Virus record (IMG/VR): IMGVR_UViG_3300033149_001537
Coordinates: 1 to 50,095 of that record
Length of the DNA stretch: 50,095 nucleotides
Strand: one strand, 5' to 3'
Source of the DNA: a virus
Part shown: positions 1 through 50,095 of the stretch, in pieces
Layout of the letters: the number at the start of each line of letters is the position of its first letter
How positions within the stretch are numbered: position 1 is the stretch's first letter
Notes under the pieces: model-generated
Told to the model about the DNA's origin: nothing
The model's input: only the letters and a program-made list of their open reading frames with translations
Databases searched by the model: none
Position numbers and translations under genes: made by a program

Positions 1-139
1 GTGAGTCTCGAAGTTTTTTCATGAAATTTTTACTAAGGAGTGGTGTACATTTCTCTATATAAATCAATGTCTTATACATTATATATAAAGTGGCATGTGA
101 ATAGGTGGTATACTGTTTTGTGGGTGTTTTTCACTTTTT

Positions 140-167
140 TTCACATTTTTGTTAAGGAATGTATTAT
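140..167 (+). promoter_or_regulatory. candidate sigma70 promoter
   Basis: TTCACA at 140-145 and TATTAT at 162-167 are separated by 16 bases, and a TG precedes the -10 box (extended -10). It would transcribe the structured leader at 197-309 and the first small genes. It was judged by eye only, and the surrounding AT-rich sequence makes chance matches likely. Confidence 0.4.
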
Positions 168-196
168 ATTGTAATTATGGTTCGGCAATTCAATAA

Positions 197-309
197 AACG
201 ATTTCTATTTTAGAACAATGTCAGGCACCCATAGTCCCTTCGGCTGTGGTGGGGGCAAAACTCTTGCCGAGCCAGCCCCCTGCCTTTTGTTCGTGAAATA
301 GATTTCGTT
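197..309 (+). ncRNA. branched structured RNA or leader element
   Basis: Most of the gene-free stretch 1-325 is AT-rich and featureless, but this part folds well. Nested arms read directly from the sequence are: 197-210 with 296-309 (two mismatches), GAACAA 213-218 with TTGTTC 287-292, AGGCA 223-227 with TGCCT 281-285, then two arms, CCATAG 229-234 with CTGTGG 244-249 and GGGGGC 251-256 with GCCCCC 275-280. It ends just before the ribosome binding site of the first small gene. Its role is unknown. It could be a 5' leader, a processed RNA or a recombination element like those at 37-40 kb. Confidence 0.5.
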
Positions 310-325
310 ATCAAAGGAGAGTAAT

Positions 326-406
326 ATGCTTAAAATAGTCCATATAATCGCAACGGACCACGCATCCAGGGGAAAATGTTTAACCTGTGGAAATGAAGGT
401 GTTTGA
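326..406 (+). CDS. 26-aa small protein with CxxC pair
   Basis: A 26-residue frame starts at ATG 326 behind AAAGGAGAG and contains one CLTC pair near its end. Its stop overlaps the next start as TGATG. The sequence around this junction (GAAGGTGTTTGATG) recurs at the next gene boundary at about 604-617, so this gene and its neighbour end in the same EGV tail. I recognise no family. The good ribosome binding site and tight coupling are the reasons for calling it. Confidence 0.5.
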   Translation: MLKIVHIIATDHASRGKCLTCGNEGV

Positions 407-615
407 TGAAGGATGGTGAAATATTTAAACATTGGTGGGACAATTTAGTAGAAAACCATTGGCATAGAATCGCGCTAAAAAAATATCCCGAAGATTGGGA
501 AGGTTTATTTGAGGAGGCCTATTTATTGGGTTGCTTGCGGGGGGCAAAAAAGGCCAAAGAGAGATTTGCCCAGACGGGCCAACACTCCGAGCGTGGTGAG
601 AAGGAAGGTGTTTGA
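406..615 (+). CDS. hypothetical phage protein, 69 aa
   Basis: Unrecognised soluble protein of 69 residues, rich in Lys, Glu and Trp. An in-frame TTG lies one codon upstream, but ATG 406 is preferred because it overlaps the preceding stop and follows GAAGGTG. It ends in EGV and overlaps the next gene by TGATG, exactly like its predecessor. Its position before the terminase genes fits an early packaging-module accessory gene, but nothing in the sequence gives a function. Confidence 0.65.
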   Translation: MKDGEIFKHWWDNLVENHWHRIALKKYPEDWEGLFEEAYLLGCLRGAKKAKERFAQTGQHSERGEKEGV

Positions 616-800
616 TGGAAGAAAATAATGAATTTCGTGTTAGTTTGAAATGTGGGAGAGTGTTAGAATTACCAACACCCTATGGGTTGTGTAAAATGTT
701 AGCTATGCACGCGATTATAATGACACGACCATCAGAAAGCCCAGAACATATTAATAAGCGTGCCACAGAAATCGCTACAAAAATTACAAAAGGCAAGTAA
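615..800 (+). CDS. hypothetical protein, 61 aa
   Basis: A 61-residue protein of unknown family. ATG 615 overlaps the previous stop (TGATG) and is preceded by GGAAGGTG, so it is chosen over the TTG one codon upstream. There is no cysteine cluster or membrane segment. It lies directly before the terminase small subunit and is probably cotranscribed with it. Confidence 0.6.
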   Translation: MEENNEFRVSLKCGRVLELPTPYGLCKMLAMHAIIMTRPSESPEHINKRATEIATKITKGK

Positions 801-804
801 AAAA

Positions 805-1320
805 ATGCCTGAAAAAGACGAAATATTACAAATAAACACCAAAAAGTTAAATCAACAGCAAATTTGTGTATTATTTGATGTAACGCGGCAAGCTATCAAT
901 AAATGGATAAAAAAGGGCTTTCCTTACTATTTTGCAGAAGGTGTGAGTGACGGTGTAAAATACTATGATTTAATAGAATGCATCAAATGGCGTACAAATG
1001 AGCTTAAGAGCAAGTCTTTGGGCAGCGAGAAGGACGACTTAGAGATTGACCGGTTAAGGAAACAAATAAGGAAATTAGAGCTTGAAAATGCTGATAAAGA
1101 GAGAAAAACTATATCCAGAGAAAGATTTGAGGAGATACAACGTACACAGGCACATGAATTAATGACTTTTCTCACTGAGGGCTATAAAAAGAACGCCCAG
1201 AAAATGATGACAAAGTTAAATTTACCGGGAACTGTGCTTGCTAAATTTCTTGAAGTATGGGATGAGTATATGAAAACGGCGTTAAAAAAATTTGTAGAGT
1301 CAGGAGTGGACATAGAATGA
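805..1320 (+). CDS. terminase small subunit (putative)
   Basis: This 171-aa protein is probably the DNA-recognition subunit of the packaging terminase. The N-terminal third reads as a helix-turn-helix of the Nu1 type: QQQICVLFDVTRQAINKW is followed by a wing-like segment. The centre (roughly residues 65-105) is a charged coiled coil that would support oligomerisation and contact with the large subunit. The frame is open upstream to 760, but that part would overlap the previous gene, and the ATG at 805 begins the conserved-looking sequence. The order small unknown gene, then large terminase 0.5 kb downstream, supports the call. Homology was not tested. Confidence 0.65.
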   Translation: MPEKDEILQINTKKLNQQQICVLFDVTRQAINKWIKKGFPYYFAEGVSDGVKYYDLIECIKWRTNELKSKSLGSEKDDLEIDRLRKQIRKLELENADKERKTISRERFEEIQRTQAHELMTFLTEGYKKNAQKMMTKLNLPGTVLAKFLEVWDEYMKTALKKFVESGVDIE

Positions 1321-1646
1321 AAGTATCATTAAAAAAAGGCGAATTTGAATATTCAATAGAACGGTGTCATAAGGGCAAGTGTACAATATTGTCGGGTGGA
1401 ATGGACATAAGCCCTACGTGGGAAGAATATGTTGATGATTACAATGAGCCATTCCAACAAAGGCTTGAATTGATTAAAAAATATTTAATTGATAATAATT
1501 TGATTGGGGAAACCGGAGAATGGATTAATGATTATTATTTTGAATTTGATGATGATTTTGATTTGGGTTTCACATGGAGAGCGTGGGGTGATTTTATGCA
1601 AGCCTTAGTTGGGAAAAGAGAAGGGTATATGAAATATTATATGTAG
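1317..1646 (+). CDS. hypothetical acidic protein, 109 aa
   Basis: An acidic protein rich in Asp, Glu and aromatic residues, including a run of Asp and Phe near residues 78-86. Its ATG overlaps the small-terminase stop as ATGA, so translation is coupled. I recognise no family. A terminase accessory or a host-interaction protein are both possible, and nothing discriminates between them. Confidence 0.6.
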   Translation: MKVSLKKGEFEYSIERCHKGKCTILSGGMDISPTWEEYVDDYNEPFQQRLELIKKYLIDNNLIGETGEWINDYYFEFDDDFDLGFTWRAWGDFMQALVGKREGYMKYYM

Positions 1647-1661
1647 AAAGCGGAGTGGATA

Positions 1662-1805
1662 TTGAGTGACGAAAAGCCGACTTACATAGAAATATCATTA
1701 AATAATCCTGAAAAGGATAATTTTGTAGAATGGGTAAAACAGAATTATACCATACTAAAAATAGAAGAAAAGAATGGCGTGGTAAGGATTGAAGTGAAAA
1801 CATAA
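1662..1805 (+). CDS. hypothetical protein, 47 aa
   Basis: A 47-residue frame starts at TTG 1662 with CGGAG a few bases upstream. It fills the gap between the previous gene and the large terminase and ends at TAA 1803-1805, which overlaps the terminase ATG. The composition looks like a genuine short protein (charged residues alternating with Ile and Val). The TTG start lowers confidence. Confidence 0.45.
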   Translation: MSDEKPTYIEISLNNPEKDNFVEWVKQNYTILKIEEKNGVVRIEVKT

Positions 1806-3748
1806 TGTACGTCCTCGATGAACACAAATTTCCCTTCTGGAAGGGCTACCGGGAAAACTTCAGGGTAAGGGAGTTTCAATTACCCTCTGATTGGATAAAT
1901 GAGCACTTTCGGCTTTCTACTGCTTATGCTGTGCAGGGAGCTATTAAGCTTTTTCCTTGGCAAGTATCTGTATGTGATGCTATTGTGTATTTTGATGTGG
2001 TTGTTTGTGTTGGGGCTGTCCAGACAGGAAAGTCAATGTGTGCTGAGGCGGTTGTGGGGTATGAGATAGATACCGACACAAATAACATGATGTTGATTTA
2101 TTCTAAGAAGGAAACGGTTGAAGATGTTTTTGACGAGCGATTAAAGCCATTAGTAAAAGAAGTCCCTGCAATCAGGAAACACTGGAACGGTGAAGAAAAT
2201 AATTTAACCAAGAAAAAGTTGAAATTAAATCATCTTATAGCCAGGATAGCTTCTGCCGGACTGAAGACAGATATTGCTACTCATAATGCTGGTTTCGTGT
2301 ATGGATCAGAATTGGCAAAATGGCCTAAAAAGGGATTTTCACAAACAAAAGCTGTTGAAGGTAGAAAACAGGCAAGTCGGATGGTGGGGAAAACAGTAAA
2401 AACTTTGTATGAGACTTCCCCCGAACATGACCAAGACCCATCTTATATAGAAGCACATAAACCGGGAACTATATTTTTTAAACCTCATTATCAATGCCCT
2501 CACTGTGACCATTGGCAGCCACTTGTGGATTCTCAGATAAAAGAAGTGCCCAACAAAAAAGGGGTGAAGGATCACAATAGCGAAAGAATACGGGAAGACA
2601 ACGCTGCATATTACGAGTGTATTAACTGCAAGGGAAAAATAACCGAGGAAGAACGACTACAAATATCTGATAATGTACAATGGATGGATATTAAGAAGAA
2701 AATCCCATTTGATAAAATTGTTAAAATGGATAAGCACCCCAAAAGGGCTGTTTTAAATTGGAATCGACTGGTTGATACTACTTGGAGCTTTGCTGAATGC
2801 CTTGCCATTTTCTTTGATGCTCTGAATAGCCCGAACGCCGATGATTTAAAAACTTATCGCAATGAAGATATGGCAGAATGGGTAAAACTGAGAGCACAAA
2901 AATACGGTGATAGCTTTATAAGGTCAAAATGTTTAAAATACAAACAATATGGAGCAGATGCTTATGTACCTGATGGTGTTAGGGTTTTGTTGCTTGGCGC
3001 GGATACTCAGGATAATGGTTTTTATTTTGTCGTGCGTGGGTTTGGCGCTTCTCTTGAATCTTGGTTGGTTCGTGCTGATTTTATTCATTGTGATATGAAG
3101 GATTATAAAAATCCGGCCGATGTGCTCGATATGTTCAACGGTGAAGTGTATAGATACCCATATATGAAGCGGGACACTACGGTATTGCCTATTTTGTTTG
3201 GCCTTATAGACAGGGGTGGGCACAGAAGTGTTGATGTGGATTACATAGTGAGCCATTCTACCAATATCGGTGCTTTTATAGGTGCAACATCAAGAAACGC
3301 TGCATTGATAGAGCAAAAGCCTTCAGGACACTATCATGGACACAGCGAGAGATTGAGTAGAATTGTGCATAAGAATATGGAATCTAAAATATGGCATTTG
3401 CCGGGTGACATACAACCTGAATACTGTGAACAAGTATTAAATCACTATGACGAGAAAATAATCGACTCGCGGGGAAATGAAAGAAAAAGATGGCTAACCG
3501 GAAACGAACACGGCAAGCCAGACCATTATCGGGATTGTGAAGATTATATCATGGGAGCCGTTAATCTACTTGATTTACAATCACAAATGTTTGCCGATGA
3601 GCCGGAAATTAAAAATTTAGAAAACAGGGTTATCGAGGCAGATAAAGCCAAACAGGAGAAAGAAGAGCAAATGCAGGGAGTTTCCGATAAAGAGGCAAAT
3701 AATCTGGTATCTAAATTTAAAGATGAAATGGGAAAGCATGGGTGGTAA
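1805..3748 (+). CDS. terminase large subunit, GpA-like
   Basis: This 647-aa protein is the motor and nuclease that packages DNA into proheads, of the lambda GpA family. The Walker A loop VGAVQTGKS lies at residues 69-77, inside a typical ATPase opening. A zinc-knuckle-like pair (CPHC near 227, CINC near 270) follows in the middle. The C-terminal half has the nuclease-like strand LLLGADTQDNGFYF. The length is normal for the family. ATG 1805 overlaps the preceding stop, which fixes the start. It pairs with the putative small subunit at 805 and is followed by small genes before the head module. GpA-type enzymes usually cut at cos sites, but no cos site was identified here. Confidence 0.92.
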   Translation: MYVLDEHKFPFWKGYRENFRVREFQLPSDWINEHFRLSTAYAVQGAIKLFPWQVSVCDAIVYFDVVVCVGAVQTGKSMCAEAVVGYEIDTDTNNMMLIYSKKETVEDVFDERLKPLVKEVPAIRKHWNGEENNLTKKKLKLNHLIARIASAGLKTDIATHNAGFVYGSELAKWPKKGFSQTKAVEGRKQASRMVGKTVKTLYETSPEHDQDPSYIEAHKPGTIFFKPHYQCPHCDHWQPLVDSQIKEVPNKKGVKDHNSERIREDNAAYYECINCKGKITEEERLQISDNVQWMDIKKKIPFDKIVKMDKHPKRAVLNWNRLVDTTWSFAECLAIFFDALNSPNADDLKTYRNEDMAEWVKLRAQKYGDSFIRSKCLKYKQYGADAYVPDGVRVLLLGADTQDNGFYFVVRGFGASLESWLVRADFIHCDMKDYKNPADVLDMFNGEVYRYPYMKRDTTVLPILFGLIDRGGHRSVDVDYIVSHSTNIGAFIGATSRNAALIEQKPSGHYHGHSERLSRIVHKNMESKIWHLPGDIQPEYCEQVLNHYDEKIIDSRGNERKRWLTGNEHGKPDHYRDCEDYIMGAVNLLDLQSQMFADEPEIKNLENRVIEADKAKQEKEEQMQGVSDKEANNLVSKFKDEMGKHGW

Positions 3749-3749
3749 A

Positions 3750-3998
3750 ATGGGCAAAACAATAGAAGTTAATGACAATGTTGATATGGCACAAGGAATC
3801 AAAATCATTGAAGAGCCGTATAGTGTTAAATGGGAGGCCGAAGGATGGTATAAAATATATTTTAGAAAAACATTTGTGGGTTCTGGAAGAGACTTACACA
3901 ATAAAAATGTTCCCGCGTCTTTGGAGTTATTAAATGATGCTTACCAAAAAGGATATCATAATTGTTCTGTCGAGTTGTTAAATGCTAAAACAAGTTAA
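3750..3998 (+). CDS. hypothetical protein, 82 aa
   Basis: Small soluble protein starting at ATG 3750, one base past the terminase stop, behind GGGTGG. Upstream ATGs at 3723 and 3738 would overlap the terminase and lack a better site. The aromatic-rich centre (SVKWEAEGWYKIYF) looks like beta structure. The family is unknown. Confidence 0.6.
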   Translation: MGKTIEVNDNVDMAQGIKIIEEPYSVKWEAEGWYKIYFRKTFVGSGRDLHNKNVPASLELLNDAYQKGYHNCSVELLNAKTS

Positions 3999-4164
3999 AT
4001 CATTCTTTTACTTCATTAAGCTAAAGTGGTACTTTAGGCTTGTGAAGGCTGAAATTATCATAAAAGTGCTGGATGGCAAAGCTATTCCTGCAAATTATTT
4101 CTGGCAACGGTTAGACTATATCATTAGAAAGAAGGGGAAGGTATATGAAAAAGTTCAAAGATGA
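3982..4164 (+). CDS. hypothetical basic protein, 60 aa
   Basis: A basic 60-residue protein that overlaps both neighbours by about 20 bases. The N-terminal 30 residues are aromatic and hydrophobic with scattered lysines (FFYFIKLKWYF), so a membrane-associated amphipathic helix is possible. The ribosome binding site is weak. Compact overlapping spacing is the main support. Confidence 0.45.
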   Translation: MLKQVKSFFYFIKLKWYFRLVKAEIIIKVLDGKAIPANYFWQRLDYIIRKKGKVYEKVQR

Positions 4165-4381
4165 AGTGTACCGTGAGATGAACAAAATATTAAAAAACCC
4201 GGAAAAGAAACTGATTCGTGCATTCTTTGTGCAAAAGGAGCTATTGAAAAGCCCGCATGACTTACGTGACCAGGGTTATCTGCAAATGGAAACGATTGGT
4301 TGGGACACGATACCTGTATATGCCGTTAGGGGTATGGTAAACAAAGTAGAGGCTGAATACATAGACATTGCTCTGAAATAG
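4145..4381 (+). CDS. hypothetical protein, 78 aa
   Basis: A 78-aa protein with AAGGGGAAGG ahead of ATG 4145. The N-terminal half is helical and charged. The C-terminal half resembles a small beta unit. It has no recognised motif. It sits in the string of small genes between the terminase and the 4.7-kb promoter. Confidence 0.6.
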   Translation: MKKFKDEVYREMNKILKNPEKKLIRAFFVQKELLKSPHDLRDQGYLQMETIGWDTIPVYAVRGMVNKVEAEYIDIALK

Positions 4382-4389
4382 GGGGAATA

Positions 4390-4704
4390 ATGGCAAAAAG
4401 AGGTAGACCACCGAAAAAGAAAATTACTGAGTTATATTTGCAGTATGACATGGATAGAATAGTAGGTGAAGAATGGAAAACCCGATTTGACGAAATTCTT
4501 AATAAACGATATGTCGATGGGTGGAAATATGTGCCACCCTATTCCAGAATAGGAATAAGCGATAAATACAATAGCCAACTCTCACAGCCGGAAATAGTAT
4601 ATGGTGTGCTGTATGAGAGGCGTGTGGCAATAGAGATTGTTGCCCCAAGGGGAACGCTTATCGAACAGCCAATGAAGAAAAACAAATTTCAATTAGGGGA
4701 ATAA
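4390..4704 (+). CDS. AT-hook-like small protein
   Basis: A 104-aa protein that opens with MAKRGRPPKKK, a good match to the AT-hook core (GRP flanked by basic residues), which binds the minor groove of AT-rich DNA. The remaining 90 residues are unrecognised. GGGGGAATA precedes the start. A DNA-binding role near the packaging genes is an inference from the AT-hook alone. Such N-termini also occur in phage proteins of unknown use. Confidence 0.6.
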   Translation: MAKRGRPPKKKITELYLQYDMDRIVGEEWKTRFDEILNKRYVDGWKYVPPYSRIGISDKYNSQLSQPEIVYGVLYERRVAIEIVAPRGTLIEQPMKKNKFQLGE

Positions 4705-4719
4705 AAATATAGAAAAGTG

Positions 4720-4748
4720 TTGACAAAGCACTTTTTTTATATTAGTTT
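4720..4748 (+). promoter_or_regulatory. candidate promoter for zinc-ribbon and RAMP-like genes
   Basis: TTGACA at 4720-4725 with a 17-base spacer leads to a weak -10, TAGTTT, at 4743-4748. A TAATAT lies further down at 4751-4756. The sequence AAGTGTTGACA at its upstream edge is repeated at 34,016, and nearly so at 25,341, which supports real promoter use. Confidence 0.5.
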
Positions 4749-4772
4749 AGTAATATACCAAAGGGGTGAAGT

Positions 4773-4901
4773 ATGAACATAGAAGTTAGGGAAGTTAAAT
4801 GCAAGAGATGTAATCACCAATGGATACCTCGAAAGAAAGAGGTTCGGGTGTGTCCAAAGTGTAAAAGCCCGTATTGGGATAAGGAAAGAACAAAAAAATA
4901 A
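4773..4901 (+). CDS. zinc-ribbon protein, 42 aa
   Basis: A 42-residue protein beginning at ATG 4773 behind AAAGGGGTGAAG. Two CxxC pairs, CKRC and CPKC, are separated by a basic strand, the arrangement of a small zinc ribbon, and it ends in a lysine-rich tail. It is the first gene after the 4.72-kb promoter and lies directly upstream of the RAMP-like gene, so the two are probably cotranscribed. A nucleic-acid-binding role is likely for such ribbons but is not proven here. Confidence 0.7.
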   Translation: MNIEVREVKCKRCNHQWIPRKKEVRVCPKCKSPYWDKERTKK

Positions 4902-4928
4902 CATTCACTTTAACAAAGCGAGGACAGA

Positions 4929-5507
4929 ATGAAGGTTCAAATCATATTCACAGAAGAGTTGCTTGGAACGGCAAGTTCTAACCCAGAAGTTCACAGAGAG
5001 TTTATTGCTTCAAAGGCTCCTGATGCACAAAGCCGGGAAGAAGAGGTTGAGTCTTTGGGTGTTGAAGAGGTGACGGAAAAGGCAATGACGGTGTTTCCCA
5101 GAGAAGACGGAAAGCCATTTTTGTGGGATTATCAAATTAAGGGGTTTTTCAAAGATGCCTGTGGTATGCTTAGACGTGTCAAAGGCACAAAAAGCGCTTC
5201 TCTGAAGGCATTTAAAAAGATTATTGACGGGTTGGTTTTTGTTAATCCCCGCAAAATATTCATTAATATTAATGGGGAAATTGGAGAGTGCCAGCGACCA
5301 TTGAGAGCACAAACTGCTCAGGGGGAACGGATTGCCTTGGCTCACAGCGAAACCATTTCTGAAGGCTCTACTATTGAAATAGAAATAAATTGTCTTAATG
5401 GTGCGTTGGAAAAGGTAGTTGAAGAGTGGCTGGATTATGGCAAGCTCAGAGGATTGGGACAGTGGAGAAATTCAGGTAAGGGAAGATTTGATTATAAGGT
5501 TTGCTAG
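4929..5507 (+). CDS. RAMP-like protein of unknown function
   Basis: A 192-aa protein starting at ATG 4929 with AGCGAGGACAG upstream. The N-terminus (VQIIFTEELLGT) reads as the first strand of a ferredoxin-like fold. The C-terminus, near residues 174-188, has a glycine-rich segment (GLGQWRNSGKGRF) resembling the glycine-rich loop of RAMP proteins, the RNA-binding fold of Cas5, Cas6 and Cas7. Phages are known to carry unassigned proteins of this general kind, but I see no Cas neighbours. It follows a zinc ribbon and is immediately followed by a GC-rich non-coding tract ending in a strong terminator, so the RNA and protein may form one unit. No catalytic residue is evident. The RAMP call rests on pattern only. 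Confidence 0.5.
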   Translation: MKVQIIFTEELLGTASSNPEVHREFIASKAPDAQSREEEVESLGVEEVTEKAMTVFPREDGKPFLWDYQIKGFFKDACGMLRRVKGTKSASLKAFKKIIDGLVFVNPRKIFININGEIGECQRPLRAQTAQGERIALAHSETISEGSTIEIEINCLNGALEKVVEEWLDYGKLRGLGQWRNSGKGRFDYKVC

Positions 5508-5847
5508 GGCTATGTGCAGCATTGGTGGTTTGGCACTGCGGTGGCGGAGCAAGGCCCCGTTCAGCAAAGCTGGGGTGTAGCTCAGGGTAGCTCAGTAACG
5601 CAAAGGCATTGAGCAGCAGCGCTATGCTTGAGAGAGCGAGGCAAAGGCGATGCAATGTTGAGCAAGGCCGAGGCTTTGTCCGGCAGCGGCTAAGCATCAC
5701 ACCGCAAAGGCATGACCTAGCATTGCAAAGGCCTTGTTTTGCTTTGCTAAGCCCAGCAATGGCTAAGTAGAGCGACACGCAGCACAGAACAGTTTGCAGA
5801 GGCGCGACACTGCAAGGCAAAGCAATGTGTTGCAAATGAGCAGCAAT
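5508..5847 (+). ncRNA. GC-phased non-coding tract, probable RNA
   Basis: About 340 bases of markedly GC-rich sequence between AT-rich flanks, with stops in the forward frames. GC dinucleotides recur at steps of 5, 6, 10 or 11 (for example 5533, 5538, 5544, 5549, 5554, 5564, 5569, 5580, 5590, 5600, 5606), an average near 5.2. Variants of GCAAAGGC begin at 5600, 5641, 5704 and 5725, often 21 or 42 apart. It starts right after the RAMP-like stop and ends in an intrinsic terminator, so it should be the 3' end of that transcript. Its function is unknown. A protein-bound RNA or a DNA-structural element are both possible. Confidence 0.6.
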
Positions 5848-5880
5848 AAAAGAGCGTTTCTTCGGAAAGGCTCTTTTTTT
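5848..5880 (+). terminator. intrinsic terminator with UUCG loop
   Basis: AAAGAGC pairs with GCTCTTT. After one G-G mismatch, TTTC pairs with GAAA, closed by the very stable C(TTCG)G tetraloop. A run of T follows. It ends the zinc-ribbon, RAMP-like and phased-tract transcript. Confidence 0.9.
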
Positions 5881-5894
5881 TATTTAAAAACAAG

Positions 5895-5923
5895 TTGACT
5901 TAAAATAAAAAAAAGAGTATAAT
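5895..5923 (+). promoter_or_regulatory. strong sigma70 promoter of the head operon
   Basis: TTGACT at 5895-5900, a 17-base spacer and a perfect TATAAT at 5918-5923. It lies just after the terminator of the RAMP-like unit and before the gpW-like gene. The expected start is near 5930. Confidence 0.85.
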
Positions 5924-5971
5924 ACCTAGTAATGGTACAATACTCAACATCTTACGACCCATATATTATAT

Positions 5972-6011
5972 ACTACTTGAAGTAGTTTAGGCGTTTAATA
6001 CGCCTTTTTTT
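5972..6011 (+). terminator. leader hairpin plus intrinsic terminator 1
   Basis: A small hairpin, ACTAC 5972-5976 with GTAGT 5982-5986, is followed by AGGCG 5989-5993 with CGCCT 6001-6005 and a T run. It would stop transcription about 80 nt from the 5.90-kb promoter, leaving a short RNA unless bypassed. Confidence 0.75.
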
Positions 6012-6028
6012 ATATGTGAGGACAATTT

Positions 6029-6071
6029 AAGGCTATACAGGGAGCCTGTACTTTCTGTTATAGCCTTTTTT
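6029..6071 (+). terminator. intrinsic terminator 2 in head-operon leader
   Basis: AAGGCTATA 6029-6037 pairs with TATAGCCTT 6059-6067, and CAG 6038-6040 with CTG 6055-6057, followed by a T run. It ends only a few bases before the ribosome binding site of the gpW-like gene, so the head operon needs read-through or antitermination, or the hairpin acts as an attenuator. Confidence 0.75.
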
Positions 6072-6084
6072 ATTTGGAGGCAAC

Positions 6085-6297
6085 TTGGCATACACAGTAG
6101 CAGATGTAACCGCAATTCGAGCAGCTATTGTTGACATTGCTACTCGCGGCGCGGTCGAAGTTGAAATCAACGGAAGGCGTGTTAAGTATTCAGACCCTTC
6201 AAAGTTACAGTCATTACTTGAAATAATTGAAGCTGAAGTAAATGCTGAAACTTACGGCGGTTGTATGCCTGTTATATTTAAGGAGACAACGGATTAA
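6085..6297 (+). CDS. head-tail joining protein, gpW-like
   Basis: A 70-aa protein with the opening AYTVADVTAIRAAI and the pattern GRRVKYSDPSKLQSLL typical of gpW-like head completion proteins, which sit at the portal vertex and help the tail attach. The length is right for the family (lambda gpW is 68 aa). It starts at TTG 6085 behind GGAGG; no ATG is available. Its TAA overlaps the portal ATG, the same gene order as lambda W-B. Confidence 0.8.
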   Translation: MAYTVADVTAIRAAIVDIATRGAVEVEINGRRVKYSDPSKLQSLLEIIEAEVNAETYGGCMPVIFKETTD

Positions 6298-7796
6298 TGG
6301 CATTTCCTATTTTAGACAATTTTCTTAGGCACAGGCGCGAGAAGTATGAAATCCGCATGAATATGTATAATCAGGTGCGTAGAATGCTTTCTCATTATGA
6401 TGCGGGCGAAATGGGCAGGCTTCAGGACGATTGGGCAACTACTACAAATACACCTTCTCAGAACTTCAAGGCAAATTGGCGTACCATTATAGCGCGTTCA
6501 ATACATTCCTATGACAACAATCCTCATACCCAGGCCCTTCTGGGGACACTTCTTTCTAATGTAATAGGCAATGGCATACGTCCGGTGGCAATGGTTAAAA
6601 ACAACGGCGGTGAGCCTGTAGAGGGGATTAATAAGGTTCTCAACGAAGCATGGAAACGATATAACGATGAGTGGGATTCAAGGCGCAAAGACACTCACGC
6701 CGAATTACAGAAGGTACGGTTTGGTGAGATTTTTCGCACAGGTTCTACAATAACAAATTTAAGACCATCGGAAAAGGGTAGCTTTCTTTCAATAACCAAT
6801 CAGGTAATAAATGTACTCAGGCTGGATGATTCGAGAGACTTGTTAAGTGAATCATTTGATGACCCGCAAACGAAAAACACTGTTTTTGGTATAAACATAA
6901 ATGAAAACGAAAGAGCCACTTCTTATTGGATAAAGGGGCTTGACCGTCCCGTATCTGCTGAATTAATGAAATTAGACTTCAAAACTATTCTGGCAGAGCA
7001 ATATATAGGAATGCCTTGGTTAATGGCTGCACTGAAATATTTGTGGGCAAATGAACAACTAATAAGTGACAAACTCATTTCTTCGCGTATTCAGGCAATG
7101 ATAGCACTTTTTATTCCCAACAGCCTAATGAGCAAACTAATGGGACAACAGAAAAACTCTGACAATCAGCTTGAGTGGAAACAAGGGCATGTTTATACTG
7201 GCAAGGTTGGTGAGGAGCCGAAAGTAATTCAGCCTGACGATTCTATAAAAGACGTTTTAGAGCCATTACAGAGGCTTTTATTACATGCCATTTCTACGAC
7301 ATTGGGATTAAGTTATCAGACGGTTACGCGGGATTTGGTGCGTACCAATATGGCATCCGGCAGGATTAATGTTAATGAGGATCGTAAAGTCTTCCGGGCG
7401 TTTCAGAAATGGTTCTCTAAAGATGTTTTACAGCCCGATTGGAACGTGTTTGTCCGGTATATGTTTCTTGAAGGTAAAATCGCCGGCAAGAGCATTATTG
7501 ACTATAACCAGGATAAGTGGAAATATAATCAGGCACATTGGATACCTACAGGATTTGATTTTATAGACCCTTCAAAAGAGGCTACTGCTGCAATTGAGTT
7601 AATCAATAACAAGCAAATGACCTATGAAAAGTGGTATGGAGAGCAAGGCACTGATTACCGGGATGCATTTGCACAAATAGCCAAAGAGCAGAAATTAATG
7701 AAAGAACTAAAAATAGAGCCTGTCGAAGTACAAAACGCAATGCAAAAACAGAAAGCGGGTGTGTCGGGTGATAGCGATAGAGAAGAAGACGATTAA
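6297..7796 (+). CDS. portal protein, lambda gpB-like
   Basis: This 499-aa protein is the ring through which DNA enters and leaves the capsid. The N-terminal part carries the family's usual features: an early RRM-Y-D segment, then IIARSIHSYDNNPHTQALLG and GNGIRPVA near residues 60-100. The C-terminal region holds LGLSYQTVTRDL followed by a crown-like helical part. The length matches lambda-type portals. It lies between gpW and the capsid gene, as expected. No fused protease is present at its C-terminus; that activity is in the next large gene. Confidence 0.9.
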   Translation: MAFPILDNFLRHRREKYEIRMNMYNQVRRMLSHYDAGEMGRLQDDWATTTNTPSQNFKANWRTIIARSIHSYDNNPHTQALLGTLLSNVIGNGIRPVAMVKNNGGEPVEGINKVLNEAWKRYNDEWDSRRKDTHAELQKVRFGEIFRTGSTITNLRPSEKGSFLSITNQVINVLRLDDSRDLLSESFDDPQTKNTVFGININENERATSYWIKGLDRPVSAELMKLDFKTILAEQYIGMPWLMAALKYLWANEQLISDKLISSRIQAMIALFIPNSLMSKLMGQQKNSDNQLEWKQGHVYTGKVGEEPKVIQPDDSIKDVLEPLQRLLLHAISTTLGLSYQTVTRDLVRTNMASGRINVNEDRKVFRAFQKWFSKDVLQPDWNVFVRYMFLEGKIAGKSIIDYNQDKWKYNQAHWIPTGFDFIDPSKEATAAIELINNKQMTYEKWYGEQGTDYRDAFAQIAKEQKLMKELKIEPVEVQNAMQKQKAGVSGDSDREEDD

Positions 7797-7926
7797 AGAT
7801 GTTCTTGATATAAAAATATTACCAGAAGGATTGGAAGTGCCTAAATGCCTACAGGTATTAATTGAAAAAGGAGAAGAGTATGCCGGAAAAACTGAGGGCT
7901 GCGATAACAAGAGGGCTGAAGACTGA
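7768..7926 (+). CDS. possible small overlapping ORF, 52 aa
   Basis: A 52-codon frame from GTG 7768 spans the 83-base gap between the portal and capsid genes and overlaps both. The translation looks protein-like in the gap, but the part inside the capsid gene is an alternative frame and no good ribosome binding site is present. It may be chance. Confidence 0.2.
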   Translation: MIAIEKKTIKDVLDIKILPEGLEVPKCLQVLIEKGEEYAGKTEGCDNKRAED

Positions 7927-10174
7927 AACCCCCGTAGACAAAGAGAATCATGTTGTCATGGGGTACAGTGTAATATCTACAGGTGAGGCTCAGGGGCATG
8001 GGTTGGAAATAGACCATACCACTCTGGAGCAAGTTGTTGAAAAGGGAAACGCTGCTAAGTTTGGTATAAAATCTCATTTTGGGCACCCAAACATGTCCCA
8101 ATCTGCTTTTGGTACGTTTTTGGGGCGGTCAAAGAATTTTGAGGTTGATGGGGATAGGGTAAGAGCAGATTTGTTTATAGACAAGTCAGCTTTTAATAGC
8201 CCAAAAGGTGATTTGGGGGGTTATGTTGAAGGTTTGGCAGAAAGTGACCCGAATGCGTTTGGTGCATCGATTGTATTTGAATTAGAAAGAGAGGTCAGGC
8301 TAAACGAAGACGGAACACGGGAAAAGGATGATGAGGGCAACGAACTACTCCCTTTGGCGAGGGTAAAAAGCTTATACGCTTCCGATGTGGTAGACGAGCC
8401 AGCTACAGGGGATGCTATGTTTGAGTTTTTCAGTGACACAGTTAAGCCAAGCGCGGAAATGTCTGCGTTTCTTGATGAATACTTTGAGCAGGATGGCGCT
8501 GTTGAAAAGGCTTATCTGTTTTTAAATAAATATCTCGACAACAAAGAATACAAACAACAAAAAGAAGCCCTTGAAGCAAAAATAGCAAAGGTGGTTAATA
8601 TGGCTAAGGAAGAAAAAAAAGAAGAAGTTGAACTGAAATTTTTACCTGCTACAAAGGAGGAAACACAGATGTCAGATAAAGAGAAACAAGAAGCTGCTGA
8701 CACCCAGAAAAAGAGGGAAGAGGAGCTTAAGGAACATGCAACCGAGCAAGAGAGGCTGCGCATTAGCACTATTCAGGGAACGTGTGATGATTTAAAAATA
8801 TCAACAGAGTTCGCAAAAAAGCTCATTGATGACAAGATTTCTCTTGAAAAGGCCAATGTTATAATTCTTGAGGAAGCAAAAACAAACATGCAGAATAATG
8901 TCGATACGCATATACAGGTTAATGCCGACGAGAAAGACAAGGCTCTTGAAGGTATGTCAAATGCCTTTATGGTAAGGTCAAGTCTTGAGAGTGACCCCAA
9001 GGTCATTTTTGATGTGAATCAATCTGATTACCGGGGGCTTTCGCTTCAAAACCTTGCCAAGAAATGTCTTATGGAAGAGGGCGTGTCCGGTGCTTATATG
9101 TTTGATGGTGGGCAACTGTTTGACGAGATGAATAAACGGTTTCAGGCTCGCCAGCTTGCACAAGCGCCAACTCAGGGAAGTGGAGATTTTGTAAACGTGC
9201 TTTCCAATGTCCTTAATAAGTCTGCGGGAATGGGTTGGGCAACTGCTCCATCTTCTTATGAAATATGGACAAAAACAGGCTCATTGAGAGATTTCAAAAC
9301 TGCTGATATTCCAAGGCTTTCTGAGATGGGTGATGTACAGGACATCATGGAAGGTGAAGCACCGGAAATGGCAATGATGAGCGACATGAAAGAGCAGACC
9401 AGACTAAAGACCAAGGGAACAAAGTTTATCCTTTCACGCCAGGCAATGGTAAATGATGACCTTAGTATGCTTACAACCATTCCGGCAAAGCAGATGAGAG
9501 CGTTAAAACGCCAGATGAATAAAGATTGTTATGGTCTTATTTATGATAACAACGGTGCAGGGACAGCGTTTCAGGGGCCAACAATGGGTGAGGATGCTGC
9601 GGTTCTTTTTAATGGAACTGCTGAAACAACTACTGCGGGTGGACATAATAACTATTCAGCCTCAGCTTCCGGCCCCACACAGGCGTTGCTTAACACAGTC
9701 TTTATAGCGTTTAAGGGACACAGGGCATTAATGCCTGATGCTGGGCGTTCCGGTGTTATTCCGATGAATATCGGCCCGGAATATTTAATTTGTGGGCCTC
9801 GTCATGAGCTTGCAGCTTATAAGCTGTTTAACAATATTGGCTACAATGTAACGGCTGAAGATTCTGCGGCGCTTGGAACAAATGCTGCTAATATTCACGG
9901 CCCCGGACAACCGCGCAATCTCAAGCTTGTCATAGATATGGAAATTGACCTGCTTGATACAAGCACACCTTATTACCCTTGGTATCTGGCTGCTAACCCG
10001 ATGGATGTTGACACCGTTATTCTTTATACTCTTAACGGTCAAACTACTCCTTATACAGCTTCAGCACCGACACCCACTGGAGATGCAAGGGGAATGATTT
10101 GGGTTATTGAGCATGATTACCGTTTTGCTGTTGGTGATTGGCGCGGCCTGTATTGTATAAGAGGAACGAGCTAA
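7880..10174 (+). CDS. fused prohead protease, scaffold and major capsid protein
   Basis: A 764-aa polyprotein. Residues 1 to about 195 are a prohead protease: a His in KSHFGHPNM and a Ser in AFGASIVFE are the expected catalytic positions. Residues about 210-330 are rich in Glu and Lys and form a scaffold-like coiled coil, including several internal methionines. Residues about 340-764 are the major capsid protein, related to Mu gpT-type heads, with the long helix region FILSRQAMVNDDL. ATG 7880 with AAAAAGGAGAAG is preferred over TTG 7862. Lambda separates C/Nu3 from E, so the fusion means self-cleavage would release the capsid subunit. An internal start at ATG 8599 or 8668 could supply extra scaffold and capsid. 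Confidence 0.88.
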   Translation: MPEKLRAAITRGLKTETPVDKENHVVMGYSVISTGEAQGHGLEIDHTTLEQVVEKGNAAKFGIKSHFGHPNMSQSAFGTFLGRSKNFEVDGDRVRADLFIDKSAFNSPKGDLGGYVEGLAESDPNAFGASIVFELEREVRLNEDGTREKDDEGNELLPLARVKSLYASDVVDEPATGDAMFEFFSDTVKPSAEMSAFLDEYFEQDGAVEKAYLFLNKYLDNKEYKQQKEALEAKIAKVVNMAKEEKKEEVELKFLPATKEETQMSDKEKQEAADTQKKREEELKEHATEQERLRISTIQGTCDDLKISTEFAKKLIDDKISLEKANVIILEEAKTNMQNNVDTHIQVNADEKDKALEGMSNAFMVRSSLESDPKVIFDVNQSDYRGLSLQNLAKKCLMEEGVSGAYMFDGGQLFDEMNKRFQARQLAQAPTQGSGDFVNVLSNVLNKSAGMGWATAPSSYEIWTKTGSLRDFKTADIPRLSEMGDVQDIMEGEAPEMAMMSDMKEQTRLKTKGTKFILSRQAMVNDDLSMLTTIPAKQMRALKRQMNKDCYGLIYDNNGAGTAFQGPTMGEDAAVLFNGTAETTTAGGHNNYSASASGPTQALLNTVFIAFKGHRALMPDAGRSGVIPMNIGPEYLICGPRHELAAYKLFNNIGYNVTAEDSAALGTNAANIHGPGQPRNLKLVIDMEIDLLDTSTPYYPWYLAANPMDVDTVILYTLNGQTTPYTASAPTPTGDARGMIWVIEHDYRFAVGDWRGLYCIRGTS

Positions 10175-10208
10175 TAGAATTTTAACTAATAAATAAGGAG
10201 AATAAAAT

Positions 10209-10715
10209 ATGGCTGCAACCAGCTTAGAAGCGCAATTAATAAGCGAGTCGGGGCCAACCGAAGTACAATGGACTTATACCAACAGTACGGGTGGTTCTCT
10301 GAGTGCAACCTTTGGTGAGGTTATTGGTATACCCACAGATTCGGGCTTTCGGGTTGCTGCTGTTGTAGAGAGTGGAATTAATGTAGCGACTCCGGGGACT
10401 CTTGCCGATGGCGAGGTTGGTCAGGTTCTTATCGCTGGAAGGGTTAAAGTCCCTAAAGACACGGCGGTTTCTTTTGGTCAAGGGGAAACCTGTTGGTGGG
10501 ACGCTTCCACAAACAAGGCAACTAATTCTACCACCGCAGATACAATGAGTGACTTTGTGCTTGGCAGGGTTGTTAATGTTGCGGCAACTGCGGATGCTAC
10601 AGTGATTGTTGATTTGAACGAGGGGCCGTATGCGGGGAGCCTTGGCTCTTCGTCAAGCTCATCCAGCTCTTCAAGTTCATCGAGTTTATCTTCGTCAAGC
10701 TCAAGTAGCGGATAA
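10209..10715 (+). CDS. capsid decoration protein with Ser tail, copy 1
   Basis: A 168-aa protein. Residues 1-146 match the DUF2190 type of capsid decoration protein: repeated glycine turns, then AGRVKVPKDTAVSFGQGE and a following VLGRVV strand. Residues 147-167 (bases 10647-10709) are a tail of serines broken by one leucine, encoded by mixed TCN and AGY codons, and the protein ends in Gly. It is followed by two paralogues; the 26 bases around the start are almost identical in copies 1 and 2. Decoration proteins bind the outside of the expanded capsid, so the tail would project from the head. Confidence 0.75.
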   Translation: MAATSLEAQLISESGPTEVQWTYTNSTGGSLSATFGEVIGIPTDSGFRVAAVVESGINVATPGTLADGEVGQVLIAGRVKVPKDTAVSFGQGETCWWDASTNKATNSTTADTMSDFVLGRVVNVAATADATVIVDLNEGPYAGSLGSSSSSSSSSSSSSLSSSSSSSG

Positions 10716-10727
10716 GGAGAATAAAAT

Positions 10728-11321
10728 ATGGCTGCAACCAGCTTAGAGGGACAATTAATAAGTGAATCCGGCCCGACCGAAGTACAGTGGACTTATACTA
10801 ACGGTACAGGCAGTTCTCTGAGCGCAACCTTCCATGAGATTATTGGCATTGTTGGGGATTCGGCATATCGAATTGCTGCTGTTGTGTTGGGTGAAACTAA
10901 TGTAGCAACAGCGGGGACAATTGCCGATGGCGAGGTTACTCAGATTCTTATTGCTGGAAGAATTAAAGTTCCCAAAGACACGGCGGTTTCTTTTATTCAA
11001 GGACAATCGGCAAAGTGGGATTATTCTACCAATAAAGCAACCAATGCTGCTACGGGTAGTTTAATGGAAGATTTTACTTTGGGTAGGGTTGTCGCTGCTG
11101 CGTCAACTGCGGCGACCCATGTAATAGTTGATTTGAATGAAGGGCCGTATGCTTTTAGTTTGGGTTCGAGTTCATCGAGTTCTTCGAGTTCTAGCTCTTC
11201 GAGTTCGTCGAGTACTTCGAGCTCTTCTAGTTCTTCGAGTTCATCGAGTACTAGCTCTTCGAGTACTTCCAGCTCTTCGAGTTCATCGAGTTCATCTTCG
11301 TCAAGCTCAAGTAGCGGATAA
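10728..11321 (+). CDS. capsid decoration protein with Ser tail, copy 2
   Basis: A 197-aa paralogue of the previous gene, sharing the opening (MAATSLE.QLISESGPTE) and AGRIKVPKDTAVSF. Its C-terminal serine tail is about 50 residues (bases 11166-11315), broken only by a few Thr. It ends in Gly like copy 1. The ribosome binding site AAGGAGAATAAAAT is the same as for copy 1, which points to tandem duplication. The tail has grown or shrunk relative to copy 1, so tail length is evidently free to vary. Confidence 0.75.
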   Translation: MAATSLEGQLISESGPTEVQWTYTNGTGSSLSATFHEIIGIVGDSAYRIAAVVLGETNVATAGTIADGEVTQILIAGRIKVPKDTAVSFIQGQSAKWDYSTNKATNAATGSLMEDFTLGRVVAAASTAATHVIVDLNEGPYAFSLGSSSSSSSSSSSSSSSSTSSSSSSSSSSSTSSSSTSSSSSSSSSSSSSSSSG

Positions 11322-11331
11322 GGGGTAGAAT

Positions 11332-11772
11332 ATGAGTGCAACGATAATAGAAGCACAATTAATTAACGACTCCGGCCCGACCGAAGTGCAAATATCCTAT
11401 GTGAATGCTGGTAGTGCTTTATCTATTCGCTATCATGAGGTTATTGGCATTGAAGGAGATGCAGATAGACCTATTGCAACTGCAACATGGGCTTCTACCC
11501 AAATCGCCACAATCGGGACTTGTGCAACGGATGAGACTGTGCAAGTTTTGTGGGCAGGGCGGGTAAAAGTTCCAAAGGATACAGATGTTGCTTTAGTACA
11601 GGGGCACACTGCATGGTGGGATGCTTCAACAAACAAGGCAACGACTTCTGCGGTTGCCAGCCACGACGATGATTTTGTGTTGGGGTTAGTAGTTGATACG
11701 ACGGTTGCTTCTGATACCGAAGTGGTTGTTGATTTAAACACAGGGCCACACAGATATACCGAAGGCTCGTAA
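11332..11772 (+). CDS. capsid decoration protein, copy 3, no Ser tail
   Basis: A 146-aa third paralogue. The decoration domain is complete (AGRVKVPKDTDVALVQGH, then VLGLVV), but the protein stops at YTEGS without any serine tail. It is more diverged from copies 1 and 2 than they are from each other. It is followed by a strong terminator, so the three copies end the head transcript. Confidence 0.75.
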   Translation: MSATIIEAQLINDSGPTEVQISYVNAGSALSIRYHEVIGIEGDADRPIATATWASTQIATIGTCATDETVQVLWAGRVKVPKDTDVALVQGHTAWWDASTNKATTSAVASHDDDFVLGLVVDTTVASDTEVVVDLNTGPHRYTEGS

Positions 11773-11793
11773 GAAGTCGTTTATTGGCAATTT

Positions 11794-11827
11794 AAGGGGG
11801 GCGGGGCTTTGCCCTGTCCCCTTTTTT
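11794..11827 (+). terminator. intrinsic terminator after decoration genes
   Basis: AAGGGG pairs with CCCCTT, with an inner GGGC-TTT-GCCC hairpin, followed by TTTTTT. It separates abundant head genes from the connector and tail genes and should lower expression of the latter. Confidence 0.85.
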
Positions 11828-11841
11828 AACAGGGGAAGTCA

Positions 11842-12210
11842 ATGGCAACCGATTTAGAATTAAAAGAAGAATTTGTTGACGTGTTTCTTGCGTCGGGTTT
11901 TCAAGAAACCATTACCTATACACCTTCAGGTGGAACGGCTAAGAATATAAGTGCTATTGTTTATCGTGAAGGCACGACTCAAACGGTTTCTTCCCGTCGT
12001 ACCGGCGCTGGAGAAAATAAAAGCATTACTCGTAGATATGATATTGAAATACACATTTCAACCGATGCTATAGACGGTATTCAGAGTGTAACTGTAATGA
12101 AAGACAAAGTTGCACTTAAGAGAAAGGTTAATGATACTTCAAATGAGAATTTTACCGTTCGGGGTATTATTGAAGAAGACACAGGAGCGTATTGGTTGGG
12201 GTTGGGATAA
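11842..12210 (+). CDS. putative head-tail connector, lambda FII-like position
   Basis: A 122-aa, mainly beta protein starting at ATG 11842 behind AGGGGAAG. Its sequence (ITYTPSGGTAKNISAIVYREG) and size fit small head completion or tail attachment proteins such as lambda FII. The position after the capsid and decoration genes and before the tail tube agrees. The assignment is mostly positional. Confidence 0.5.
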   Translation: MATDLELKEEFVDVFLASGFQETITYTPSGGTAKNISAIVYREGTTQTVSSRRTGAGENKSITRRYDIEIHISTDAIDGIQSVTVMKDKVALKRKVNDTSNENFTVRGIIEEDTGAYWLGLG

Positions 12211-12932
12211 TGACAACAGTTCTTATAAAAGGTAGGCTCAAAGGCGATAAAGAAATTGTAAGGGCATTAACGTTTGCCCCTGAAGATTACTTTGCCGGAT
12301 TAAGGGGATGGCTAAAGGATGAGCGCGTAAAGGTTGTTGGTACGAAAAAATCTACAAAGGGGTATAAAAAGATTTTATCCAATAAGCCATTGAGAAGGCG
12401 TAAGGGTACTTGGTCAAAAAAGGTAACAGGTCTTTTTAAAGGGCATATTCCGTTTGCAAAAAAAATAGATGACTTGAAATTAGAAATGGGAATATTTGGA
12501 AAACATAAATTACATAGAGCCTTAGAAATGATGCAAACAGGTGGCACTATTTCTAGTTCAAGAAGAATGGTAATCCCGATATATAAAAACTTAAAAAAAA
12601 TTGGATATGAAGGGCCGTGGAGTCATGGAAGTGCTAAAACAAGAATGAGGTCGAAAGCATTTCGTTTTATACGACGATTTAGGGGGCTTGCAACAATAGA
12701 TGCGGGTGGAAAAACATTGTTTTTTGATAAAGAATCAAGAAAGCGTCGTGGTAAAGGATATAAAAAAAGTGGATTACTTTTCATTGGTTTGCATGGAATA
12801 CGAATCAAGAGACAGTTTACAGGAAGATACGATTTAATACAGAGATTTAAAACTATGCAACCTGCTATAATAAACAGAGGACAAACAGCAGTAGATAAAT
12901 CTACTCGACAGGTTGAAGGGAAGATGAAGTGA
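12210..12932 (+). CDS. putative minor tail or tail-completion protein
   Basis: A very basic 240-aa protein (many Lys-Arg runs such as RRRKGTW and RKRRGKGYKK). ATG 12210 overlaps the previous stop as TAATG and is preferred over TTG 12192. Genes in this slot often encode lambda Z- or Mu gpG-like tail completion proteins, which act at the tail top. The basic character would allow contact with DNA in the connector. The family was not recognised directly. Confidence 0.4.
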   Translation: MTTVLIKGRLKGDKEIVRALTFAPEDYFAGLRGWLKDERVKVVGTKKSTKGYKKILSNKPLRRRKGTWSKKVTGLFKGHIPFAKKIDDLKLEMGIFGKHKLHRALEMMQTGGTISSSRRMVIPIYKNLKKIGYEGPWSHGSAKTRMRSKAFRFIRRFRGLATIDAGGKTLFFDKESRKRRGKGYKKSGLLFIGLHGIRIKRQFTGRYDLIQRFKTMQPAIINRGQTAVDKSTRQVEGKMK

Positions 12933-12935
12933 TAT

Positions 12936-13496
12936 ATGGCACTATACGAAATGATACTAGCTTTACACATGGACGACGATCCATTACCTTCTTTAAAAGA
13001 GGGTGACATGAGCGGGGTATATTCATACCCTAAAGACCACGGATTTGAGGCATTAAACAGATACTTAATAGTTATAGTTAGGACAAGCGCTTCTCTTAAA
13101 AAAATAGAAAAAATGTGTTACGAGTGGGTCTGTAAATCGATTAAAACGTCTAAGCTATTGTCAATGGATTATGTTGATATGTTAGGAATAGAGAGTTCTC
13201 ATAACTATTGTGTGGCTTTCAAAAAAAGGTACTCAATATCTTTTGACACCTTGATCCCGAAAATATCAGGAATAGATTTAGGTAAAGCAAGGGACAGTAA
13301 AAAAAAGTATCAACCGTGCAAAAAGACTTCTCAAATAGTAAATTATTTTGACGGTAGACCTGGATATCATTTACTTACGTCAAAAGACATAGAAACATCT
13401 ACAAGCGGGATTGATAAAGAGCAGGAAATCATAATTGATTTAGATTTAACGCCAATCATTTATGATAAACTAGCAAAAGAAATGGTGAATCCTTAA
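12936..13496 (+). CDS. hypothetical structural-module protein, 186 aa
   Basis: Unrecognised 186-aa protein between two tail-completion candidates. It ends in TAATGG with ATG 13496 of the next gene overlapping its stop. The sequence has moderately hydrophobic strands (YLIVIVRTS) and several Cys. A role in the connector or tail is inferred from position alone. Confidence 0.45.
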   Translation: MALYEMILALHMDDDPLPSLKEGDMSGVYSYPKDHGFEALNRYLIVIVRTSASLKKIEKMCYEWVCKSIKTSKLLSMDYVDMLGIESSHNYCVAFKKRYSISFDTLIPKISGIDLGKARDSKKKYQPCKKTSQIVNYFDGRPGYHLLTSKDIETSTSGIDKEQEIIIDLDLTPIIYDKLAKEMVNP

Positions 13497-15799
13497 TGGC
13501 TTCAGCACGAAGAACAGGAACAAATGAGCATATAGAAACCTACGGGGCCGGTAAAGACTGGACTGAAGGTCAAGGGGGTGCATGGGAAGCTGTTTATGAT
13601 ATTGATTTAGTGACAGCAACTAAATCTGAGATATTAGAAGTTTACAAAGAGGGTGGCGGCGGTGGTTTGTGGGATGAAACTACTATCCGGTTGAATGGTG
13701 CAACAACAAGTGCGCTCTATTTGAGAATAATCCGACCTGCTCCTGGAGAGGGGCATTCCGGCATTCCTAAAGATGATGGTAGTGTAGCAGGTTTCCGTTC
13801 AACTACCGACCAGCACATGCTAGGAGCGGATGAAAATAATTCTCAATTACAGGATTTGGTTGGAAAACAAACACTTAATACTGCAAATACACGATTTACA
13901 TTTGGCACAGCAAATCATGATGAGGCTTATGTTGTGGGCTGTCTCGCATTTGATGGCACCAATGCAGGCGCGGGAGATGTAGGAGGGTTTCAAGCTTATA
14001 ATAATGCCGCTGAAACCTGCGGATTTATTCTTTGTGAAGCGCACAATATGCCGGGTATTTCGTTTCAGTTATATCCCGCTCATGCTAGTGCGGTATGTAT
14101 TGGATATAATTGTTTGTCTGAAGGCAATACGGTAGGGTTTCATAATGCATCTAATACAATTGCAGCAATTATTAAAAATCTTCAATCAGATAATAACGGT
14201 ACGGATTATACTGATGTTGGAGGTGGCTGGACAGATACAGCCTGCGGCTCGAAGGATGCGACAAGCCCCACAGTAGCTTTACGAGGACAAACATATACTT
14301 ACGTAGATTCAGGGGGAGACGATTTTCATGCTACCGCAGGCTCAGATTCTATTGACAAAGGCACAGATTTAAGTGCTGATGGTACTTACGCCTTTGATGA
14401 TGATATTGATAAAGTTGTAAGAGCGGGCACATGGGATTTGGGTTTTGATGAATATGTTGCCAGCTCTTCCTCGTCTTCCTCATCGTCACAATCATCATCA
14501 AGTAGCAGTTCGTCTTCATCATCCAGTTCTAGTTCGTCAAGCTCCTCGTCTTCGAGTGGTAGTAGTTCAAGCTCATCATCGTCAAGTTCGAGCAGTTCTA
14601 GTAGTAGTTCATCAAGTAGCTCTTCGAGTTCGAGTAGTAGTTCAAGTTCTTCTTCGAGTAGTTCATCATCATCGAGTAGCAGTTCAAGTTCCAGTAGCAG
14701 CTCTTCGTCATCATCAAGCAGTTCAACTTCTTCTAGTTCAAGTAGTAGCTCCAGTTCAAGTTCCTCATCGAGCTCATTAAGTAGTAGTAGTTCGTCCTCT
14801 TCGTCATCGTCGTCAAGCAGTTCCAGTTCTTCAGCTTCATCCAGTAGCTCTTCTTCTTCGTCAAGCAGTAGTTCTAGTAGTAGTAGCTCTTCAAGCTCGT
14901 CGTCTTCTTCTTCTTCATCTTCAAGCAGTTCCAGTTCATTGTCATCATCGTCCAGCTCATCAAGTTCATCAACATCCAGTAGTAGTTCGTCAACCTCATC
15001 CAGTTCCTCAAGTTCCTCGTCTTCGAGCAGTAGCAGCTCAAGCTTTTCGTCAAGTAGCTCGTCAAGTTCCTCATCATCGACATCCTCATCGTCAAGTAGC
15101 AGTTCCAGCTCTTCAATATCGAGTAGCAGTTCGTCGAGCAGTTCCAGCTCTTCGTCTTCTAGTTCCAGCAGTTCTTCCTCATCGTCACAATCATCATCCT
15201 CATCATCAAGTAGCTCGTCTTCGTCATCATCATCCAGCTCAAGTCAATCAAGCTCCAGTTTGTCAAGTTCCTCGTCCAGCAAATCCAGCGCTTCATCATC
15301 TTCAACAAGTTCATCCAGCTCCAGCAGTAGTACGCGCCCTGATACAATAGTTGCGAGAATAACAGACAATGTAATAACTTCATTAAATGGCAAAACAATA
15401 TATGGCGGGACTTCAATTTCTGATTATGAAAGATTATATTTGCACATAAATGACAGATATCCTTACATTCTTGTTCAGGGGCCATATTGTGAAATTGAAA
15501 CAGAAATAGATAATGTTGCAGATACAGCCATACAATATGTCATTAGATATTATATAGATGTAAATGATGAATCGACTATTGTTGATACTGAAATAACGTA
15601 TATAGTAAGAGATGTTGCAAAGGATATAATTAAAGCTGTTATGGTAGACCAATGCAGGGGTGGTTTGGCAGAATATACTGAAGTAACAGAATATGGAATT
15701 TCTTTTGAGGAGATAGATAATCAAATTGAATATTATGTTTATGTTATTATAGAAGTGCAGTCATTAATTAATTCAGATGACCCTTATTTAGCAGGTTAA
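13496..15799 (+). CDS. beta-helix-like domain, Ser linker, tail-terminator-like domain fusion
   Basis: A 767-aa chimera. Residues 1 to about 322 look like a right-handed beta-helix or adhesin domain: short Gly/Asn/Thr-rich strands, many Cys in QAYNNAAETCGFILCEAHN, and Asp-rich turns, as in surface-binding phage proteins. Residues 323-612 (bases 14462-15331) are a roughly 290-residue tract of serine interrupted by single Leu, Thr, Gln, Ala, Phe or Ile. Residues about 613-767 are homologous to the whole next gene (15801): both share ERLY..I..RYP, G.Y.EIET and YYID.ND at matching positions. The adhesin may therefore be displayed on the virion by a duplicated tail protein. It could not be split into separate genes, because the frame is uninterrupted. 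Confidence 0.65.
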   Translation: MASARRTGTNEHIETYGAGKDWTEGQGGAWEAVYDIDLVTATKSEILEVYKEGGGGGLWDETTIRLNGATTSALYLRIIRPAPGEGHSGIPKDDGSVAGFRSTTDQHMLGADENNSQLQDLVGKQTLNTANTRFTFGTANHDEAYVVGCLAFDGTNAGAGDVGGFQAYNNAAETCGFILCEAHNMPGISFQLYPAHASAVCIGYNCLSEGNTVGFHNASNTIAAIIKNLQSDNNGTDYTDVGGGWTDTACGSKDATSPTVALRGQTYTYVDSGGDDFHATAGSDSIDKGTDLSADGTYAFDDDIDKVVRAGTWDLGFDEYVASSSSSSSSSQSSSSSSSSSSSSSSSSSSSSSSGSSSSSSSSSSSSSSSSSSSSSSSSSSSSSSSSSSSSSSSSSSSSSSSSSSSSSSSTSSSSSSSSSSSSSSSSLSSSSSSSSSSSSSSSSSSASSSSSSSSSSSSSSSSSSSSSSSSSSSSSSSSSSLSSSSSSSSSSTSSSSSSTSSSSSSSSSSSSSSSSFSSSSSSSSSSSTSSSSSSSSSSSISSSSSSSSSSSSSSSSSSSSSSSQSSSSSSSSSSSSSSSSSSQSSSSLSSSSSSKSSASSSSTSSSSSSSSTRPDTIVARITDNVITSLNGKTIYGGTSISDYERLYLHINDRYPYILVQGPYCEIETEIDNVADTAIQYVIRYYIDVNDESTIVDTEITYIVRDVAKDIIKAVMVDQCRGGLAEYTEVTEYGISFEEIDNQIEYYVYVIIEVQSLINSDDPYLAG
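14462..15331 (+). repeat. 290-codon poly-serine tract
   Basis: 870 bases coding almost only for serine. TCA, TCG, TCT, TCC, AGT and AGC are mixed without a fixed period, so the protein is repetitive but the DNA is not a simple repeat. This implies selection on the amino acid rather than recent slippage. It generates long false frames on both strands, such as 14445-14780. Confidence 0.95.
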
Positions 15800-15800
15800 T

Positions 15801-16253
15801 ATGGCAATAAGTGATATAACAGAAAACTTAAAAACGGCACTTGAAAGCCTTTCTACTTATGGTGGAACGCCTACTATAGAACTTGAAAGGCTGTACCAAA
15901 GGATAGGTACGCGGTATCCGTTTATAGAAATATTGGGGCCATATTCTGAAATCGAAACGAAGATGCATAATGTAACTGATACCAAAAATGAATATACGAT
16001 AATGTATTATATAGATTACAATGATGAAACACAAACAGATGATGCTATAACTTATGTAACAAGGAACGTTGCGGGTGATATTATCAAACAGGTTATGTTG
16101 AATGTAACCAGGGGGGGTAATGCTATAGTTACCAAAGTGGTAGGATATGGAAATGGATTTGAAGTCTATGAGGAAAGGCTTGACTATTTTGTATATGTTG
16201 TATTGGAAATAACTGCAAGAATTGAAGCAACCGACCCTTCATTGTTAGGGTAG
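15801..16253 (+). CDS. putative tail terminator or completion protein
   Basis: A 150-aa protein whose start lies two bases after the previous gene. It has the alternating helix and strand layout of small tail-terminator proteins, and the position just before the tail tube fits. It is a paralogue of the C-terminal domain of the preceding 767-aa protein (shared GPYSEIET / GPYCEIET, YYIDYND / YYIDVND, and the ends TDPSLLG / SDDPYLAG). So a tail protein has been duplicated, and one copy was fused to an adhesin-like domain. Confidence 0.5.
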   Translation: MAISDITENLKTALESLSTYGGTPTIELERLYQRIGTRYPFIEILGPYSEIETKMHNVTDTKNEYTIMYYIDYNDETQTDDAITYVTRNVAGDIIKQVMLNVTRGGNAIVTKVVGYGNGFEVYEERLDYFVYVVLEITARIEATDPSLLG

Positions 16254-16265
16254 AAAGGATTTATT

Positions 16266-17261
16266 ATGCGTGATGCTCTAAAACTTTTTCTTTTCAAAAA
16301 ACAGGCTGCTGCGGGAACGCCTGAAACAACCTTAACGAATGGAGATTTTATTGAGGTTGAACCGGGTAGCAAAATTGACCCGGATGTTGCCGTAACGGAA
16401 ATTGACCTTGTTGGTGATGGTTATCAACAGGACGCTGCTGTTTCAGGCAGGCGTAAAGCTAATGTTACTTTAATTGTACCAATAAGAAATTTTGGTGCAA
16501 AAGATTCATTGGTTGAGCCGGATTGGGGGGCTGTATTAGAATGTTCTGGTTTTGCCAAAACAGATAATAACGGGTATTATATTTATAAGCCTTCTAATAC
16601 GTCTACCACTGATGGTACATGTTGGGAATATACTGGAAGCTTAAATTCCAGTGCTGCATTGCTAAGAAAAGCGGGAAATTTAAAGTTTAACCCGAAATTT
16701 TCATTTGATTTTTCAGGTGATTCTATTGCAAAGGCTGAGTTTACCGGCGCGGGAAGATATGATGGTGCTCCTACAACATCTACACAGCCAAGTAATGTTT
16801 CAAAGAATCGTACAGCCGTTCCACCTTTGAGGGGCGTTACCATGCAAATTAACGGTGATGCTGATTACAGGGCTTTAAGTTTTGAAATTGAATGTAATCA
16901 AGACGTTGACTCTACCACATTGCCTTCTCATCTTTCAGGTGTAGGACAGGCACGAATAACAAGTAGGAAAATTAAGTTTACAGCTAAGTGTTATATGGAG
17001 TTAGCGGCAACGGCTGACCCTGAAGCTGCAATGTTTGCATTAACTGAGGGTTTAACAAGTATAGCATGGAGCGCTTCAAGTGAATGTATAATCAATGCAA
17101 ATCATTGTCAGATAACAAAGGTAACGCCTTCAGAGGAAAACAGAGTACAAACGTGGGATATTGAAGGACAGTGTAATAGAAATGATTTTGAATTAAGAGT
17201 GCTTGGTGCAAACTCAAGCTCGTCTTCATCGAGTTCAAGTTCGTCAAGTACCAGTGCATAA
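16266..17261 (+). CDS. major tail tube protein with short Ser tail
   Basis: A 331-aa protein with the expected composition of a tail tube subunit: beta-rich, acidic N-terminus (VEPGSKIDPDVAVTEIDLVGDG) and a long insert. It ends with about 14 residues of nearly pure serine (bases 17214-17255). It precedes the chaperone pair and tape measure, the canonical tube position. GGATTTATT is upstream of the ATG. The serine tail would lie on the outer surface of the tail. Confidence 0.65.
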   Translation: MRDALKLFLFKKQAAAGTPETTLTNGDFIEVEPGSKIDPDVAVTEIDLVGDGYQQDAAVSGRRKANVTLIVPIRNFGAKDSLVEPDWGAVLECSGFAKTDNNGYYIYKPSNTSTTDGTCWEYTGSLNSSAALLRKAGNLKFNPKFSFDFSGDSIAKAEFTGAGRYDGAPTTSTQPSNVSKNRTAVPPLRGVTMQINGDADYRALSFEIECNQDVDSTTLPSHLSGVGQARITSRKIKFTAKCYMELAATADPEAAMFALTEGLTSIAWSASSECIINANHCQITKVTPSEENRVQTWDIEGQCNRNDFELRVLGANSSSSSSSSSSSSTSA

Positions 17262-17281
17262 TTTTAACAAGTGAGGACAGA

Positions 17282-17728
17282 ATGATACCTTTATCAAGAG
17301 AACAAAAGCTTAAGCATGAAACTGATGGAATTGTTTATTTGTTTCTTCCCCCTGTTGGTGATTTGGAAATTGATTTAATTTCAATGGTAAAGCAGGATGA
17401 TTTTGAAATTCTTCCGGCGCAATATGAAAAAGCAAAAGAAGAGTTGACAAAAAAGTTTAATGGAAAGCGAAAGCCTAAAAAAGAAAAATGGGAAGAATTA
17501 ATTAAGCAACGAATAATGGAGAGTCATACTGAACAGGATATGATTAAGTTGCGTTCTAAAGAAATGGGTGAGTTGTTAGATAAAGTGCTTGTTGGATGGG
17601 AAGGAGAAAAAGCCATTCCATTTCCTGAAGGAAATCCATCTCAGACGCTTCCGTTTGTGTTGAAATCAAAACTTTATAATTGGTATCAAGGACAATGGTT
17701 ACTTGAAGAAGGAGAATTAAAAAACTAA
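17282..17728 (+). CDS. tail assembly chaperone, gpG-like
   Basis: A 148-aa, highly charged, helical protein between the tail tube and tape measure genes. It starts at ATG 17282 after GTGAGGACAGA. In lambda, gpG binds the tape measure protein during tail assembly. Its last codons TTA AAA AAC before TAA contain the slippery heptamer A AAA AAC at 17719-17725, and the -1 frame is open into the next gene, which reproduces the lambda G/GT arrangement. The unshifted product is this 148-aa protein. Confidence 0.8.
   Translation: MIPLSREQKLKHETDGIVYLFLPPVGDLEIDLISMVKQDDFEILPAQYEKAKEELTKKFNGKRKPKKEKWEELIKQRIMESHTEQDMIKLRSKEMGELLDKVLVGWEGEKAIPFPEGNPSQTLPFVLKSKLYNWYQGQWLLEEGELKN
17719..17725 (+). promoter_or_regulatory. 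programmed -1 frameshift site A AAA AAC
   Basis: The heptamer lies in the zero frame as A AAA AAC directly before the stop of the gpG-like gene. After a -1 slip the ribosome reads CTA ATT GCG and continues for 12 codons with no stop to TTG 17761, in frame with the next ORF. Frame arithmetic was checked (17725 to 17761 is 36 bases). Confidence 0.85.
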
Positions 17729-18156
17729 TTGCGGCGACATATTCTCAATTTAATACAATTTTGATGCAAGTATATAATTGTAAAAATTGTGATAAAAAAT
17801 TAAAAAGATTGAGAGGATGTATAAGGCCGTATAAAAGAAAGGTTATTTGGACAATAGATGAATGTATTTTTTGTGAGGGAAAAAACAAACATTGTCCGTA
17901 TTGCAAGGGCAAAGGTAAGATTCCTGTCCATCAATGTCCTCAGATGGTTGCAAGAAACCCTTACCTTTTGCCCTATTTTAATGCATATAGAAATAGCAAT
18001 TATTTAGCATGGCCTGATGGTAGGGGAAGGTTGTATCAGCCAAAAAAATTAATTCAAGCATTCGATGTGTTAAATTATTATTACAATAAACTTGAAGAAA
18101 AAAAGGTAGCCGAAAATGGCAGCAAAGCTAAAAGTAGAATTAATCTTACTAAATAA
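17725..18156 (+). CDS. gpT-like extension of chaperone, made by -1 frameshift
   Basis: This frame is translated as the C-terminal part of a G-T fusion of about 291 aa (148 from G plus 143). Independent initiation at ATG 17764 is possible, but no ribosome binding site is obvious. It contains a cysteine-rich region, with pairs CKNC, CIFC, CPYC and a later Cys, suggesting bound zinc. Lambda gpGT uses its T part to contact the tail tube protein. It overlaps the tape measure start by 41 bases. The zinc-binding T domain was not expected and is worth noting. Confidence 0.75.
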   Translation, partial: LIAATYSQFNTILMQVYNCKNCDKKLKRLRGCIRPYKRKVIWTIDECIFCEGKNKHCPYCKGKGKIPVHQCPQMVARNPYLLPYFNAYRNSNYLAWPDGRGRLYQPKKLIQAFDVLNYYYNKLEEKKVAENGSKAKSRINLTK

Positions 18157-20110
18157 ACTCACAAAGCCTTTGGATATGGCAAAAGGCAAAGTAAAAAGGC
18201 TTGGATTTGATTTGCGAAAGACATTTACAAATACCAATACCCTTTTGGGTAAGGCTGTTAGTGGGTTTAGGCGGTTTGGCACTGCTATAGGTGGTTCTGT
18301 TAAAAAAATATTTAACTTGCGTAATGCTATAGTAGCATTAGCTATTGGAGCAGTTATAAAGAAAGTTATTGGTGCCGCTGCAAGTATGGAGGTGTTTGCT
18401 AATCAGCTACTTGTGGTAACTGGTAGCGCGGAAAAGGCTGCTGTTGCATTAGAGGCTATAAGGGAATTTGCTCGTACAAGTCCCTTAGAAACTGAAGATG
18501 TTGTGCAATCTTATGTAAGATTGAGAGCTGTCGGTATTGACCCAACAATGAAACAAATGCGCACTCTTGGCGGTGTGGCAGTTTTAATGAATCGTGAAAT
18601 GACAGAAGTGCTTGATTCATTTATAGGACTGAATAAAAGAACATTAAGGCGATTGGGTATTGATATTGACAGAACAGGACAGAAGGCAATTATTCAATCC
18701 GGTAATGTACGAAAAGTGGTTGAAAAGGATACTGCGTCAATAAGAGGGGCTTTGCTTGAAGTGTGGGAAGAAAGATTCCCTAATGCGATAGAAACGGCTG
18801 CAAATACCACTAAGGCCAAAACCGCAATAATGAAGTCAAATGTTTACGAGCTTTCAGTAGCAGTAGGAGAACATTTGCTGCCAGCGTGGAATGCAATAGT
18901 AAACGCAATATCAAAAGCGTCTGAAAAATTAAAAGATTTTCTCGCTGGAATAAAAAGCGATAAGGAAACCCTAGAAACAAATACAGCCAATGCACAACAG
19001 CTTGAAATAATATCTAAAGCTGCTGCTGAATTAGCAAAAGAATATGATAAAACTAAAAAGAGTTTAGATTCAATTTCTGAAACGAGTGCGGGATTTGTAG
19101 ACACAAGTACGATGCTGCTACTTACTAATGAAGATATTTTTAAGTTGGCACAGAAAGAAGAGAGGCTTTTAAAAGCAATAAGGCAACTAAAAAAGGATTC
19201 TCTTGGATTTGCAAAGAAAGAAAAAGAAGTAAAAGTTGACCCATTGGGTGGAACGGGCACTCTTGGTACTGGTACGGGAAAAGAGACGGGAAAAGGTGCT
19301 GCTAAAAAAGCTATGCAGGATGCTATCAAACAAATTAAATTTGAAGCACAGGCGAGAAAAGAATCTGCTGAAGCAATTGCAGAATTTAATAAATTAGTTG
19401 AAGGAGAGGAAATAAAAAGATTTGAAGCTGAAATTGACCGTTCTGAGAAGCGAATGCAACAAATGAAAGACGAGTATGATTTGGCATGGAGAATTGGTTT
19501 ACAAGGATTACAGGATGATGCTGATGCCAACCAGAAAAAACTTGACTATAATGCACAACTAAAATCATCGGCGCAAGCATTGTTTGCTCATAGCTCGAAC
19601 TTGTTAAAACGTGGAATATCAGAATCTAAAAGAAGTGCAAAAGAAAAGAAAAATATATTATTAGGAATGGCAGTTGCGGAAGCTGCTGCTGCGAGTGTGT
19701 CTGTGATAAAAAAGGCTGTTGAAGGAGGGGGTGGCTTTTTTAGTAGTCTTCTTAAGGCTGCTGCTGGTCTTGTTGCTGTTGCTGCGATGACGGCTGGACA
19801 AATAGCGGCTATAAACAGCGCTTCTTTCGCAAGGGGAACTTCCCGCGCACCAGGAGGTATGGCTTTGGTAGGTGAGGAAGGGCCGGAAATGGTTAATCTT
19901 CCCGGTGGTTCTCAAGTATTTACAGCTCCCCAAACACGTAACATGATAGGTGGTTCTACGATAAGTCCTACTATAATAATAGAAGGGAATGCCACAAAAG
20001 AAACTGTAGGACAATTGAGCAATGTGTTAGATGGTTTTATGCAGAAACTTGAAGATGGTATTAGAAAAGGCAATATAGACCTTGCAAGATTAGGAATTGC
20101 AACAGTATGA
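18116..20110 (+). CDS. tape measure protein
   Basis: A 664-aa protein that sets tail length and is ejected ahead of the DNA. The start MAAKLKVELILLNKLTKPLDM is followed by helical, alanine-rich sequence; a hydrophobic stretch near 65-80 (AIVALAIGAVIKKVIGAAA) and another near 545-560 are membrane-capable. The phage-family pattern EAIREFARTSPLETEDVVQSYVRL is visible near residue 115, and the C-terminus has SRAPGGMALVGEEGPEMV, common in tape measure proteins. The moderate length predicts a tail of roughly 100 nm by the usual 1.5 angstrom per residue. Confidence 0.9.
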   Translation: MAAKLKVELILLNKLTKPLDMAKGKVKRLGFDLRKTFTNTNTLLGKAVSGFRRFGTAIGGSVKKIFNLRNAIVALAIGAVIKKVIGAAASMEVFANQLLVVTGSAEKAAVALEAIREFARTSPLETEDVVQSYVRLRAVGIDPTMKQMRTLGGVAVLMNREMTEVLDSFIGLNKRTLRRLGIDIDRTGQKAIIQSGNVRKVVEKDTASIRGALLEVWEERFPNAIETAANTTKAKTAIMKSNVYELSVAVGEHLLPAWNAIVNAISKASEKLKDFLAGIKSDKETLETNTANAQQLEIISKAAAELAKEYDKTKKSLDSISETSAGFVDTSTMLLLTNEDIFKLAQKEERLLKAIRQLKKDSLGFAKKEKEVKVDPLGGTGTLGTGTGKETGKGAAKKAMQDAIKQIKFEAQARKESAEAIAEFNKLVEGEEIKRFEAEIDRSEKRMQQMKDEYDLAWRIGLQGLQDDADANQKKLDYNAQLKSSAQALFAHSSNLLKRGISESKRSAKEKKNILLGMAVAEAAAASVSVIKKAVEGGGGFFSSLLKAAAGLVAVAAMTAGQIAAINSASFARGTSRAPGGMALVGEEGPEMVNLPGGSQVFTAPQTRNMIGGSTISPTIIIEGNATKETVGQLSNVLDGFMQKLEDGIRKGNIDLARLGIATV

Positions 20111-20925
20111 TAATATCTGCCAATGATGTCAATTTTACGGTAGATACCCCTCCGTATGGATATGCTACTACTATCAATACCGCATTGATAATATCAAGAA
20201 AACTACCACAGGGATATGTTGTATGGGACAATGGCGTATCAAATGTATCGAGATATTGTCAGGTGAATTGGCTGCTTTCTGCTTCTGATACTGACACGTT
20301 AATAAACATCTTTAATGATACTACTAAGGGGCGTGGAATCAGCTTATATTTTAAATTGGGCAATAATTCCGGTTTTTTCCCTTTTGGCCCGGATTTGGGA
20401 GATTCGGGCGATTTTGGTATAAGATTATTAAGTCTTGATCCGAGTCCCGTTATGGAAGAACCTTGGCTATACTTTAATATAACGGCAAATTTTGTAATGG
20501 AATCAAATCCGGCATACTCTTTGCCTTCACAGATAGGTGAAGGTGACTTGCAAATAGGTGGTGTTGGTAATCTCAGATATCCACCGACTATGCCAAGTTC
20601 TAAAACAGAATATGGTTTTGCCACTCAAGTTACTTATGATGGTACAGCATACACGATTGATAAAACTATTGATGCCGATGAATTAACAACGACTCTTTCT
20701 ATGGTATGTAATCATTCAAAATCTGCTGCTTTGATTAATGATATGATAGTAAACAGAAGAGATAGCCAGGTCACAGTAGTTGGACAGGCTAATAATTATT
20801 TGTTTGGCGAGGAAGGGGGTAATGCCGGAGCATATACATGTTATTGGCTGAATGAATCTTTAAATATCAAACATAACAGGTATGATGAATTTGCATTTGA
20901 TTTAAGTTTTTATTACATTCGATAA
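20107..20925 (+). CDS. putative distal tail protein
   Basis: A 272-aa beta-rich protein that overlaps the tape measure stop (ATGA). The position just after the tape measure is that of distal tail or minor tail proteins (lambda gpM/L region, Dit in Gram-positive phages). The Tyr/Asn/Gly-rich sequence fits a virion protein, and it ends in FDLSFYYIR. It has no recognised catalytic motif. Confidence 0.5.
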   Translation: MIISANDVNFTVDTPPYGYATTINTALIISRKLPQGYVVWDNGVSNVSRYCQVNWLLSASDTDTLINIFNDTTKGRGISLYFKLGNNSGFFPFGPDLGDSGDFGIRLLSLDPSPVMEEPWLYFNITANFVMESNPAYSLPSQIGEGDLQIGGVGNLRYPPTMPSSKTEYGFATQVTYDGTAYTIDKTIDADELTTTLSMVCNHSKSAALINDMIVNRRDSQVTVVGQANNYLFGEEGGNAGAYTCYWLNESLNIKHNRYDEFAFDLSFYYIR

Positions 20926-20936
20926 GTGAGGACAAA

Positions 20937-21254
20937 ATGAAGAAATATTTAATACTTTTATTGGTTTTGGCGGGATGCACTCAGGAATATACATTCCAGG
21001 CATATACAAATAATAAATATGTAAAAGATGAAGATGTTGTAATTAAGGATGAGAATGGTGTTATTGAAACTGGTACTTTGCCAATGGGTTTGAAAGGTGA
21101 AGAGGGTACTGTTTTAATAGCGGAATTTGAAGTACATGTGAGTAATTTTGGTATAAATCATCCTCAATGCAATTGTAAACAAATATCTTATATTTATTAT
21201 AAATGTGCTGAAGAATTTGAAATAAATGGAAAGGATTGGGAAATAGCCAAGTGA
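20937..21254 (+). CDS. lipoprotein encoded inside the tail module
   Basis: A 105-aa protein with a classic type II signal: MKKYLILLLVLAGC, with LAGC as the lipobox and Cys14 the lipidated residue. The mature part is short and has four more Cys (CNCKQ and others). GTGAGGACAAA precedes the ATG. A membrane-anchored lipoprotein among tail genes is unlikely to be a virion part. Known phage lipoproteins act in superinfection exclusion or as outer spanins. The cysteines do not distinguish these, and no partner spanin was seen. Confidence 0.7.
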   Translation: MKKYLILLLVLAGCTQEYTFQAYTNNKYVKDEDVVIKDENGVIETGTLPMGLKGEEGTVLIAEFEVHVSNFGINHPQCNCKQISYIYYKCAEEFEINGKDWEIAK

Positions 21255-24200
21255 GTATTTATATATTCGGCTTTCGTATCTACTTAGATTCAGACCCTAC
21301 TGTGGCAAATGCCTCAGATATTGGTTTATATGATGATGCTGATAATGGTTCAAATCAAGTTTTTAGATTGATAGAAGCTGATATATCTTCTTATTCTCCA
21401 ACATATACATGGAAAACAGGAATATTAAAACCAAAGCCATTTGGTGATTTTCAGGAAAATGTAGATTTTAGCTATGGTGGCAACCTTACTTCTGTTGGTG
21501 GAACGAACATAAATGCTACAAATACATTGATTTATAATAATTCATTTACACAGTTGGATAAGATATTAGATGATAATAACTTGAGATTAAACGGGTTGCG
21601 TGGTGATGTTGTAAGATTTGAGGTTTCGGGTGGTTCTTTAACGGCTGCTGATGGTGATATTGTTTTTCGTGGAATATGCGGGGAACCTTCATGGAACGAG
21701 ACGGTGTTTTCAATTCCTTTAGAGACATCATTATTAAAAAGACGTTCAAATCTTGCTACTGTAATTAATAATGAAGATTATCCTGATGCATCACCTGATA
21801 TAATTGGAAAGATAGTTCCGGTAACATTTGGTGAATTTAAGCCCGAATATGATGTTAATGATAATGTTCTTTGGAATGGATATACTAAATTCGTTAGGGT
21901 AGCTAACAAAGAGTCTATCTATGAAAATTATGCAAAAAGGACACTGAATGAAGATGAAAAAATAACACTTGAATTATTGGCAAGTCCTGAAAGAGTTGTG
22001 GGATTAAAAATATTTCCTGTAGTTGGTGGGGGTGTTGCGTTTGCTGCCGGGGCAGCAGTATTAATGTATAAAATTCAATTAACTCAATGGGGTGTGATTT
22101 GGGAAAAGGATGGAGTGCAAATAACTACAGGGGTACACAGTTTAACTTATTTTGAAAACAAGTATGTGTTTGTTATTGAAGGTATAGGGCAGGGAAAATA
22201 CAGAAAGATAACTTCAGCACAAGTAGATTTGGATTCAAGCCCTTTTATTATAGAATTGACAATAGCAGATTATTTTGAAGAAACATTACACGGAAACGCA
22301 ACTGCTACTGCAACAGATCAGTCATGGATAGAAACAATAGATATAGCACGACAATATCAATCTGATGTATGGCAATGTCATAATTATTTAGATGAGAATG
22401 GTAAAAAAATAACGACAGGAATTAATTTTTATTCTTATGATTCACCACAAAAAGCTAAAGTTACTACTGAAAATACAGATGCAATTATAGAAGAAAAGCC
22501 AACGGGTTTTTACAGGTTGCCTTCTTATGCTTATGAGATTTCTGGAAACATAAATAATAAGGTTACTATAAATGTAAGCTTGTTTAATAATAATCCTGAT
22601 TCTATGAATAGTTTTTTAATCTTTCCAGCAAAAGAACCCGAATTGATTACTACAACAGATGAACTTGTTGATTTTGGTGATTCTACTGCTTGGTTTAAGC
22701 ACGCCGATGGAATATTCAAATTTCCAGAAGTGACAAATTTAACATCTTTTTTAAGTGATTATTTTATTTCTCGATTAATTGATAAAAAACACAACACATT
22801 ATCAAGACTTAGAACACTTGGCCCTGCTGCTTCTATTAGAATATTATTAGCTTTAAAGTTTAAGCTCCCCGATTACCCCAAGGGCTTTGAGCACGATGGC
22901 GTATATGTAGGAATTAGAAATAGAGTAACCGGGTTAGGCATTAATTTTGATGTGGACATTAAATGGTTAAGATTTATGGGAGATGCAACATCAATTGTAA
23001 ATATTGGCAAGAGAACAAACGTGATTGTTGAAGATATATTAGATAGTTATTATTCTTCGAGTTATGATAGTAATAATTTAAGATTTTATTTTGAGTTAGA
23101 TAATGCAACACAATTAACAGGATATACAAATTTTGAAATATCAAACATTGATACCATTGAACAATATAATAGCCTTGAAAAGATAGGGCTTTTTATTACT
23201 AACACATTAGGATTTACGCAGCCACATAATTATAATATTGATTTATACCAATTAGCCATAATGTTTAGAAAAGAAGTTTCTATTAAAGATGCTATTTATT
23301 CGCCATTTCGAGGTAGAATATATGGAGCAAAATGGGGAACGTCTGAAGGTACAAGCTCTTCGAGCAGTTCAAGTTCTTCACAAAGTTCACCGTCCAGCAG
23401 TTTAAGCTCTTCTTCGTCAAGCGATTCGAGCAGTTCAACATCAAATAGTTCCTCATCATCGAGTCAAAGTTCCCCATCATCCTCTTCTTCGAGCAGCGCT
23501 TCTTGTGATATGGGGGTGGGGCGTAAAAATGCATGTGACATGATAAATAATCCTATTGATATTTTAGAGCACACATTAAGATTGCAAGATTGGAGCGAAC
23601 AGGGGGGAGTTAAAAATTGGGGTAAAGAATATGCCAACAATCCTTTAGTTGATGTTTCAACTTCTGAGGGTGGTTTTGATTATGAAGATTTAAATCCACT
23701 AAAAAATCTACAACCAGCGCGACAAATAACAAATAGAAACAATGCTTATACTGATAGTATTTCAAAGTCTTTGTGTAAGGGATATTTTTTATGTAATTAC
23801 CAAAATCCAACAACAGGAAAAGAAAGCATTGCCTATATAGCCGAAAAGTCGCTTTCTGCTCCTGCAACCACAATAACGCTTTCAGATATTTTGCCAGGTA
23901 CTTTAGGTGAGGTTTCTTATCCTAAAATGAAAGGTATTTTTTGTGAGCCTGTTATAAAATATGCAAAGAATCCAGCAACGGGAGAATATGATAAGACTAT
24001 TCAAGTAACTAATTCTGATGCAGCTACATTCGATTCAAGTTATGTGATAGGTCTTTCTGGAACAACGGCAGAGTTAATGTGGCAAAGAGCACATATATTA
24101 AGACAAGCATATAGGCAGGTTGAACCCGCACCTTCTGACATGACAGACCATGATTGGATAGTAACCGAAAATGATGCTGTGTGGTATTTAGATACTTGGT

Positions 24201-24574
24201 ATTCATGGATGGGGGCATTGAATACAGATGGGACAACTTCTGGCATAGAATTTGAACCTAAAAAACGCATATCGTTTTCTGTGAGTTATGAAACCGGGAA
24301 AGATTGGCATCTTGCAAAGCATATTAAATTACAACTTCCCCACCAAACTGATGATAGTGCTATTGAGTGCATAATAGAAAAATTAACAAAGAATATTAAT
24401 AAAGGCAGCGAAAAAGTGACAGCACAGGTTGTATTATATGGTGCTGCTGATGAAATTGCCCTTTATATACAGGACACATGGACACAAGGAACGCTATTGG
24501 CTGATTGGCAGGATGATATGGATACACAGGCAGGCGACCTGACAAATGCAAATGACGTTCAAGATATAACATAA
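21251..24574 (+). CDS. tail tip or baseplate-like protein with Ser tract
   Basis: A protein of about 1107 aa. GTG 21251 overlaps the lipoprotein stop and has GGGA nine bases upstream, so it is preferred over TTG 21236. Residues 1-700 are beta-rich and resemble tail-tip or hub proteins by position and size. A tract of about 50 Ser mixed with Gln, Pro, Thr, Asp and Asn (bases 23354-23503) separates this from a C-terminal domain of some 355 aa that starts with CDMGVGRKNACDM and carries aromatic- and Asp-rich strands. The C-terminal part could be host-binding. I saw no peptidase or glycosidase motif. Confidence 0.6.
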   Translation: MSIYIFGFRIYLDSDPTVANASDIGLYDDADNGSNQVFRLIEADISSYSPTYTWKTGILKPKPFGDFQENVDFSYGGNLTSVGGTNINATNTLIYNNSFTQLDKILDDNNLRLNGLRGDVVRFEVSGGSLTAADGDIVFRGICGEPSWNETVFSIPLETSLLKRRSNLATVINNEDYPDASPDIIGKIVPVTFGEFKPEYDVNDNVLWNGYTKFVRVANKESIYENYAKRTLNEDEKITLELLASPERVVGLKIFPVVGGGVAFAAGAAVLMYKIQLTQWGVIWEKDGVQITTGVHSLTYFENKYVFVIEGIGQGKYRKITSAQVDLDSSPFIIELTIADYFEETLHGNATATATDQSWIETIDIARQYQSDVWQCHNYLDENGKKITTGINFYSYDSPQKAKVTTENTDAIIEEKPTGFYRLPSYAYEISGNINNKVTINVSLFNNNPDSMNSFLIFPAKEPELITTTDELVDFGDSTAWFKHADGIFKFPEVTNLTSFLSDYFISRLIDKKHNTLSRLRTLGPAASIRILLALKFKLPDYPKGFEHDGVYVGIRNRVTGLGINFDVDIKWLRFMGDATSIVNIGKRTNVIVEDILDSYYSSSYDSNNLRFYFELDNATQLTGYTNFEISNIDTIEQYNSLEKIGLFITNTLGFTQPHNYNIDLYQLAIMFRKEVSIKDAIYSPFRGRIYGAKWGTSEGTSSSSSSSSSQSSPSSSLSSSSSSDSSSSTSNSSSSSSQSSPSSSSSSSASCDMGVGRKNACDMINNPIDILEHTLRLQDWSEQGGVKNWGKEYANNPLVDVSTSEGGFDYEDLNPLKNLQPARQITNRNNAYTDSISKSLCKGYFLCNYQNPTTGKESIAYIAEKSLSAPATTITLSDILPGTLGEVSYPKMKGIFCEPVIKYAKNPATGEYDKTIQVTNSDAATFDSSYVIGLSGTTAELMWQRAHILRQAYRQVEPAPSDMTDHDWIVTENDAVWYLDTWYSWMGALNTDGTTSGIEFEPKKRISFSVSYETGKDWHLAKHIKLQLPHQTDDSAIECIIEKLTKNINKGSEKVTAQVVLYGAADEIALYIQDTWTQGTLLADWQDDMDTQAGDLTNANDVQDIT

Positions 24575-24583
24575 GGATATATT

Positions 24584-24790
24584 GTGGAAAAATGTAGTGA
24601 GCATAGCGGGATAAATGCAAGAATTGAAAATTTGGAAAAATATAAAGACGAGTCTAAAAAATCAATTAACAAAGCACATGAAAGGGTGGACGGTATGAAA
24701 AATTGGGTAATAGCAGGAATGACTTCAATGGTTGTTCAATTGTTTGTAATTATTGCCACCATTATTATTGTTTATACTAAAATAAATTAA
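24584..24790 (+). CDS. XhlA/holin-like small membrane protein
   Basis: A 68-aa protein starting at GTG 24584 behind ATAAGGATAT. Residues 1-40 form a charged coiled coil (INARIENLEKYKDESKKS), followed by one strong membrane segment (about 44-65). This is the layout of hemolysin XhlA-like proteins that assist lysis in some phages. It is the only lysis-related candidate near the tail genes. No endolysin was found beside it. Confidence 0.5.
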   Translation: MEKCSEHSGINARIENLEKYKDESKKSINKAHERVDGMKNWVIAGMTSMVVQLFVIIATIIIVYTKIN

Positions 24791-24811
24791 TTTAATCGAA
24801 AGGAATTTATT

Positions 24812-25339
24812 ATGGCTATGTTTCCTCCTCCTGAAAGCGGGAATTTCTTTACCACAAAGGTATGTTTTGATAATATTAGTGCTACAACTGCCCGAATGGT
24901 GGTGGATTTATCAGATACTACTAATTGGCCTCATATACACACCGGCTGCATATTAGTGTATTATGTTCACCTTGACTTTAACCCTAACGCGACTTTTGTT
25001 GGGGATATTAAGATAGGGTGGCTATCTAGTGTGACTGCTACTTCCGGGACGATAAATGTTTTTCATCATACCCATTATGATTCAGGTGTAACGTCTGGAA
25101 TTGCTACTACGGGTTCGATAGATTTCGGTGGTGATGATAGCTATTTAAAATGCGCTACCGGCAACACTTTTGTTATGGCAGATACGGGTGACACTACATT
25201 TCAAACAGATGCCAATTTAACAGGCCCGGATGAAACGGCAAGCTATCCTTCTGGCAATGGTGACTTGGTGGTAAAGGCAACGAGGTCGGCTGGAAACATT
25301 TCGGCTTCAATTATGGTTTGTTATACAACTATTGCATAA
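24812..25339 (+). CDS. hypothetical virion protein, 175 aa
   Basis: A 175-aa beta-rich protein with His, Thr and Gly strands (FHHTHYDSGV). It starts at ATG 24812 behind AAAGGAATTT. It has no signal peptide. Its position at the end of the tail module suggests a small tail or receptor-binding component, but no family is recognised. Confidence 0.4.
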   Translation: MAMFPPPESGNFFTTKVCFDNISATTARMVVDLSDTTNWPHIHTGCILVYYVHLDFNPNATFVGDIKIGWLSSVTATSGTINVFHHTHYDSGVTSGIATTGSIDFGGDDSYLKCATGNTFVMADTGDTTFQTDANLTGPDETASYPSGNGDLVVKATRSAGNISASIMVCYTTIA

Positions 25340-25344
25340 AAGTG

Positions 25345-25373
25345 TTGATATAAAATTGTTTTTAATGTAGATT
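25345..25373 (+). promoter_or_regulatory. candidate promoter of the glycan gene cluster
   Basis: TTGATA at 25345-25350, a 17-base spacer and TAGATT at 25368-25373. A perfect TATAAT lies at 25375-25380 but with a 24-base spacer. AAGTGTTGA at its upstream edge matches the 4.72- and 34.02-kb promoters. Confidence 0.45.
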
Positions 25374-25391
25374 ATATAATAGAGGACATTG

Positions 25392-26504
25392 ATGCGAAAA
25401 ATCAGTTTAGACATAGGGTTTTCCCCCGGTGATATTGTTGTATTTACCCGCGCTATAAGAGATTTGTGCGTACAGTTTCCTGATTATGATGTAGAAATAA
25501 AAACTTGCTGCCCTGAAATATTCGAGAGCAATCCATACGTTAATAAAAAACCTAAAGTTAAAGAGCCTGAAGTTATTCCATTTGCAGACAATCTTACCAA
25601 TAACGGCTATGATGTTGCAGAAGTAGCTACTAATGCACAGGGCATATTCCACAAATTGATTAAAGAGCATAAATTGGGTGCTTATTTTAAAGATGGAAAT
25701 TGGTATTATCGTAAAGATGATATTGACTTCTTTTACTGCAAGCAGAAAGACCAGCCTGTTTTTGAGAGAGAAACATTTTCTCAAGTACAATATGAAGATA
25801 TTCATAGTTCGGGTTGGAGTGGAAAACATTTTTCAAGTGCATTTTATTCTGATTTAAATCAAAAATTAGGGATTAATATTAATCAGACTTCTTTATTACC
25901 TGATTTACACCTTTCAGAAAAGGAAAAGGGGTGGATTAGTCAGGTAGAGCAGGAATTTAATTATAAAGGAAAGTTTTGGTTAATATGCTCTGGGTATAAG
26001 TCTGACTATCCTCTGAAAGATTGGGGGTGGGAAAACTGGCAAAGGGTGGTATATCTTCTCAGGGATAAAATTCAATTTGTACAGGTTGGACAAACGGGTG
26101 CCGACCACACACACAATATTTTAGAGGGCACTTTAAATCTGTTGGGCAAGACAGACCTTAGACAGCTTATAAGACTCTCATATCATGCACAGGGCGGTTG
26201 TGGACACGTTAGCTTACTCCATCACCTCGTGGCTGCATGGCAGAAGCCTATGGTAACTGTGGCGGGTGGTAGGGAGCCTCGAAGATGGGAGAGTTATCCA
26301 CACATGAAATATATTGATACTAACGGACAATTGCCATGTTGTTCATTTGATGGATGTTGGTTAGATGGAAGAATGAAGGGTGAAGAAAATAAACACTGTA
26401 TAAATTGGGTAGGGAAAAAACCGCGTTGTATGGCAATGATTAAGCCGGAACGGGTGGCGCGGGAAGTATTAAACTATTATATTGGTGGTGTTTTAAAATT
26501 TTAG
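25392..26504 (+). CDS. GT9-like (heptosyltransferase-type) glycosyltransferase
   Basis: A 370-aa enzyme starting at ATG 25392 after AGAGGACATTG. The N-terminus SLDIGFSPGDIVVFTRAIRDL resembles the donor loop of GT9 enzymes such as ADP-heptose LPS heptosyltransferases, and the C-terminal half has the GT-B pattern LIRLSYHAQGGCGHVSLLHHL and VTVAGGREPRRWE. Two short Cys clusters occur near the C-terminus. Donor and acceptor are unknown. It opens the sugar cluster. The acceptor might be host envelope or phage protein. Confidence 0.7.
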   Translation: MRKISLDIGFSPGDIVVFTRAIRDLCVQFPDYDVEIKTCCPEIFESNPYVNKKPKVKEPEVIPFADNLTNNGYDVAEVATNAQGIFHKLIKEHKLGAYFKDGNWYYRKDDIDFFYCKQKDQPVFERETFSQVQYEDIHSSGWSGKHFSSAFYSDLNQKLGININQTSLLPDLHLSEKEKGWISQVEQEFNYKGKFWLICSGYKSDYPLKDWGWENWQRVVYLLRDKIQFVQVGQTGADHTHNILEGTLNLLGKTDLRQLIRLSYHAQGGCGHVSLLHHLVAAWQKPMVTVAGGREPRRWESYPHMKYIDTNGQLPCCSFDGCWLDGRMKGEENKHCINWVGKKPRCMAMIKPERVAREVLNYYIGGVLKF

Positions 26505-26513
26505 GAGGACGTT

Positions 26514-26747
26514 ATGAGTGGAGTAAACAGTAAGTTAAAAACCGCATTAGATTCACAGAAGTATTTTGTTACTATTAGTCATCGGGACAATAATAATCAA
26601 TTACAGCATTTTTGGGTTACAAAAAACTATCTCAAAGATGATTTAATGCCAACATTGGAGCATTTGAAAAAAGAGATTTATGGTCAAGAAATAAACAGTA
26701 GCGCCCAACAAGTTGAAGAAAGGGCCGGAAAGGCACATGGAGAATAA
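26514..26747 (+). CDS. hypothetical protein, 77 aa
   Basis: A small soluble 77-aa protein with AGGAGGACG ahead of ATG 26514. It begins with a short helical segment and ends in a charged tail that overlaps the next gene. It belongs to the sugar operon by spacing. The family is unknown. Confidence 0.55.
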   Translation: MSGVNSKLKTALDSQKYFVTISHRDNNNQLQHFWVTKNYLKDDLMPTLEHLKKEIYGQEINSSAQQVEERAGKAHGE

Positions 26748-27375
26748 ACTAGGCACTGTAATAAGCGTTGATGAGCTTATAAAAGCATTACAGCCCTATT
26801 CGGGTGGATGTGCTATCACTCCTTTGGATTTGGAATATGTATGTGATGAAGACACGAAAGAAACCAAAATAAAAATCAAATACTTCAACGACAACCTTAC
26901 GTTAGGACAGGTAAAGTCAATGATGGTAGACCCTTATGATGACTCCGAAAGTGCAGATAATGTGCTGGAAGAATGGGCTGTAGTAGCAAAACAGTATCAC
27001 ATTTCTTACGTTCTTGTGTGTGGGACGTGTCTTGGTCTTTACCGGGATAGCAAATATATTAAAGGCGACAACGATATTGATATTTGTATTAATGTCAAGG
27101 ATTTAGAGCAAACAATTAAAGCATTAAAAGAACGTGGTTTTCGGCTTGGAAGGCGGGGTGGTAGTCAGCATTTCATGAAAAATAATATTTTATTGGACGT
27201 ATGGCTAAAGCCTCGATTTGAACCGCCTTATACTTATGTTGAATACAAAAACAATCTCTATCCAGCACCGCATGATGTTGATAGATATTTAACTACCCTG
27301 TACGGGGATTGGCGTACACCTTCAGGACAATCTGCTAAAGAAGCAGTGTTCGGGGCTTATCGTGAAACAGTTTGA
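26737..27375 (+). CDS. LicD/nucleotidyltransferase-like protein
   Basis: A 212-aa protein. ATG 26737 (after GGAAAGG) is preferred over the in-frame TTG 26713. The centre has YVLVCGTCLGLYRDSKYI and GDNDIDICI, the G-S/T...D-x-D arrangement of the LicD branch of the nucleotidyltransferase fold. LicD transfers phosphocholine to sugars in some bacteria, and related proteins add other phospho-groups. Here it may decorate the glycan built by its neighbours. The exact substrate is unknown. Confidence 0.6.
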   Translation: MENKLGTVISVDELIKALQPYSGGCAITPLDLEYVCDEDTKETKIKIKYFNDNLTLGQVKSMMVDPYDDSESADNVLEEWAVVAKQYHISYVLVCGTCLGLYRDSKYIKGDNDIDICINVKDLEQTIKALKERGFRLGRRGGSQHFMKNNILLDVWLKPRFEPPYTYVEYKNNLYPAPHDVDRYLTTLYGDWRTPSGQSAKEAVFGAYRETV

Positions 27376-28294
27376 GCCGGGAGTGCATAAGTTAATTCAT
27401 CATTTTGAGCATTTGGATGATATGCGGGAAGGATGTTCATATATAGCGCCTATTCATGTGTCTGTATGGCCCACCCTGAAGTGTCAGTTAAAATGCTCGT
27501 ATTGTTTATGTAGGAACGAAACCGGGGATGAGGAGCTTGATATTGAGCAATTTAAAAAGGCTGTGGATTTTTTAGCTGGTCATGGAACTAAAGCAATTGA
27601 ATGGTCTGGCGGGGGAGAGCCTTTGCTGTGGCAACATTTTGAAGAAGCGGTTAAGTATGTATTCAGTCAGAATATTAAAATGTCTCTTATCACTAACGGG
27701 CTGGAACTCAATAATCTCAGAGAGACACTTCTTATATATTTTGAGTGGATAAGAATAAGCGTTGTTTCAATGAAGCAGATAGAGGGTATTGATATTGAAC
27801 GGATAAAGAAGCATACGCGGGTGTCGCTTTCTCATATAATTCCAAGGAAACTTTATAGTAGTATTTTTGATATGTTAGATGAATTGCATGAATATTCAAA
27901 AACACACAATCTTATAACCCGAATAGCAATATCCCGACCGTCTGGGACAGAAAGCGAAAACGGGGTTGCTCTTAAAGTAAGCGAATATGGTGATCCGTTC
28001 TTTATGTCACACAAAGAGCCGGGAGAGCCAAAAGGCTGTTACATGGCATGGATAAGGGCGGCGATTGATTGGCGGGGAAATTTTCTACCCTGTCCGGCTG
28101 TAGAGTTGTCAGAAGAATCAGAAGGGTATATCCCTGATAAGTTTAAGCTATGCCATATAAGTGAGCTTGAAAAGTGGCTTTCCAGTGGTGCACATGATTT
28201 AGGTTTTCGGTGTTCATTCTGTAATTGTGGCAAAGAGATTAATGATTTTGTACATGAATTATTTACCGAAATTGAGGATGTGGATTTTGTCTAA
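27362..28294 (+). CDS. radical SAM/SPASM-type enzyme
   Basis: A 310-aa enzyme starting at GTG 27362 and overlapping the LicD-like gene. CQLKCSYC at residues 41-48 is the CxxxCxxC site that binds the radical-generating 4Fe-4S cluster, followed by SGGGEPLLW, the GGE-type SAM-binding motif. The C-terminus has further cysteines (GCYMAW, LPCPA, RCSFCNC), as in SPASM domains that hold auxiliary clusters. Such enzymes modify peptides, sugars or nucleosides. Its place among glycosyltransferases suggests sugar or protein modification. The substrate cannot be told. Confidence 0.8.
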   Translation: MKQFEPGVHKLIHHFEHLDDMREGCSYIAPIHVSVWPTLKCQLKCSYCLCRNETGDEELDIEQFKKAVDFLAGHGTKAIEWSGGGEPLLWQHFEEAVKYVFSQNIKMSLITNGLELNNLRETLLIYFEWIRISVVSMKQIEGIDIERIKKHTRVSLSHIIPRKLYSSIFDMLDELHEYSKTHNLITRIAISRPSGTESENGVALKVSEYGDPFFMSHKEPGEPKGCYMAWIRAAIDWRGNFLPCPAVELSEESEGYIPDKFKLCHISELEKWLSSGAHDLGFRCSFCNCGKEINDFVHELFTEIEDVDFV

Positions 28295-28922
28295 ACGATA
28301 CACAGGTGATTTTTACGATGCTGATTATTTTGAGCGCGGCAAACAATCCGGGAAGGGTTGGTTGGAAAATTACCATTGGATGCCAAGGCGTTCTTTTAAA
28401 GAAGCATTTGCATTTGTGGACCATCTTGGTTTAGATGAATCAAATCATATATTAGATTTTGGATGTGCTAAAGGTTATTTGGCTACAGCTTTCAGGTTTT
28501 TGGATATACCTGCTGATGGATGTGATATTTCCTCTTATGCACTTGAATTTGCTCCTGCCTATTGTTGGAATTGCACAGAAGATAGCTCATGGGAAGGCCG
28601 GAAATATACTCATGTTGTCATAAAAGACGTATTAGAGCACCTTACAAAAGACCAGTTACCCGAAGTACTCGATAATATTGCAAAAGTAGCTCCTGTAATA
28701 ATGTGTGTTGTTCCTATGGGTGATAATGGGGTTTATAGAATACCTGAATATCATGTGGAAGTATCCCACCAAATAGCAGAAAGTGAATCGTGGTGGACAA
28801 GTGCATTTTCAAGATACGGATGGGAAGTTACTGACAGCCAATATCATATACCGGGGCTGAAAGATAATTGGTCGTATCATCTAACTGGAAATTGTGTATT
28901 TGTGCTTGAAAGGCAAAAATGA
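28287..28922 (+). CDS. SAM-dependent methyltransferase
   Basis: A class I methyltransferase of about 211 aa. The SAM-binding strand-loop ILDFGCAKGYLATAF is clear, with the acidic residue DGCDIS at the end of the second strand. TTG 28287 has GAGG at the right distance; ATG 28278 is an alternative but too close to that site. It overlaps the radical SAM stop. The region after it (DVLEHL) resembles small-molecule or sugar methyltransferases rather than DNA methylases. Confidence 0.75.
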   Translation: MSKRYTGDFYDADYFERGKQSGKGWLENYHWMPRRSFKEAFAFVDHLGLDESNHILDFGCAKGYLATAFRFLDIPADGCDISSYALEFAPAYCWNCTEDSSWEGRKYTHVVIKDVLEHLTKDQLPEVLDNIAKVAPVIMCVVPMGDNGVYRIPEYHVEVSHQIAESESWWTSAFSRYGWEVTDSQYHIPGLKDNWSYHLTGNCVFVLERQK

Positions 28923-29695
28923 ACGTAGCAATATTCACAATAGTTAGAAACGAAAAATATTTTCTCCCTATATGGTTGAGACATTACTGTGGAGTTTTAG
29001 AGCAGGCAGATATATACATTATAGACAATGGAACGACTGATGGTAGTACCGACAATGTGGGCTGTCCCGTTATATTTAAAACGTCTAAAACGGCTCATAA
29101 TGCAAGGTGGATGCTTGAAACTGTTAAAGAATTTCAAAAGAAATTGTTGGAACGATATGATTATGTAGTATTTGCTGAAGCTGATGAATTAATTTTCCAC
29201 CGACATAATGAACTTTTTAAATATATAAAATATTGTGATAAAAATATTGTCCGGTGTGATGGATATGATGTTAAACAAATCCTTGGTAACAAGAAAAAGA
29301 AAATTGACAAAGAGCCTGAAATAAACCTCGAAAACCCTTTATTAAGCCAAAGAAAACGGTGGTATAGTAATACAAGATTCTGTAAGTCTCTGATAGCAAG
29401 AGTCCCGGTAAGGTGGGATATAGGGTTTCATCTATGCAAAAACCATTCCATTATTGACAAAGATATTGTACTTGCACACCTCCATAAGCTTGATATTGAT
29501 TTGGCATTAAAGAGAAATCTTGAAAGAATGAATATCACAATGGACAAAAAGTCTCAGATGACACGCAAGGGGTGGCAGAATTTCTTGAAAACTAAGGATG
29601 GTTTGGAAAAGTTTTGGGAAACCGGGCATAATGGTATGGGTAAGTATGAAGACATTCCTGATTGGATAAAAAAACATGAAATGCATTACTTTTGA
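28919..29695 (+). CDS. GT2-type glycosyltransferase
   Basis: A 258-aa GT-A fold enzyme. It opens with MNVAIFTIVRNEKYFLPIW, the usual nucleotide-sugar strand, followed by IIDNGTTDGS and FAEADELIF, which carries the metal-binding acidic motif. The later aromatic and His residues fit the acceptor half (GT2 or GT92-like). ATG 28919 overlaps the methyltransferase stop. The sugar donor is not predictable. Confidence 0.7.
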   Translation: MNVAIFTIVRNEKYFLPIWLRHYCGVLEQADIYIIDNGTTDGSTDNVGCPVIFKTSKTAHNARWMLETVKEFQKKLLERYDYVVFAEADELIFHRHNELFKYIKYCDKNIVRCDGYDVKQILGNKKKKIDKEPEINLENPLLSQRKRWYSNTRFCKSLIARVPVRWDIGFHLCKNHSIIDKDIVLAHLHKLDIDLALKRNLERMNITMDKKSQMTRKGWQNFLKTKDGLEKFWETGHNGMGKYEDIPDWIKKHEMHYF

Positions 29696-30281
29696 TGATT
29701 TCCATAATTCTGTATACTGTATAGCGTTTCCTATATTTAAAAAATATAGAGTTCCTGGAACGGTGTTTGTAAATGGGGCAAACCTTGACTTGTTAGCTAT
29801 TAAGGAATTAAAAGAAATGCAGGGTGCAGGATGGGAAGTTTCTAGTCATGGAATGAACCACAAGAGATTGCCAATGCTTACGGCAAGAGAGATAAGATTG
29901 GAGCTTGAGGAAAACATTGACCTTCTCAGAGCTAATGGATTTACAGGTAAAGGCCTTGCATATCCCTGGGGAATGTATACCAATTCGGTGATTGATATAG
30001 TTAAGGAGTATCATACTTACGCAAGGGCAACGGTAGCCACAAGGCATTCTCACCATGAAGAAAAGTATCATATAAGAAGCACTGTTTTGAGCTGTAAAAC
30101 TATGCTTGAATCTGCGGTAAATTCTGAAAATAATTTTTATCACGGACACCATATAAGCTATGCAATCAACAGCCATTCATGGAGTCCGGACTGTTTAAGG
30201 TTATTAATAAAGGCATTGAAACATAAAGGAGAAAGGTTGATGACGGGTGGAGAATTTCATCGATGTAAAAATACCGTTTGA
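29676..30281 (+). CDS. NodB-type polysaccharide deacetylase
   Basis: A 201-aa carbohydrate esterase family 4 enzyme. TFDDF gives the catalytic base and metal Asp (residues 7-8). SHGMNHKRL supplies the HxxxH metal ligands at 58 and 62, and AYPWG is the usual third motif. Such enzymes remove acetyl or similar groups from GlcNAc-containing polymers. There is no signal peptide, so it would act on a cytoplasmic intermediate. It overlaps both neighbours, firmly inside the operon. Confidence 0.8.
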   Translation: MKCITFDDFHNSVYCIAFPIFKKYRVPGTVFVNGANLDLLAIKELKEMQGAGWEVSSHGMNHKRLPMLTAREIRLELEENIDLLRANGFTGKGLAYPWGMYTNSVIDIVKEYHTYARATVATRHSHHEEKYHIRSTVLSCKTMLESAVNSENNFYHGHHISYAINSHSWSPDCLRLLIKALKHKGERLMTGGEFHRCKNTV

Positions 30282-30855
30282 GCCGGGGAAGCGGTTGGGA
30301 TATGCTGTTAATCGTGCAATGGAAACTGTTGGGGATTGGGTTTTAATCCTTGACCATGATGTGTTGGTTTCGCTTAATCCGTATTGGTATCAGATATGCC
30401 AGAGAGCTATTAATGAAGTTGGCGAAGATGCGGGGTGGATTACATGCGTGACGAATAAGATTGGTTGCCCGCTTCAGAAGGCCGATTACAGCATTGAGAA
30501 TGGTGATTACAGATATAATAAAGATTATGATAGCCGTACAATGGATATGCACTTTGCGCTTGCCGAAGAGCTTTATAAGAACAACAAAGGCAAAATTGAA
30601 GATATAACCATGGATGCAAAACGTTGGAAGCTGTCAGGTTTTTTTATTCTCACTCGCAAAAAAGTTTATATGGATGTTAAAGAAAAATGTGGGTTGCCGG
30701 ATGATAAATTTATTGGCTGGGACAATTATTACAATGATAGACTTTTAGAGTTGGGGTATAAGTTATATCTCATGCAGGATTTATATGTCTATCATGGGTA
30801 CAAAAGGCTTTGGAAAAACACTGATTGGGGAAAGGGGATTGTGGGAGGTGCATAA
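30247..30855 (+). CDS. glycosyltransferase, GT-A fold
   Basis: A 202-aa enzyme from GTG 30247. LILDHDVLV carries the DxD-type metal motif, and the later DKFIGWDNYYNDRLLELGYKL is a typical acceptor-side segment of GT2-like enzymes. The domain lacks the usual first strand, so it is short for the family. The gene overlaps the deacetylase and the next glycosyltransferase. Confidence 0.65.
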   Translation: MENFIDVKIPFEPGKRLGYAVNRAMETVGDWVLILDHDVLVSLNPYWYQICQRAINEVGEDAGWITCVTNKIGCPLQKADYSIENGDYRYNKDYDSRTMDMHFALAEELYKNNKGKIEDITMDAKRWKLSGFFILTRKKVYMDVKEKCGLPDDKFIGWDNYYNDRLLELGYKLYLMQDLYVYHGYKRLWKNTDWGKGIVGGA

Positions 30856-31855
30856 CTACGCCATATTTGTAGCAGCGACACCGAATTACATAGCTTACTT
30901 AAACCCACTTCTTAACTCAATTGAGAAGCGGAAATTATATGAGCATTGTAATCTAACGGTATATGTGTTCTACACAGAGGGCTTTTGTCCTGAATACATT
31001 GATATTATCAAACAGGCGTATAGCTTTACTGTTTACCCTATGAAAATGGTACGTTCTGATTTCCCTGAATTAAACCCAAAGATGAAAGAAATCGAATTTG
31101 TTAAACGCACTCGGTACAAGAAAATGATACAGCTTGCCCTTGAATATGAAGCGGTGTGCCTATTAGACTGTGACATGTTTGTAGTATCTGAACAGTTTAT
31201 AGACTTGTTTAATCTCATAAAAGGCACTGATTATTGTATAGGATGTAATGAAAGGTTCAAGTGGTCGAGTGGTGCCTATAAATTCAACGACAAAGAATTA
31301 TTAATTCCTCGCGGTGGTAAGATGTTTCAATTTGTCTGTAATACACCGGCGATTATGGACATGCATAAGTGGAGGCCGGTATTCGAAGCATACTGTAAAA
31401 TAGCCTCTGGGGGCACTCAGATTAAGCATGGTGGCGTTAAGGGGATTGGCGATATAACATGCTGGAATCTTGCAACTATGTACTGTGCGATGAATGATAA
31501 AATGATAATGTTTCCTATGGAAACTATGGCCCAGGTGCATCAAACATATTTTCGAAACCGGACATACCCTATTGATGAGAATGGATATTGGTATACTTTT
31601 TCAGGGGATAGAATCTATACAATTCATGGAAGAGTTGCGCGTCCTAACTTTGTTGAAGGTGTGATATGCGGAGGAAAGGGCTATAGAGAGCTTCATAAGG
31701 GAAGGCCGGACATAGATAAAGTTGAAATTGAGGTACGGAAAGGGCTAAAAGCCATTCAAAAAGAATGGTATGATTTAAATTATAATGGAAAAGTCAATCT
31801 TGACTTATATTATAAGTATGGACTAAAAAAGGAGATGGAAAATGGGTTTAATTAA
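30848..31855 (+). CDS. glycosyltransferase, GT8-like
   Basis: An enzyme of about 335 aa. GTG 30848 overlaps the preceding stop and follows AAGGGG at fair distance; the frame is open further up to ATG 30785. NYAIFVAATPNYIAYLNPLLNSI and LLDCDMFVV give the nucleotide-sugar strand and DxD motif expected for GT8-like or related GT-A enzymes. The C-terminal HGRVARPNF is unusual. It is the last enzyme of the cluster. Confidence 0.65.
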   Translation: MHNYAIFVAATPNYIAYLNPLLNSIEKRKLYEHCNLTVYVFYTEGFCPEYIDIIKQAYSFTVYPMKMVRSDFPELNPKMKEIEFVKRTRYKKMIQLALEYEAVCLLDCDMFVVSEQFIDLFNLIKGTDYCIGCNERFKWSSGAYKFNDKELLIPRGGKMFQFVCNTPAIMDMHKWRPVFEAYCKIASGGTQIKHGGVKGIGDITCWNLATMYCAMNDKMIMFPMETMAQVHQTYFRNRTYPIDENGYWYTFSGDRIYTIHGRVARPNFVEGVICGGKGYRELHKGRPDIDKVEIEVRKGLKAIQKEWYDLNYNGKVNLDLYYKYGLKKEMENGFN

Positions 31856-32321
31856 AGAATTGTTTTTCAGTGACAATTATCATAGAATTGAGAGCGTGGA
31901 GTACAACCGGACAAAAGAACGGCTGATTGTCAGAACACAGGTATACAAAGACTACGAAACGTACACGAAAGGTTCTGCTGACTTAAAGGTTATTGCTCAA
32001 GAGTTTACTATAAACGAAAAAACTTTTGTCAGTGTTTTGGCTAAAAAGGTACAAGCCGAAACTTCCTTATCAAGTGTTAAAAAGGAAGCTGATAAACATA
32101 TTAAGAAATTTGAAGAAGAAAATGAATTAAAGGCTTCTTCGAAGCAAAAAGATGAAATCACAGAAGTAATAAGGCAACGGGTAATCGCTAAGAAAACGGC
32201 TGAACTTGCACAGAAGACTATGAAAAAAATGATTGAAGATTTATCAAAGAAACCGATAATAGATGTTGCATACGAATGTTTAAAACAGCTTTCTGTTTTT
32301 GATGGAGCTGTTGATAAATAG
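31842..32321 (+). CDS. hypothetical coiled-coil protein, 159 aa
   Basis: A 159-aa, lysine- and glutamate-rich protein with two helical coiled-coil segments (about residues 72-96 and 108-136). ATG 31842 overlaps the glycosyltransferase stop. It is followed by GAGGACAG and the fibre gene. It may be a chaperone or a virion part, but nothing specific is visible. Confidence 0.5.
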   Translation: MGLIKELFFSDNYHRIESVEYNRTKERLIVRTQVYKDYETYTKGSADLKVIAQEFTINEKTFVSVLAKKVQAETSLSSVKKEADKHIKKFEEENELKASSKQKDEITEVIRQRVIAKKTAELAQKTMKKMIEDLSKKPIIDVAYECLKQLSVFDGAVDK

Positions 32322-32342
32322 AGGACAGTTAGGAAAAATATT

Positions 32343-33953
32343 GTGGCGAGCGAAGATCGACATATAACCCGCATAAAAGACACACAAGCTAATGTGAGGG
32401 CTAATTTAGACCTTGCACAAATAGCTATTCTTACCGACCAGAACGAAGAATTTGTTTACAACAACGATGATGATACTAAGCTGTATTATGTAGCAAGTCA
32501 GTACTATTGGAACGGTGCAGCTATAACCTATATGAGTGCTGAATTTGACGATGTAGAAGCTCATGGAGACTTTCTAGCTGCGGAGTATATTAAAAGAACG
32601 GCTGGTACTGATGATTATATAAGATTTGAAAATGACAAAATAAGTATTGCTGCTGCTGGCACTGTTGCTATGGTGTTTGAAGATGATAAGGTTTATAGTG
32701 CATTGGTTGATTTTGGTTTTGGAACAGCTACTCCTCTTGATGATGTGGGGACAGGAGACACGGATTTAACGGGTACAGGGGTACATGTAAAAACGGATGG
32801 CAATATAAGTAATTTGGTGCTTGAGGGACTAAGTGTACCCTCTAATGGCTCATGGACGGTTACACCTGCTGGTAGGATTGTGTTTGCTGACAACAATGCC
32901 GGCGCAGACGACAACCTTATAGTAATATCGGGTGGTACTCAGAAACTAAAAATAGAAACATTAAATGATAACCTCAGTATCAAAAATCAATTAATTAGTA
33001 TTAACGAAGGCATTAGTATTGCATTTAATGAAACTAACGATACAATGGTCTATAGATTTAGAACTGCAAATCAAAACAATGCTTTATTCATAGAAGACTA
33101 CAAAAGCGGCATGGGAACCGGAACGCCCTTTGATGATGTGGCAGAAGCAGGTTCTAACTTATCCACATCGGCAGGGCTGCATATTGTTACTGATAGTGCT
33201 GGTGAGGGAGATTTTGCCACACTTATTTTAGATGGTGATATAGGGGCACAAATATTGTTGAATGACATGAATAGTGGTGCTGATGATAAAATTATGAGCC
33301 TATATCAAACTGGTGGTACTTGTAACTTTAGATCATTAGAGGATGACTTCGATGTTCGTAAAGACAACATTATAGCAATGGATTTAGGTACTGGAAATGT
33401 TAGCATTAACACAACACCATCGGCAACTGTCAAATTATATTCTGTTGTTGAAGATACAAACGTAACGATAAGTGCTGCTGTACATGGATATACATTAGGA
33501 GATTGCACCGATAACTATGGCCTTTTGGGGCAAGCAAGTGGTGGTGGAGGAACAAATAACTATGGTGTATTTGCCAGGGCAGAAAATGCAGGTACAAACA
33601 ATCATCATTTTAGAGATATTGCCGGAAACTATTCAACGTCTGCTGCTGGCGGTTCATGGGTAGATGCTTCATGTACAGTAGCACAAAAAGAGACAATAGA
33701 CGATATAACCCCGGTAGAAATGGATAGCATGGTTAGTACGGTTAAATTAATGCGTCCCAGAAAAATGACAGCGAAACTAGACCCCACTAAAGAAATTATG
33801 GGTTTTGCACTAGATGAAGGATTTCCCGAATCAGCTATTGACCGTGACAAGGACGGTAATATTACTGGGTATATGGTGGGTAAACTAGGAATGCATAACC
33901 TTGTACTGATAAAAGAATTACTCAAAAGAATCGAAGTATTAGAAACTGCATAA
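32343..33953 (+). CDS. putative tail fibre or spike protein
   Basis: A 536-aa protein from GTG 32343. It begins with a short trimer-like N-terminus (LDLAQIAILTDQNEEFVYNND) and continues with many Gly/Asp/Asn-rich strands typical of beta-structured fibres, including the repeated segment TATPLDDVGTG / GTPFDDVAEAG near residues 126 and 260. The last residues LLKRIEVLETA are a coiled coil like the one that closes S74 intramolecular-chaperone domains; whether the autoproteolytic Ser is present needs a profile search. It would bind the host surface. Confidence 0.6.
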   Translation: MASEDRHITRIKDTQANVRANLDLAQIAILTDQNEEFVYNNDDDTKLYYVASQYYWNGAAITYMSAEFDDVEAHGDFLAAEYIKRTAGTDDYIRFENDKISIAAAGTVAMVFEDDKVYSALVDFGFGTATPLDDVGTGDTDLTGTGVHVKTDGNISNLVLEGLSVPSNGSWTVTPAGRIVFADNNAGADDNLIVISGGTQKLKIETLNDNLSIKNQLISINEGISIAFNETNDTMVYRFRTANQNNALFIEDYKSGMGTGTPFDDVAEAGSNLSTSAGLHIVTDSAGEGDFATLILDGDIGAQILLNDMNSGADDKIMSLYQTGGTCNFRSLEDDFDVRKDNIIAMDLGTGNVSINTTPSATVKLYSVVEDTNVTISAAVHGYTLGDCTDNYGLLGQASGGGGTNNYGVFARAENAGTNNHHFRDIAGNYSTSAAGGSWVDASCTVAQKETIDDITPVEMDSMVSTVKLMRPRKMTAKLDPTKEIMGFALDEGFPESAIDRDKDGNITGYMVGKLGMHNLVLIKELLKRIEVLETA

Positions 33954-34019
33954 TATAGAATAAATACATTTATATCTATATCCTACCTGAAACTTTTTTC
34001 ACTATTTTTAAAATAAGTG

Positions 34020-34048
34020 TTGACAATCTTGTGTACATGATGTATTAT
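34020..34048 (+). promoter_or_regulatory. strong promoter of the recombination module
   Basis: TTGACA at 34020-34025, a 17-base spacer and TATTAT at 34043-34048, with TG just upstream of the -10. It lies in the gap between the fibre gene and the recombination genes. It shares AAGTGTTGACA with the 4.72-kb promoter. Confidence 0.8.
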
Positions 34049-34075
34049 TAATTGTATACAAACAAAGGTGGAGCT

Positions 34076-34297
34076 ATGCCAAATATAGTAATGAGATGCA
34101 AAAAGACAGACAGGGTATTTGTTAATTCGGAAATACAGAAAAATTCGTCTGGAAGTCCGTTTGTGTGGACACAGGAAACCGTTATAGGTATGGCGCTTAA
34201 GGCATATCGTCAAATACGCCAGATAAAAGAAGCAATGCCCCGGCGCTATACCGATGAAAACAAATTGCAGTATATTCAAGACATTCTTAGTTCCTAA
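34076..34297 (+). CDS. hypothetical protein, 73 aa
   Basis: The first gene after the 34.02-kb promoter; ATG 34076 follows AAAGGTGGAG. A small protein with basic and polar residues, and one predicted helix (TVIGMALKAYRQIRQIKEAM). The family is unknown. TTG 34052 in frame is rejected for lack of a site. Confidence 0.6.
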   Translation: MPNIVMRCKKTDRVFVNSEIQKNSSGSPFVWTQETVIGMALKAYRQIRQIKEAMPRRYTDENKLQYIQDILSS

Positions 34298-34319
34298 CCC
34301 TATCAGGAGAATCCCCATT

Positions 34320-34598
34320 ATGGAAACCCACACAGTAGAAGAAGAAAGAGAGCACACTGTTAACAACCTCAAAGAAGCAATGCAAGCGCAGGCGTATGAG
34401 CGGCATGGTTTTAATATTACATGGTTGCCTAAAGCCGGAAGTTGGGAAAATTCTTATACCGAACATGAAGACAAAATTTATTTCTGGTATAACGACACTG
34501 ATGGTGATACCCATGTAATAATGGGACACATTTGTCCTGAGTGTGGATTGTGCCGGACAGAATCAGTTTGCCAGTGCAAAAAGAGTGAATTACTATAA
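34320..34598 (+). CDS. hypothetical protein with C-terminal Cys cluster, 92 aa
   Basis: ATG 34320 follows TCAGGAGAATC. The first 60 residues are polar with a Trp-rich strand (WLPKAGSWENSYTEHE). The end carries CPECGLCRTESVCQCKK, which looks like a small metal site. It lies ahead of the RecB-like nuclease in the same operon. Confidence 0.55.
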   Translation: METHTVEEEREHTVNNLKEAMQAQAYERHGFNITWLPKAGSWENSYTEHEDKIYFWYNDTDGDTHVIMGHICPECGLCRTESVCQCKKSELL

Positions 34599-34613
34599 AC
34601 AAAAGGAGTTTTT

Positions 34614-35549
34614 GTGAAATATACAAATATTCATAATTTGCCAGAATCTATTGCCAGTGCCTTAAGGGGTGATGATTATGATTTGTCTGATTCACCCAAC
34701 AACATTGTATCTGTTACGACGTTAATAGATGCACAACTTCCCAAGATACTCACGAAGAGACATTTTGATGAAATTGAAGTTGATGTATCTGATTCTGTGT
34801 GGAAATTATTTGGCAGTTCAATTCATCACGTTCTTAATATGAGTAATCAAGATAAGTCCGAACAGTTATCTGAGGAGCGGTGGTTCTTGGATGTGCAGAG
34901 CTTAGACGTTTATACTCTGAATATAGGTGAAAAGGTTATCGAGACAAAATGGTATGATTCAGAGAAGTGGTATGTTTCTGGCAAATTTGATAATTACATT
35001 AATGAGTCAATAGAGGATTATAAAGTTACATCAGTGTGGTCATATATATATTCACCAAAAGGAAAGCCAGAACACCATAATCAAATTAATATTAATGCAC
35101 TCGCATTGAAATTGCTTGGGTTTCCGGTAGATAGCGGTAGAATTATCATGATTTTACGGGACTTTATGAATAGCAAAGCCGGACAAGACAATTATCCTCA
35201 AATACCTATACAAACTATTAACATTCCATTAGTTGAAAATGAAAAAATAATTGACTATATCAATGAGCGTATTGGTTTATATAAAGCATGTTTTAAATTA
35301 TCTGACAACGAAATACCCGCATGTTTTCCAGAGGAAAGATGGTATCAAGAAGGGAAAGTTGCTGTAATGAAAGAGGGCCGGAAAAGTGCGGTGAAATTGT
35401 TTGCAGAATCAGAAAGAGAAGATGCAATTAAACATAAAGAATCATGCACGGGCGGTAAATTTTATTTGGAAGATCGCCCAGGTGTAAATCGTAGGTGTGA
35501 AGATTATTGCAGTTGTAATAGTTTTTGTTATTTTTACAAGGGGCTATAA
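34614..35549 (+). CDS. PD-(D/E)XK nuclease, RecB/Cas4-like
   Basis: A 311-aa nuclease from GTG 34614 behind AAAAGGAG. The RecB-type motifs are visible in order: GSSIHH with the leading His near 71, GKFDNY (Asp126), EDYK (Asp135, Lys137) and a Gln at 157 in HHNQIN. The C-terminus has five Cys in CTGG...RCEDYCSCNSFC, compatible with an iron-sulfur cluster like that of Cas4 and AddB-type nucleases, although the N-terminal Cys of Cas4 is missing. It is translationally coupled to the ERF annealing protein, a usual phage recombination pair. Confidence 0.75.
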   Translation: MKYTNIHNLPESIASALRGDDYDLSDSPNNIVSVTTLIDAQLPKILTKRHFDEIEVDVSDSVWKLFGSSIHHVLNMSNQDKSEQLSEERWFLDVQSLDVYTLNIGEKVIETKWYDSEKWYVSGKFDNYINESIEDYKVTSVWSYIYSPKGKPEHHNQININALALKLLGFPVDSGRIIMILRDFMNSKAGQDNYPQIPIQTINIPLVENEKIIDYINERIGLYKACFKLSDNEIPACFPEERWYQEGKVAVMKEGRKSAVKLFAESEREDAIKHKESCTGGKFYLEDRPGVNRRCEDYCSCNSFCYFYKGL

Positions 35550-36130
35550 TGGAAGGGGCGCATAATATAAGCAAAAAGCTAATGACTATACAAAGCAAGC
35601 TGAATGCACCAAAGGGACAACATAATGATTTCGGACACTATGACTATCGGAGCAACGAGGATATTTTAAATGCTCTTAAACCACTCTTACTTGAACAGGA
35701 TACAACTATTGTTCAATCTGATGAAATGATACAATTTGGTGATAGGTATTACATTAAAGCGACATCAACCATTAGCTGCATAAATCAAGGTGGAGACATT
35801 TCAAATACAGCCTATGCCAGAGAATCTGAAACCAAAAAAGGAATGGACGCTGCACAAATAACAGGTAGCGCATCAAGCTATGCAAGAAAATATTCTCTTA
35901 ATGGATTGTTTGCTATTGATGATAGCAGGGATGCAGACACAACAGACAACAGAGAACAAAAGGAAGACGATAAGCCACCAAAAAAAGACATGCCTTGGCT
36001 AAATGAAGAAATGCCAGCATTTGCAAAAGCGAGAGAAGCTATCGGTAAAAACGAAAAAACATTAAGCGATATTCGGAAGGTATATAAAGTAAGTCGTGAT
36101 GTCGCGGAAAAATTGGAGTTGCCATTCTAA
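35549..36130 (+). CDS. ERF family single-strand annealing protein
   Basis: A 193-aa recombinase. ATG 35549 overlaps the nuclease stop, and the upstream ATG at 35525 is rejected. Two ERF hallmarks are seen: GQHNDFGHYDYRSNEDIL near the start, and KGMDAAQITGSASSYARKYS followed by LNGLFAIDD near residues 104-130. The C-terminal tail is acidic and variable, as usual. It would anneal complementary strands generated by the adjacent nuclease. Confidence 0.9.
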   Translation: MEGAHNISKKLMTIQSKLNAPKGQHNDFGHYDYRSNEDILNALKPLLLEQDTTIVQSDEMIQFGDRYYIKATSTISCINQGGDISNTAYARESETKKGMDAAQITGSASSYARKYSLNGLFAIDDSRDADTTDNREQKEDDKPPKKDMPWLNEEMPAFAKAREAIGKNEKTLSDIRKVYKVSRDVAEKLELPF

Positions 36131-36495
36131 TGAGAGCATTACAACTAGAAGTATCTTTTGACCGTTACACAAGCCGCGCTGATGGCTCAATGGGCTTAAC
36201 TTTTACGACCACCCTTGAGGTTAATGGTGATACTGTAAAGGACATACATAGCTTTAAAAAACAAGTGGGGTGGCTGCTGTTTGCTGAAAATGAGATTCAA
36301 GATAGCGATATTCCAAAGGAACCGGCAAGGGGAGAGGGGAAAACACAATCAAAAAGATTGCATGATGTTCTTTTTGTATGGTGGAATACCTTAAAAGAAT
36401 CCGGTGATAATTCAGATGATTTCAATACTTTTTACCGTAATAAAATGGAACAAATAATCGAACACTATAAAACAAAGTTGCCGGAACAAATTTAG
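36130..36495 (+). CDS. hypothetical recombination-module protein, 121 aa
   Basis: A 121-aa protein coupled to ERF by the TAATG overlap. Its N-terminus is beta-rich (RALQLEVSFDRYTSRADG) and the C-terminal half is helical. The position suggests an accessory to the nuclease-ERF pair, for example a single-strand DNA-binding factor. No OB-fold signature can be claimed. Confidence 0.5.
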   Translation: MRALQLEVSFDRYTSRADGSMGLTFTTTLEVNGDTVKDIHSFKKQVGWLLFAENEIQDSDIPKEPARGEGKTQSKRLHDVLFVWWNTLKESGDNSDDFNTFYRNKMEQIIEHYKTKLPEQI

Positions 36496-36496
36496 C

Positions 36497-36718
36497 ATGA
36501 AAACAACAACACAGAGAATCTATGCTGATGATATGGAGTGGGTGCAAAAATGCATGATGAAATTAAATATAAAATCATTTGCAAAATTTATCAGAAGGTT
36601 GAAAAAAGAAGTAAAATTACAACTGCAAAGGGAATTTTACAGTTCTCTCCCCCAGGTAGTAAACGGCAAAATTAAACCATTGAAAAATAAGAAGATAAAG
36701 AAAATGTATACAAAATAG
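36497..36718 (+). CDS. hypothetical basic protein, 73 aa
   Basis: A 73-aa, lysine-rich protein one base after the previous stop. MKTTTQRIYADDMEWVQKC could be a ribbon-helix strand followed by a helix, and the end is very basic (KPLKNKKIKKMYTK). A DNA-binding role is possible. It is the last gene before the cassette array. Confidence 0.5.
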   Translation: MKTTTQRIYADDMEWVQKCMMKLNIKSFAKFIRRLKKEVKLQLQREFYSSLPQVVNGKIKPLKNKKIKKMYTK

Positions 36719-36723
36719 AGGTG

Positions 36724-36815
36724 CAACCTTTGTATAGTTGGGATACAATCCCATCTAAGCTGTGAGTGCGAGATTAATTATAGAATTTTTTAATTTCCTT
36801 TTTAAAGGAGGTCTT
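36724..36815 (+). repeat. leader repeat unit L, copy 1
   Basis: The stretch from 36741 (GGATACAATCCCATCTAAGC, then GAGATTAATTATAGA) recurs with few changes at 40911. CAAC/GTTG at 36724 and 36737 bracket its upstream edge. In both copies it is followed by AAAGGAG and a short membrane-protein gene, so a whole module has been duplicated. Confidence 0.75.
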
Positions 36816-36816
36816 T

Positions 36817-36957
36817 GTGAAAACGTTTTTAGCAGTCTTAATAATTTGGGCGATAATATTTTTCTATCTAGTAGGGGTAAGGGTTGCCAAAGAAAATCCT
36901 GACGCGACATTAAGAGACGTAGTTCATGAAATAATGGATGGGAAATTAAAAAATTAA
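36817..36957 (+). CDS. small membrane protein, 46 aa
   Basis: A 46-aa protein from GTG 36817 after AAAGGAGGTC. Residues 4-22 form one membrane helix (FLAVLIIWAIIFFYLVGV); the rest is charged. It is the first cassette in the array at 36.7-41 kb. Its counterpart in the duplicated module (40979) is a different membrane protein. Confidence 0.6.
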   Translation: MKTFLAVLIIWAIIFFYLVGVRVAKENPDATLRDVVHEIMDGKLKN

Positions 36958-37021
36958 GATAATGGAACGCACAATGATTAGTATACAGATGGGAACGTGT
37001 ACTGAAGTACACTTGGTATCC

Positions 37022-37141
37022 CAACGGGGTTGCATTAAATCGAATGTTGATGAACGCTTAGCTGGGACAATACCCAACATTCGCAGCCAGAAATGTCAGA
37101 GGGAAATCACCTCTGCCACATCTGGCAATGCAACCCCGTTG
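37022..37141 (+). repeat. 120-nt Y-shaped inverted-repeat element, type A
   Basis: CAACGGGGTTGCATT (37022-37036) and its exact complement (37127-37141) form a 15-bp stem. Inside are two arms: CGAATGTTG 37041-37049 with CAACATTCG 37075-37083, and GCCAGA 37086-37091 with TCTGGC 37121-37126, the latter holding CAGAGG with CCTCTG. The second arm abuts the outer stem. It is exactly 120 nt, as are the two type C elements. It lies just upstream of the ribosome binding site of the next gene. Confidence 0.85.
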
Positions 37142-37178
37142 TGTCAAAATTTTTAACTCTTTTAAATTGGAGTTGCTC

Positions 37179-37457
37179 ATGGACGCATTAAAAGCATTTA
37201 GTATAATTTCGGGTATGATGGATGAGTATGGTGTAGAGGCTGTTGAAGTTGGCGGTAATGGTAATATGGTGGAGGTCAGCGATATGCTAGAATCCATTCG
37301 CAAAGAATTAGAGGAGTCGTTAAAACCTTCGCACAACAAACAAAGTTTACAATTGCTTTCCGATATAAGTCGGTTTCGCCGTTCTCATCATATAGTTGGT
37401 ATCGGTGTGCATGCTGATGAAGTAAATGGTATCTTGGATAAAATAGCGCAACAATAA
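37179..37457 (+). CDS. hypothetical protein, 92 aa
   Basis: A 92-aa protein from ATG 37179 behind TTGGAG. It is an acidic, helical protein with a His-rich segment (RRSHHIVGIGVHAD). It contains HNKQSLQLLS, encoded by a sequence related to the ACAACAAACAAAG repeat seen in two other cassette genes. The family is unknown. Confidence 0.6.
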   Translation: MDALKAFSIISGMMDEYGVEAVEVGGNGNMVEVSDMLESIRKELEESLKPSHNKQSLQLLSDISRFRRSHHIVGIGVHADEVNGILDKIAQQ

Positions 37458-37523
37458 CCGTTTGTCATACGTTGTAAGAAATCGCGCTCTGTTGAGAGTG
37501 AGAATATTATAGGAGGAAACACA

Positions 37524-37709
37524 GTGAGAATTGTTAGATGTAGCGGGGCCCATATCTGTAAAGTATATGATTGTACACATTATAGAAACCACCAATGGAT
37601 GAAGTTTGGCAATGGTTTAAGTTGTTCTAATTGGGCTCGTTGCAGCTCATATAGAAAATGTAAAGTTAGATGTGTTTCCTCTAAAGAAAAGGTAGCTCAC
37701 CGTGAATAG
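37524..37709 (+). CDS. Cys-rich small protein, 61 aa
   Basis: A 61-aa basic protein with eight Cys (CSGAHIC, YDC, SCS, ARCSS, KC, RC), possibly a metal-binding peptide. GTG 37524 follows TATTATAGGAGGAAAC. Its last bases (TCACCGTGAATAGCGTA across the stop) recur at the end of the 39403 gene. Confidence 0.55.
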   Translation: MRIVRCSGAHICKVYDCTHYRNHQWMKFGNGLSCSNWARCSSYRKCKVRCVSSKEKVAHRE

Positions 37710-37733
37710 CGTACATAGCGCCGTTCATTTTCA

Positions 37734-37868
37734 TTCACTGATTTCTTACAATGCGTTCACATCATTTCGAGTCGTGAATGTCCACAGAGCGGGACATCTC
37801 ACAACTCTCACAGGCTATCATTTTCAGGAAGAAACCCTGAAAACGACAGCCAATGTGAACGCATTGTG
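37734..37868 (+). repeat. 120-nt Y-shaped element, type C, copy 1
   Basis: The core 37748-37867 has a perfect 15-bp outer stem, ACAATGCGTTCACAT with ATGTGAACGCATTGT. Arm 1 pairs GTGA-ATGTCC (37774-37783) with GGACAT and TCAC (37792-37802). Arm 2 pairs GGCT and TTTTCAGG (37813-37828) with CCTGAAAA and AGCC (37836-37851). A near-identical copy is at 39666-39800; the differences fall in the arm 2 loop. A sequence open in one frame (37702-37896) across it is not a gene. Confidence 0.9.
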
Positions 37869-37916
37869 TAAAAATTATTGCTCTTTTATTTTATAAATCG
37901 TTCACTGGAGGTAATT

Positions 37917-38057
37917 ATGTATTGCAAACATAAGGTGTCTGGCGTATCAGGCGAAATGTTAGTGTGTGTCAATACTCTTCTGTTTCGTTATTATGCAAAT
38001 GGGTATCAAATTGTTGAGTTACCTAAATCTGATTTGGATGAATTTGAAGAATTATAA
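37917..38057 (+). CDS. hypothetical protein, 46 aa
   Basis: A 46-aa protein from ATG 37917 after CACTGGAGGTAATT, the same CACTGGAGGT as at 38430. It is acidic at the end (DLDEFEEL), with two Cys. It has no recognised family. It lies between two structured elements. Confidence 0.5.
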   Translation: MYCKHKVSGVSGEMLVCVNTLLFRYYANGYQIVELPKSDLDEFEEL

Positions 38058-38450
38058 TCCGTTCACTTAACACTACGGAGTCGCAAGAATCATCACACAA
38101 CACAGAAAGGTTGCCATTGCGGGGGCTATCGGATGTCACGCTTGGTAGGCGGTCAAGGACATGCAGCGATATCGAGTGCCGGTAGTCGCCCACAACAGCA
38201 ACCATTTCTGGAACGTTGTGAACAATAGGAGACTGCTTTTTTATTATAGGTTTTCATGTTTCCATTTGGCTGATGGGGAATGGCACCGATGGTTTACCTG
38301 ATAGCTAGGGTTAAACATGCTGTAAAAAAACCATTTGTAATATTGAGGCAGTCTCCTACAATTCACAACAAACAAAGGTTCTAATCTTGCAGACTAAAAC
38401 CGTTTGTCAACGTTGTCAACAATAAATTTTTCACTGGAGGTTATAGCGCT
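38058..38450 (+). other. gene-free stretch with two long hairpin elements
   Basis: No gene is visible here. Element D1 (38096-38220) has an outer stem CACAAC...GTTGTG extended by CAGAAA/TTTCTG and GGTTGC/GCAACC, with inner arms ATGTC/GACAT and a palindromic CGATATCG. Element D2 (38217-38367) overlaps it by four bases: TTGTGAA/TTCACAA, then TAGGAGACTGC/GCAGTCTCCTA, then GGTTTT/AAAACC and CATGTTT/AAACATG, a single long hairpin. The right edge ends in AACGTTGTCAACAAT, like other linkers in the array. Confidence 0.75.
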
Positions 38451-38669
38451 ATGAATAAAGAAGATGTTTTATTATTAGTTGATTCTATCATGCACAAACA
38501 TGCGTCTGCTTATCGAAACGAGGCGCGCGAAATGGTTGAATCAAAATTTTCAATTGACAACAAACAAAGTGAATCATTGCTTTGTGGGGTCAGCGGTTGT
38601 GGTGCCCCGTTAGTTGGTGGGTATTGTCAAAAACACCTTGATTCAATCCATCAAAAATTATGTCGGTAG
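38451..38669 (+). CDS. small Cys-containing protein, 72 aa
   Basis: A 72-aa protein from ATG 38451 behind CACTGGAGG. The N-terminus is helical, and the C-terminus has CGVSGCGAPLVGGYCQKH, a possible zinc site. Residues near 36-45 (DNKQSESLLC) are encoded by 30 bases identical to part of the 39026 gene, although the proteins otherwise differ. Confidence 0.55.
   Translation: MNKEDVLLLVDSIMHKHASAYRNEAREMVESKFSIDNKQSESLLCGVSGCGAPLVGGYCQKHLDSIHQKLCR
38556..38585 (+). repeat. 30-bp in-gene direct repeat, copy 1
   Basis: Thirty bases starting GACAACAAACAAAG are identical to 39194-39223. Partial versions (ACAACAAACAAAG) occur near 37334 and 38363. In both full copies it is inside a gene and in the same reading frame, giving DNKQSESLLC. 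Confidence 0.9.
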
Positions 38670-38752
38670 TAGCGCAACGATACACATTTGTCAACGTAGT
38701 CCGGCAATCACGCGGTCAGGTTAAGCCGCGTACGAATTATAGGAGAATTGCT

Positions 38753-38926
38753 ATGAAGCGTGAATTAAGAGGAGTACAGGTAACATGTAAAGCTGGTGTT
38801 TATTATTTGCATGAGATAGAATCTATAACAATTGATTGTCACTTAGGTAGTTTGATATTAACCAAAGATGAATTGTTAAACTATCTTGAAAATCGCAATT
38901 CTCAAGAGGTAGAGCCCCGTGATTAG
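38753..38926 (+). CDS. hypothetical protein, 57 aa
   Basis: A 57-aa protein from ATG 38753 behind TTATAGGAGAATT. It is a compact strand-helix sequence (VQVTCKAGVYYLHEIESIT, then a basic-acidic helix). The upstream frame to 38660 overlaps the previous gene and the linker hairpin and is not counted. The family is unknown. Confidence 0.55.
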   Translation: MKRELRGVQVTCKAGVYYLHEIESITIDCHLGSLILTKDELLNYLENRNSQEVEPRD

Positions 38927-38941
38927 AATACAGAGCGCCGT

Positions 38942-38982
38942 TCATTACCATTCACTGATTTCTTACAATGTGAACGCATTGT
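38942..38982 (+). repeat. 'empty' type C site lacking the arms
   Basis: The flank from about 38939 to 38970 matches the left flank of type C copy 1 (CGCCGTTCATT, then CATTCACTGATTTCTTACAATG), but the 102-nt arm region is absent. ACAATG 38965-38970 is joined to TGAACGCATTGT directly, leaving a simple 6-bp hairpin. The absent segment is flanked in the full copy by CAATG direct repeats. Confidence 0.8.
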
Positions 38983-39025
38983 CGAAAATATCGGCTGAAC
39001 CATATTATAAAAGGAGCTTAACGTT

Positions 39026-39307
39026 ATGAGATATAAATGTAATTATTGTAACAATGAGCCATGTTATTTTGATAGTTCCACGCCAGACAATCTTAAACCG
39101 GGGCTGTGTCCAATAGTTAAACAGGATGGCGAAACCTTTGATGGTGTTGATTGGCAACCAGCTCCTTTAAAAGCGGAATCAGCCGAGAAATCCGACAACA
39201 AACAAAGTGAATCATTGCTTTGTCCGGAATGTAATAGTGATGATATTGCTGATCAACCAAATAAACGAAATCATTGTCGTAGTTGTGGTAATTGGTGGAA
39301 ACAATAG
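39026..39307 (+). CDS. zinc-ribbon-type protein, 93 aa
   Basis: A 93-aa protein from ATG 39026 behind AAAAGGAGC. It has two Cys groups: an N-terminal CNYCNNEPC, and a C-terminal CPEC...CRSC that looks like a full zinc ribbon. Between them it carries the DNKQSESLLC segment shared with the 38451 gene at DNA level. A nucleic-acid-binding function is likely but not specific. Confidence 0.6.
   Translation: MRYKCNYCNNEPCYFDSSTPDNLKPGLCPIVKQDGETFDGVDWQPAPLKAESAEKSDNKQSESLLCPECNSDDIADQPNKRNHCRSCGNWWKQ
39194..39223 (+). repeat. 30-bp in-gene direct repeat, copy 2
   Basis: Identical to 38556-38585. A second shared stretch of 21 bases (AGCGCAACGATACACATTTG and one more T) follows the stop codons of both genes, at 38671-38691 and 39306-39326. 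The two cassettes therefore share a module boundary on both sides of the variable region. Confidence 0.9.
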
Positions 39308-39402
39308 CGCAACGATACACATTTGTAAACGTTGTCTCAAATGCCCAACACTTGGGAGTGACATTATTATAGGCTCGGCTTAACATTAACAAAGGAATAA
39401 AA

Positions 39403-39639
39403 ATGTTTTCAGTTGCCCAGAAAAAACAGATTGCTGAAGCAGTCGAAAAAACACTTCTCAGTTTTAACCATCCTGAGATGCCAACCGAACGCCCATTTTT
39501 TAAATTGCATGTCACTGGAAACAATACTATGTCATGGGCTGATATCGAACCAAATTGGACATACGAAAATCGTGAACCGGGAGTTAATCCATTTAATGAA
39601 GCAGTCGCCGAGCAGATGAATGAAGGTCACCGTGAATAG
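39403..39639 (+). CDS. hypothetical protein, 78 aa
   Basis: A 78-aa protein from ATG 39403 behind AAAGGAATA. It has a helical start (AQKKQIAEAVEKTLLSF) and a Trp-rich second half. Its end shares TCACCGTGAATAGCGTA with the 37524 gene. The +1 frame (39413-39619) is a shadow. The function is unknown. Confidence 0.6.
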   Translation: MFSVAQKKQIAEAVEKTLLSFNHPEMPTERPFFKLHVTGNNTMSWADIEPNWTYENREPGVNPFNEAVAEQMNEGHRE

Positions 39640-39665
39640 CGTAAGTGTTGGAGTGTTCACATCCG

Positions 39666-39800
39666 TTCACTGATTTCTTACAATGCGTTCACATCATTTC
39701 GAGTCGTGAATGTCCACAGAGCGGGACATCTCACAACTCTCACAGGCTATCATTTTCAGGAAAGTACCCTGAAAACGACAGCCAATGTGAACGCATTGTA
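39666..39800 (+). repeat. 120-nt Y-shaped element, type C, copy 2
   Basis: The core 39680-39799 repeats the 37748-37867 element almost exactly: the same 15-bp outer stem and both arms. The only internal difference I see is in the loop of arm 2 (AAAGTA in place of AAGAAA). Paired bases are kept and a loop has changed, consistent with selection for structure. It precedes the MazG-like gene. Confidence 0.9.
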
Positions 39801-39837
39801 AGAAATATTCACTTTTGAGAATTATAGGAGGGTTTTA

Positions 39838-40119
39838 ATGGCTAAAAAACAACGTTACTGTGTTCAACAATTTGCTGATGCGATGGAAAGACAACTTGCA
39901 GCAAACGATTATAAAGGTGGGTGGCTTGATGAAGAGGATGATTTTCTTTGGTCAAAATTATTAGAGGAAATTAGCGAGTTTCGGCAGGTCTGTGATGGTA
40001 AAAATACACCTCAAAGGGAACGCCGAATTTTAAAGGAAGCCGCTGATGCCGCTAACATTATTATGATGATAGCAGACAATCAGACATGGAGGGGAAACCC
40101 TCTATCAGAGGAAGCGTGA
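39838..40119 (+). CDS. MazG-like nucleotide pyrophosphohydrolase
   Basis: A 93-aa all-helical protein from ATG 39838 behind TTATAGGAGGG. KLLEEISEFRQV gives the E-E-x-x-E metal site (Glu43, Glu44, Glu47), and LKEAADAANIIMMIAD gives the following E-x-x-D (Glu67, Asp70). These are the two acidic clusters of MazG/dUTPase-like NTP pyrophosphatases, which clear ppGpp or odd nucleotides during infection. It is about the length of single-domain members. Confidence 0.65.
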   Translation: MAKKQRYCVQQFADAMERQLAANDYKGGWLDEEDDFLWSKLLEEISEFRQVCDGKNTPQRERRILKEAADAANIIMMIADNQTWRGNPLSEEA

Positions 40120-40129
40120 ATACATCTTA

Positions 40130-40185
40130 CAACGCGCAAAGGCAAAAATTGATGGAGCCAACTTCTGCCCTTTGCGAACACGTTG
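40130..40185 (+). repeat. 56-nt linker hairpin
   Basis: CAACG 40130-40134 pairs with CGTTG 40181-40185. Inside, CGCAAAGG pairs with CCTTTGCG with one bulge. This shorter version has the same ends as the longer array elements, and the common GTTG(G/T)...AAAT follows. It separates the MazG-like gene from the next. Confidence 0.75.
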
Positions 40186-40227
40186 GGAGAAATTCCGTTT
40201 ATGAACGATTATTATAAGGAGGTCTAA

Positions 40228-40548
40228 GTGAAATCAGTTGAAGCGCGGTATATGAATGATGCAGAGTTTCATGCATTAGTTGACATGATGGTTAAAATGA
40301 TATTTGATTATCAATATACTCCATCGGAAATGCGAGAGGCTGCGATGTTTGCCTGTGTAAAAGCCGAGATGATCCGACCTCCTGAATCTATGGTAGCATT
40401 GCGCTCCACAACTCCTAACACGACAAAGGCTACAATTGCAGTAAGTAAAGAACAGGCTATCAATTTTGCAACATGGTGGTATGGCCCGGAACAAAAGGGT
40501 AAAAATACCGCAGAGGGGTTTGATATCTGGTGGGCGCAACAGCACTAA
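40228..40548 (+). CDS. hypothetical protein, 106 aa
   Basis: A 106-aa protein from GTG 40228 behind TTATAAGGAGG. It is helical, with an aromatic-rich C-terminus (FATWWYGPEQKGKNTAEGFD, then WWAQQH). It is one of the larger cassettes. The family is not recognised. Confidence 0.6.
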   Translation: MKSVEARYMNDAEFHALVDMMVKMIFDYQYTPSEMREAAMFACVKAEMIRPPESMVALRSTTPNTTKATIAVSKEQAINFATWWYGPEQKGKNTAEGFDIWWAQQH

Positions 40549-40605
40549 TTTGCCGAACGTTGTCGAAAACTCCATCATTAAAACAATTATTATGAGGAGG
40601 CATTA

Positions 40606-40893
40606 ATGTCAATATGGGAATATTTGCGAATGCGGATACAGTCAGCGGAGTCTATTCTTGCCTCTGAAGAGTTGGCGGGGAATGTTCCGAAAGCGATGGC
40701 TGAGAAAGCCGCAATAGCTGAGTTGCGAGGGGTTGAGGATTTTTTAAACAATGCCTCCAAAAGCTCTGAGGTTCCAATACCGTGTGATAATATGAGTTGT
40801 GATAATTACTGTGACGATTTTGGAAACAACAATTGTGATAATAAAGATTTGTCTGATATCAGACGGTGTATAAATTATAGTCCGGAACGATAA
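40606..40893 (+). CDS. hypothetical Cys/Asn-rich protein, 95 aa
   Basis: A 95-aa protein from ATG 40606 behind TATGAGGAGG. The first 55 residues are helical, and the C-terminal part is rich in Cys, Asp and Asn (CDNMSCDNYCDDFGNNNCDN), which could bind a metal. No family is recognised. Confidence 0.55.
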   Translation: MSIWEYLRMRIQSAESILASEELAGNVPKAMAEKAAIAELRGVEDFLNNASKSSEVPIPCDNMSCDNYCDDFGNNNCDNKDLSDIRRCINYSPER

Positions 40894-40910
40894 CCGTTTC
40901 TGGAACGTTG

Positions 40911-40977
40911 GAATACAATCCCATCTAAGCTTTGAGCGCGAGATTAATTATAGATTTTTAATTTCAAAGGAGAATAA
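40911..40977 (+). repeat. leader repeat unit L, copy 2
   Basis: Near-copy of 36741-36813, starting GAATACAATCCCATCTAAGC and running through GAGATTAATTATAGA to a ribosome binding site. It begins just after GAACGTTG, the common right edge of the array linkers. It marks the right end of the cassette array. Confidence 0.75.
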
Positions 40978-40978
40978 C

Positions 40979-41143
40979 GTGGAGGCAATACAGATAGTGT
41001 GGGGAATTTCTACTATAGCATGGTTGGGAGTTTATATTATAAACAAATTTCAAAATCACGAATATTTTATAATGGCCCTATGTTCGTTAATCCTAATGAT
41101 ATTGAATGAAATTAAAAACAAAATAGGAACGCACAATGAATAG
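40979..41143 (+). CDS. small membrane protein, 54 aa
   Basis: A 54-aa protein from GTG 40979 after AAAGGAGAATAAC, with two hydrophobic segments (about 4-21 and 31-43). It occupies the same place in the second L module as the 36817 gene does in the first, but the sequence is different. Its stop overlaps the VRR-NUC start region (GGAACGCACAATGA, also present at 36966). Confidence 0.55.
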   Translation: MEAIQIVWGISTIAWLGVYIINKFQNHEYFIMALCSLILMILNEIKNKIGTHNE

Positions 41144-41555
41144 CATACCAAAATCAAAACAGTTAGCATACCGGCACAAACGCAGGAATGGTACACCAGC
41201 CATTAAAGAAGATGCTTTACAGAAACAGGCTAATGACTACTTAGAATTGAAGCGAATACGTTATATACGGATACCGGATGCAATTTGGCGGTGGTTAGCA
41301 TATAAGGCAAGTGAGTACGTCAAAAAATGGTTTCGATTTATCTTCGGGGGGATTCCGGATAATATTTGTATTATTCCGATAAATGATAAATATAACTTGT
41401 GTCTTGCACTGGAACTGAAAACGAAGACGGGCAAGCTTCACGGTAAGCAGAAGCATTGGAGCAAAGATTTGGCAGTACAGATAAGCCGTACCCCCGAAGA
41501 CACTATGCAAATAATAGATGAATTTATAAACGAAGCAGAAAGGATGAAAACATGA
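41136..41555 (+). CDS. VRR-NUC domain nuclease
   Basis: A 139-aa nuclease of the VRR-NUC branch of PD-(D/E)XK enzymes. GGIPDNICIIP (Gly72 to Asp75) and ALELKTKTGKLHGKQ (Glu93, Lys95, Gln105) are the expected catalytic strands. ATG 41136 overlaps the membrane-protein stop. VRR-NUC proteins in phages are stand-alone nucleases that probably cut branched or recombination intermediates. Confidence 0.8.
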   Translation: MNSIPKSKQLAYRHKRRNGTPAIKEDALQKQANDYLELKRIRYIRIPDAIWRWLAYKASEYVKKWFRFIFGGIPDNICIIPINDKYNLCLALELKTKTGKLHGKQKHWSKDLAVQISRTPEDTMQIIDEFINEAERMKT

Positions 41556-41722
41556 GCACAAGCATAGAAGAAGCACGCCAAATAGACCGTACCGGGAAAT
41601 GTAACAATGAGGAGCCTACAATAGAAACCTGTCAGCATTGCCCTGAGATTAACTGTGAGGGTAGAATAAAGAACCGCCTCGAAGACCAAAACGAAATGAT
41701 AAGAAATTTTTTACCTATTTAA
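41552..41722 (+). CDS. Cys-containing small protein, 56 aa
   Basis: A 56-aa protein whose ATG overlaps the VRR-NUC stop as ATGA. It has Cys in GKCNNE and CQHCPEINC, a possible zinc site, followed by a charged helix. The family is unknown; it is probably cotranscribed with the nuclease. Confidence 0.55.
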   Translation: MSTSIEEARQIDRTGKCNNEEPTIETCQHCPEINCEGRIKNRLEDQNEMIRNFLPI

Positions 41723-41737
41723 ACGAAAGGAAGTTTT

Positions 41738-41953
41738 GTGAACGAAATAGCAATTGCAGTATTCGCAGTTATAGGTATAATTGTTATGGCAGCGGGATTT
41801 GGATTGATTCTTGCGTTTCCTATTATGTGGTGTTGGAATTATGTAATGCCCTATCTGTTCGAGTTTAAAACTATCACATGGGGGCAGGCGTGGTGTTTGA
41901 ATTTTCTTGCACATTTATTGGTAAAAGCAAGCCAGACAAACAATAATAAATAA
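41738..41953 (+). CDS. small membrane protein, 71 aa
   Basis: A 71-aa protein from GTG 41738 behind AAAGGAAG. Residues 4-35 form one long or two short membrane segments (IAIAVFAVIGIIVMAAGFG). The second half is aromatic and amphipathic. The role is unknown. A holin-like role is possible but not supported by context. Confidence 0.55.
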   Translation: MNEIAIAVFAVIGIIVMAAGFGLILAFPIMWCWNYVMPYLFEFKTITWGQAWCLNFLAHLLVKASQTNNNK

Positions 41954-41992
41954 ATCAACATTATTTCTTGTAATAGCTTATATTATAGGTAT

Positions 41993-42095
41993 GACACGGA
42001 ATCACCTTGAAAATTTTATTACATAATTTGCGACCAGCAGGACGGATGCGCTTGTATCCTACCACTTTCATTTCCGTGTCTAGTGGGCTGGTCGC
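41993..42095 (+). ncRNA. pseudoknotted RNA upstream of replication-type gene
   Basis: Two perfect 9-bp helices interleave: GACACGGAA 41993-42001 with TTCCGTGTC 42072-42080, and GCGACCAGC 42030-42038 with GCTGGTCGC 42087-42095. A third helix, CCACT 42062-42066 with AGTGG 42082-42086, abuts the second and places the first helix's partner in its loop. That is a classical pseudoknot. It ends 19 bases before the next start, so it could be a cis-regulatory element, or part of a replication origin if DNA is the active form. Confidence 0.7.
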
Positions 42096-42114
42096 TATAT
42101 TATACTGAGATGCT

Positions 42115-42729
42115 ATGGCAAAGACTTGGTTTCAGCATGATATGAATGCAAGTGCGAAAGATGGATTGTCAACTTTATTAGTACAGAAAAACGGGTGTGA
42201 TTTATATGGTAAATTTTGGCTATTACAGGAGCACTTTTATTTCAGTCAAATGAACAGTGAAAAATTTAAAACAACTATCAGTATAAACGAAAGCACCATG
42301 TTAAAAGTATTGAAAACTAATCGGCGTAGATTGCCAAACATTTTGGAAACGTTCCGGAATATATTGGGAATAGTTTCCGAAACGTTTCAGAAACCTTTCG
42401 GAATAGTTTACGAAACCACTATACCTAATGCATTGATATATATAACAAAAAGGAACCAAAAAGGTGCTGATAAGATTGTAGATATAGAAGTAGAACAAGA
42501 TAAAGAACAAGAGAAAAAAGATTCGCCTGGCGGCGGTTTAAATTCAGAAGAACTTTTAAATGAAATGCGTCCTATAGTTTCAGCAATAAATGACGGTTGG
42601 AAAAAGATGTTACCTGTGATAAATGAGAAGTTTAATTTTGATTATGAGAATTGGGATGCACTTTCACAGGCACCGATAGAAGAATTAAAGAAGATACATT
42701 TTTTCATTAAATCTTATTCAGTGGAGTAG
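42115..42729 (+). CDS. replication-type protein, Lin1244/DUF4373-like
   Basis: A 204-aa protein. The N-terminus (WFQHDMNASAKDGLSTLL, then GKFWLLQEHFYF) matches the pattern of the Lin1244/Lin1753 domain found at the start of phage replication initiators and DnaD-like proteins. The C-terminal region is helical and charged. The initiator or helicase-loader role is inferred from the family. It is preceded by the pseudoknot element, and no ribosome binding site is obvious (CTGAGATGCT). Confidence 0.6.
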   Translation: MAKTWFQHDMNASAKDGLSTLLVQKNGCDLYGKFWLLQEHFYFSQMNSEKFKTTISINESTMLKVLKTNRRRLPNILETFRNILGIVSETFQKPFGIVYETTIPNALIYITKRNQKGADKIVDIEVEQDKEQEKKDSPGGGLNSEELLNEMRPIVSAINDGWKKMLPVINEKFNFDYENWDALSQAPIEELKKIHFFIKSYSVE

Positions 42730-42732
42730 GTT

Positions 42733-43185
42733 ATGAAAGAAGAATATAAAGGTTTTGAGATTGAATATAGTGAATTTGGAGAAGAATTTCAAGCAAAAAT
42801 TGGTGACAGCTCTTATTCTAATAAATCCTTAACTAAAGTAAAAGAATATATTAATAAACTTCTAAAACCAAAATTCAAAAGAGTTCCTGTGTTGGTTGGT
42901 AAATATAAATCGGGTGGTCATGAATACATAAAAGCAGAACTAACATCAGAAATAACAGGAGAAAATTGGAAGGGAGAAGAGATAATTTATTGTTGGGTAA
43001 TTTATAATAACAAAAGCAGAAGCAAAGAAGAAATAACAAAAACCAAAAAAGATTGTCCTGAAAATTTAGATAAAATACAGACAATAAATGAATTCCATGA
43101 GAAAATAAAAATAATCCAACAAGAAATTGAGATAATAGAAGAATCATTATTGCCATACGAAAGCCAATTAAAACAAACGGAGTAA
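42733..43185 (+). CDS. hypothetical coiled-coil protein, 150 aa
   Basis: A 150-aa protein from ATG 42733 after GGAGTAGG. The first half has beta strands (YKGFEIEYSEFGEEFQ). The last 45 residues form a coiled coil. It has no recognised family. It is close to the replication-type gene and probably in the same transcript. Confidence 0.55.
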   Translation: MKEEYKGFEIEYSEFGEEFQAKIGDSSYSNKSLTKVKEYINKLLKPKFKRVPVLVGKYKSGGHEYIKAELTSEITGENWKGEEIIYCWVIYNNKSRSKEEITKTKKDCPENLDKIQTINEFHEKIKIIQQEIEIIEESLLPYESQLKQTE

Positions 43186-43188
43186 ATC

Positions 43189-43491
43189 ATGCAAGTATCC
43201 CAGAGACAATACAACGCATTAAAGAGTACTATCCGGTATTGGGAGACAGAGCATGAGAAGTATGGAACGGGTGAAATTCCTAATCACGGTAGATTAGAAT
43301 GCTATTTGTGCCAATTGTATTGGGACAACGACTGTAAAAGTTGCCCTATTAATATAAAAACCGGAATATTGTTTTGTGATGGGATACCCTACGATAAATG
43401 GGCGTTTGAAGGAAAAAACGAAATCGACCATCAAACCATAATAGACTGGATGAAAGCTCTATTAAAAGAGTGTAAGGTGAGGGCCCGATGA
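43189..43491 (+). CDS. Cys-rich protein, 100 aa
   Basis: A 100-aa protein from ATG 43189. The centre has CYLCQLYWDNDCKSC, a likely metal site like those of small phage proteins that accompany replication genes, and the rest is polar. Its stop overlaps the next ATG. Confidence 0.6.
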   Translation: MQVSQRQYNALKSTIRYWETEHEKYGTGEIPNHGRLECYLCQLYWDNDCKSCPINIKTGILFCDGIPYDKWAFEGKNEIDHQTIIDWMKALLKECKVRAR

Positions 43492-43658
43492 AAAAGCACA
43501 AGCATAAATGGATACTTGTTGATACGGTCTATGGTGATAAGTGGTGGTGTAAAATATGTGGTACAAAAAGGGAGCGTGTTATGAAATACAGGCGTTTAGG
43601 GTGCGGTTGTAGAGAGGGTTGTTTTGTTTTAGTATACCGCAAACCAAAGGGGGAATAG
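43488..43658 (+). CDS. Cys-rich basic small protein, 56 aa
   Basis: A 56-aa basic protein from ATG 43488, overlapping the previous stop (ATGA). CKICGTK and GCGCREGC give two Cys groups, so it may fold as a zinc knuckle. It is followed one base later by the next gene. The family is unknown. Confidence 0.55.
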   Translation: MKKHKHKWILVDTVYGDKWWCKICGTKRERVMKYRRLGCGCREGCFVLVYRKPKGE

Positions 43659-43659
43659 G

Positions 43660-43827
43660 ATGAGTGCTTCAAAGGAATATTTGTGTTTTGATGTTGTTTC
43701 AGTAAAAATTACATCTCATGGTATTGAAGCCCTTACATTAGACACTAGAATTACTGAGCAACAAGCAAGGGTATTATTGAATGAGATAGGCGTGCAATTT
43801 AATTGGGATATTAACATTGATGAGTAA
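43660..43827 (+). CDS. hypothetical protein, 55 aa
   Basis: A 55-aa protein from ATG 43660 behind AAAGGGGGAA. It is a strand-helix sequence without cysteine motifs, and it overlaps the next gene by eight bases. The function is unknown. Confidence 0.55.
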   Translation: MSASKEYLCFDVVSVKITSHGIEALTLDTRITEQQARVLLNEIGVQFNWDINIDE

Positions 43828-44158
43828 CACCTATTTCACCTATCCAAGCGGTACAAAGATAACCTATTCTTTTTATTGGATGGTGGTTGGAAGGTGTGGG
43901 GGTAGCCACGATGAAGCCAAGAGGGTGTTCTACCGGGCGAAAGAGGCAAAAGACCCTGTTAAGTGGATAGTTAAAGGATTCAATAATATTATGGGGGGCT
44001 ATATACGCCTGCCTTGCAGGGATGAATACGACAACCCGAAAGCAGTTCAATCATGGATAGACAGTGTAATAAACAAAATAGCACTGGAGCCAAAGAAAAA
44101 AGTAGACAGGAAAGCGGCACCGGAAGGATTAGGTAATATTTTAAAGGATGTGTTATGA
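43820..44158 (+). CDS. hypothetical protein, 112 aa
   Basis: A 112-aa protein from ATG 43820; the TTG one codon upstream is ignored. The N-terminus TYFTYPSGTKITYSFYWMVVGRCGG is aromatic, and the remainder is helical and basic. Its position in the replication region suggests an accessory, but no family was recognised. Confidence 0.5.
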   Translation: MSNTYFTYPSGTKITYSFYWMVVGRCGGSHDEAKRVFYRAKEAKDPVKWIVKGFNNIMGGYIRLPCRDEYDNPKAVQSWIDSVINKIALEPKKKVDRKAAPEGLGNILKDVL

Positions 44159-44580
44159 AAAATAGGATGGTTAAACAATATATCTGTGATTTTTGTGGGA
44201 AAAAGGGACTAAGTGCAGCTCACATGACAAAGCACGAAAAGCATTGTACTATGAACCCTGGCAGAAAGTGCAGGATGTGTGCCTTGTATGATAACGAACA
44301 ATATCCACTAAGTGAATTATTGTCTATATTGCCTGAGCCAGATATTAAGCGCAAAGAAGATGAGTATGGTATAACAGAAAGTTGTGAAAACATCGAAGCA
44401 CTAGAAGGTGCTATGAAAATTTTAAGAGAAAAAACAGAAGGTTGTCCGATGTGTATATTTGCTACTATTAGGCAAAAGGGAATACATCCTAGCTATCTTT
44501 TTGATTATAAAAAAGAATGTAATCGGTTTTGGAAGGATTATAACGAACAACAATTACACGAAGACCGTTATGGTTATTAG
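44155..44580 (+). CDS. zinc-finger protein, 141 aa
   Basis: A 141-aa protein coupled to the previous gene by ATGA. YICDFCGKKGLSAAHMTKHE forms a C2H2-like finger (Cys11, Cys14, His27, His30 or Cys31). Further Cys occur in CRMC and CPMC. Eukaryote-like fingers of this sort appear in phage proteins and usually bind nucleic acid. The remaining helical region is unrecognised. Confidence 0.6.
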   Translation: MKNRMVKQYICDFCGKKGLSAAHMTKHEKHCTMNPGRKCRMCALYDNEQYPLSELLSILPEPDIKRKEDEYGITESCENIEALEGAMKILREKTEGCPMCIFATIRQKGIHPSYLFDYKKECNRFWKDYNEQQLHEDRYGY

Positions 44581-44622
44581 GTAATATCATGAAAGGAATG
44601 GAAAAGTGATGGTGAGGATTAA

Positions 44623-44976
44623 ATGAAATCCCAAAAAGACAAAGTGCTTGAATGGCTGCAATCCGGCAAGCCTATCACGCCCAGGGAAGCTATAAATATG
44701 TGGCATTGTTACCGTGTGGGGGATGTTGTTTGGAAGTTGCAACAGGCAGGACAACCTATAATAAACGAAAACCCCAGAGGGCCGGGAATACCGGGGAAAT
44801 ATAGGTTAGTGACACCGGAAGTGTATAGAAAAGCCGAAAGTACCGTGAAGGAGCTTACAGACCCCTTGTGTGCTAAATTAGAATTGTATGAGGAACGCAA
44901 ACGCGGATATCCAGAGGGGCACAATCAAATACCGAAGATAAATACCCAGATAGAAAGGCTGAAATGCAGCAAATAG
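44623..44976 (+). CDS. helix-turn-helix protein, 117 aa
   Basis: A 117-aa protein from ATG 44623. SQKDKVLEWLQSGKPITPREA, followed by INMWHCYRVGDVVWKLQQAG, is the winged-helix pattern of a small phage HTH family (the HTH_39 type). The C-terminal half is a charged helix. It overlaps the methyltransferase start by 13 bases and could regulate it, or the array. Confidence 0.6.
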   Translation: MKSQKDKVLEWLQSGKPITPREAINMWHCYRVGDVVWKLQQAGQPIINENPRGPGIPGKYRLVTPEVYRKAESTVKELTDPLCAKLELYEERKRGYPEGHNQIPKINTQIERLKCSK

Positions 44977-45968
44977 ACTTAATAAATAGAATTATTCCGG
45001 GTGATGTGCTCGAGGCCCTCCGGTTATTTCCTGATAATTTGGTACAAACAGTTGTTACATCCCCGCCTTATTGGGGATTGAGAGATTACGGGGTATCCGG
45101 GCAGTTGGGCCTCGAGCAAACTCCGGAGGAATATATTTCTAAATTAGTTGAGATATTTGAGGAAGTTAAAAGAGTGTTGCGCCATGATGGTACGGTGTGG
45201 CTGAATATGGGGGATAGTTATGCACAAGGTGGGCGCGGTGGTGCCTTTTCTGAGAAGTCTGCAAAACAAGCTACCAATTTTGGATCGCTGTTGGGTCCTA
45301 AAAAAGCACCTGTAGGAATGAAACCGAAAGATTTGTGTGGTATTCCGTGGATGGTGGCTTTTGCACTTCGAGCCGATGGCTGGTATCTCCGCTCAGATAT
45401 TATATGGTCAAAGCCTAATCCCATGCCTGAATCAGTGACAGACCGGCCAACGAAATCACATGAATACATATTCCTGCTAACCAGGTCACCGAAGTATTAC
45501 TATGATGCGGATGCAATTAAAGAAAAAGCAGAAACGGCGCCTAATGACAAATCAGGACATAAGTTCGGTGGTAAAAAAAATAATACCGTTGAGTATACAC
45601 ACTCGAACAAACCAGGAAAAAAATGGGTACCTGAATATGGTGGAGGTGGTTCTAATTTTAAAGGACATTCAGGAAACCAAGGCGCCGATGGTACTATCTA
45701 CATTTTAAGAAACAAGCGCACAGTATGGGAAGTAGCAACACACCCATATCCAGAGGCTCATTTTGCTGTATTCCCTGAGAAATTGATTAAACCTTGTATA
45801 TTAGCAGGGAGTCCTGAAGGTGGTTTGGTACTCGATTTGTTCATGGGGAGTGGCACGACTGCGCTGGTAGCAAAAAACCTTAACCGAAACTATGTAGGCA
45901 TTGAATTAAACGCTGAATATATAAAGATGGCAGAGAAAAGACTATCTCAAACGAGATTAGACATATAG
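44964..45968 (+). CDS. DNA methyltransferase, beta-class, probably N4-cytosine
   Basis: A 334-aa site-specific DNA methylase. TSPPYWGLRDYG (SPPY at residues 33-36) is the catalytic motif near the N-terminus, and LDLFMGSGTT at about 290-299 is the SAM-binding motif near the C-terminus. The order motif IV then motif I defines the beta class; SPPY rather than NPPY or DPPY suggests N4-cytosine. A variable target-recognition part lies between. No restriction enzyme is adjacent, so it likely protects the phage genome. Confidence 0.85.
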   Translation: MQQIDLINRIIPGDVLEALRLFPDNLVQTVVTSPPYWGLRDYGVSGQLGLEQTPEEYISKLVEIFEEVKRVLRHDGTVWLNMGDSYAQGGRGGAFSEKSAKQATNFGSLLGPKKAPVGMKPKDLCGIPWMVAFALRADGWYLRSDIIWSKPNPMPESVTDRPTKSHEYIFLLTRSPKYYYDADAIKEKAETAPNDKSGHKFGGKKNNTVEYTHSNKPGKKWVPEYGGGGSNFKGHSGNQGADGTIYILRNKRTVWEVATHPYPEAHFAVFPEKLIKPCILAGSPEGGLVLDLFMGSGTTALVAKNLNRNYVGIELNAEYIKMAEKRLSQTRLDI

Positions 45969-45981
45969 AAAGGCTGAAACA

Positions 45982-46050
45982 ATGAACTGCGATAATTTTT
46001 TATGTACTAAGTGGAATGTTAAATGTACTGATTCGGATGGTGAGGGGTGA
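45982..46050 (+). CDS. possible 22-aa peptide gene
   Basis: A short frame from ATG 45982 after AAAGGCTGAAAC, ending in TGA directly before the next GTG. It has three Cys. Spacing and the ribosome binding site favour translation, but the length gives little support. Confidence 0.35.
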   Translation: MNCDNFLCTKWNVKCTDSDGEG

Positions 46051-46188
46051 GTGGCTAGGTGTGATTCCAAAAAAACATTTGATACACTACAAAAATATTT
46101 ACGTGAATCATATCCAGAAACAAAAATAGTAATGCTAGTGCCGGTATGGAATGAATTAAAGGAAAGGGCTGTTTCTGATGAAAGGTAA
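46051..46188 (+). CDS. hypothetical protein, 45 aa
   Basis: A 45-aa frame starting at GTG 46051, which directly follows the preceding stop, with GAGGGG upstream. It is a helix-strand sequence (TFDTLQKYLRESYPETKIVMLV) with good composition. It overlaps the DUF551 gene by 11 bases. Confidence 0.5.
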   Translation: MARCDSKKTFDTLQKYLRESYPETKIVMLVPVWNELKERAVSDER

Positions 46189-46390
46189 AGTAACTGTCTG
46201 GATAAGCGTTAAAGAGAGGTTGCCCGAAGAAAGTTGTATTGTTTTTTTAGAGGAACCAGAGTCTGATAGGCAGGTTTATACTGCGCATTATCATAAAAAT
46301 ATTGTTGAAATTGGTGGTAGGTTTGCTTTTGATATGCCGAAAGTCACTCATTGGATGCCTCTCCCTCTTCCCCCGAAAGAAGGCGAATGA
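46178..46390 (+). CDS. DUF551-like protein
   Basis: A 70-aa protein with both ends of the DUF551 pattern: WISVKERLPEE near the start, and VTHWMPLPLPP at the end. This family is frequent in phages and prophages and has no known function. ATG 46178 sits inside the end of the previous gene. Confidence 0.75.
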   Translation: MKGKVTVWISVKERLPEESCIVFLEEPESDRQVYTAHYHKNIVEIGGRFAFDMPKVTHWMPLPLPPKEGE

Positions 46391-46695
46391 TGCCTGATAA
46401 CCGGGAGCCATTAACCGTAAGAGTACGGGAAGGTACTAAAAATCGAGGCATAGCTATAGCCAAGCGGTTAAATATGAAATTCTGGGAATTTGTTGAAAGG
46501 GCTATTAAAAACGAATGTGACAGTGTTGAGACTGTGCCGGAAAGCGTAGGAGAGCGTACCAGGACAAAAATAGAGCAATTAGTATTATTAGCAGACGAAA
46601 TCCAACGGCGTAGTGACAATTTTGAGACAGAAAGCGCAAAAAAGAGTATTATAATAGAGAAAATGCAAGAAAAATCTGAGGAAAAATCTTTATGA
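46387..46695 (+). CDS. ribbon-helix-helix-like protein, 102 aa
   Basis: A protein of about 102 aa from ATG 46387 (an ATG follows immediately at 46390). PLTVRVREGTKNRGIAIAKRL followed by FWEFVERAI looks like a beta strand and two helices of the Arc type, and the rest is a coiled coil. A small DNA-binding regulator is plausible. Confidence 0.5.
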   Translation: MMPDNREPLTVRVREGTKNRGIAIAKRLNMKFWEFVERAIKNECDSVETVPESVGERTRTKIEQLVLLADEIQRRSDNFETESAKKSIIIEKMQEKSEEKSL

Positions 46696-46781
46696 TAGCT
46701 ATTTATTTAATACTGGCAATGTTTTTATTAACTGCCCTATGTTTAATTATCGGCCACAAGCTGGAAGGGTGGGGTAAATGA
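46692..46781 (+). CDS. small membrane peptide, 29 aa
   Basis: A 29-aa frame from ATG 46692 overlapping the previous stop. Residues 2-20 are one membrane helix (IAIYLILAMFLLTALCLII). Coupled translation supports it. It overlaps a possible 19-aa frame at 46778-46837. Confidence 0.45.
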   Translation: MIAIYLILAMFLLTALCLIIGHKLEGWGK

Positions 46782-46840
46782 TATATTGGATAGGTGGGGT
46801 AATAGGTATTATAGATGTATTCAGGAGAAGGTGGTAGGGG

Positions 46841-47005
46841 ATGGAAATATCACAATTTGACCAATACGATGAACGTACAAGAGAATTGGTATGCACTCTA
46901 ATGGGGATTGCTAAAAATGTATGGGCTATTGCTACAGAGACAGGCTGTGATAATTTTGAATGTGAGAACGATGAAATAATGGTAATTATTAAAAAAAAGG
47001 AATAG
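46841..47005 (+). CDS. hypothetical protein, 54 aa
   Basis: A 54-aa acidic protein from ATG 46841 with GGTAGGGG upstream. It has a helical N-terminal half and two Cys near the end. No family is recognised. It precedes the structured RNA at 47020. Confidence 0.55.
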   Translation: MEISQFDQYDERTRELVCTLMGIAKNVWAIATETGCDNFECENDEIMVIIKKKE

Positions 47006-47014
47006 TGGTTGTGA

Positions 47015-47190
47015 GAGGAAGCGGTACAGCTATATGTACGGGAAAATATGCAAACCCGGCAAAGAGGCAGAGGCAGACTGTCGTCCGTTAAATGACTTGA
47101 AAACCGTGTTAGTGGTCAGCCCAATCAAGCCCAACCATAGGCGAGTGTATTCTCTAGGGTGCGGAAAGGTTGAAGCTGTACCGCTTTCTT
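47015..47190 (+). ncRNA. large branched structured RNA
   Basis: The outer stem AGCGGTACAGCT 47020-47031 pairs perfectly with AGCTGTACCGCT 47174-47185, and with G-U pairs it extends outward to about 17 pairs. Inside are three arms: CGGG 47039-47042 with CCCG 47055-47058, GGCAGAC 47074-47080 with GTCAGCC 47115-47121 (one mismatch), and CAACC 47132-47136 with GGTTG 47168-47172, the last abutting the outer stem. No gene lies in 47006-47222. It may be a leader RNA for the YopX-like gene or a free RNA. Confidence 0.6.
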
Positions 47191-47222
47191 CTTAAAATTA
47201 GGACGAATTAGGAGGTGTTAGG

Positions 47223-47624
47223 ATGAGAGGAATAAAATTTCGAGTACGCGATGATGATACTAAAAAGGTGTTAGGGTATGAACTGTTTAATTGTTGTTTC
47301 AATAATGGGTTTGCTTATTATTTGATAGACGATCCAGAAGAGATATTACACAGCGAATTGGGCGAGCCGCCGATGATAAAGTCCTTGTCTAGTGTTGGCA
47401 GATTGTTAAGGGAAGAGCACACCGGCCTCAAGGATAAAAACGGTAAGGAAATATATGAGGGTGATATTTGGCAGCGGGATAGTTTTGTGGGTGAGATTGT
47501 TTTTGAACATTCCGGTTGGCTTATTAAAAAGCGTCCCGAAAGTGGATGTTATAGTTATCCATCGTTTTATTCAAACGCAAAATATGGAGAAGTAATAGGT
47601 AATATCTACGAGGAGAAAGGATAG
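47223..47624 (+). CDS. YopX family protein
   Basis: A 133-aa protein from ATG 47223 behind AGGAGGTGTTAGG. It shows the YopX layout: an N-terminal GIKFRVRDDDTKKVL, then TGLKDKNGKEIYEGDI in the middle and GEVIGNIYE at the end. YopX-type proteins are common in phages of many bacteria, with no known function. Confidence 0.85.
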   Translation: MRGIKFRVRDDDTKKVLGYELFNCCFNNGFAYYLIDDPEEILHSELGEPPMIKSLSSVGRLLREEHTGLKDKNGKEIYEGDIWQRDSFVGEIVFEHSGWLIKKRPESGCYSYPSFYSNAKYGEVIGNIYEEKG

Positions 47625-47628
47625 ATAT

Positions 47629-47871
47629 ATGGAATTTATAAAATACCAACGGGATGAATGGGAATTGCAAAAGTTACGTATAAATAAAATTGTAGGGCAT
47701 TGTGATGCTGCTGAACCTGAACAGTATGTTAATACGCTTCTTACGATGTTAGAAGAACGCAACGCCCGCACAGAGAAAAATTTAACTGTGATATTAAAAA
47801 AACATGCCGGTGGAATACTCCACAAGGGCACAATTGAAAAAATATTGAGAGAATTTTATGGAGCTAATTGA
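47629..47871 (+). CDS. hypothetical protein, 80 aa
   Basis: An 80-aa helical protein from ATG 47629, behind AAAGGATAGAT. It is charged, with no Cys cluster (a single Cys). No family is recognised. Confidence 0.55.
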   Translation: MEFIKYQRDEWELQKLRINKIVGHCDAAEPEQYVNTLLTMLEERNARTEKNLTVILKKHAGGILHKGTIEKILREFYGAN

Positions 47872-47889
47872 TTGGAAAGGATAGATAGT

Positions 47890-48399
47890 ATGGAATTAGA
47901 CACAGCAATGTCATATTTTGAGGAGCATTCTCACAGCCTTGATGATAAATTAAAAGAGGCGTGGACTGTTCTCCGGAATCACCTATGCACGTTGAACACT
48001 CGCACAGAGGACGGTAAAGAGGAGAGAGTATTGTCTTTTATGTATGAGGGTAAGAAAGTGTGGCACAAAGAAGGCTTATTATCTTATTTATTAGATGAGG
48101 AGTTGGTTTTTTGTAATAGCAGGAAATATGTATGTCTTGATGGTACTATAAAGCCAGCCACTACTGTTGTTTTTGCTGTTTGTAATGATGTTTTTGTGTG
48201 GGCATGTTCTGATGCAGAACCGATAAAACCAAGTGAGTTTCATGAGCTTTATGAATTACATGAAGACAATAAGCAATGGGGGGCTATGAAATGGGCATGT
48301 AAGAAAAGAAATCTACAACCACAAGTACCGATAGTTGTTGATATGAAAAAAGACGGTTATTGGGATGAAGAAATGGAAAGTTTAATGGAAAACAAATAA
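47890..48399 (+). CDS. hypothetical protein, 169 aa
   Basis: A 169-aa protein; ATG 47890 follows AAGGATAGATAGT, the same type of site as the previous gene, and is preferred over TTG 47872. Helices at the start give way to a beta-rich centre with several Cys. It is one of the longer unknowns in this region. Confidence 0.55.
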   Translation: MELDTAMSYFEEHSHSLDDKLKEAWTVLRNHLCTLNTRTEDGKEERVLSFMYEGKKVWHKEGLLSYLLDEELVFCNSRKYVCLDGTIKPATTVVFAVCNDVFVWACSDAEPIKPSEFHELYELHEDNKQWGAMKWACKKRNLQPQVPIVVDMKKDGYWDEEMESLMENK

Positions 48400-48402
48400 T
48401 TC

Positions 48403-48618
48403 ATGCAAATAATTGATATTATAATAGCCTACACTCCCCGTATCCTGAATGATATCTGGTTTTGGATATACAAGTGGGGCCCCTGGATAGGACTGGCGGT
48501 TGGAATTGTTGGAATAATAGCAATGGTGACTATTTTGGCCTGTTTTGGGTGGATTAAACGCCGGGAGTGGATGATAAAAGAGAAATATTTAATGAGATGT
48601 CGGGGGTGTAAATTATGA
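48403..48618 (+). CDS. membrane protein, 71 aa
   Basis: A 71-aa protein from ATG 48403. A membrane segment spans about residues 25-48 (GPWIGLAVGIVGIIAMVTIL), with an amphipathic aromatic N-terminus. The tail is basic with two Cys. It overlaps the next gene by four bases. Confidence 0.55.
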   Translation: MQIIDIIIAYTPRILNDIWFWIYKWGPWIGLAVGIVGIIAMVTILACFGWIKRREWMIKEKYLMRCRGCKL

Positions 48619-48881
48619 AAGACAAAGATGCTGAATGGTGTGCTCAACTTAAAAACGGTGAAGAAATTAAACCACCACCTGAGCCAAAATGGATTAAAAT
48701 GTATGATGAGTTTGATTGGTTTGACCCTTTGAGCTATACATATTACCCGACCAAAAAAGAAACAAAGGAGCGGTTTAGAGAAGAGGCGACTTATTTTATA
48801 AAAAATGGGATGAATGTATGGGGGGGAAAATTAACCCCTGAAATGAGGAAAAAAATAGAATTTTTTATGGAGAAGTTGTGA
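48615..48881 (+). CDS. hypothetical protein, 88 aa
   Basis: An 88-aa protein overlapping the membrane protein (ATGA). It is proline- and aromatic-rich early (KPPPEPKWIKMYDEFDWF) with a basic helix later. The family is unknown. Confidence 0.5.
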   Translation: MKDKDAEWCAQLKNGEEIKPPPEPKWIKMYDEFDWFDPLSYTYYPTKKETKERFREEATYFIKNGMNVWGGKLTPEMRKKIEFFMEKL

Positions 48882-49057
48882 TACGAAAAACATTACTTAG
48901 AATAAAGCGTAAATGTAGAAAGGCAAAAGAGAATATTGAGCGCGGGACATTTGAAAATGTTGGTACTTGGTGTAATTTAATGGATTTAAGAATAAATTAT
49001 TCCCGGAAATCGATAGGACGGTTTGATTCAGGAAATTATCAGCTTAAGAATGGCTAA
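48878..49057 (+). CDS. hypothetical basic protein, 59 aa
   Basis: A 59-aa basic protein from GTG 48878, overlapping the previous stop (GTGA). It is the last rightward gene. It ends four bases before the end of the first leftward gene, with no visible terminator between them. Confidence 0.5.
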   Translation: MIRKTLLRIKRKCRKAKENIERGTFENVGTWCNLMDLRINYSRKSIGRFDSGNYQLKNG

Positions 49058-49061
49058 TTTA

Positions 49062-49307
49062 TTAGATTTTTTTAAGTTCTTTTGACGCAAACGTAATCAT
49101 TTTTACCAGCGAATCAACGGTACATGTTTCTTTGTTGTCCATATATATTAAATTTCGTATGTATGTAGATTTTCCTCGTTTTTCATAAACTTCATATAAA
49201 GATTTAGGAACTACAACTGAAATTGTTTTCGATTTTTTTCCAGCTTCTAGGGTGGGCTTTTTCCCTCTCTTGTTCGCTGGAATTGGTTTAGGGTTGTAGT
49301 TTGGCAT
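49062..49307 (-). CDS. ribbon-helix-helix-like protein
   Basis: An 81-aa leftward gene; its ATG is preceded by AAAAGGAAATCACT. A basic N-terminal arm (PANKRGKKPTLEAGKKSK) leads into ISVVVPKSLYEVYEKRGKST and YIRNLIYMD, the strand-helix-helix pattern of the RHH fold. It could repress the leftward or divergent transcripts. No operator was identified. Confidence 0.6.
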   Translation of the reverse strand: MPNYNPKPIPANKRGKKPTLEAGKKSKTISVVVPKSLYEVYEKRGKSTYIRNLIYMDNKETCTVDSLVKMITFASKELKKI

Positions 49308-49361
49308 AGTGATTTCCTTTTCGTTTTTTTCTGGTTAAAGGTTTAAATAAAGAATTGAAAA

Positions 49362-49595
49362 TTAATTATCGATTTTTTTTTCGTTTTTTTCTTCACTACA
49401 CTTGTAACAATAGCGCTCAGTTATTTCTACCAAAAACGGATTGCATATATAGTCAATGTAATTTGGTATTCTCTGAGATGTGAGCAATGAGAAGCCAAGG
49501 TGCTTCATGAAATGATTGCTCCAGAACTTGTGCATGGCGAGGCATATCCTAAAAGATAGCCATTCTCCTGATTTTGTGTAAAAGCTTTTGTCCAT
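49362..49595 (-). CDS. hypothetical protein, 77 aa
   Basis: A leftward 77-aa protein. The centre is aromatic and His-rich (CLAMHKFWSNHFMKHLGF) and the end has a Cys pair (CYKC) before a basic tail. No ribosome binding site is clear. It lies just upstream of the RHH-like gene and is probably cotranscribed with it. Confidence 0.5.
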   Translation of the reverse strand: MDKSFYTKSGEWLSFRICLAMHKFWSNHFMKHLGFSLLTSQRIPNYIDYICNPFLVEITERYCYKCSEEKNEKKIDN

Positions 49596-50004
49596 AGTAG
49601 TTAGTCTCGTAGTTAATTGTTGTTTAAATAGTTACAGCAAACAGTTAAACTTTTTCATCAACTTTTCGGTGTAAATCGTTGGTGCTTATCGTAGTTGTGC
49701 GTTGTAGAAATCTCAAAAGATTTTTTGCCCGAATAGTTTGTAGAAAATGGTTTGTAGTTACTTTTTACCATAGAAATACGTTGGTTTCTGTTTGGTTTTT
49801 GTCAATAAATCTCAATTAGTACGACCTCCGTAATTGCTCTGTGCGCTTCTGTGTATCAATAAGGCAATATCTTACCCTATTAATATAATGCATTGTGCGG
49901 GCTTGTGCTGTGTTTAAATGCAATCCGGCACAAGCACAAAGGCGATTATAATGTAATAGCCTTATAAATTAGTTTATAAAGCCATTGTGGAGCTAAAAAA
50001 ATAT
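49596..50004 (-). other. gene-free stretch between leftward genes
   Basis: No convincing gene. On the leftward strand there is a good ribosome binding site (ACGGAGG, complementary to 49824-49830) followed by a TTG-started frame of only 16 codons. A hairpin pairs GCTTGTGC 49901-49908 with GCACAAGC 49928-49935. AAGGC...GCCTT at 49939-49963 could be a weak terminator for the gene ending at 50005. Confidence 0.5.
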
Positions 50005-50095
50005 TTATTCTAAGTCTTCCAGTCCAAGTGCCTCCGTCATATAGTTATGTATCTTGGTTATGTCTTCACGTTTAATGTTTTGGATAGTAAAATTG
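50005..50095 (-). CDS. C-terminal end of an unidentified leftward gene
   Basis: An open frame on the complement runs from the window edge to a stop at 50005-50007 and encodes about 29 residues, ending TEALGLEDLE. The gene is truncated by the window and its identity cannot be told. Confidence 0.5.
   Translation of the reverse strand, partial: NFTIQNIKREDITKIHNYMTEALGLEDLE

Follow-up and report, generated by a model that had tools for sequence, protein, structure and literature searches.

A probable VIPR-type cassette in a virus genome: a Cas7-type RAMP gene beside a phased, guide-RNA-like tract

Viral Interference Programmable Repeat (VIPR) systems, described in a 2026 bioRxiv preprint (PMC13142463) and, as a discovery of that year, proposed as ancestral to CRISPR, are RNA-guided systems that phages use to silence their rivals. 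As outlined there, a VIPR system consists of a phage RAMP and vrRNAs built of 9-16 YNNGG repeats; the NN dinucleotides base-pair with double-stranded DNA, skipping one base, to silence competing elements. The same outline distinguishes seven types, some of which may have 'a related consensus' and 'staggered arrays', and states that the vap accessory gene is 'typically' present, hence not strictly required (PMC13142463).

The cassette analysed here lies between the terminase and portal genes of a virus record, within the window (the whole stretch of DNA under analysis, 50,095 nt). It shares with VIPR type II, represented by phage SUSP1 and a P. fulva prophage, a small phage RAMP with a G-loop; an adjacent, same-strand, non-coding tract of 5-nt tandem repeats that combine a fixed G with variable bases; and a minimal locus, in phages and prophages, with no CRISPR array. 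Because of its RAMP fold, its phased tract, the co-occurrence of the two, their same-strand polarity and the profile homology to the SUSP1 Vipr, we consider it highly likely that the cassette is a VIPR-type system, a member of this recently described kind. The initial annotation had proposed a protein-coated regular RNA; such coating probably does occur, and a guide RNA of the VIPR kind fits better than an RNA that is only coated.

The RAMP gene and its cassette

On the plus strand, the cassette contains a 42-aa zinc-ribbon ORF (4773..4901), the gene of a 192-aa, Vipr-type RAMP protein (4929..5507), 340 nt without a plausible gene (5508..5847) and a closing intrinsic terminator with a UUCG tetraloop and a T run (about 5848..5881), whose predicted folding energy is -14.6 kcal/mol (z = -4.2 versus shuffles), in agreement with an earlier description of about 340 non-coding nucleotides before a UUCG-capped terminator. 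A terminator-like hairpin with a T run (4711..4738, strand unassigned; -9.9 kcal/mol, z = -4.6) parts the cassette from the preceding genes; the borders of the transcription unit are marked by terminators on both sides. Just downstream and outside the cassette, a promoter-like site on the plus strand (TTGACT-17-TATAAT, 5895..5923, matching 11 of 12 consensus positions) probably serves the following head genes. Searches of the window for tRNAs and for Rfam families at gathering level were both negative.

The zinc-ribbon ORF had been placed in the same transcript as the RAMP gene. The ORF is indeed present, with weak matches to zinc-ribbon profiles, and no similar ORF lies near the other homologues of the RAMP gene; because it is not conserved at other loci, it is rejected as a partner and is probably incidental, outside the system.

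Searching Pfam, PHROGs and NCBIfam with the single 192-aa sequence returned nothing useful. An alignment of 49 members underlies the AlphaFold2 model (pLDDT 87.4, pTM 0.81). In a Foldseek comparison with the PDB, the leading matches to this model are type VII Cas7 and type III Csm3 (E down to 1.3e-7, TM about 0.58), and nearly all of the best 50 fold matches listed are Class 1 CRISPR effector complexes. Moreover, the family profile matches type VII Cas7 (1.1e-5) and Csm4 (8e-4), in alignments that cover the glycine-rich C-terminal loop (LRGLGQWRNSGKGRF), and 17 of the 49 members match the PADLOC Cas7_IIId (Cas7 type III-D) model, the best at 6e-5. By its predicted fold, the protein is a Cas7-type RAMP, as its glycine-rich end had led the initial annotation to suspect, and it has the single RRM-like core and glycine-rich loop that characterise a VIPR RAMP. 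The same family includes A0A8S5R426 from Siphoviridae sp. ctcMb1 (BFVD; 66% identical, E 2.3e-32), whose name, 'Cas system-associated RAMP superfamily protein', comes from automatic annotation only; we know of no description of its function or of an adjacent RNA.

Longer RAMP relatives were also observed. Two loci encode relatives of 317 aa (L061, 5001-5954), with no clear tract beside it, and 287 aa (L065, 4989-5852), with a long mid-protein insertion. The Porcincola intestinalis genome (L137 / G001; contigs C1, C5 and C6) seemingly carries three copies of a longer relative, whose matches are split, with a gap in the middle.

Phasing and grammar of the tract

The 340-nt tract starts directly after the stop codon of the 192-aa ORF and is a candidate guide-RNA (vrRNA-like) tract on the plus strand, built of GCNNN units with interspersed 6-nt GCRANG units. 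It contains 52 GC dinucleotides, and 35 of the 51 gaps between them measure 5 (15 times), 6 (8 times), 10 (11 times) or 11 nt (once), with a best Fourier period of 5.2 nt. The autocorrelation at lags 10, 21, 26, 31 and 36 (z = 3.9-5.0) was reached by none of 2000 dinucleotide shuffles, and at lag 5 it has a z of 3.4 (p = 0.001, 2000 shuffles). The recurrence of GC about every 5 nt, originally read by hand, is thus far beyond dinucleotide shuffles of the tract. The tract parses into 62 units from 5528 to 5847; its folding is close to that of shuffles (z = 0.7 to -1.7), whereas both bordering hairpins fold far better. We infer from the sequence that the tract functions as RNA.

Homologues of the RAMP gene were drawn from 63 viral contigs, 4 phage records and 67 loci in bacterial or archaeal genomes. 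When the base after G may vary by lineage and loci above the score threshold are counted, a phased tract lies directly beside the RAMP gene, on the same strand, in 124 of 131 non-redundant homologous loci, a set drawn from phages and from many phyla of bacteria; elsewhere in these loci, control windows seldom score above 13. The initial impression of a widespread family is borne out by this count. The base after G divides the tract-positive loci into GC (99), GA (16) and GT (9) forms, and loci that were negative at first look turned out to have GT or GA versions. Neither GT nor GA is palindromic, so their position on the RAMP coding strand gives the tract a polarity that is sense relative to the RAMP gene. 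In nearly all relatives, a tract with a period of 5.13-5.22 abuts the RAMP gene, either immediately downstream of the stop codon or immediately upstream of the gene. Among the recognisable neighbours, an HTH repressor, SSB and integrase occur most often, placing the loci in temperate early regions, and no conserved accessory gene (vap or other) was found. As initially described, the locus has no CRISPR array, and no other cas genes were found there.

Overall, the tract unit can be written as N-G-X-N-N, where X is C, A or T by lineage; the mean step is 5.16 nt, and the family's tracts each form one uninterrupted stretch of 200-1700 nt. Units of 6 nt account for 630 of 2121 GC-to-GC units and mostly have the form GCRANG, so written that an extra base precedes the next GC; this extra base recurs about every 5-7 units, about 31 nt. 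Variants of 'GCAAAGGC' had been noted at distances of 21 or 42 nt; the motif is recovered, and its usual family-wide spacing is instead 5-7 units (26-36 nt, centred on 31). Likewise, the step of about 6 nt that had been carried over from Cas7 gives way to a measured step of 5 nt with an occasional 6.

Between homologous or duplicated tract copies, the G differs at 1.8% of sites, compared with 13-17% for the three N positions, as expected for scaffold and guide bases, respectively. The spacer bases are close to random in every locus. The tracts contain internal tandem duplications, and the data suggest that arrays grow by in-phase duplication. Tandemly duplicated tract segments were seen in L093, L096, L103, L045 and L040, at distances such as 165, 82 and 206 nt. 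Further, segments of one tract recur within L025 around 2422, 3888, 5762 and 7810, some of them up to about 96% identical.

Comparison with SUSP1-type VIPR and CRISPR effectors

The SUSP1 locus was located in KT454805. Sequence similarity between the window family and the SUSP1-type Vipr is low: hhalign aligns the two over their full length (P 5.6e-5, probability 66%), and the window-family HMM, run against 296 SUSP1 reading frames, ranks the SUSP1 Vipr first at an E of only 0.074. When parsed with a similar script, SUSP1-type tracts consist of about 11-16 GGYNN units at a strict 5-nt step. Set against these SUSP1-type (type II) arrays only, among the seven types of the preprint, the window family differs in several respects. 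Its unit begins with a variable base (N-G-X-N-N) instead of the fixed G of GGY-NN, departing from the exact GGY/NN consensus; its 6-nt units recur about every 5-7 units, whereas those of SUSP1-type tracts are mostly at the tail; and its tract is continuous, up to about 1.7 kb, and touches the gene, in contrast to SUSP1-type units, which have about 11-16 repeats and a tail. Type II vrRNAs are discrete and have an invariant structured 3' tail; no tail was recognised in the window tract, and no vap gene in the window family.

The type VII Cas7 and Csm3 proteins of Class 1 CRISPR systems share with the window protein the RAMP fold and G-loop and are, like it, expected to polymerise on RNA. They differ in their 6-nt step (5 nt here), at about 14% identity, and in having the other cas genes and repeat-spacer array that the window lacks; membership in Class 1 CRISPR-Cas was rejected on the latter two grounds. 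An array interspersed with hammerheads was also rejected, as neither a hammerhead nor any other Rfam element was found in 12 loci.

If the assignment holds, the family would add more than 120 loci to VIPR-type systems, carried by phages of gut Clostridia and of many other phyla, with a quantitative array grammar (N-G-X-N-N and a beat of about 31 nt) that is absent from characterised type II arrays. It would offer a small system for studying the reading of a repeat scaffold by a RAMP and the differences in decoding rule among types. SUSP1-type Vipr relatives are themselves widespread, with 129 records in the phage collection, mostly annotated as hypothetical protein and including Pseudomonas, Gordonia and Mycobacterium phages.

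Proposed mechanism and alternative readings

By analogy with the published account of VIPR (PMC13142463), the window system would co-purify with RNA, bind DNA and silence its targets. The Vipr RAMP would oligomerise along the transcript of the neighbouring tract, each subunit covering one 5-nt unit, with the G and the lineage-specific base (GC in the window) as its fixed scaffold. The variable bases between scaffold positions would be presented to pair with the double-stranded DNA of a rival phage or other mobile element, and binding there would block transcription. Less probably, the guide grammar is unlike the published VIPR code, with three variable bases per 5-nt unit, possibly contiguous, and G-X flipped out; the extra-base beat of about 31 nt may then cut the long transcript into words or successive guides.

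A variant of the same system, in which all three variable bases of each unit are read and the guide pairs with contiguous DNA while the G-X pairs are flipped out, is rather unlikely. The base before G is variable here and a fixed G in SUSP1-type arrays, and in the full data the bases before and after G-X follow the preferences of naturally adjacent bases (z = 4.3-4.9). However, this signal falls to a z of 1.9 in a stricter, de-duplicated subset, where a distance-3 model fits equally well; because of this weakness, the contiguous reading is not claimed. Nor was a contiguous target found: k-mer analysis detected no enrichment of contiguous NNN words, and BLAST of NNN concatenations gave a best E of 0.05 against phage records and a best of 1.6e-4 per genome, A/T-rich, against 397 genomes of one host family. 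When the NNN triplets are treated as codons, some runs look protein-like, but in-frame stops show a depletion of only 15% and no convincing family matches emerged; a coding reading was rejected.

A structural RNA that is regular and coated by the RAMP, with a role in packaging or as decoy or scaffold but no sequence-specific target, is improbable. Conservation of the G scaffold alongside varying spacer bases and expansion by tandem duplication are both compatible with such a structural RNA, as is the outcome of the target searches. In particular, a brute-force search of 1.5 Mb of fetched loci at pitches 2-5, under several readings, gave nothing above chance, its one outlier being AT-rich; the 1-nt skip rule gave no target above chance in limited databases; and exact gapped or contiguous patterns in IMG/VR were at chance or without a match. 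Yet a pure scaffold has no obvious need for near-random spacer bases in every locus, and the related SUSP1 system is described as finding DNA with its variable bases (PMC13142463).

The rival reading offered at the outset, a DNA signal in which GC phased at half a helical turn would bend or position the DNA, is very improbable: the mean step is near half a helical turn, but the gaps take discrete values (5 or 6, the extra base being marked by a G), the GT and GA versions keep to the RAMP coding strand with a lineage-specific base after G, the tract is consistently beside a gene with an RNA-binding fold, and terminators bracket it as a transcript.

Elsewhere in the window, head-decoration-like and structural proteins (10209-11321 and 13496-15799) contain very long poly-serine stretches encoded by TCN codon repeats, and the late region (26713-31855) holds, by eye, a cluster of radical-SAM, methyltransferase, glycosyltransferase and deacetylase genes, an unusual cargo.
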